From: an uncultured Pirellulaceae bacterium
GTDB lineage: Bacteria; Planctomycetota; Planctomycetia; Pirellulales; Pirellulaceae
Direction: 5' to 3'
DNA: 32,034 bases
NCBI GenBank assembly: GCA_938082855.1
Contig: CALKCC010000057.1
Location: 1-32,034, forward strand
Shown here: piece after piece, positions 1 through 32,034 of the stretch
How the letters are laid out: every line of letters starts with the position of its first letter
Numbering within the stretch: the stretch's first letter is position 1
Notes under the pieces: model-generated
Told to the model about the DNA's origin: nothing
The model's database searches: none
Seen by the model: only the letters and a program-made list of their open reading frames with translations
Translations under genes and position numbers: made by a program

Positions 1-255
1 GACATCCTGGATGATAAGAAAGGTGAAGATCCAACACAGCGAGGTCAGAAATATGACCTGCTGCGACTGGTCACCAAAGGTCTGAGTAGAAACGAAAGAC
101 TTATTATCATTCTTTACTACTACGAAGAAATGACGATGAAAGAGATCGGAGCAACGCTTGATCTCAGTGAAAGTCGTGTAAGCCAAATGCATAGCAGTCT
201 GGTGCAGCGACTACAAAAGCAGTTAAGAAATCGCCGGGCCGAATTCGCTGCTTAG
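1..255 (+). CDS. RNA polymerase sigma factor, FliA/WhiG type (3' end only)
   Basis: The open frame enters from the window edge and ends at TAG 253-255, giving 84 residues. The visible part is sigma region 4: a helix with GLSRNERLIIILYYYEEM, then the helix-turn-helix with MKEIGATLDLSESRVSQMHS. The run LYYYEE..T.KEIG...LSESRVSQ is characteristic of the FliA/WhiG (sigma-28) branch of sigma-70 factors, which recognise the -35 element through this HTH and often direct motility or stress regulons. Regions 2 and 3 lie outside the window, so the exact subgroup cannot be fixed. The gene converges on the metalloprotease gene and shares a terminator with it. Family call is firm; the regulon is unknown. 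Confidence 0.87.
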   Translation, partial: DILDDKKGEDPTQRGQKYDLLRLVTKGLSRNERLIIILYYYEEMTMKEIGATLDLSESRVSQMHSSLVQRLQKQLRNRRAEFAA

Positions 256-272
256 TCATTGTTCATATCCAT

Positions 273-310
273 AAAAAAAGAGCGAGGTGCTAAAGCCTCG
301 CTCTTTTTTT
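273..310. terminator. Bidirectional rho-independent terminator
   Basis: A perfect 15-bp inverted repeat (273-287 against 296-310) has the GC-rich core GAGCGAGG/CCTCGCTC, an 8-nt loop, an A-run on the left and a T-run on the right. It therefore works on either strand. It sits between two convergent genes, the sigma factor (plus) and the metalloprotease (minus), and should end both transcripts. Confidence 0.9.
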
Positions 311-327
311 ATTGGCATCGAAACTGA

Positions 328-3117
328 TTATTTAGAAATAACAAAATCAGCTTCCATCGCTTTGGTAATCGCGTTTTCAACTTCTTCCAGATGAGCACGA
401 CTGTAAGCATCAAGCTTTTCAGCATTCGCTTCGCGGTAAGTAGCGATCCGACCTGCAAGTGCTCGCAATTGCACTCTGGCAAGATTGGAAATCGGCTTGA
501 ACGATTCGTTGCTACCGTTGTTCGTCATCGAAAGATCGATCAGACGATTAACATGCTCACGTTGCAAATTGCGACGCAGGCTTGAGATCGCCGGTTTACG
601 CACATTGGTGGCCGCCTCTAAAGGAGCTCCTAGCTCACCCCAGATAGCACCGGTAACCGTATCCAAAACCTCGGGAAGCGTGAGGGCATCCTGATCGGCT
701 GGAATTCTAAATTCGTTGTCATAAACCCGTCGAAGCGTCGTAGGGTTCAGAACCGAAGTCAAAGTACTGGCCTGCAGGGCACCAACACGATCATGGATCG
801 GCCAGTCATAATCCCGCATGGCACTGCTGACAGATCGATCCAATGACTTGGACGTAGTCATCCTCTCAAGCAATTCCGGAGTCAGAGCGTAGATCTCATC
901 ATGGAATGATGTTTCCACAACAAATTTCAAGGCAGCACGCTGCTGTTCGACGGGAACAACCTGCAGAGGTGCTCGATTGCCTTCATCACCCTTCTTATCT
1001 CGCAGTACATGAACACCGCCGATCCAGTTTGCCATCATGCTAATCGCACGGGCCTGCATGGAAAGTGTGATTTCGTAACCACGACGAGCTTTCGTCCAGC
1101 TGTCACCGTCTTTCACAAATTTATCGAGAATCTGAGTACGATGATGAGACGCTAGCTGAATCTGTTCCTGAGCAAAATTCAAGGGATCCTTGCCATAGTC
1201 GTAACGACGAGCAAGCGGGTCTGGCCCGGAGGTGTCTTCGTCCGTTGCAAACTGAAGCTTCGGATCGGTGACTCGAGCTAAAATCGGCTTGAGGTCCGGA
1301 CTAAATGAATATCCATACTCGATCGCCCAGTAGTCATAGGGACCGACACCGAGCATCGCGTAATCACCTTGGGCGTCACCGGCATCGAAACGAATATTGG
1401 TGGGAGTATAGTCCATGACAGACCCAACAATCGGTTTACCTGCATTTGCCGCAGTATTGATTTCATCCAACGTATACGCTGACGAGGCTTTGAAGTTATG
1501 ACGAAGCCCTAAGGTGTGTCCAACTTCATGCGCGACAAGATGATATAGTTGCGGGCCGATGAAAGATTCCGGCATCCCATCCAGAATTACGTCCTCTTCC
1601 TTTTCAGCTTCTCCATCTTCTCCGTCACCAGCATCACCGGCTTTATCGTCTAAAGCGTTAATCTGGTGCACCATTCGCATTACAGCAACATCGAAGGCCA
1701 TGCCACGAGCAGCGAGGCAGGATCCATTTACCTGAGAAGTTCGGCCAATCAAACCGTCATACTCATCGTCACCAAGAAGAGTTCCATCCACCTTGGTCAA
1801 AGGATGACCACTGAAAGGCTCATTGCTCATTTCGGCAAATTTACCACGCAAGTGAGCTCGTTGTGATGGATGAGCAAAGGAAAGACGAGGATCCCAATTG
1901 GGGTTCTCAGCTAACCAGCCAAGTGTTTCAGCACTGTAACCTTCCATCATGATTCGTGGTAACAAACTATCGAATTCATATCGGAAGTGGCGGATCCAAC
2001 CGTCAGTTAGGATGATATCCGCATCAAGAATCTGTCCTGTATTCGGGTCAACGCGGCTTGGCCCAATGGCTGTACCGACATCATTATTCAACCAGCGAAC
2101 AAAGTTGTACCGGACGTCTTCTGGGTCCTTGTCCATATGGGCGCCAGTCTGAGCGTCCTGATAGTAGACTTCGATGGCGTCTGAGATACCGATCTTTTCG
2201 AAGGCATCATTCCAGGCCAACACACCGTCTTTGACCCACCTGCGATACCGCACGGGAGTCGTGTGTTCTACATAAAAGATGATTGGATTTTTCGGTGGGC
2301 TAACCTTCAAACGTGGATCACGCTTTTCCAAGTGCCAGCGATTAATGAAACGCACTTTGGTCTTGTCATCGTCGTACTGTCCCAAGTCACTGAACGATGT
2401 CGTAAAGTATCCAATGCGTTCATCGGCCATACGTGGACGATAGCCCGATTTCGAATTCAGTTCAGAGATACTGTAGTGAATTGACGAAAGCTTGCCTGAG
2501 GAGGTTGGTAACTCAAATGCCAACTCCACGTTGAGTGGAAACGCTTTGGATTTCTGTAGTTTGTACAACCCTATCAATTCTTGATTGCGGAATTGAGGGC
2601 CAAAGAATTTCGTGGCCTTCCCAACCAGAAGATAATCTAGGTCGATCACCGGACCACCCCCAGGGCCGATCGTAACGATCGGTACATTCAGGATCATGCT
2701 GTCTGTGAACAGACGGTTTACAGAAGCAGATGATTCCGGATCGCCCGATGCTCGGGTATCAAGATCTGGAGCGATCAGCGCGAGTCGATTGTTATAACGT
2801 CGCCAGTAAACATACATTTCACCGGATTGAAGTCCGGCATACTTATCACCACTAGCCACAGTTAATGCAAAGAAGTATCGCTTGGTGGCATAGTTAGGAG
2901 GTAATTCAGCGTAGACGTTGCCATCTTTGGGACGTACGTACAATGTGTACATGCTCCGAGCACCATCCGCGGTCGAAACAACTTTTTCGTAACCGTTTAA
3001 AACCTGAGAATGTGGAGGGTATTCAGGTTTCGGTGGTGGCGGTCCGTCCTGTGCGAACGATGGACCTGTCAATAAAGTAGCCACTAAAAGGATAGCTAGA
3101 GAGGATAAGTATTTCAT
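328..3117 (-). CDS. Secreted zinc-dependent metalloprotease (metzincin-like, DUF5117/DUF4953 type)
   Basis: The protein is 929 aa from the ATG at 3117. That start is preferred over an in-frame TTG at 3156 because it begins directly with a signal peptide (MKYLSSLAILLVATLLTG..FAQ) and has AGGAAAA upstream at good spacing. The zinc site HEVGHTLGLRH lies at about residues 530-540 (His530, Glu531, His534, His540). A downstream SVMDY is a probable Met-turn, so the fold is metzincin-like. The long N-terminal half, containing blocks such as IGYFTTSFSDLGQYD, matches the large DUF5118/DUF5117/DUF4953 zinc metalloproteases common in planctomycetes and Bacteroidetes. An acidic low-complexity insert (DGEDGEAEKEED) sits just before the active site. 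Likely exported; substrate unknown. It is downstream of the sulfatase on the same strand, separated by a repeat-rich gap, so co-transcription is doubtful. Confidence 0.85.
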   Translation of the reverse strand: MKYLSSLAILLVATLLTGPSFAQDGPPPPKPEYPPHSQVLNGYEKVVSTADGARSMYTLYVRPKDGNVYAELPPNYATKRYFFALTVASGDKYAGLQSGEMYVYWRRYNNRLALIAPDLDTRASGDPESSASVNRLFTDSMILNVPIVTIGPGGGPVIDLDYLLVGKATKFFGPQFRNQELIGLYKLQKSKAFPLNVELAFELPTSSGKLSSIHYSISELNSKSGYRPRMADERIGYFTTSFSDLGQYDDDKTKVRFINRWHLEKRDPRLKVSPPKNPIIFYVEHTTPVRYRRWVKDGVLAWNDAFEKIGISDAIEVYYQDAQTGAHMDKDPEDVRYNFVRWLNNDVGTAIGPSRVDPNTGQILDADIILTDGWIRHFRYEFDSLLPRIMMEGYSAETLGWLAENPNWDPRLSFAHPSQRAHLRGKFAEMSNEPFSGHPLTKVDGTLLGDDEYDGLIGRTSQVNGSCLAARGMAFDVAVMRMVHQINALDDKAGDAGDGEDGEAEKEEDVILDGMPESFIGPQLYHLVAHEVGHTLGLRHNFKASSAYTLDEINTAANAGKPIVGSVMDYTPTNIRFDAGDAQGDYAMLGVGPYDYWAIEYGYSFSPDLKPILARVTDPKLQFATDEDTSGPDPLARRYDYGKDPLNFAQEQIQLASHHRTQILDKFVKDGDSWTKARRGYEITLSMQARAISMMANWIGGVHVLRDKKGDEGNRAPLQVVPVEQQRAALKFVVETSFHDEIYALTPELLERMTTSKSLDRSVSSAMRDYDWPIHDRVGALQASTLTSVLNPTTLRRVYDNEFRIPADQDALTLPEVLDTVTGAIWGELGAPLEAATNVRKPAISSLRRNLQREHVNRLIDLSMTNNGSNESFKPISNLARVQLRALAGRIATYREANAEKLDAYSRAHLEEVENAITKAMEADFVISK

Positions 3118-3329
3118 GGGACGTTTTCCTACGGCGTAATCGTTGAATAAACGCAAACATTGCGCAGTTCAGATATCCCTTTAAGATAGTTCACAACAGA
3201 CCGTGTGAAAATGTAACGATCAGGAAAACTGGAAAAGATACGGGTTCTATGACGGATAACCGTTACAACCCTTGTAAGCATCGATCGTGCAAGTTTACCC
3301 GCCGTAGCCTGAAGCCCAATCCAGACCCA

Positions 3330-3465
3330 ATTGACCATTTAACCAATTAACCATTTAGCCATTTAACCAAATGCCAATGGTCAATGAACAATGGCTCATT
3401 GGACAATTGAAAATACTGACAATTGTCTAATTGTTTAATTGGCCAACTGGTTAAATGGTTAAATG
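3330..3465. repeat. AT-rich inverted-repeat / low-complexity patch in the 3118-3467 gap
   Basis: The 350-bp gap between the sulfatase stop and the metalloprotease start has no credible gene. Its sulfatase-proximal part is built from variants of an 8-mer (ATTTAACC, AATTAACC, ATTTAGCC). Several lie on the left arm (about 3336-3370) and their reverse complements (GGTTAAATGGTTAAATG) on the right arm (about 3448-3464). Between them are many ATTG/CAAT words, including CAATTG at 3414 and 3420. The arms can fold into a large imperfect hairpin immediately after the sulfatase stop codon, which could end or stabilise that transcript. The rest of the gap (3157-3329) shows nothing recognisable. Confidence 0.6.
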
Positions 3466-3467
3466 TC

Positions 3468-5180
3468 TCACCGTTTCTTCAAATACGCAAAGTAACTTCC
3501 TCTCACTTTGCCATCTTTGAGTTTCATTTTGGTGAGGAGGTCATTTTCGCCTTGCTGCAATTCAACTTCAAAGACAACGGAAGTTGCGCCGGCTGGGATT
3601 TCCTGAGTGATCGTCTGACCGCCGATTTCGATGGTCGCACTCACAGCGTCCATCGCTTTGTCCACGTGACGAGGCCAACGCCGAAGCTCGATCTGATACT
3701 TCGCATCTTCGGCAATATTCAACGCCCAGTAGCCATTACCAATCGAGCCGCTCATGACATGGTTTTGGTGCCACGGAGTATTGGTATTGTTTGTATGCCA
3801 GTCATGAGAATGAAGTAGTGACTCGGGCTGCGCTTTGTAACCGACGCCGATGCGGACCGTCATATCAAAGGCTGGCGAGAGACTTTTCCACCAGGCTTCG
3901 TATGCATCAGAAAGTTTCTTAGCTACGTCCGGATGCTTTTCAAAGACATTATTCTCTTGCCCTGGATCTGCTTTGATGTCGTACAACTGGTTTTGATTCA
4001 GCAAACGCCAGCGTTCTGACATTACGGCATAGTTTCGATACTTCTCAACATTTTCTACTCGCTGAGAATGGACCGTTAGGATTCTGTCTCGTAAGGATTC
4101 TTTGTCACCGTACAAGATGGATTTCAGGCTTTCGCCGTCCCGCTCACTAGCTCGAACGTCTTCCAATTCACAGAGCTCTGCCAGAGTTGGTAACACATCA
4201 ATGTGGGCACAAAGGGTATTAACATCCCGACCGCCGGTGAGTTCACCGTTGGGCCAGCGGATAAACATGGGGACACGATGACCGCCGTCAAAGTTAGATC
4301 CTTTACCGGCACGCATACCTGCGTTAAACCCTTTCCATGTTCCGTTTTTCGTGGGCCGCCAACCTGCAGCACTTCCGTTGTCGGTGGTAAACACGAGGAT
4401 CGTGTTATCGGCGATCTTCAATTCATCGAGCTTCGCCATCAATTTCCCCATGTTCTCGTCGATGTTTTCAACCATCCCATAGAACTCTGCCTGAGGTGAA
4501 CCCACACCCTTTTCTTTGTAAGGATCTGAGTATTTCTCGGCTACTAGATAAGGACCGTGAGGAGCATTGGTAGAGATGTATGCGAAAAACGGTTTCTTGC
4601 GATTTCGTTCGATGAATTTAAGAGCATCGTCAAACCAGACGTCTGTGCAATAACCCGTTTGAGCTTCCGGCTTTCCATTTCTCCAGTAGGTGTCATCGAA
4701 GTAGTCGTTGCCCCAGAAGTCTGGCCCCTGTCCAACGCCCCCGCCACCATGGATGAAGGTGTAATCAAAACCCTGATCCTGAGGACGTACGGGATAGTTG
4801 TCGCCTAAGTGCCACTTACCAAACATGCCGGTGGTATAGCCGCCATCTCGAAAGACTTCGGCAACAGTGTATTCCTGGCTGTTCATCAGGCTACGACCCA
4901 TGATCGTGTGCCAGACGCCGGTACGAGTCGAGTAGCGTCCGGTCATCAGAGCACTTCGAGTCGGCGAACAGGTGGGGTCGACGTGGTAGTCGGTCAGCCG
5001 CACACTTTGCGAATGTAATTCGTCAAGATTGGGAGTTTGGATCATGGAGTTTCCATGAGCTCCCACGTCTCCGTAGCCCTGATCATCTGTGATTACAACA
5101 ATGACATTAGGCTGACTTTCTTTCGCCATCGCTGGAAGCGTCCAGCCGGCAACTACAAGTAGAATCAGAAAGCGATGCAT
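3468..5180 (-). CDS. Secreted sulfatase (arylsulfatase family, formylglycine type)
   Basis: The protein is 570 aa with an N-terminal signal peptide (MHRFLILLVVAGWTLPAMA). The alkaline-phosphatase-like metal site begins with ITDDQGYGD (Asp32-Asp33). The sulfatase signature CSPTRSALMTGRY has Cys71 in C-x-P-x-R, the residue converted to formylglycine by a sulfatase-maturating enzyme. FGKWHLG and FTTDNGS are further conserved blocks with calcium and active-site residues. A C-terminal beta-rich region of about 120 residues follows the catalytic domain. It hydrolyses sulfate esters, probably of sulfated polysaccharides, in the periplasm or outside the cell; substrate cannot be told. An inverted repeat covers its Shine-Dalgarno (see 5190-5239). 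It follows the YugP-type peptidase on the same strand after 113 bp. Confidence 0.92.
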   Translation of the reverse strand: MHRFLILLVVAGWTLPAMAKESQPNVIVVITDDQGYGDVGAHGNSMIQTPNLDELHSQSVRLTDYHVDPTCSPTRSALMTGRYSTRTGVWHTIMGRSLMNSQEYTVAEVFRDGGYTTGMFGKWHLGDNYPVRPQDQGFDYTFIHGGGGVGQGPDFWGNDYFDDTYWRNGKPEAQTGYCTDVWFDDALKFIERNRKKPFFAYISTNAPHGPYLVAEKYSDPYKEKGVGSPQAEFYGMVENIDENMGKLMAKLDELKIADNTILVFTTDNGSAAGWRPTKNGTWKGFNAGMRAGKGSNFDGGHRVPMFIRWPNGELTGGRDVNTLCAHIDVLPTLAELCELEDVRASERDGESLKSILYGDKESLRDRILTVHSQRVENVEKYRNYAVMSERWRLLNQNQLYDIKADPGQENNVFEKHPDVAKKLSDAYEAWWKSLSPAFDMTVRIGVGYKAQPESLLHSHDWHTNNTNTPWHQNHVMSGSIGNGYWALNIAEDAKYQIELRRWPRHVDKAMDAVSATIEIGGQTITQEIPAGATSVVFEVELQQGENDLLTKMKLKDGKVRGSYFAYLKKR

Positions 5181-5189
5181 GCTTCAGGT

Positions 5190-5239
5190 ACTCCGTGGTG
5201 CATTTCGTTGAATTGACTTCAATCAATGTACCACAGAGT
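5190..5239 (-). promoter_or_regulatory. Leader inverted repeat masking the sulfatase ribosome binding site
   Basis: On the minus strand ACTCTGTGGT (5239-5230) is followed 30 nt later by ACCACGGAGT (5199-5190), a 10-bp inverted repeat with one G-T wobble. The intervening loop contains a smaller TTGAA/TTCAA repeat. The GGAG in the second arm is the best Shine-Dalgarno for the sulfatase ATG at 5180, so the fold would hide it. No U-run follows, so this is not a simple terminator. A regulatory role is inference. Confidence 0.45.
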
Positions 5240-5293
5240 CCTAACGAGTAAATCCAAACGAAATGAATTCTCTCGGAGAATCTGTTGCACCGA

Positions 5294-6007
5294 TTAATCT
5301 CGGGAAGCAGCGGCAGCGCGCATGAGATAGTAGGCTAGTGTTAATAGTGTCGTCACCATCGCTGCGACATAGGTCATGGCGGCAGCACCCAACACTTTAT
5401 CCATACCACGGCGTTCTTCCGGGTAGATGATTCCCGCGTCGACCACGATCTGCTTGGCTCGCTTTGTTGCGTCAAATTCCACGGGTAGAGTGACCAACTG
5501 AAAGAGCAGTACCAGGCTAAACAGACCTGCCCCAATATAAACGACTGTTTTACCAGCCCCTACACCGCCGGACGCGTACAACATGATCAGGCCAAGCACC
5601 ATCACGATGTAGCCCAGTGAATTACCGATGGAGCAAAGTGGTACGAGCTTTGAGCGTAACCGCAGTGGGCCATAGTTTTCTGCATCTTGCAAAGCATGCC
5701 CGGCTTCATGAGCAGCGATGCCTATCGAGGCGACGGACGTACCTGTATACACCTTGGAAGACAGAGCCAATTGTTTGGACACTGGATTGTAATGATCAGA
5801 AAGCAGACCGGCGGTTTGCACCACATCGACGTGCTGCAAACCTGCGCGATCTAATAACATCCGTGCCGCCTGAGCTCCGGTGTATCCATTCATGGATCCA
5901 ACTCGCGAGTACTTATTAAAAGCGGCTTTCACTCGCATGCTGCAAAAACCGGAGATCAGAAGTGACGGTAGTAATACCCAAATGATGTATTGGAAATCGT
6001 AAAACAC
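5294..6007 (-). CDS. Membrane zinc metallopeptidase, YugP family (Zn_peptidase_2)
   Basis: The protein is 237 aa. It starts with a membrane segment (YIIWVLLPSLLISGF). A cytoplasmic region contains NGYTGAQAARMLLDRAGL and then the zinc motif AAHEAGHALQ (His100, Glu101, His104). Two hydrophobic segments follow (about 122-165) and one more lies near the C-terminus. This order matches the YugP-like neutral zinc metallopeptidase family (PF04298), whose members are about 225-235 aa and whose physiological substrates are poorly known. Its start is 35 bp after the Hsp20 stop on the same strand, so the two are probably one transcript, which would fit a membrane protein quality-control role. Family is firm; function is inference. 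Confidence 0.9.
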   Translation of the reverse strand: MFYDFQYIIWVLLPSLLISGFCSMRVKAAFNKYSRVGSMNGYTGAQAARMLLDRAGLQHVDVVQTAGLLSDHYNPVSKQLALSSKVYTGTSVASIGIAAHEAGHALQDAENYGPLRLRSKLVPLCSIGNSLGYIVMVLGLIMLYASGGVGAGKTVVYIGAGLFSLVLLFQLVTLPVEFDATKRAKQIVVDAGIIYPEERRGMDKVLGAAAMTYVAAMVTTLLTLAYYLMRAAAASRD

Positions 6008-6041
6008 GGTATGTCATTCCTAAATGAATATGGAACTTAAG

Positions 6042-6473
6042 TTAGGCTAAGTCTATTTTACGCGCTTTTGCCTTGGCTTTCTTCCCCAATGTGATCGTAA
6101 GCAGTCCATTGACCAACTTAGCATCCACCGTATCGGAATCAACTGAGGTAGGAAGCTTGTATTCTTTCTTGATAGTCCCATAACGCTGGTAGCCTGACAC
6201 CAGACTGCCATCTCGAGATTCCGGAGCGGATCGTTCTCCCTGGACGGACAACACTCCGGTCGGCAGGATCTCGATAGCGACGTCTTCCTGAGCAAAGCCT
6301 GGTAGCTCCATCTCAAGGACAAACCCTGAATCCTGTTCCCAGATTGAGACGTTTGGTTCGAGAGTTTGCTGACCTGACTGATTGGCACGAGTCTCTAAAC
6401 CAAATACTCGGTTCATCTCGTCCTGCAACCAACTCAACTCGGCGTGAAACGGACTTTTACGTGTAATCAACAT
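6042..6473 (-). CDS. Small heat shock protein, Hsp20/alpha-crystallin family
   Basis: The protein is 143 aa, normal for bacterial Hsp20. The alpha-crystallin domain runs from about residue 40 to 130: NVSIWEQDSGFVLEMELPGF opens it and TGVLSVQGERS with LVNGLLTITLGKK closes it. The short lysine-rich tail (KAKAKARKIDLA) lacks a clear I-x-I motif. It is an ATP-independent holdase that prevents aggregation in the cytoplasm. AGGAG sits about 9 nt before the ATG, a strong ribosome binding site. It leads the YugP peptidase gene and lies beside the repeat-rich 6474-6892 gap, which must contain its promoter; no CIRCE or ROSE-like element was recognised. Confidence 0.93.
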   Translation of the reverse strand: MLITRKSPFHAELSWLQDEMNRVFGLETRANQSGQQTLEPNVSIWEQDSGFVLEMELPGFAQEDVAIEILPTGVLSVQGERSAPESRDGSLVSGYQRYGTIKKEYKLPTSVDSDTVDAKLVNGLLTITLGKKAKAKARKIDLA

Positions 6474-6546
6474 AATCTTAGTCTCCTAAATTTCGGCACT
6501 GTAACTTCTCTACCCCCAAAGAATGCAATCACCATGCCAAAACCCG

Positions 6547-6559
6547 GTGCCACCCACTC
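6547..6559 (-). repeat. Extra copy of the 13-bp GAGTGGGTGGCAC core (outside the element)
   Basis: GTGCCACCCACTC is identical to the core of the right terminal repeat at 6868-6885, in inverse orientation. It lies 36 bp outside the left terminus of the MITE-like element and may be the end of an older insertion. Confidence 0.6.
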
Positions 6560-6582
6560 CAACTCCACTGAATCCGAGCCAG

Positions 6583-6885
6583 AATAAGTGACACCCACTC
6601 ATTCCAATTCTCTCTCATGCCTCAAAAACACTACAAAACCAGTGGTTTTACAATTATTTCCACCTGCAACTATCTCTCTGAGGATTCATGCGGCAAGATC
6701 GCAGGATCCCTGGGATTCCTCGAAAGAATCAAAAGCGGCAGCCAACCAAGAGTGGGTGGCACTCATTAAACATGCCAATACGACATCTCGGAGTGTCATT
6801 TAGGCAGCTTTCGCAACATTTAATATACCACCCTATGTGGGTATTTATAGAGCTGAGTAGCTTCTCCGAGTGGGTGGCACTTATT
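6583..6885. mobile_element. MITE-like element with 18-bp terminal inverted repeats
   Basis: AATAAGTGACACCCACTC (6583-6600) and GAGTGGGTGGCACTTATT (6868-6885) are inverted repeats matching at 17 of 18 positions, 303 bp end to end. The 13-bp core GTGCCACCCACTC occurs again just outside the left end (6547-6559) and, inverted, inside the element (6750-6762), which suggests nested or decayed copies. No transposase reading frame of useful size and no clear target-site duplication are visible. The element occupies most of the 419-bp gap (6474-6892) between hsp20 and the SDR gene. It could be a non-autonomous transposon or a REP/RAYT-type palindrome cluster. Confidence 0.6.
6750..6762 (+). repeat. 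Internal copy of the 13-bp GAGTGGGTGGCAC core
   Basis: The sequence continues as GAGTGGGTGGCACTCATT and so resembles the right terminus (CACTTATT) with one change. It could be the right end of a nested element whose left end is the copy at 6547 or 6583. Confidence 0.6.
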
Positions 6886-6892
6886 GGGGGAT

Positions 6893-7621
6893 TTAAGTGA
6901 GAGAACGGCCGGAGTCTAGCTTGATCGAGGTGCCAGTTGCCATTGGATTTTCAAGAAAGAACTCGACGGCATGGCAAAAAGCTTCAGGATCGTCCACATG
7001 ATGAGTGGGTGTCACCGATTCAATTTCCTGGCGTTTTGAAGGAGCTAGGTCATCTGGGAAGAGGATATTACCCGGGTGAATGCAATTGACTCGGATTTTG
7101 GAGTTCAAGGCAGCAAGTTCAATCGCCAATGCTTTAGTAGCTGACTCGATTCCTGCTTTTGACAAAAAGTAGGCTAAATAGCCGGGATAAGGGCGATCAA
7201 TGGCCCAATCACCGACAGTGACAATCGATCCGCCCGACCCCTGTTTCACCATTTGTAAACCTACTTTTTGAGCACAAAGCACAGTTCCTAAAGCATTTAC
7301 CTGAAGCTGTTTTGACAAATCGTCAGCAGATAACTCTTGTAATGGAGTAGGTTTCCATAACGAAGCGAGTGTCACTAGAGCGTCAATGCGGCCATATTTC
7401 TCAACAATCTCAGTGACTAGACGATCAACTTGTCGCTCCGAAGTCACATCTGCCTCACAAAAGCAGGCATTTTCTCCCAGTTCTTCCGCCAACTGCCGAC
7501 CACACTCTGAATTATTCAAACCGTGCAATATGACGAAATACTCACGTTCGATGAGGTATTGAGCCAATCGAAAACCGACTCTTCTACGGCTACTTCCCGT
7601 GATTAGTGCTACTTGTTTCAT
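6893..7621 (-). CDS. SDR-family oxidoreductase, pteridine-reductase/FolM-like
   Basis: The protein is 242 aa with a Rossmann fold. Residues 8-16 form the nucleotide-binding loop TGSSRRRVG, whose arginines suggest NADPH. Asp58 (EADVT) binds the adenine side. Catalytic Tyr151 and Lys155 lie in YFLSK. The usual catalytic Ser is Asp138 (VGDWA), and the usual NNAG is VTLAS; both resemble pteridine reductases and FolM (dihydromonapterin reductase) rather than typical sugar or alcohol SDRs. Likely role: NADPH reduction of dihydropterins in the cytoplasm. The family is certain, the subfamily moderately so. The gene stands alone; its stop is only 7 bp from the repeat element, and one near-copy of the repeat core (7003-7015) lies inside the coding region. 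Confidence 0.8.
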   Translation of the reverse strand: MKQVALITGSSRRRVGFRLAQYLIEREYFVILHGLNNSECGRQLAEELGENACFCEADVTSERQVDRLVTEIVEKYGRIDALVTLASLWKPTPLQELSADDLSKQLQVNALGTVLCAQKVGLQMVKQGSGGSIVTVGDWAIDRPYPGYLAYFLSKAGIESATKALAIELAALNSKIRVNCIHPGNILFPDDLAPSKRQEIESVTPTHHVDDPEAFCHAVEFFLENPMATGTSIKLDSGRSLT

Positions 7622-7855
7622 AAGCCCTAATAGAATCCCCAGTCCTTATCTTTTCAATGATATTTGCTTTACCACTTCTATATATACAAGGTCGCCTGAG
7701 ATGAAGACCTCCATTCACTACACAATCAGGGTATATTGTAGGTTTGAATATTTGAGAATTATTTGATAATTCGACGAAACCTGTCGTTCTACCCAAGTGT
7801 TCAATCAATACAAGCAAAATACAAACTCATCTTTACACATAACAGGATTTCCCTA

Positions 7856-8716
7856 ATGAATCGATTCAAATTCTATATGCTGGCAGTAGCAATGATGTCT
7901 CTCATCATCATTCCAGCTGTTCAAGCTCAGCCCGGCGGACTGCGCCCTGGTGGCGGTCAGCGTCCAGGCGGTGGTGGTCAATTTGGTGGTCGCGGTGGCG
8001 GTCAACAAAACAACATTTCCATCTCTCAACTCCTTCAGTCCGAGAAGGTTCGCGCCGAAGCAGAAATCTTTGACGAGCAAGTTCAGGAAATCAAGGAAGC
8101 TGTCGATAAGATTCGCTCGGAAGCTCGAGCCAATCAAGGTGAACGCCCTAACTTCCGTGAACTCACAGAAGAACAACGACGTGAACTATTTGAAAAGTTC
8201 CGTAAGAGCTCTGAAGAGACTCAAAAGAAAGTGAATGCAGCAGTAAGTGACATCCTGCTTCCTCCACAGATCGAACGACTCGAAGAAATTCGTCTTCAAC
8301 TCTTAGGTACAGGCGCTCTACTCTTAGAACCTGTCCAAAAGAAACTCAAAATCTCTGATACTCAGAAGGCTAAATTCGAAGAGATCACTAACGGAACTCG
8401 CGAAAAGGCCCAGGAAATGTTCGGCGGTGTTCGTGAACAATTCCAGGAATTAGGCGGCGACCGTGAAAAGATTCAGGCTCTGATGGCTGAGATTCGTGAA
8501 AAGATGCAGGCTGTCCAAAAGGAAGCTGAAGAAAAAATCGTTGGTACTTTAACAGCTGCACAAAAGAAGCAGTTCGAAGAAATGAAAGGAAAACCTTTTG
8601 AGATTTCTCGCGAAGACCTACGACCTCAACGACCTCAAGGTCAGCGACCTGGTCAGGGCCAACGCCCAGAAGGCCAGCGTCCTGGTGGTCAAGCCGGTCA
8701 GCGACCTAGCCTCTAA
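7856..8716 (+). CDS. Secreted Spy/CpxP-like (LTXXQ) protein with Q/R/P/G-rich ends
   Basis: The protein is 286 aa from the ATG at 7856, chosen over an upstream in-frame TTG because it starts at a signal peptide (MNRFKFYMLAVAMMSLIIIPAVQAQ) and has AGGA upstream. The mature protein begins with a Gly/Arg/Gln-rich stretch (about 24-45). A highly helical, charged region (about 55-250) contains LTXXQ-like segments: LTEEQRRELF, ISDTQKAKFEEI and LTAAQKKQFEEM. The tail repeats QRPG/QRPE/QRPS. The helical part resembles periplasmic Spy/CpxP proteins, which act as chaperones or stress sensors. Such proteins are frequent in planctomycetes, but no specific function is known. It is monocistronic and ends in a strong terminator. 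Confidence 0.75.
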   Translation: MNRFKFYMLAVAMMSLIIIPAVQAQPGGLRPGGGQRPGGGGQFGGRGGGQQNNISISQLLQSEKVRAEAEIFDEQVQEIKEAVDKIRSEARANQGERPNFRELTEEQRRELFEKFRKSSEETQKKVNAAVSDILLPPQIERLEEIRLQLLGTGALLLEPVQKKLKISDTQKAKFEEITNGTREKAQEMFGGVREQFQELGGDREKIQALMAEIREKMQAVQKEAEEKIVGTLTAAQKKQFEEMKGKPFEISREDLRPQRPQGQRPGQGQRPEGQRPGGQAGQRPSL

Positions 8717-8732
8717 TCAGGCAACAGATCAT

Positions 8733-8767
8733 AAAAAAGAGGTGCTTTCGCGAGCACCTCTTTTTTT
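8733..8767 (+). terminator. Rho-independent terminator after the Spy-like gene
   Basis: A perfect 14-bp stem (8733-8746 against 8753-8766) with core GAGGTGCT/AGCACCTC, a 6-nt loop and a seven-T run. The A-run on the left would also let it work on the minus strand. It separates the Spy-like gene from the sugar cluster. Confidence 0.92.
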
Positions 8768-8896
8768 ATGCGCCCAAAAATCTGATCTACTTCCCCTCGT
8801 ACGGTTCAACAAAGGAACAAGACAGCACATAATGGAAACTACTTAAATACATCGGTGTAACCGACACCCACTACGACCTTTAGACAAAGCACCAAT

Positions 8897-9928
8897 ATGA
8901 GAGCCATTCTACTAGAAGAACCGAAGAACTTTAAAACCATCGAAGTCGACGAAGCTCCGTCTCCGGGGCCCGGTGAAGCGCTTGTTGCCGTACACCGTGT
9001 CGGAATTTGCGGAACTGATATCAGTGGATACTTAGGAAAGTTCCCCTTCTACAGTTACCCCAGAATTCCAGGCCACGAATTAGGTGTTGAAGTTCTTGAG
9101 GTTGGCGAAGGTGTGGAAAATGTGAAAGCGGGTGACCGCTGTAGCGTCGAACCGTACATTAATAACGAAGAGAGTTTTGCGAGCCAGCGTGGGCGTGGAA
9201 ACTGCTGCGACAATCTGGAAGTCTTAGGAGTGCACACCGACGGCGGAATGAGAGAACGATTCATTGTTCCCGCTCGTAAGTTACATCCTTCGCACGGTGG
9301 GTTGGAAATGGAACAACTCGCCTTGGTGGAAACTCTGGCAATCGGCTGTCATGCTGTAGACCGGGCCAAGCCTACGGCGGACGACACGGTGTTGATCATT
9401 GGAGCCGGTCCGATCGGACTAACCTGCGTCGAATTCACCCGTCTGACTCCCGCCAAAATGATCGTCATGGATATGAATGACGATCGCCTCGCGTTCTGCC
9501 GTGACAACATGGGTGTTGAAAACACTGTGACCTTCAAAGGAGATGATTCGGAAGAACAGGCATTACGGGATGCCAATGGTGGTGAATTGCCGACCATTGT
9601 GATCGATGCAACGGGCAATGCCCAAAGCATGGCGAATGCAATGAATTACGTTGCTCATACAGGCACGTTAGTCTACGTCGGAATCACTCTCGGTGAAATC
9701 GTCTTTCCTCATCGTTGGTTGCATGCCAAGGAGATGAATTTACTTGCCTCCCGCAACGCGCTGCCAGGTGACTTCGCTCGAATTATCAAGCTCATCGAAG
9801 ACGGTCAAATCGACACACGCCCGTGGATCACTCACCGCACAACACTGGAAGATTTGCCCAATGTGTTTGAATCCTACACCAAGCCAGAAACGGGAGTCAT
9901 CAAAGCAGTGGTGACGATCCAAGACTAG
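8897..9928 (+). CDS. Zinc-type medium-chain dehydrogenase, L-galactonate 5-dehydrogenase (LgoD)-like
   Basis: The protein is 343 aa. Catalytic zinc ligands are Cys38 (GICGTD), His60-Glu61 (PGHE) and Glu145. The Rossmann loop GAGPIG is at 169-174 and Asp192 follows the second strand, pointing to NAD. The blocks FYSYPRIPGHE, GNCCDNLEVLGVHTDGGM and SRNALPGDF resemble E. coli LgoD (YjjN), which oxidises L-galactonate at C5 to D-tagaturonate. The structural zinc lobe is degraded: of the usual four cysteines only the last pair region (Cys103-Cys104) remains. First gene of the sugar cluster, 130 bp after a terminator, so a promoter must lie in 8768-8896; no clear Shine-Dalgarno precedes the ATG. Substrate could be L-galactonate or L-fuconate; a general sugar-alcohol dehydrogenase is possible. 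Confidence 0.82.
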   Translation: MRAILLEEPKNFKTIEVDEAPSPGPGEALVAVHRVGICGTDISGYLGKFPFYSYPRIPGHELGVEVLEVGEGVENVKAGDRCSVEPYINNEESFASQRGRGNCCDNLEVLGVHTDGGMRERFIVPARKLHPSHGGLEMEQLALVETLAIGCHAVDRAKPTADDTVLIIGAGPIGLTCVEFTRLTPAKMIVMDMNDDRLAFCRDNMGVENTVTFKGDDSEEQALRDANGGELPTIVIDATGNAQSMANAMNYVAHTGTLVYVGITLGEIVFPHRWLHAKEMNLLASRNALPGDFARIIKLIEDGQIDTRPWITHRTTLEDLPNVFESYTKPETGVIKAVVTIQD

Positions 9929-9962
9929 ACGATAAGACTAGACGACAAAACTAGACAACGAC
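9924..9962 (+). repeat. Three tandem 13-bp repeats at the end of the dehydrogenase gene
   Basis: ACTAGAC begins at 9924, 9937 and 9950, an exact 13-bp period (ACTAGACGATAAG, ACTAGACGACAAA, ACTAGACAACG..). The dehydrogenase stop codon lies inside the first unit. A further ACTAGTC follows at 9961. Function unknown; likely slippage-generated. Confidence 0.7.
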
Positions 9963-10045
9963 TAGTCCTGTAAACTGGTAACACCAACCTAACCAACGGC
10001 CTCTGACATCACTTCAGACGCGTTTACTCACTTAAGGAATAACTC

Positions 10046-10864
10046 ATGACCAAGTCCAGCGTAACGATCAGTCTGGTGGAAGCAGCCCGAGGAGGCCCCT
10101 TTATCCTCTGGGAGGGATTAGAGGCAGGCTGCAAAACGGCTAAAGACCTTGGGTTTGATGCGGTTGAAGTTTTTTCACTCGGCCCTGAACAGGTTGATTC
10201 CGATGAATTAGAAAAACTGCTCGGCGACTATGAACTCTCCTTAGCAGCGGTTGGAACCGGTGCGGGCATGGTGAAGCACGGGCTCTCGCTAACATCCACT
10301 TGCAGTGAGGAAAGAGCGAAAGCGAAAGAGTTTATTAAGCAGATTATTGAAATGGGTGGCCGATTTGGAGCCGGTGCAATCCTCGGCTCTATGCAAGGAC
10401 GTTGGGGAGGCGAACTTTCCAAAGAAGACGCTCTCAAGCTACTAGCAGAAGGCTGTGCAGAACTCGGCGAATACGCCAAACAATTCAATGTCCCCTTTAT
10501 CTATGAACATCTCAACCGATACGAAACCAACCTCTGTAATACGGTTGCCGAAAGTGCGGCGTTGCTCAACACGCTTGGCGACGATCACAACGTTGTCATC
10601 CTGGCAGATTTATTCCACATGAATATTGAAGAGGTCGATGTCGCCAGTGGCCTGCGGGACGGACAGGGGCTGATCGGTCACATTCACTTTGTGGATTCCA
10701 ATCGCAAGCCTGTTGGCTTAGGCCATATGGATTTCGACGCCATTTCAGCGACGATTAAAGAGATTGGTTATGACGGATACATCAGTGCGGAAGCACTACC
10801 CTATCCTGGTGAATATGAAGCCGCTAAACAAACGATCGAATCCTACAACAAGTACTTTGGTTAA
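10046..10864 (+). CDS. TIM-barrel sugar (phosphate) isomerase/epimerase, AP-endonuclease-2 fold
   Basis: The protein is 272 aa, the usual length for this family, which includes D-tagatose 3-epimerase, hydroxypyruvate isomerase and IolE/IolI. Candidate divalent-metal ligands in the expected order are Glu154 (IYEHLN), Asp188 (LADLFH), His214 (GHIHFVDSN) and Glu249 (SAEALP). The FVDSNR and GLGHMDF blocks are typical. No signal peptide; cytoplasmic. AAGGA sits 8 nt before the ATG. It lies between the LgoD-like dehydrogenase and the UxaE-like epimerase, so it probably isomerises or epimerises a keto-acid or ketose of the same route; the exact substrate cannot be read from sequence. Confidence 0.85.
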   Translation: MTKSSVTISLVEAARGGPFILWEGLEAGCKTAKDLGFDAVEVFSLGPEQVDSDELEKLLGDYELSLAAVGTGAGMVKHGLSLTSTCSEERAKAKEFIKQIIEMGGRFGAGAILGSMQGRWGGELSKEDALKLLAEGCAELGEYAKQFNVPFIYEHLNRYETNLCNTVAESAALLNTLGDDHNVVILADLFHMNIEEVDVASGLRDGQGLIGHIHFVDSNRKPVGLGHMDFDAISATIKEIGYDGYISAEALPYPGEYEAAKQTIESYNKYFG

Positions 10865-10899
10865 ACGACTCTGCGTCAAACCTTTTAGAAAGAACAACT

Positions 10900-12183
10900 A
10901 TGTCTGAACAATCTCTTCCCAAACCTGTGTGCTTAGGGCTCGATCCCAGCTTCGGATTCGGTGACCGAACCGGCGTAGCCACACCTGGACACGTCGCATC
11001 CATGCAACGAGCAGGAAATGGCATTCAGCCAATCTTTCCTCAACAGTCCATTCGGGAGATGGCTCGTACATCCAGAACTCCTATCGGAGTCATGAACGAC
11101 GCGCTTCAGGGCATGATCGATGCAGGTTGGACCGGGATAACCGGAGCAGATGCAGACCATTTGAAAACGAAGCAAGACGTTGATGTCACGGCCGAAGTGG
11201 GATTCACTTTTTTCACCATCGACCCCTCTGATTTCGTCGATGCTGAAGCTGATGATTACGATGAGGCAACCTTACGAGAAAAACATACTGAAGTAGCTGG
11301 TGAAGTTGCCTGGGTTGGAGATTATCAAGGTAAAACCGTTACGTTACCCAACGGTACAACTATCGATCTCAATGAGGAAGCCTGCCTGAGAGCAGCCGTC
11401 AAATATGGCCGGTCACTCAATCATGCTCTGGATCTATCAAACTACATCGCAGAAGTACAGCAAGCCGCTGGTCGTGATTACGAAATCGAACTCAGTGTAG
11501 ACGAAACCGAACAGCCTACCACATTGGCTGAGCACTACATCATTGCTGACCAATGCTTAAAGAATGGCATGAAGCTCGTCAGCCTTGCCCCACGTTTCAT
11601 TGGCGAGTTTGAAAAGGGAGTCGACTTTATCGGTGACTTAGCGGCACTGGAAGTTTCCCTCAATGATCACGCTGAAATCGCTCGACTACTCGGCCCTTAC
11701 AAACTCTCACTACACAGTGGTTCCGACAAACTCTCCATGTACGGACTACTAAGTAAAGCGACGCGCGGACTGTGGCACGTGAAGACAGCCGGAACCAGTT
11801 ACCTAGAAGCCTTGCGTGTTGTCGCTCGGCATGAAAAAGGACTCTTCCGTGAAATCGTCGAGTTTTCACGTGGCCGTTACAACACCGACAAAGCGACCTA
11901 CCACGTTCACGCAACATTAGAGATGGTAGCCGCTCCTTCCGAGATCGACTGTGACACCGATCTGGAACGCCAGTATTTAGAACTCTGGGATGAAGTGCCA
12001 CAGGGTAAAGGCTTTACGCTTCCAGGACGGCAAATCCTACACTGTACATTTGGTAGCGTGCTCACGGATGAAAAATTCGGTCCGCTTGTCGCTGACATTT
12101 TACGTCAGCACCCAGATACCTATACAGCCGTACTAGACGACCACTTCACTCGACATCTTGAAGCGTTACAGTCCGGAATGTAA
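10900..12183 (+). CDS. uxaE-like: Tagaturonate epimerase (UxaE)-like protein
   Basis: The protein is 427 aa. Conserved blocks recall Thermotoga UxaE (TM0440), which interconverts D-tagaturonate and D-fructuronate: SFGFGDRTGVATPGHV (17-32), PIFPQQSIRE, TGADADHLK (81-89), FTIDPSD (105-111), SVDETEQPT, RFIGEFEKGVDF, SLHSGSDKLSMYG, HVKTAGTSYLEA and YHVHATL. Compared with TM0440 as I remember it, the first roughly 80 residues are missing and the protein starts almost directly at the GDRxG block. Metal-dependent sugar-acid epimerisation in the cytoplasm is the expected activity. It is 35 bp after the preceding gene with a weak AGAAAG ribosome site. The substrate may be tagaturonate or a 1-deoxy analogue if L-fucose is the input. 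Confidence 0.83.
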   Translation: MSEQSLPKPVCLGLDPSFGFGDRTGVATPGHVASMQRAGNGIQPIFPQQSIREMARTSRTPIGVMNDALQGMIDAGWTGITGADADHLKTKQDVDVTAEVGFTFFTIDPSDFVDAEADDYDEATLREKHTEVAGEVAWVGDYQGKTVTLPNGTTIDLNEEACLRAAVKYGRSLNHALDLSNYIAEVQQAAGRDYEIELSVDETEQPTTLAEHYIIADQCLKNGMKLVSLAPRFIGEFEKGVDFIGDLAALEVSLNDHAEIARLLGPYKLSLHSGSDKLSMYGLLSKATRGLWHVKTAGTSYLEALRVVARHEKGLFREIVEFSRGRYNTDKATYHVHATLEMVAAPSEIDCDTDLERQYLELWDEVPQGKGFTLPGRQILHCTFGSVLTDEKFGPLVADILRQHPDTYTAVLDDHFTRHLEALQSGM

Positions 12184-12203
12184 TCGAAAGGAATCGAAGT
12201 ACC

Positions 12204-12650
12204 ATGTTAAAGCACCAATTGATCCATCCAAAAATCAATGAAGTTCTAGGTCGAGCGGGTCATCACTCGCGAATTCTCATTGCCGACGGGAACTACCCCT
12301 GTTCCTCCACATTGGGTCCCAACGCAGAATTGGTAAGCCTCAATCTGTCTCCCGGACTCCCCACCTGCGATCAAGTACTCAAGGCATTGCTCACAGCGAT
12401 TCCTGTCGAGAAAGCCTGCACGATGATGTACGAAACGGAAGGCCCGTACGCACTTGATGGCGACCCGCCAGTGTGGGATGACTATCGAGCGTCCTTCAAG
12501 GAAGCCGGAGTCGACGTCGATCTGGAACCAATCGACAAATGGGATTTCTACCCGGAAGTCTCAACAGCCGATCATGTTCTTACGATTCAAACAGCAGATC
12601 AGCAACGCTTCGCGAATCTGTTGCTTCACATTGGCGTCCGCATGGACTAG
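12204..12650 (+). CDS. fucU: RbsD/FucU-family sugar mutarotase, L-fucose type
   Basis: The protein is 148 aa, the length of FucU/RbsD proteins. It has the N-terminal block INEVLGRAGHHSRILIADGNYP with His20 and Asp28 at the catalytic positions, and a C-terminal TADQQRFANLLLHIGV. EGPYALDGDPPVWDDY resembles the FucU branch more than ribose-type RbsD. The enzyme interconverts alpha and beta anomers of L-fucose (and galactose-configured pyranoses), feeding the dehydrogenase that follows. It starts 20 bp after the UxaE-like stop with AAAGGA upstream, so it is in the same operon. Confidence 0.9.
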   Translation: MLKHQLIHPKINEVLGRAGHHSRILIADGNYPCSSTLGPNAELVSLNLSPGLPTCDQVLKALLTAIPVEKACTMMYETEGPYALDGDPPVWDDYRASFKEAGVDVDLEPIDKWDFYPEVSTADHVLTIQTADQQRFANLLLHIGVRMD

Positions 12651-12677
12651 CCGCAAGCTGCAAGCGAGCATTCTTCA

Positions 12678-13628
12678 ATGAAAACACGACGACTTGGAAA
12701 CACTGATTTAGATCTATCAGTGGTGAGCTTCGGAGCCTCTTCTTTAGGAGCGGAATTTCGCAGCGTCGATGTGAATGAAGCCCTCTCTGCTGTTCCTGCA
12801 GCCATTGATTGCGGCATGAACTTCATTGACACCTCACCTTACTACGGTCGAGGTATTGGTGAAGTTCTACTCGGAATTGCCTTAAAAGGGATCCCCCGCG
12901 ATCAATATTTTCTGGGAACGAAACTGGGACGATACCATGTCAATCATTTCGATTTTTCAGCGCAGCGAGTGAAAGAAAGTGTCGACGTCAGTTTACACCG
13001 CTTAGGCACGGATCACCTCGATATTATGTTGTGCCATGATATTGAATTCGTGGACCGCCAACAGATCGTTGACGAAACCTTACCGGCATTGCGGGAAATT
13101 CAGAGGCAGGGAAAAGTTCGGTATATCGGAATCTCTGGCTACCCGATGAGTAATCTCACGTTCATTCTCGACCAAACAGATCTCGATGTCGTCCTGAGCT
13201 ACAACCACTACACATTACAAAACACTATGTTCGATGACATGGTGCCGTACCTGAAGGAAAAAGGAGTTGGCATTATGAATGCGGCTCCCTTCTCTGCCAG
13301 GCTACTAACCAATGCTCCGCTGCCTGAATGGCACAAGGCGACACCATTTGTCCGCGAGACTTGTGAAAAGGCCGCCGCTCACTGTACAGCAGCAGGAGTC
13401 GATATTGCCCAGCTAGCACTACAGTTTTCCATTGCCAATGAAGAGATGACCACCTGTATTACTGGCAGTGCTAACCAGGCACGGATCAGGCAATGGGCGG
13501 AATGGGCGGAATTGCCACTGGACCAAACATTAGTCGCCGAAGTTCAGGACATTCTGAAGCCAATACACAATTGGTTCTATACCGAGGGCCGTCCTGAAAA
13601 CAACGATCCACAACCTGAGACGAATTAG
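12678..13628 (+). CDS. Aldo/keto reductase, L-galactose / L-fucose 1-dehydrogenase-like
   Basis: The protein is 316 aa, an (alpha/beta)8 AKR with the catalytic tetrad Asp51, Tyr56 (DTSPYYG), Lys82 (GTKLGRY) and His120 (LCHDIEF). FGASSLGAEF, FDFSAQRVKESVDVSLHRLG, HDIEFV and LSYNHYTL closely recall plant and bacterial L-galactose dehydrogenases, which oxidise L-galactose (or L-fucose, its 6-deoxy form) at C1 to the lactone with NAD(P). It lies 27 bp after fucU, which supplies the right anomer, and 10 bp before the lactonase, which takes its product. The activity is well supported; choice between L-galactose and L-fucose is not possible from sequence. Confidence 0.87.
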   Translation: MKTRRLGNTDLDLSVVSFGASSLGAEFRSVDVNEALSAVPAAIDCGMNFIDTSPYYGRGIGEVLLGIALKGIPRDQYFLGTKLGRYHVNHFDFSAQRVKESVDVSLHRLGTDHLDIMLCHDIEFVDRQQIVDETLPALREIQRQGKVRYIGISGYPMSNLTFILDQTDLDVVLSYNHYTLQNTMFDDMVPYLKEKGVGIMNAAPFSARLLTNAPLPEWHKATPFVRETCEKAAAHCTAAGVDIAQLALQFSIANEEMTTCITGSANQARIRQWAEWAELPLDQTLVAEVQDILKPIHNWFYTEGRPENNDPQPETN

Positions 13629-13638
13629 AGGTGAATGT

Positions 13639-14487
13639 GTGAGTATTAAGATCGATGCCCATCATCATTTCTGGGATTTGACTCGAACTGAATTCGATTA
13701 CCGCTGGTTATCAGCACCCGGCAACGAAGCAATCTGCAAGTCGTACTTGCCGGACACACTGGCTGAGCATATCCAGCAAGTCGGAGTGGACAGAACAGTG
13801 CTCGTCCAGACTCAGCACACGCTCAAGGAAAATGATTGGGCACTCGAACTCGCAGCAAACACCGATTACATTGCCGGCGTGGTAGGCTGGGTGGACTTAG
13901 CCGTGGATGATGTTGAGGATCAGGTCCTGCGTTACAAAGAGATGGATAAGTTCGTCGGCGTACGGCACATTACTCAAGATGAGCCTGACGACAACTTCAT
14001 CATTCGCGAGGATGTATTACGCGGATTGAAAGTACTCGAAAAGCACAATGTACCGTTCGATCTTTTGTTCTATGTCAAACATTTGCATCACGCCCAGCAA
14101 CTTGGGGAACAGTTTGGCGAACTTCCAATGGTGATAGATCATCTTTCCAAACCGGAAATCAAAGATCAGCGACTCGATAACTGGGAAGCCAATATTCGAT
14201 CGGCAGCCAGTTTCCCCAATATCATGTGTAAACTCTCCGGTATGGTAACCGAAGCGGATTGGAACAACTGGAGTCCTTCAGACTTAAAGCCCTATGTGGA
14301 AATTGTTTTAGAAGCATTCGGACCGGAACGATGTATGTTTGGTTCCGACTGGCCTGTCTGTGAATTGGCTGCGTCTTACGCCGATGTCCATCATGCTCTT
14401 ACCGAAACCGTGGGAGCCCTTAGTGAGAGTGAACTAAGCGATCTTTTTGGCGGCACTGCCAATCGTTTTTATCGACTTGGGCTTTAA
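13639..14487 (+). CDS. Amidohydrolase-family sugar lactonase (L-fuconolactonase / L-galactonolactonase, COG3618)
   Basis: The protein is 282 aa with a GTG start preceded by AGAGGTG. It belongs to the amidohydrolase superfamily: HxH at His8/His10 (DAHHHFWD), His168 (VIDHLSKP) and Asp237 (FGSDWPV). YRWL near the N-terminus and KLSGMVTEADW are typical of COG3618 lactonases acting on L-fucono-, L-rhamnono- or L-galactono-lactones. It opens the lactone made by the preceding dehydrogenase to the aldonic acid. The pairing with fucU and an L-galactose-dehydrogenase-like AKR favours L-fucose or L-galactose over L-rhamnose. Last tightly packed gene of the cluster. Confidence 0.9.
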   Translation: MSIKIDAHHHFWDLTRTEFDYRWLSAPGNEAICKSYLPDTLAEHIQQVGVDRTVLVQTQHTLKENDWALELAANTDYIAGVVGWVDLAVDDVEDQVLRYKEMDKFVGVRHITQDEPDDNFIIREDVLRGLKVLEKHNVPFDLLFYVKHLHHAQQLGEQFGELPMVIDHLSKPEIKDQRLDNWEANIRSAASFPNIMCKLSGMVTEADWNNWSPSDLKPYVEIVLEAFGPERCMFGSDWPVCELAASYADVHHALTETVGALSESELSDLFGGTANRFYRLGL

Positions 14488-14611
14488 TGCCTGAAGTTGC
14501 TAGCCATTCCTGCTCTGCCGTCACACTCCGGTCTGGCGTTGCTATTCAAGTTGTAGCCAATGGGATATACTGCCTACTTACTAATCGCCCTTTTGGACTC
14601 AATGCGACGTA

Positions 14612-15406
14612 ATGGATTACGATCTCGGGCAATTTGAACTCTGGCAGTATCTAGTCTTCGCTGGAGTCTTCTTCACCAGCTGTTTTCTCCAGGGAGTCAT
14701 TGGTTTTGGAGCTGGTGCTTTCGGGATTCCCATCCTGTACTTCTGTGACTTTCCTATTGATACGGCGATTGCTGCCATCACCATCGCCTCCATGACACAA
14801 TCAGGCATTGGCGCCTGGAAACTGGCTGATTCAATCAACTGGAAATCCACGATCCGTCCGGGATTGGTGCGTATCCTCTTTATCCTGCCCGGCGTGTTAG
14901 CCTTGGACTTCCTCAACAACTACAGTGATTCGCCCGAGCAAAACAAAGAGCTCATTCAACAATCGATTGGAATCGTTTTGATCCTGATCGTATTTACCAA
15001 AGGCATGATCAAACTGGAACCTCAGGAAGACTTACCTGTGGTTTGGGAATACATTGCATTTTCGATCAGCGGCGTGATGCTCGGATTTATCGGCATGGGC
15101 GGTCCCGCTGTAGCATTATGGGTGATGTGCCAACCCTGGAATGCTAAACGGAGCCGGGGCTTCTTATTCGCCATGCTATTCTATGGCATGATCCCTCTGG
15201 CCATTCTGCTTGTCTGGAAATTTGGAGCGACTTCGACAACCGGATTGATTCTGGGCGTCCTTGGGCTTCCTGTCGTATTCCTGGGAACCAGCACTGGGAT
15301 TCGTGTTGGCAATATGCTGGATCGCAAGAAGCTTCAGCGTTATGCACTGGTCGCGCTGTTCCTCATCGGCTTGAGCGCCATTCTAAAGCCACTGTTAATG
15401 GGCTAA
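14612..15406 (+). CDS. TSUP (TauE/SafE) family membrane transporter
   Basis: The protein is 264 aa and strongly hydrophobic, with about eight membrane segments. The first carries the family motif FLQGVIGFGAGAFGIP, repeated in the second half as GFIGMGGPAVALWVM; this internal duplication is typical of TSUP proteins. Members export or import sulfite, sulfonates, sulfoacetate or organic acids. It follows the lactonase by 124 bp with no terminator between them, so it may belong to the sugar operon and move an acid or sulfur by-product, but could have its own promoter. It converges on the phoH gene with only 19 bp between stops and no terminator hairpin. Confidence 0.87.
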   Translation: MDYDLGQFELWQYLVFAGVFFTSCFLQGVIGFGAGAFGIPILYFCDFPIDTAIAAITIASMTQSGIGAWKLADSINWKSTIRPGLVRILFILPGVLALDFLNNYSDSPEQNKELIQQSIGIVLILIVFTKGMIKLEPQEDLPVVWEYIAFSISGVMLGFIGMGGPAVALWVMCQPWNAKRSRGFLFAMLFYGMIPLAILLVWKFGATSTTGLILGVLGLPVVFLGTSTGIRVGNMLDRKKLQRYALVALFLIGLSAILKPLLMG

Positions 15407-15425
15407 TCGACATTAGCACCAAAGC

Positions 15426-16769
15426 CTACAGTACTTTACTGGCCAGATCTGCCAACACAGACCGCTCGCCTTTTTCCAGCATGACATGAGCATAGATCCC
15501 CTGCCCTTTCATCCGACTTATCAGGAATGATAATCCATTAGATTCGGTATCTAAGTAGGGATGGTCAATCTGATGAATGTCTCCGGTGAGCACAATCTTC
15601 GTGCCCTCGCCCGCGCGAGTGATAATCGTCTTCATTTCGTGCGGAGTCAGGTTCTGTGCTTCGTCGACGATGAAATATACATTTTGTAAACTGCGACCAC
15701 GAATATAGCTCAAAGGCGTAATCAACAATCTTTCATTTTCCAGCATACTGCGGACGTTGATCTGCCGGGGATCGGTCGTACCAAATTGATTTTGAATCAC
15801 TTTGAGATTGTCGTAGAGTGGCTGCATATACGGGTCCATCTTGGCATCGATGTCTCCCGGTAGAAACCCGAGATCCCGATTCGAAAGAGGAACAATCGGC
15901 CGCCCCATCAAAACCTGCTGATAGGCTCCATTCCGCTCTAATGCAGCTGCCAATGCCAGCAATGTTTTGCCGGTACCGGCCTTTCCCACCAGCGTGACCA
16001 GTCTGATGCTGTCATCCAACAACGCCTGTAAGGCAAAAGTCTGCTCAACATTTTTGGGTTGGATTCCATAGGAAACTGGTTTGTCGACACGACAGAATGA
16101 TCCAACACCTTCGTTATACGTAGCGAGCGTGCTTTTCGAGCCATGGCGAAACACGAAGAACTCATTGGCATGTAAGACGACATCATCCGGTAGCCCAAGT
16201 TTTTCAGCTTCGATCGTACCGCCATTGGCATAAAATTCATCGATCAATTCCGGAGCGGTTTCCAGAATCTGAGTGCCTCGGTACAGCTGTTCGACGTCAT
16301 CCACTTTGTCCGTGGTATAGTCTTGTGCTACGACATTTAATCCACGCGCTTTCAACCTTAGATTAGTATCCTTGGTAATCAAAATCACTTTTCGATCAGG
16401 GTGATTTTGTTGTAAGAGCAATGCCGCATTGAGAATGCGATGATCCGGGCAATCCTGAAGGAAGGCTCTCCCCAACTTCTTGTTCAGTTGGTCGGTGACC
16501 AGAATCCAGAGGCGTCCTGACTGTTCCCCTAGGCTCATTCCATCTTCATTGAGCACATCATCACTGTACTCATCCACCTTCCGAAGAAACCGGCGGGCTT
16601 GCAGATTTCTGTTCTCATTCCCTTTTTTGAACTTATCAAGTTCTTCGAGAACAACCATTGGAATGACGACGTCATGTTCGTCAAAATTGAGAAAGCATTC
16701 TCCATCATGAAGAATGACGTTCGTATCCAGTACAAAGAGCTTCTTACCACCGATGGGCAGCTGGATCAT
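15426..16769 (-). CDS. phoH: PIN-PhoH protein (PhoH2-type RNase/ATPase)
   Basis: The protein is 447 aa. The start at 16769 is chosen over an in-frame ATG 60 bp upstream because AGGAGG lies 6 nt before it. An N-terminal PIN domain (about 10-150) has Asp15 in VLDTNVILHD, acidic residues in LEELDKF and Asp134 in ITKDTNLRLKA. A C-terminal PhoH ATPase has Walker A GKAGTGKT (262-269) and Walker B FIVDEAQN (Asp369-Glu370), then TGDIHQID. PhoH2 proteins are reported as RNA-cleaving ATP-driven helicases; PhoH is a classic phosphate-starvation gene. It is last in a minus-strand group with phoU and the pseudokinase-like gene (86 bp gap), which fits a phosphate-linked role. Confidence 0.92.
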   Translation of the reverse strand: MIQLPIGGKKLFVLDTNVILHDGECFLNFDEHDVVIPMVVLEELDKFKKGNENRNLQARRFLRKVDEYSDDVLNEDGMSLGEQSGRLWILVTDQLNKKLGRAFLQDCPDHRILNAALLLQQNHPDRKVILITKDTNLRLKARGLNVVAQDYTTDKVDDVEQLYRGTQILETAPELIDEFYANGGTIEAEKLGLPDDVVLHANEFFVFRHGSKSTLATYNEGVGSFCRVDKPVSYGIQPKNVEQTFALQALLDDSIRLVTLVGKAGTGKTLLALAAALERNGAYQQVLMGRPIVPLSNRDLGFLPGDIDAKMDPYMQPLYDNLKVIQNQFGTTDPRQINVRSMLENERLLITPLSYIRGRSLQNVYFIVDEAQNLTPHEMKTIITRAGEGTKIVLTGDIHQIDHPYLDTESNGLSFLISRMKGQGIYAHVMLEKGERSVLADLASKVL

Positions 16770-16855
16770 CGAGACCTCCTGTCTCTCACGCTGTTGCCGA
16801 TGCTCAGCAACTTCAACAACGCAATTCACTAAGTTATAGTGCCCCGCTTTGTCTT

Positions 16856-17524
16856 CTATCTATCGGAGAAGGATACGATCCCAAGCTCCCACAAGTCAAT
16901 AACAACTGACTGCATATCGTGATAACCGCCTGAAAACCCTGATCCCAGCATTTTGAACAACAACGATCTCAGGGACATCGGTTCAACTGGCCGAGCGGAC
17001 AACTCTATCTCATTAGCCGCCGATTCCTTCAGTTGCTTTAGGGGATCTGCGTCTAAGCCAAATAATGCCTGGCAGAAAACATCGGCCAGATTCCTTATAT
17101 CGGTTTCCACGTTTTCCTGTAATGGACCGTATGCCTGTCCGTATTGGTTTGGAGATGCAATGTCCAGCGGCCATTGATCCTCAAGAAATTCAATCGCATG
17201 TTCAAACACTGAGCTCGGAACAAAGAGCTTAATCTCACCCTGATCGTCTATATAGATATTCTCGAGCGTCAGTCTCTTTCCCAGGGTCAGCTGAAAGCTA
17301 TGAATGTGAGATAGGCTATGAGCTATCTTCGTCATGACTTCGACTGCAACTTCGGTTGGTAGAACACCTGTTGATGTCAGTAAATCGTGTAGCGAGTCTA
17401 GATCAACCAGCTCGTTGTCAGAGCAATCCAATAGGATATTAGGGTGATGCGACAAGCTTGCCTGCATATCCTCGCAAATCTGTTTTTTATCGTACGTTGA
17501 ACTCTCTGGTGGTGCTAATACCAT
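16856..17524 (-). CDS. Pseudokinase-like protein (C-lobe remnant of a protein kinase)
   Basis: The protein is 222 aa, ATG with AAGGA 9 nt upstream. It reads as a protein-kinase C-lobe: LDSLHDLL like an alphaD region (43-50), VMTKIAHSLSHIHSFQL like alphaE (63-79), GKRLTLENIYID in place of HRDLKPENILLD (82-93), GEIKLF in place of the strand before DFG (96-101), then SPNQYGQ and TDIRNLADVFCQALFG like the APE segment and alphaF (141-156). HRD is GKR and DFG is replaced by VPS, while the Asn of ENI remains. No glycine-rich loop or N-lobe is present. Thus catalysis is unlikely and a scaffold or binding role is inferred. It lies between phoU and phoH on one strand. Homology is my reading of the pattern, not a search. 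Confidence 0.6.
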   Translation of the reverse strand: MVLAPPESSTYDKKQICEDMQASLSHHPNILLDCSDNELVDLDSLHDLLTSTGVLPTEVAVEVMTKIAHSLSHIHSFQLTLGKRLTLENIYIDDQGEIKLFVPSSVFEHAIEFLEDQWPLDIASPNQYGQAYGPLQENVETDIRNLADVFCQALFGLDADPLKQLKESAANEIELSARPVEPMSLRSLLFKMLGSGFSGGYHDMQSVVIDLWELGIVSFSDR

Positions 17525-17651
17525 ACTGGCGATTCCTTCTCGGTGAGAACACTTGTTTTCAATCGATTACTTGTAAGTAATGTACGCTTCAGATATTCAG
17601 ATCTCTTGAGTGTTTAATTAGAAATTGATGAAGCTGCATACCGATCCAGAT

Positions 17652-18305
17652 TCATGCCACACGCTGACGACGAGGTAGAATTCTTCCATGTTTGAGATAA
17701 TAGACATGGGCGGCGACATTACTGGAAAAATCGACCAATAAACTGATAGCACGGGCACACTCCAGAAGATAGGTTGCTTCCACCACAGCATCCGCATCTT
17801 GTTTCACCGTCTGTTTCAAGGCGTCAAGCACTGCCGCATATTGCTTCGTTATATGTCCACGGATTTCAAAAGCATTGCAGGCACGACTCTCATCAGCTCG
17901 AATATAGGCCTCGACAGACTCCGAAACACTGTTCACTGATTGATACGCCATCTGTTCCAACTCGGTGGTCACTAAGCTATAGGACGATGAATTAAAGTGA
18001 CTGGCGTTAACAGCAATCTCGACGGCCAGCTTACTGATGCTGCTCAGTTCCTGGTTGACTTTTAAAACAGCGGCGATCCTTCGCAAGTCACTCGCCACTG
18101 GTTGCTGCAATGTAAGCAGCTCGAGGCACTTGTGTTCGAGCCGAATCGCTCTCTGGTACACAAGCGGTTGCAGTTCCTGAATATCATCCAGCATAGAAAC
18201 ACTCTCGGATAAACTGCGTACTGCATCGGACAGCATGGATTCAATCATGGTGCAAATGACCACCAATTCGCGATGCAATTGTTCAATGGATCTATGTAAT
18301 GTCAC
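17652..18305 (-). CDS. phoU: PhoU-family phosphate signalling protein
   Basis: The protein is 217 aa, standard for PhoU, with a GTG start (AAGG close by, AGGGA further up). Two three-helix PhoU repeats are visible: the first ends with LELLTLQQPVASDLRRIAAVLK, the second with YLLECARAISLLVDFSSNVA. The usual metal-binding E/DxxxD pair is only partly preserved (EIAVNASH in place of E-R-I-G-D). PhoU links Pst transporters to the PhoR/PhoB-type kinase and silences the Pho regulon in high phosphate. It is divergent from the first pstS and shares a 300-bp regulatory gap with it; the pseudokinase-like gene follows after 127 bp. Confidence 0.88.
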   Translation of the reverse strand: MTLHRSIEQLHRELVVICTMIESMLSDAVRSLSESVSMLDDIQELQPLVYQRAIRLEHKCLELLTLQQPVASDLRRIAAVLKVNQELSSISKLAVEIAVNASHFNSSSYSLVTTELEQMAYQSVNSVSESVEAYIRADESRACNAFEIRGHITKQYAAVLDALKQTVKQDADAVVEATYLLECARAISLLVDFSSNVAAHVYYLKHGRILPRRQRVA

Positions 18306-18429
18306 TACCTTATTCGGTCCCTTAAGTATCGATGACGATTCTTGAATCTAACTAGCTCTAATAGCAAACTTCCTGCCACTAATCCCGCATCTTTAGTATC
18401 GGGAAACAATAACAGAGTCATATTAAGGA

Positions 18430-18575
18430 AGGGGCAATGCTACGTGAATATCGCGTGAATGCGCGTTAACACTTTATTCACGTTTTCCTCACCTATTTCA
18501 CATCCAATTAGCGTCGCATCTTCACATTTGGGGTATTTAATTGAACGAAGAAGTTGATAGACATTCCGTTCACTT
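18430..18575. promoter_or_regulatory. Pho-box-like direct repeats in the 300-bp phoU/pstS divergent gap
   Basis: The gap 18306-18605 holds no gene. GTGAA occurs at 18434 and 18445, exactly 11 bp apart (CGTGAATATCG CGTGAATGCGC). On the other strand, TTCAC-type words occur at 18477, 18488 (CTCAC), 18497, 18521 and 18569. About 11-bp spacing of a short half-site is the geometry of PhoB/PhoP direct-repeat operators, and GTTCACC is the actinobacterial PhoP unit. A palindrome GTTCacttatcGAAC (18568-18582) lies nearer the pstS start. Assignment is inference from geometry and context; 18306-18429 shows nothing else clear. Confidence 0.45.
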
Positions 18576-18605
18576 ATCGAACATATGTATTGAAGGAAAG
18601 CGAAA

Positions 18606-19568
18606 ATGAAAAAATTGCTCTGTTCCGCTGTGATTCTCACAGCATTTATTACGGGCCAAACGTTTGGTCAGGGCGTTCAGGTTGATAGCAACCTGAACGA
18701 TTACACTCCGGTAGCTGGTGTTGCCGGAACAATTAAGAGCGTTGGTTCGGACACCATGAATAATATGATGACTTTATGGTCGGAAGGTTTTCTAAAGTAT
18801 TATCCGAACGTCCGTGTTGAGATTGAAGGAAAAGGTTCCTCGACAGCTCCTCCGGCTCTGATTTCAGGTACCTCCACTTTCGGGCCAATGAGCCGGAAAA
18901 TGAAAGACGCTGAAGTTGATGCCTTTGAGAAACAATACGGTTACAAGCCAACTCAGGTCGGAACAAGCATCGACATGCTGGCTGTGTATGTCAATAAAGA
19001 CAATCCAGTCAAAGGCTTGTCACTAGCACAGGTAGACGCCATCTTCTCTAGCACACGTAAGCTTGGGCTGGATGAGATCACTAACTGGGATGCAACAGGC
19101 GCTACGGGGCTAGGAGCAATTAGCCTCTATGGCCGTAACTCAGCTTCCGGGACTTACGGATATTTCAAGAAAAATGTCCTGGGTGACGGAGACTACAAAG
19201 CTTCTGTCAAAGAGCAGCCTGGTAGTGCCTCGGTTGTACAGGGTGTCGCATCTGATAAATCCGGAATTGGCTATTCTGGTATCGGCTACAAAACAGCTGA
19301 TGTCCGCGCCGTTCCACTGGCTGCAGAAGAAGGTGCTGAAGCCGTACCTGCGACAGCAGAATATGCCTACTCAGGTGATTACCCACTAGCTCGTTACCTG
19401 TGGTTAAGCGTGAATTACAAGCCTGGAAGCCAGCTCGATCCACTTCGTCGTGAATTCATGAAGTATATCTTCAGTCGTCAGGGTCAGGAAGCTGTTGTTA
19501 AAGATGGTTACTTCCCTGTCAACGCTAAGGTTTCTAGCAGTGCTCTGAATGCTGTTGGCATCAAGTAA
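18606..19568 (+). CDS. pstS: Phosphate ABC transporter substrate-binding protein PstS (first system)
   Basis: The protein is 320 aa with a cleavable signal peptide (MKKLLCSAVILTAFITGQTFGQ) and no lipobox, so a soluble periplasmic protein. Phosphate-pocket blocks are present: KSVGSDTMNNMM, GKGSSTAPPALISG, GPMSRKM, and RNSASGTYGYF for the second domain. The C-terminal QGQEAVVKDGYFPVN is typical. It binds orthophosphate and delivers it to the PstC-PstA channel. GAAGGAAAG lies just upstream of the ATG. It is followed by a strong hairpin before pstC, which would keep PstS made in excess over the membrane parts. Confidence 0.92.
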   Translation: MKKLLCSAVILTAFITGQTFGQGVQVDSNLNDYTPVAGVAGTIKSVGSDTMNNMMTLWSEGFLKYYPNVRVEIEGKGSSTAPPALISGTSTFGPMSRKMKDAEVDAFEKQYGYKPTQVGTSIDMLAVYVNKDNPVKGLSLAQVDAIFSSTRKLGLDEITNWDATGATGLGAISLYGRNSASGTYGYFKKNVLGDGDYKASVKEQPGSASVVQGVASDKSGIGYSGIGYKTADVRAVPLAAEEGAEAVPATAEYAYSGDYPLARYLWLSVNYKPGSQLDPLRREFMKYIFSRQGQEAVVKDGYFPVNAKVSSSALNAVGIK

Positions 19569-19680
19569 GCACCTTCTGGTTAGTAAAAGGGTAAAAGGGA
19601 TTAGGTGGTCAGGCAATTTAATGAATCGCCTTGAAAAAACACCTAGTACTCGCAGGTAAAAATGGGTAGTTCCCGCGACG

Positions 19681-19724
19681 CGGGTGGCGGTTCTCTCTTC
19701 GGAGGGGTCGCCGCCCGTCCTTTT
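19681..19724 (+). terminator. Intercistronic hairpin with UUCG tetraloop between pstS and pstC
   Basis: CGGGTGGCG (19681-19689) pairs with CGCCGCCCG (19709-19717). The inner arms continue as CTCTC/GAGGG and close on a C(UUCG)G tetraloop at 19697-19702. TCCTTTT follows. The stem is very stable but the T-run is short, so it is probably a partial terminator or 3'-end stabiliser of the pstS message. The rest of 19569-19806 shows no gene. Confidence 0.75.
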
Positions 19725-19806
19725 AGCTAACTCTAACCACGAGCCAAAAACGGGGCATCTTTCATAGTACAAACAAAAAAGGAAGCTAGAAAAGCGATTT
19801 ATTCTT

Positions 19807-22401
19807 ATGTCAACGGGAACTGGTAGCAAACGGCGTAAGACAACTCGACTGAGAGTCAAACTCTCAGATGCTCTCGCTCGGATAATTATCCGCATCGGAG
19901 GTATTGGCACCATTGGAACAGTCTCTTTAGTGGGTGTTCTGTTGGTAGTTGTCGTGGCCCCTCTCTATTTTGAGGCGTCCATCGAGCCGAAAGAATCTAA
20001 TACACTGGAATCAAAAGAGATTCCTATCAAAACGGTATTCGACGAATATCGCACGATCAGCTGGTCTCTATTTGCTGACGGAAATCTTCAGGCACGTCGT
20101 ACAGATACACTGGAATTACTGAGCGAACAGAACCTCACCGATGGAAAGGTGATTACCTCCAGTGTCTTCGAAATTGAAACCAATGAATTGGTCCTGGGAT
20201 TGGAGGACGGGAGTGCCCTCTTGGGTTCTATTGGATTTAATACGTCTTTCCTGGATGACGACCAGATCGACGAGGAATACCTGACGTTGCAGAAGGGGCA
20301 AATTGCAACGTACGAAGAGGGTACAGTCCAAATCACTCCACAAAAACAGTTCCGCATTCAGAAATTGAGCGTGGAGTTTAGGGAGCCACTTCAATTGTCG
20401 CAGCAAGCGATAACCCTGATGGATGCCATCCTTCCACTCAACGACGGTGGAGCAGGAAAGAAGACTAAGAAACTCGTTTTTGTCGACGCTACGGGGCGGG
20501 CGCAAATTGGAAATGTCGCCGAAAATGAAAACATGTTCACTGGTGATGTCGTATTGAAGTTTGAGGGCGTTGACCTGCCACTAAGTGACAAACGAACCGT
20601 AACGCCGGATTATCTCCGTTTCTATGGTGTCGGGGACAGAGTTTATTTGATTTGGAAAGATGGGGAGATCCATCGATTTGATACCCGTAATATCAAATCG
20701 GGTATTTCGACACCCGTGGTGGAAGACTTGCTTGGGGATAATTCTCTGCACATCACTGCGTTGGAATTCGCGTTGGGAAATGCCACGCTTCTTGTAGCAG
20801 ATTCCGGAGGCAACTTAAACGGGTGGTTGCAAACCCGAACCAAGAACGGCCAACCTGGCGACTATTTACAGTTGGTTCATCAACTACCTCAAAGCCAGTC
20901 TTGGGTCACCAGCCTTGGGTTATCTTCACGCAGTCGAATGATATCGGCAGGCTACGCCGACGGCACTCTCAAAGTATTTCACGTGACCACCGATCAGGAA
21001 ATATTCGCTACTCAGATTGGTTCCGAACGGGAAATTTTAAAGACCTTTATTACTCCCAAGGAAGACGGATTGGTTGCCATCACTAAAGATTCATTGTGGC
21101 ATGCAGACTTTGATCCTAAACACCCCGAAGCTTCAATGTCCTCTTTATTCGGTCCTGTTTGGTATGAAGGATACGACGAACCGAGACACATTTGGCAGTC
21201 TTCATTTGCCAGTGCTGCACCGGAAGTAAAACTGGGGTTGCGACCGTTAATTTTCGGAACATTGAAGGCAACATTTTACACAATGCTCTTTGGAACACCG
21301 ATCGCGTTACTTGGCGCAATTTACACCAGTGAATTCCTCAGTCGCCGGTCAAAGTCGATCATTAAGCCGAGCGTCGAAATGATGGCCAGTCTTCCCAGTG
21401 TGGTGTTGGGATTTTTGGCTGGATTGGTTCTGGCTCCGTTTGTTGAATATGTCATTCCTCAAATGCTAACCTGTGTCTTTCTAGTACCTGCCGTGTTTGT
21501 GTTTGGAGGCCACCTTTGGCAATTAATTCCCAGGGATTTACAGTTGCGGTACTCCCAGGTGCGATTTTGGCTAATGGTCATTACGATTCCTGTTTCCATG
21601 CTTATTGCCTACCTGCTAGGCCCAGCTATCGAGGAATTGCTGTTTAGTGGAGACATCCGCACCTGGCTCGAGGATCACAACCAGGGCAATGGTATAGGTG
21701 CCTGGATGATTCTGTGGCTACCCTTGAGTATTGTCATTGTGGGAGCGCTGGTCGTGACATTTGTGAGCCCACGAGTGAGAGCGGGTGCTCACAAACATAC
21801 CCGTTTTAAATTCGCGGTAATGGCCTTGGTTAGATTCTTATTAGCCTCAGCTTGTGTCGTTCTGTTCGCCTGGGGAATCTCATTCCTGCTAAATAGTATG
21901 GGATGGGATCCACGAGGTAGTTACATTGATAAATACGATCAACGGAATGCATTCGTGGTGGGTTTCGTAATGGGTTTTGCCGTCATTCCCATTATCTATA
22001 CCATCGCCGAGGATGCCCTCTCGACAGTCCCAAATCATCTACGAAGTGGATCCTATGGGACCGGGGCAACCACTTGGCAAACGTCTGTCCGAATTGTGAT
22101 TCCAACGGCTATGAGTGGCCTCTTTTCTGCTGTCATGGTGGGACTTGGACGAGCGGTGGGTGAGACGATGATCGTCCTGATGGCAGGTGGTAATACATCC
22201 GTCGAAGACTGGAATATGTTCAACGGATTCAGAACGCTTTCCGCCAACATTGCGGTGGAATTACCGGAAGCAGTACGCAATAGCACGCACTATCGTACGC
22301 TATTTTTAGCAGCGCTCACGCTGTTCTTACTTACCTTTGTCGTTAACACCGTTGCGGAACTTGTTCGACTTCGATTCAGAAAGAGAGCATACCAATTATG
22401 A
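19807..22401 (+). CDS. pstC: Giant phosphate permease PstC with beta-propeller-like insertion
   Basis: The protein is 864 aa against about 300-330 for ordinary PstC. A first membrane segment (about 30-53) is followed by an extra-membrane region of about 420 residues (55-475). This holds repeated short beta-strand blocks resembling WD/propeller blades (ITALEFALGNATLLVADSGGNLNGW; SRMISAGYADGTLKVFHV). The permease core runs from about 476 to the end, with SLPSVVLGFLAGL and the ATPase-coupling EAA-type loop GSYGTGATTWQTSVRIVIP...GLGRAVGETM. Similar large PstC proteins (COG4590 type) occur in Pseudomonas and relatives. The insertion probably faces the periplasm and may sense or hold PstS. AAGGAAG is the nearest ribosome site but lies about 20 nt upstream. 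Stop overlaps the pstA start. Confidence 0.88.
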   Translation: MSTGTGSKRRKTTRLRVKLSDALARIIIRIGGIGTIGTVSLVGVLLVVVVAPLYFEASIEPKESNTLESKEIPIKTVFDEYRTISWSLFADGNLQARRTDTLELLSEQNLTDGKVITSSVFEIETNELVLGLEDGSALLGSIGFNTSFLDDDQIDEEYLTLQKGQIATYEEGTVQITPQKQFRIQKLSVEFREPLQLSQQAITLMDAILPLNDGGAGKKTKKLVFVDATGRAQIGNVAENENMFTGDVVLKFEGVDLPLSDKRTVTPDYLRFYGVGDRVYLIWKDGEIHRFDTRNIKSGISTPVVEDLLGDNSLHITALEFALGNATLLVADSGGNLNGWLQTRTKNGQPGDYLQLVHQLPQSQSWVTSLGLSSRSRMISAGYADGTLKVFHVTTDQEIFATQIGSEREILKTFITPKEDGLVAITKDSLWHADFDPKHPEASMSSLFGPVWYEGYDEPRHIWQSSFASAAPEVKLGLRPLIFGTLKATFYTMLFGTPIALLGAIYTSEFLSRRSKSIIKPSVEMMASLPSVVLGFLAGLVLAPFVEYVIPQMLTCVFLVPAVFVFGGHLWQLIPRDLQLRYSQVRFWLMVITIPVSMLIAYLLGPAIEELLFSGDIRTWLEDHNQGNGIGAWMILWLPLSIVIVGALVVTFVSPRVRAGAHKHTRFKFAVMALVRFLLASACVVLFAWGISFLLNSMGWDPRGSYIDKYDQRNAFVVGFVMGFAVIPIIYTIAEDALSTVPNHLRSGSYGTGATTWQTSVRIVIPTAMSGLFSAVMVGLGRAVGETMIVLMAGGNTSVEDWNMFNGFRTLSANIAVELPEAVRNSTHYRTLFLAALTLFLLTFVVNTVAELVRLRFRKRAYQL

Positions 22402-24878
22402 GTAAGAAAAAACGAAGAGGTGGTTCTCGACTAAGCCGCCCTGGGATGTCAATGATGGCTCAGGGGGAACCAATGGTCTGGTTTACCGGCGGAGCGTTAG
22501 CGATTTCACTGGTCATGATTGTCGGTTTACTTTGCTGGATCATCTATAACGGCAGTATCACATTTTGGCCTGTTCCGATCTCCAAGGTTCAGCTTAACGA
22601 CGGTCAATACGTAATGGGTGAGATCGTGTCTGAAGAGGACTACTTTCTTAGACAGAACATGCTTACAACCATTTCGCCGGCGGATGAGGATATTGTCAAA
22701 GAGCTTTTGGGGGCACAAGAGCGTACCAATGTTCACCGACGTCAGTTCCGAACCGGGAATTTTGATATCACCAATGAACACTTTCGGTGGGTAAGCGCAT
22801 TTGAATTCGAAGAAAATACTGAAGTACAACCGGAATGGGCATTAACTGTCGAACGCATCGAGTGGGGACGATTTTATGGCGAACCAGTTCGTTACGCCGT
22901 GGAAACCCAAAGAGACGTTCCGGACCAAGAGAAGCTATACGCAGACCTAATCCTCTTTTTGCAAAACCAATTTCGCTGGCAGATTTCTGACGAACAGAAA
23001 GTGGTTATTAACAATCATTTACCGGCTTTAGTGGAAACACATCAAGCCTTACGAGCGGCCAATATTGCCAAATTCCTCGAGGCAAATACAAAAACGCAAG
23101 AAAACGAATCCATTGAGATTGCCACCGGATTTTCAACCGTCTCACTGGAGGAATACCAACCAGACCCCACTCAGGATGTCAAAGGGCTTAAACATGTTTG
23201 GACGGGCGCGGAGACAGTATGGCAGAAATTCCAAGGCGAACATGATAATGCTCGCCAGCGTTACCTCGATCGTCGCGTTCTGGAAAAACATGATATTGGT
23301 GCCGTCAATCACCGCATGGAAAGGGGACGTCTCAATGTGCGACAAGCTGAATTGGATTTTGATCTTCGCGTGCTGGATGATGCGATTGCCAAACGCGAAA
23401 ACCTTCGTACGATTGAAGCGATCGAACTTGAAAAGAACGCAACACTCACCACGATTCAACATAGCCTAAAGATCATACCAACGGATTTACAGCGTGTGGT
23501 AGAGCAGCTAACCGGTCCTGTGAATGAATACTATGCAGGCCAGGCGGCGGCCTATGAGTCCACCATCGCGGACATTGATGCGAAACTACAGGCTTGTCCA
23601 GACCCTGTCCAACAGATCATCGCGGACTACCTCGTAATTCAAGAAGAGGCGGATAAGGCAACTGCGGACATCCAGAAGGAAATTGATAAGTCCAAGGCTG
23701 AAAATCACAAATACAAACTGACTTTGGCCACGGCTCAGGGAGTTGAAAAAGAGCTGGCTGTCGATGAAATCGTCCGAGCCTATCCTGCCAACCAACTCAC
23801 CACCGGCGACAAATGGGAGATCTATCTGGAGCGATGGGGAGAATTCTTAGTGGACGATCCACGTGAGGCCAATAGTGAAGGCGGTGTTTTCCCAGCAATC
23901 TGGGGAACGGTCACGATGACACTCATTATGTGTCTGGTCGTTGCACCCTTCGGCGTGCTTGCGGCGCTGTACTTACGGGAATATGCCAAAGACGGTGTGA
24001 TCGTCAGTATCATTCGTATTGCTATTAATATTCTTGCAGGGGTCCCCAGCATTGTCTTTGGAGTCTTTGGATTAGGATTCTTCTGTTACATCTTCGGAGC
24101 CTATACCGATGGTGGCCCAAAAGCGATTAATGTCACTCCGTTTAGCTCGAGTACTTGGATTATGGGACTACTAATAACACTGGCACTGATCGTCACAGCA
24201 GTCCTCTGCAACGTTTGGTTAGTCAAACGCAAAAAAAATGTACGAGTTGCTCACAAAGCCTGGCTCTACTCCATCCCCGCCATTCTTTGGTGTGCTGCCC
24301 TTGCCATTGCTGTGGTTCTCATGGTGAAAATCCCATTTTTCAATGGATTCTTTGAAGCCTCGTTGCCAAATCCCACATTTGGCAAAGGGGGGTTACTATG
24401 GGCTTCGTTAACATTAGCATTACTTACCTTGCCGGTGGTTATCGTAGCCACCGAAGAAGCATTATCTGCCGTTCCAAACTCATTACGAGAAGGCTCGTTT
24501 GCGACGGGCGCCAGTAAGTGGCAAACTATTCGTCGCGTAGTGTTACCACACGCAACTCCAGGGATTATGACTGGGATGGTACTGGCGATGGCCCGGGGAG
24601 CTGGAGAAGTTGCTCCTCTGATGCTTGTGGGTGCAGTCAAGCTCGCACCAGAGTTACCCGTGGATATGGTGGCACCATTTGTGCACCTGGAACGGAGCTT
24701 TATGCATCTAGGATTTCACATTTATGACCTTGGATTTCAAAGTCAAAACTCAGAAGCAGCACAACCGATGGTGTACACCACCACACTGCTTCTGGTGGGT
24801 ATTATTTTCGTCCTCAATATCGCAGCAATCCTGTTGAGAAACAGATTGCGAAAACGATTTGCTGTTGGGCATTTTTAA
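22398..24878 (+). CDS. pstA: Giant phosphate permease PstA with coiled-coil insertion
   Basis: The protein is 826 aa against about 280-300 usually. Start overlaps the pstC stop (ATGA), so the two are translationally coupled. One membrane segment (about 31-51) is followed by about 440 extra-membrane residues. The second half of these (about 270-460) is a charged helical, coiled-coil-like stretch (LDFDLRVLDDAIAKRENLRT, EEADKATADIQKEIDKSKAE). The permease core starts near residue 495 with AIWGTVTMTLIMCLVVAPFG. It contains AGVPSIVFGVFGLGF and the coupling loop GSFATGASKWQTIRRVVLP...ARGAGEVAPL. It pairs with the giant PstC; the two insertions are likely partners on the same membrane side. It precedes pstB by 42 bp. 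Confidence 0.88.
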   Translation: MSKKKRRGGSRLSRPGMSMMAQGEPMVWFTGGALAISLVMIVGLLCWIIYNGSITFWPVPISKVQLNDGQYVMGEIVSEEDYFLRQNMLTTISPADEDIVKELLGAQERTNVHRRQFRTGNFDITNEHFRWVSAFEFEENTEVQPEWALTVERIEWGRFYGEPVRYAVETQRDVPDQEKLYADLILFLQNQFRWQISDEQKVVINNHLPALVETHQALRAANIAKFLEANTKTQENESIEIATGFSTVSLEEYQPDPTQDVKGLKHVWTGAETVWQKFQGEHDNARQRYLDRRVLEKHDIGAVNHRMERGRLNVRQAELDFDLRVLDDAIAKRENLRTIEAIELEKNATLTTIQHSLKIIPTDLQRVVEQLTGPVNEYYAGQAAAYESTIADIDAKLQACPDPVQQIIADYLVIQEEADKATADIQKEIDKSKAENHKYKLTLATAQGVEKELAVDEIVRAYPANQLTTGDKWEIYLERWGEFLVDDPREANSEGGVFPAIWGTVTMTLIMCLVVAPFGVLAALYLREYAKDGVIVSIIRIAINILAGVPSIVFGVFGLGFFCYIFGAYTDGGPKAINVTPFSSSTWIMGLLITLALIVTAVLCNVWLVKRKKNVRVAHKAWLYSIPAILWCAALAIAVVLMVKIPFFNGFFEASLPNPTFGKGGLLWASLTLALLTLPVVIVATEEALSAVPNSLREGSFATGASKWQTIRRVVLPHATPGIMTGMVLAMARGAGEVAPLMLVGAVKLAPELPVDMVAPFVHLERSFMHLGFHIYDLGFQSQNSEAAQPMVYTTTLLLVGIIFVLNIAAILLRNRLRKRFAVGHF

Positions 24879-24920
24879 TCGCTCAGGAATTACTAATTCA
24901 AATAAGGACTCGTCGCGGAA

Positions 24921-25838
24921 ATGTCTACGGATTCAAAAAACATGAATACTACTACTGAGAACGGACTTCCTACCATCCTGCCTGATCTTTCAGCACATCA
25001 AACGGAAGGGGATGTTGATCGTTTACGTTTAATCGAAAATGGGCAAGTCATCCCAGCTGTCATCCATGAGGATATTAATGACGAGGATATCATCCTTGAG
25101 ATCAACAAACTTAATCTCTGGTATGGCAACGCCCAGGCGTTATACGACATCACTTTTGAAGTTCCCCGAGGGAAGGTAACTTCTCTGATTGGGCCGTCCG
25201 GCTGTGGTAAATCGACTATGCTCCGCTGCGTCAACCGAATCAACGACTTGATTGATTCGGTACGTATCGAAGGCGATATGATCATTGACGGAGACTCCAT
25301 TTTTGCTCCCGGCGTGGATGTCATTGAACTTCGAAAACGAATGGGGATGGTATTCCAAAAGCCAAATCCCTTTCCAATGAGCATTTATGAAAATGTCGTC
25401 TATCCCCTAAGGATCGATGGCGTGCGAGACAGGGCCGAATTAGACGAAGTCTGCGAACGTAGCCTAAGGGGGGCCGCGTTATGGGACGAAGTGAAAGATC
25501 GGCTTCGTGAAAGTGGCTTAAGTCTTTCCGGTGGTCAGCAACAGCGACTCTGCATTGCCCGAGCGATCGCCAGTGACCCGGAAATGCTGTTACTCGACGA
25601 ACCTTGCTCGGCATTGGATCCTGTCGCCACCGCGAAAATTGAAGAATTGATCCAGAATCTGTCCGGTGACTATTCAATTTTGATCGTGACTCACAATATG
25701 CAACAGGCATCACGCCTGAGTGATTACACCGCTTTTATGTATCTCGGGAACCTGATTGAATTTGGTCCCACCTATAAAATCTTTAGCAAACCAGAAACCA
25801 AGGAAACTGAAGATTATGTGACTGGCCGTTTCGGCTAG
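24921..25838 (+). CDS. pstB: Phosphate ABC transporter ATPase PstB (first system, canonical)
   Basis: The protein is 305 aa, about 50 residues longer than usual because of an acidic N-terminal extension (1-58). All motifs are intact: Walker [10 protein letters not shown] (91-99), Q-loop Gln146 (VFQKPNP), signature LSGGQ (202-206), Walker B with Asp226-Glu227 ([12 protein letters not shown]) and H-loop His258 (VTHNM). It hydrolyses ATP as a homodimer to drive the giant PstC-PstA channel. A second ATG (codon 8) is possible, but AAGGA upstream fits the first. It serves as the in-window reference for the two deviant PstB proteins of the second system. Confidence 0.94.
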
Positions 25839-25971
25839 TTCTTTTTACCGGGACTGTTTATCAATCTTCACCAATTCAATCGGAACCAAAGATACAGCGA
25901 AGCACACAACACGTGGGAACTTTTTACAACAACCAAACTCAATCTATTGCGTGTTATAGGAGAGTACCTAA

Positions 25972-27153
25972 ATGCAACATCAACAAAAACTGGGTATGAT
26001 TACCCTTTGCACTATCCTGCTGGTACCAGCATTGATCGTGCAAGCTCAACTCCCTCATCGTTATGCCGTGGAAGGCGAAGCATTGTGGGATCTCATTGGA
26101 CCTACTTATAAATCCTGGAAAGTTACCGACAGAAGTCCAATTGGACTTCCCGGTCCCACTGCCCAAAATGGACACGTGCGATACGTAAATCGAGTGGCCA
26201 ACCGGAGCGGCGATTTGCCACTTTACGGCAGTATCATTGTGACTGAGCATTATGCCGGTGACGAACAAAAGTCGCTTAACGCGGTGACCATCGCCCATCG
26301 AGTTCATAAGGACTACGATAGCAATAACCAAAATTGGTACTGGGCCCACTACTCGGCCGATGGCAAACTCATTGCCAGCTCGAGAACATCTGGTCCTTTT
26401 GATAAAGGTGACTTCCTCACCTTTGAAGAAGATGGACGTCTATGGGTTTTTCATATTCAGGATCCAGCTTTGGCGGACTACATCAGCAAAGGCGAACTTG
26501 CCAAGCATGTTATTCGCCCCGGAATTGGTCCTCGAGGGATGACCCTAAAATCCAGCGACTACGATACCATCAACGAATTTATTTCACTCAAAGATGGATT
26601 CACCACTTCGCTTGAAGATGGACGCCTCTGGGTTTTTAAGACCGATAGTGACGAGCTGGCCAGCTTTCAAGAGCATGGCGAGCCAGCCAAATGCGTAGTC
26701 CGACCGGCTGCAGGGCCTGGTGGATTGACAATCAAGTCATCTGATGCTGACGTGATTGAGCAATACATCAATGCGAAGTCTGGATTTGAAATCCGCATGT
26801 CTGAAGGTCGTATGTGGGTGTTTACAGCAGGTGATCCCGCCATTGAAGAATATGACCATCAGGGTGAACTTGCCAAGCACGTCATTCGTCCTGGAATCGG
26901 GCCTGGAGGTATGACCCTCAAGAGTAATGAATCCGATACCATTACAAACTATTTGGTCCAACAGGAAGGATTTTCCGTCACGATTGAAGACGGCCGCCTA
27001 TGGGTTTTTGCCACAGGCAGTGATGCCCATCAGAGTTTTCTAGAGCACGGTGAACCTGCTAAATGCGTGGTTTTTCCAGCTGCTGGTCCTGTGGGAATGA
27101 CCGTCAAAGGTGCAGATCGCGAGGTTATAAACGCCTATTTACGTGGCACCTAA
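25972..27153 (+). CDS. Secreted protein with heme-less cytochrome-P460-like domain and four 62-residue repeats
   Basis: The protein is 393 aa with a signal peptide (..ITLCTILLVPALIVQAQ) and AGGAG before the ATG. Residues about 38-140 resemble a cytochrome P460 domain (YKSWKV, VRYVNRVAN, LPLYGSIIVTEHY, NAVTIAHRVHKDY, NWYWAHYSADGKLIAS). No CxxCH is present anywhere, so heme c cannot be bound in the usual way. From residue 154 four repeats start with DGRLWVF or EGRMWVF at 154, 216, 278 and 340, exactly 62 residues apart; the last is truncated. Repeats 1 and 3 share GELAKHVIRPGIGP, repeats 2 and 4 share HGEPAKCVV.PAAGP. Function unknown; its place between two Pst operons suggests a phosphate-responsive secreted protein. 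Confidence 0.7.
   Translation: MQHQQKLGMITLCTILLVPALIVQAQLPHRYAVEGEALWDLIGPTYKSWKVTDRSPIGLPGPTAQNGHVRYVNRVANRSGDLPLYGSIIVTEHYAGDEQKSLNAVTIAHRVHKDYDSNNQNWYWAHYSADGKLIASSRTSGPFDKGDFLTFEEDGRLWVFHIQDPALADYISKGELAKHVIRPGIGPRGMTLKSSDYDTINEFISLKDGFTTSLEDGRLWVFKTDSDELASFQEHGEPAKCVVRPAAGPGGLTIKSSDADVIEQYINAKSGFEIRMSEGRMWVFTAGDPAIEEYDHQGELAKHVIRPGIGPGGMTLKSNESDTITNYLVQQEGFSVTIEDGRLWVFATGSDAHQSFLEHGEPAKCVVFPAAGPVGMTVKGADREVINAYLRGT
26431..27150 (+). repeat. Four in-frame 186-bp coding repeats (A-B-A-B)
   Basis: Units start at 26431, 26617, 26803 and 26989 with an exact 186-bp period and no indels. Units 1 and 3 resemble each other more than their neighbours, as do 2 and 4. That implies duplication of a 372-bp A-B pair after an earlier unit duplication. 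Confidence 0.85.
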
Positions 27154-27187
27154 ACCGATAAAGACGCTAAAATAGTGAATCTGAGAG

Positions 27188-27229
27188 CCCTAACCTGAGG
27201 TAAGCAAAACCTCGGGTTGGGGTTTTTTT
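27188..27229 (+). terminator. Rho-independent terminator after the repeat protein
   Basis: A 13-bp stem (27188-27200 against 27210-27222) contains CCTGAGG/CCTCGGG with a few G-T pairs, a 9-nt loop, then seven T. It ends the first phosphate transcript before the second pst operon, supporting independent promoters for the two systems. Confidence 0.88.
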
Positions 27230-27265
27230 GAGGCCTCAACTCATACACTAGCCCCAATAGATATC

Positions 27266-27300
27266 CCATTCTTAATACTTTCTTAACATTTATTTGGCCA
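27266..27300 (+). promoter_or_regulatory. Pho-box-like 11-bp direct repeats upstream of the second pstS
   Basis: TTCTTAA occurs at 27269 and 27280, exactly 11 bp apart (ATTCTTAATAC TTTCTTAACAT), followed in phase by a weaker TTATTTGG. The second unit continues as TTAACAT, seen in some PhoB half-sites. It lies about 80-110 bp before pstS, an expected place for a PhoB/PhoP operator. Inference from geometry. Confidence 0.45.
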
Positions 27301-27379
27301 TTGGTTCATACTCCGCACCTACATTCAGGGAGATATTACTTCTAACAGAGACTTTTTTCATATTAGCGAGAACTAAGCA

Positions 27380-28282
27380 ATGAAACTGACCGTTAAGGCA
27401 AGCGTCATCTTTACGCTGTTAACCACTCTTATCCTCGGCGGATGCGGATCCAAGGACGATGGAGGGGGTCAAAGCGGAGCTGAAACTTCTTCAGCTGACA
27501 AAACCATTCAGGTTGAGGGTTCAGATACGATGGTCAATTTGGCCCAGGCATGGTCTGAAAAATATCAGGCCGACAATGCTGATGTCACGATTGAAGTTTC
27601 CGGTGGTGGCTCGGGTGTTGGTATTTCCAGTCTGATTCAAGGACTGGCAGACATGGCAAACGCCAGTCGAAAAATGAAAGACAAAGAAAAGGCTCGTGCT
27701 GAAAGTGAACTTGGCGTTGCTCCTGTCGAGTACGTCGTTGGTCAGGATGCACTGGCAGTCTATGTTCACAAAGACAATCCACTGGAAGAAATTACTCTTT
27801 CACAACTCGAGTCCATCTATGCGGATGGTGGAACGATTTCTAAGTGGAGTGAATTGGGTATTGAGATTCCTGGCGGTTCAGATGAAATCGTACGCGTAAG
27901 TCGCCAAAACAACTCAGGTACCTACGCTTACTTCCGTGAAGCAGTCCTAAAAGACAACGACTTCAAACTAGGATCCATCGACCTGTCCGGATCATCCGAC
28001 GTGGTTTCCATGGTGGAAAAAACTGCTTCGGCCATTGGATATTCCGGAATGGGATATGCCACCGACAACGTCAAAATGTTGAAAATCAAGTCAACCGATG
28101 GCGGAGATGCCGTGGCTCCAACCGCTGACAATGTAATCAACGGTACCTATCCAATTGCACGTCCGCTGATGATTTACACAGCAGGCGAACCGAATGACAC
28201 TCTGCAAACCTACTTGGATTGGATTCTGGGTGAAAACGGTCAGGCTATCGTTAGTGAAATGGGCTACGTCCCCGTCAAATAA
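27380..28282 (+). CDS. pstS: Phosphate-binding lipoprotein PstS (second system)
   Basis: The protein is 300 aa with a lipoprotein signal: hydrophobic core then LILGGC with lipidated Cys22, followed by a Gly/Ser/Asp linker. Binding-site blocks parallel the first PstS: VEGSDTMVNLAQAW, SGGGSGVGISSLIQG, ANASRKMKD, and RQNNSGTYAYF. The C-terminal GQAIVSEMGYVPV is conserved. Unlike the first PstS it is anchored to the membrane. It leads the compact second operon; pstC follows after 48 bp. Confidence 0.93.
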   Translation: MKLTVKASVIFTLLTTLILGGCGSKDDGGGQSGAETSSADKTIQVEGSDTMVNLAQAWSEKYQADNADVTIEVSGGGSGVGISSLIQGLADMANASRKMKDKEKARAESELGVAPVEYVVGQDALAVYVHKDNPLEEITLSQLESIYADGGTISKWSELGIEIPGGSDEIVRVSRQNNSGTYAYFREAVLKDNDFKLGSIDLSGSSDVVSMVEKTASAIGYSGMGYATDNVKMLKIKSTDGGDAVAPTADNVINGTYPIARPLMIYTAGEPNDTLQTYLDWILGENGQAIVSEMGYVPVK

Positions 28283-28330
28283 GACTGGGACCTAGTCTCT
28301 CTCCAAACTCCCTAACAGGACGACGTATTT

Positions 28331-29308
28331 ATGTCAGAATCATCGCCAACAACCGGCCAGGGATTTTCCCTGCGTCGGGGAATTGAAAAGGTGATTGACT
28401 TTACAGAACCTGCAGTGGTGGGACTCATCCATCTCTGCGGTTGGAGTGCCATTATTTTTGTAATGGCAATCTTCTTCTTTGTTTTCAAAGAGAGTCTCCC
28501 TGCCATTACCGGGTTGGAAGAAGGTGCTGTTCACGGTGAAGTGGAACAACTGGATCTGGTGGAATTCACCACCAGTCCCAAGTGGATTCCTGAATCTGCC
28601 AAAAAGCCCACCTTTGGTATTCTCGCATTAATGGTAGGAACACTGTCGGTCACCATTTTATCTATGGTCATTGCCGTTCCGTTAGGACTGGGGGCAGCCG
28701 TCTATGTATCTGAATTCGCCAAAGGCAAACCGCGGGAAATACTCAAGGTCTTGATTGAGCTATTAGCCGCCATTCCTTCGGTGGTTTGGGGATTCATCGG
28801 CTTAGTCGTCTTAAATCCCATGCTCGTTGATATGACCGGCGAGCCAGTGGGGCTCAACATTCTTAATGCAGGTATCGTCCTGGCATTGATGAGTGTGCCG
28901 ATTATCGTTTCTGTTTCGGAAGACGCTTTGCGAGCTGTTCCGGATTCTTTTCGCGAGGCTGGAATTGCATTAGGTGCCAACCGTTGGGAAATGGTCTATA
29001 AGGTCCTCTTCCCAGCAGCGAAAAATGGTCTACTGGCCGCAGTCCTGCTAGGTATTGGCCGCGGTATCGGGGAAACCATGGCCGTTCTGATGTGTACCGG
29101 CCACTCGGTCATGATGCCAACAAGTATCTTTGACCCGGTTCGTACATTAACTGCCACCATCGCGGCAGAACTTGGCGAGGCGGTACGCGGAGACATGCAC
29201 TATCACACGCTATTCCTGATTGGTGTGGTGCTGTTTGTCTTTGCCTTCATCATCAATCTGACAGCAGATCTGATTGTGAAAGGAATCAAGGTGCAAGGAA
29301 ATGAGTAA
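28331..29308 (+). CDS. pstC: Phosphate ABC transporter permease PstC (second system)
   Basis: The protein is 325 aa, normal PstC size, with about six membrane segments; the first is at about residues 35-57. LLAAIPSVVWGFIGLVVL and the coupling loop REAGIALGANRWEMVYKVLFP...GIGRGIGETMAVLM are diagnostic. A short periplasmic loop after the first segment (about 65-95) stands where the giant PstC carries its propeller. Its last 8 bp overlap pstA, so translation is coupled. Confidence 0.94.
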   Translation: MSESSPTTGQGFSLRRGIEKVIDFTEPAVVGLIHLCGWSAIIFVMAIFFFVFKESLPAITGLEEGAVHGEVEQLDLVEFTTSPKWIPESAKKPTFGILALMVGTLSVTILSMVIAVPLGLGAAVYVSEFAKGKPREILKVLIELLAAIPSVVWGFIGLVVLNPMLVDMTGEPVGLNILNAGIVLALMSVPIIVSVSEDALRAVPDSFREAGIALGANRWEMVYKVLFPAAKNGLLAAVLLGIGRGIGETMAVLMCTGHSVMMPTSIFDPVRTLTATIAAELGEAVRGDMHYHTLFLIGVVLFVFAFIINLTADLIVKGIKVQGNE

Positions 29309-30215
29309 CGAACTAAACAACCCGTTTGCCGCCACCGACCAGGAACGTCAAGCTCGGGAAAAAGAGAAGTTCATCAAGCTATCGACTCAGCTAATTACCT
29401 GGTTACTGGTTATTCCGGTCGTGGCCATTATCGTCTTTCTGGTTTATAAATCCTGGCCAGCTCTTTCGGTTGAGTTTATCACCGAAAACCCAAAAGTTCG
29501 AATGACCGCCGGCGGTATCTGGGCTCCTCTGATTGGTACTTTCTTCCTGGTACTCGTCTCGTTGATTATTGCAGCTCCGATTGGAATTCTGGCGGGTGTG
29601 TACCTCAACGAATTTGCTAGGGATAACTGGCTGACTCGCTTCATCAATCTGGCGGTGGTCAATCTGGCAGGCGTACCAAGTATCGTGCATGGTTTGTTCG
29701 GCTTGGGAGCCTTCGTGTATTTCCTTGGTATGGATCGATGTCTGTTAGCCGCATCCTGTACAGTTGCGGTCATGACACTGCCTGTGATTATTACCAGTAC
29801 CAAAGAAGCGTTGGCCTCTGTGCCTATGGCATTCCGCGTGGCGTGCTGGAACATGGGAGCGACTAAATGGCAGACCATTCGTACGATCGTCCTGCCTAAC
29901 TCCATCAGCGGAATATTGACCGGTGTTATTCTTCAGGTGGCAAGAGCGGCAGGAGAAACCGCCCCGATTCTCTTTACCGGAGCGATGATTTCCTCTCGTG
30001 TTGCAGACTCAGGCTGGGATGCCTGGGTTCCCTACGGTTTAGAAGATCGTTTCATGGCACTTTCCTACCATCTGTACATTATCTCCACTCAGTGGCAGAA
30101 CGTTCCTGAATCGTTCAAGTTTGGTACAGCTGCCGTGATGATTGGATTAGTGATTGCTGTGAACAGCATTTCCATTGGTTTCCGCATTTACTTACGTTCA
30201 AGAAAGAAGTGGTAG
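29301..30215 (+). CDS. pstA: Phosphate ABC transporter permease PstA (second system)
   Basis: The protein is 304 aa, normal PstA size, about six membrane segments. NLAGVPSIVHGLFGLGAF and the coupling loop FRVACWNMGATKWQTIRTIVLP...QVARAAGETAPILF identify PstA. It forms the channel with the second PstC. Each permease half would contact one ATPase subunit, which matters because the next two genes encode two different PstB proteins. pstB starts 5 bp after its stop. Confidence 0.94.
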   Translation: MSNELNNPFAATDQERQAREKEKFIKLSTQLITWLLVIPVVAIIVFLVYKSWPALSVEFITENPKVRMTAGGIWAPLIGTFFLVLVSLIIAAPIGILAGVYLNEFARDNWLTRFINLAVVNLAGVPSIVHGLFGLGAFVYFLGMDRCLLAASCTVAVMTLPVIITSTKEALASVPMAFRVACWNMGATKWQTIRTIVLPNSISGILTGVILQVARAAGETAPILFTGAMISSRVADSGWDAWVPYGLEDRFMALSYHLYIISTQWQNVPESFKFGTAAVMIGLVIAVNSISIGFRIYLRSRKKW

Positions 30216-30219
30216 TAAT

Positions 30220-30972
30220 ATGAATTACCAAGTTGAATTTCATGACGTAAATGTCTCTTACGGATCCGATATTGCACTCCGGAATATCAATTTGCAGATC
30301 CCCAAGAACGAAATCTTTGGAATCATTGGTCCTGCCAACGCTGGTAAGACAACATTCCTCAAGGCCATTAATCGGACCTTAGAGTTCATTCACAATGCCA
30401 AGACGGAGGGTGACATCCTATTTGATGGCACCAATGTTAAGACGATCCGCAATGTATATGAATTGCGACGTAAGGTCGGAGTCGTTTTCCCATTGCCGGT
30501 TGGACTCCCAATGTCCATCTTTGAAAACGTGGCCTACGCTCCACGTCGTTCGGGCATTCATGATAAGCAAGAACTGGAAGAACTTGTTGAACGCTGCCTT
30601 CAGCAAGCCATGTTATGGGACGAAGTTAAAGACCGCCTCCACATGCTTGGGACGAAACTATCCGGGGGACAACAGCAACGACTCACGATCGCCCGAGCCC
30701 TATCACACTCGCCTGATGTTCTGTGTCTGGATGAATTCTCGATTGCGATCGACCCAGTCACGACGATGAAAATTGAAGACGTTCTTTCTGAATTAAAAGA
30801 TGAAATGACGATCATTCTAGTGACCAATCTTGTCCAGCAAGCTCGTCGACTGGCAGATCAAACCGCGTTTTTCAATAAGTCAGAATTAGTGGAATATGGC
30901 CCCACTGAGAAGCTTTTCACTTCACCAGATAACCAACTTACCTACGACTATGTCACGGGAGACTTTGGATAA
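30220..30972 (+). CDS. pstB: PstB-like ATPase I: intact LSGGQ, lost Q-loop Gln and H-loop His
   Basis: The protein is 250 aa from the ATG at 30220, chosen because it lies just after the pstA stop; an upstream in-frame start would overlap pstA by 41 bp. Walker A is GPANAGKT (37-44), acceptable but altered from GPSGCGKS. The Q-loop reads VVFPLP, with Pro91 where PstB has Gln. The signature LSGGQ (147-151) and Walker B Asp171-Glu172 (CLDEF) are intact. The switch His is Asn203 (VTNLV for VTHNM). Thus its own ATP-binding face is impaired while its signature face is good. It probably forms a heterodimer with the next PstB on the second PstC-PstA. Stop and next start overlap (TAATG). Confidence 0.9.
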   Translation: MNYQVEFHDVNVSYGSDIALRNINLQIPKNEIFGIIGPANAGKTTFLKAINRTLEFIHNAKTEGDILFDGTNVKTIRNVYELRRKVGVVFPLPVGLPMSIFENVAYAPRRSGIHDKQELEELVERCLQQAMLWDEVKDRLHMLGTKLSGGQQQRLTIARALSHSPDVLCLDEFSIAIDPVTTMKIEDVLSELKDEMTIILVTNLVQQARRLADQTAFFNKSELVEYGPTEKLFTSPDNQLTYDYVTGDFG

Positions 30973-31799
30973 TGTCTACAGTAGCACCACAACTCGTTAC
31001 CAGTGAATTCACTCCACCTGAAGCAAGTCACGTCGAAGACTATAGCATTCGCACCAATGACCTCAGTCTTTGGTACGGTGATTTCCAAGCTTTGATGGAT
31101 GTCTCCGTGAATATCAAGAAGGGGATTATCACCGGATTGATTGGTCCTTCCGGATGTGGAAAGACCACTTTACTTCGATGCTTCAACCGAATTAATGAGC
31201 GATACGGCAATGTAACAACAACTGGTGACATTGAGATCCTGGACAAGAACATCTACGACGAAGATGTTTCAGTGCGGCAACTGCGACGTAGTGTAGGCAT
31301 GGTCTTCCAGCGTCCCAACCCGTTGCCGATTTCGATCTACGATAACGTGCTTTTCGGAATGGGGATCCACGACGCCTTTAAGTCGCTTCCCAAGAGTGAA
31401 CGTAATGACATTGTCGAAAACGCGTTACGTGAAGTGGATTTGTGGAACACGGTAAAAGATCGACTCAAGTCACGGGCGACAACACTGACTCTGGAACAAC
31501 AGCAAAAACTCTGTATCGCTCGTCTGCTTCCTTTGAAACCGGATATCATCCTGATGGATGAACCCTGTAGCGCTTTAGACGCTGAAGGAATCGAAAAGGT
31601 AGAGAACCTCATCGAATCCTTACGCGACGAATACACGGTCGTCATTGTTACTCACAATATGGCTCAGGCTCGACGCGCCACCGATGAGTGCATCTTCATG
31701 TTGCTTGGTGAAATCATTGAACACACCAAAACATCTGAAATGTTCTTGAATCCACAACATGAAAAAACGGAAATGTACATTCAGGGACGTTACGGGTAA
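30972..31799 (+). CDS. pstB: PstB-like ATPase II: intact Walker, Q- and H-loops, degenerate signature LTLEQ
   Basis: The protein is 275 aa with a short N-terminal extension. Walker A GPSGCGKTT (58-66), Gln113 (VFQRPNP), Walker B Asp196-Glu197 ([10 protein letters not shown]) and His228 (VTHNM) are all canonical. The ABC signature, LSGGQQQR in normal PstB, is LTLEQQQK (172-179): Ser is Thr, both glycines are lost and Arg is Lys. It complements the preceding ATPase, which keeps LSGGQ but has lost the Q- and H-loop residues. Its start overlaps that gene's stop by one base, as does its own stop with the phoU start, so all three are translationally coupled. Confidence 0.92.
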   Translation: MSTVAPQLVTSEFTPPEASHVEDYSIRTNDLSLWYGDFQALMDVSVNIKKGIITGLIGPSGCGKTTLLRCFNRINERYGNVTTTGDIEILDKNIYDEDVSVRQLRRSVGMVFQRPNPLPISIYDNVLFGMGIHDAFKSLPKSERNDIVENALREVDLWNTVKDRLKSRATTLTLEQQQKLCIARLLPLKPDIILMDEPCSALDAEGIEKVENLIESLRDEYTVVIVTHNMAQARRATDECIFMLLGEIIEHTKTSEMFLNPQHEKTEMYIQGRYG

Positions 31800-32034
31800 T
31801 GCGTCGATTCGATCAGGAATTATCGGAACTCCACCACCAGCTTATCGAGATGGGTACGCTGGCCGAGTCGATGGTAACGACTGCCGTCAAGGCGCTCGAA
31901 GACCTCACGCTCGATGTCGGTGAAGCATTGCAAACATCCGAAGACATGCTGGATGAAATGCAAAACGTGATCGACAAGGAAGTCGTACGAATCCTGACCG
32001 TCTACTCGCCTGTCGCCACCGATCTGCGATACGT
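31799..32034 (+). CDS. phoU: PhoU-family protein (5' part, runs off the window)
   Basis: ATG at 31799 overlaps the pstB stop (TAATG); 78 codons are visible. The start MRRFDQELSELHHQLIEMG and VIDKEVVRILTVYSPVATDLRYV match the first PhoU repeat (the family has Q/SP-A-DLR here). It would connect the second Pst transporter to Pho signalling, independently of the divergent phoU at 17652-18305. The end is outside the window. Confidence 0.9.
   Translation, partial: MRRFDQELSELHHQLIEMGTLAESMVTTAVKALEDLTLDVGEALQTSEDMLDEMQNVIDKEVVRILTVYSPVATDLRY

Follow-up and report, generated by a model that had tools for sequence, protein, structure and literature searches.

We analysed a window of 32,034 nucleotides, the whole stretch of DNA considered here, from an uncultured Pirellulaceae bacterium (contig CALKCC010000057.1). 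A gene for a 393-residue repeat protein lies in it with a Pst operon on either side, as the sequence-only reading had described. The features are as follows:

17475..27278, no strand, cassette of phoU, pstSCAB1, repeat gene and terminator, about 99.6% identical in nucleotides to genus member G006
17652..18305, minus strand, phoU-like gene, divergent from pstS1 and inside the mobile cassette (TIGR02135, 92.6 bits, under the cut-off of 130.25)
18606..19568, plus strand, pstS1, phosphate-binding protein (PF12849, 110 bits)
19807..22401, plus strand, pstC1, long form (TIGR02138, 199.8 bits; cut-off 196.45)
22398..24878, plus strand, pstA1, long form (PF00528)
24921..25838, plus strand, pstB1, ATPase (PF00005)
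25820..25840, plus strand, weaker terminator-like hairpin at the pstB1 stop (-12.4 kcal/mol, z -3.7, tail CUUUUU)
25972..27153, plus strand, repeat-protein gene, 393 residues, product predicted to be secreted (ATG start; open reading frame and homologues)
25972..26046, plus strand, predicted signal peptide, residues 1-25 (hydrophobic N-terminus read directly; unstructured in the model)
26062..26391, plus strand, heme-less domain of P460 / cytochrome c'-beta fold, residues 31-140 (structure matches, BLASTP, PF16694 in a close relative)
26407..26592, plus strand, repeat unit 1, A type (AKHVIRPGIGP), residues 146-207
26593..26778, plus strand, repeat unit 2, B type (AKCVVRPAAGP), residues 208-269
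26779..26964, plus strand, repeat unit 3, A type, residues 270-331
26965..27150, plus strand, repeat unit 4, B type, residues 332-393
27183..27230, plus strand, strong intrinsic terminator closing the first operon (centroid -30.4 kcal/mol, z -4.5, followed by a run of T)
27271..27288, plus strand, Pho-box-like tandem CTTAATA-N4-CTTAACA before pstS2, suggestive only

PstC1 carries about 600 extra N-terminal residues that are weakly WD40-like (a weak WD40 match at 355-391), and the hairpin at the pstB1 stop may be an attenuator of read-through into the repeat gene. We also observed that PstC1 and PstA1 both have very large extra domains, with a stretch in PstA1 that looked coiled-coil-like by eye. 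The second operon contains two pstB genes (30175-31799); read by eye, the last of them (30972-31799) has LTLEQ at the LSGGQ place and the other has DEF instead of the usual DEP after Walker B, so that each partner may be degenerate. No arsenic-resistance (ars) genes were found beside the repeat gene in the window.

The 393-residue protein is predicted to be secreted, either into the periplasm or as a membrane-anchored form, and both its secretion signal and its domain make-up can be read from the sequence. Residues 26-145 matched CxxCH-bearing P460 relatives in BLASTP (E 1e-12 to 5e-8), one of which scored 39.7 bits against PF16694 Cytochrome_P460 (cut-off 27). Moreover, the closest solved structures to the domain model were 7ead (Z 8.3), 6hih (7.6) and 6hiu (7.3), and the top seventeen rows of the fold search were all c'-beta/P460 proteins (Z 5.9-8.3, 91-98 residues aligned). 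The whole protein was found to contain no CxxCH, and residues 26-145 no Cys at all, in line with the earlier recognition of P460-like blocks in a heme-less protein without CxxCH. Residues 31-140 therefore share sequence blocks and fold with the Cytochrome P460 / c'-beta superfamily (PF16694; 6hih, 6hiu, 7ead), but lack its CxxCH and Cys, and the repeat array stands in place of the C-terminal heme segment. When aligned with heme P460 proteins, repeat unit 1 begins where their CxxCH segment sits, indicating that the heme-binding tail was exchanged for the array. Judging from these matches, the P460 part is a known fold whose cofactor has been lost.

The array consists of four units spaced exactly 62-62-62 without indels, with natural domain starts at residues 146, 208, 270 and 332 and DGRxW at residues 154, 216, 278 and 340, the positions from which the indel-free repeats had originally been counted. 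Their description as exact 62-residue repeats held for length but not for sequence: units 1 and 3 are identical at 35/62 positions, units 2 and 4 at 34/54 and the other pairs at 22-30 (35-63% overall). Because shuffled units reached a mean of 3.9 and a maximum of 11 identical residues of 62 in 2000 trials, compared with 22-35 in the real pairs, the likeness of the units is far above chance. The pairing of units 1/3 and 2/4 that had been noticed was reproduced, with an A-B-A-B margin of 0.13 in the window protein and of 0.11 in the sister remnant L023. However, nineteen other four-unit arrays displayed a mix of ABAB, AABB and ABBA with margins mostly <0.08, indicating that A-B-A-B is a local duplication of a pair and not a general design. 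By these alignments the pairing is clear only within the genus; A-B-A-B as a general architecture was rejected, and the proposal that the alternation makes two interfaces per pair is unsupported as a general feature. Over 195 units, the strongest conservation was found at G-R-x-W/Y, A-K/R, G-x-G-P, T/S-x-K/R and a C-terminal Y: R was retained in 192 units, K/R at the AK site in 183, T/S in 193, the G and P of GxGP in 193 and 186, and the second K/R, which is lost in one planctomycete family, in 167.

The AlphaFold model of the array (pLDDT 92.8, pTM 0.87) agrees with the compact repeated fold expected earlier, and each unit is modelled as beta-beta-alpha-beta-beta-alpha (pLDDT near 90). The propeller-like fold suggested at the same time was not borne out. 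With two helices per unit in the predicted secondary structure, there are no all-beta four-stranded blades of the SGL, Vgb lyase or NHL types, and the window protein scored below cut-off for the beta-propeller Pfam families SGL (20.7; cut-off 26.3) and Vgb (18.4; cut-off 50). No known repeat family, a prospect the sequence-only reading had raised, was found at curated cut-off in Pfam or NCBIfam for the unit, either in the window protein or in the tested unit-bearing homologues. PDB sequence searches with the unit gave nothing convincing. Similarly, the array had no Foldseek hit below 0.001 in the PDB and matched 1/993 chains at a Z of at least 2 in VIA-align, which does not prove a new fold, and nothing significant appeared in the viral fold library. 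None of the libraries searched (Pfam, NCBIfam, PDB) has a name for the repeat unit. A local likeness was identified between the hairpin and helix of the YHS domain (PF04945) and the first half of the unit (DGRLYVFTS...FEKSGE). However, the unit lacks the metal-binding Cys, is longer and scores under the cut-off: the window protein was unlisted for PF04945, and the best tested homologue, a distant one, reached 27.9 bits (cut-off 30.3). Profile comparison with YHS gave 50% probability for the family of that homologue and 1% for the whole unit set. We regard this likeness as suggestive only and do not claim YHS membership.

The cassette at 17475-27278 is about 99.6% identical between the window genome (G000) and G006, whereas its flanks are mostly 85-95% identical, indicating that phoU-pstSCAB1-repeat-terminator moved between species as one unit in a recent exchange. 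Its right edge falls between the repeat-gene terminator and pstS2, so that the repeat gene is part of the first, long-PstC operon and not of the second. Among nine genomes of the genus, an intact repeat gene and long PstC1 were present only in G000 and G006. Homology in G008 skips from window position 16796 to 26322, and the repeat gene that remains there is truncated at its 5' end and interrupted by a stop; only the last 45 residues remain in G004. The decayed genes in two sister genomes (L023 8631-9459; L032 1332-1526) lie at a scar without phoU-pstSCAB1. Five of the nine genomes have neither the repeat gene nor long PstC1, each single absence being uncertain as some genomes are incomplete (69-99%). 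At the sequence level, it is evident that the repeat gene is linked to the operon and has been lost and transferred along with the long Pst genes.

Intact homologues among 98 relatives carried one to four units. Units occurred in 36/392 genomes of a phylum sample, many of them in proteins that look lipoprotein-like and lack the P460 domain. When named genomes were scanned with one motif (DGRLWVF), which samples the family unevenly and undercounts it, the unit was found beyond the phylum in Desulfobacterota, Spirochaetia, Verrucomicrobia, and Alpha- and Gammaproteobacteria. At 57/85 dereplicated homologous loci, pst genes lay within 3.5 kb, and 12 further loci had ars genes. The usual order was pstS-pstC-pstA-pstB-repeat(-phoU), with repeat-pstS in one planctomycete family and Moraxellaceae. 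Nearly all multi-unit genes stood after pstB of a long-PstC operon or before pstS. Genes with one to four units were placed immediately 3' of pstB or 5' of pstS in proteobacteria, Desulfobacterota, spirochaetes, Verrucomicrobia and distant planctomycetes. This place beside pst operons, conserved in distant genera and other phyla, supports the link to phosphate that the gene's position had suggested. Moreover, a PstC1 match was present in 34/36 repeat-bearing genomes versus 155/356 others in the phylum sample (p 6.6e-10), and long PstC, by our own count from bit scores, in 10/10 relatives with the intact gene versus 27/88 others. Many long-Pst genomes lack the repeat gene, indicating that it is not essential for transport. 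A phage or plasmid origin of the repeat protein was rejected, as no matches were found in phages (P0001) or plasmids (single-unit protein).

Unlike the window gene, the single-unit genes of Gammaproteobacteria, among them Pseudomonas and Stutzerimonas, mostly lie close to arsR-arsC-acr3-arsH clusters or are oriented divergently from them. An alphaproteobacterial homologue lies 3' of arsR-arsC-acr3 on the same strand, and that of Elioraea, also alphaproteobacterial, adjoins a PhnC-type transporter. Several single-unit homologues are near neither pst nor ars. The loci concerned are:

L125, L127-L133, L135, L138, L139, L144, L145, L153, L161 and L175, single-unit homologues divergent from arsRC-acr3-arsH
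L120 4039-4345 and L121 6928-9183, two alphaproteobacterial homologue loci, one PhnC-type and one arsR-arsC-acr3

Family models at the ars and phn loci placed acr3, ArsH, ArsR and PhnC above their cut-offs, and ArsC at family level under its cut-off.

Most of these ars-divergent genes have a PHO-box-like site upstream. In proteobacterial single-unit genes, the site reads CTGTMAT-N4-CTGTCAT and is in most cases located between -63 and -99 on the coding strand. A score of at least 18 was reached in 20/32 dereplicated proteobacterial upstream regions versus 13/599 control genes (2%; p 3e-21), a comparison by consensus matching in which the controls are genes of the same loci and the upstream regions, coming from related bacteria, are not fully independent. 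Pho control is thus well supported by upstream sites for the proteobacterial homologues. No Pho box was found directly before the window repeat gene; Pho control there is presumed, the Pho-box evidence amounting to an operon-level guess. In two sister genomes, the tandem before pstS2 consists of two perfect copies of CTTAACA. In a study of Pi-responsive Pseudomonas proteomes (PMC5082522), the relevant main-text passages do not name the repeat protein.

Based on the above results, we consider it likely that the protein is secreted, under Pho control and accessory to high-affinity phosphate uptake by long-form PstSCAB; its modules would bind an oxyanion or Pst surfaces. It is probably a phosphate-starvation accessory undescribed so far. 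Its gene sits at the end of a PstSCAB-PhoU operon of the long-PstC type and is gained and lost with it, whereas the protein is distinct from PstS, C, A, B and PhoU, and no accessory of this kind was found in the searched family libraries or literature. Viewed at the system level, it adds a new accessory variant to Pst phosphate uptake. What we infer for the window, namely co-expression of the operon, starvation induction, ligand and mechanism, would run as follows. Under phosphate starvation, the cell would make the repeat protein along with long-form PstSCAB. The part of the protein that does the work would be the 62-residue beta-beta-alpha-beta-beta-alpha module in one to four copies. With its conserved Arg, Lys, Thr, Lys/Arg and GxGP loop, each copy would most likely bind either a phosphate/arsenate-type oxyanion or an anionic surface on PstS or on the enlarged PstC/PstA. 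Arrays would gather substrate or keep PstS close to the transporter. Grafted on at the CxxCH-tail position in this lineage, the array would have left the P460-type domain as a heme-less structural or docking part.

What the module contacts can be read in two ways. It may bind phosphate or arsenate directly and act as a periplasmic buffer or trap for the ion, in which case arrays would raise capacity and the proteins beside ars operons would handle arsenate; we hold this reading tentatively, at less than an even chance. The module lies beside pst, phn and ars genes, whose only common trait is the phosphate/arsenate type of ligand, and R, K/R and T/S are near-invariant and accompanied by the GxGP loop in every unit. 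However, the second K/R is not universal, and the conserved Arg and Lys could serve structure or protein contacts instead of an anion. The ars linkage may also reflect island structure, since arsenic islands often hold pho, pst and phn genes according to the relevant passages of one paper (PMC3834237), which do not mention such a repeat protein. The near-obligate company of long PstC, the gain and loss of the entire cassette together and a unit number of 1 to 4, typical for binding scaffolds, argue instead for a protein-protein adaptor whose array docks PstS or the enlarged PstC/PstA without a small ligand. Single-unit proteins nevertheless persist beside ars operons, away from pst and with no adjacent long PstC. 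We regard a pure adaptor role as doubtful and weigh oxyanion binding slightly above it.

A general envelope-stress or structural repeat protein that merely belongs to the Pho regulon, for example in low-phosphate surface remodelling, would account for the N-termini that look lipoprotein-like by eye in many homologues, for the variable unit number and for some orphan loci. We think this rather unlikely, as the linkage to pst/ars, which is close and recurs in different phyla, is more specific than one would expect from a general role. It is very unlikely that the N-terminal domain still holds heme non-covalently, or another small molecule as in gas sensing, with the array as its anchor only: the P460/c'-beta fold is retained, but the domain is Cys-free, its CxxCH segment was exchanged for the array, and most homologues elsewhere have the array without a P460 domain. 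The preferred reading therefore remains that of a Pst accessory. A broader claim, that the module is an undescribed repeat fold binding periplasmic phosphate/arsenate oxyanions, common to phosphate uptake and arsenic resistance in several phyla and used in one-to-four-unit arrays, appears to us somewhat improbable at present.

Although Pst is a textbook system, an extra secreted component, unnamed in the searched libraries, appears to be present in many bacteria. With the module also lying beside arsenic genes, it offers a direct route to studying how phosphate and its toxic mimic are dealt with outside the membrane. It is readily testable, since culturable Pseudomonas and Marinomonas have single-unit versions only about 90 residues long.
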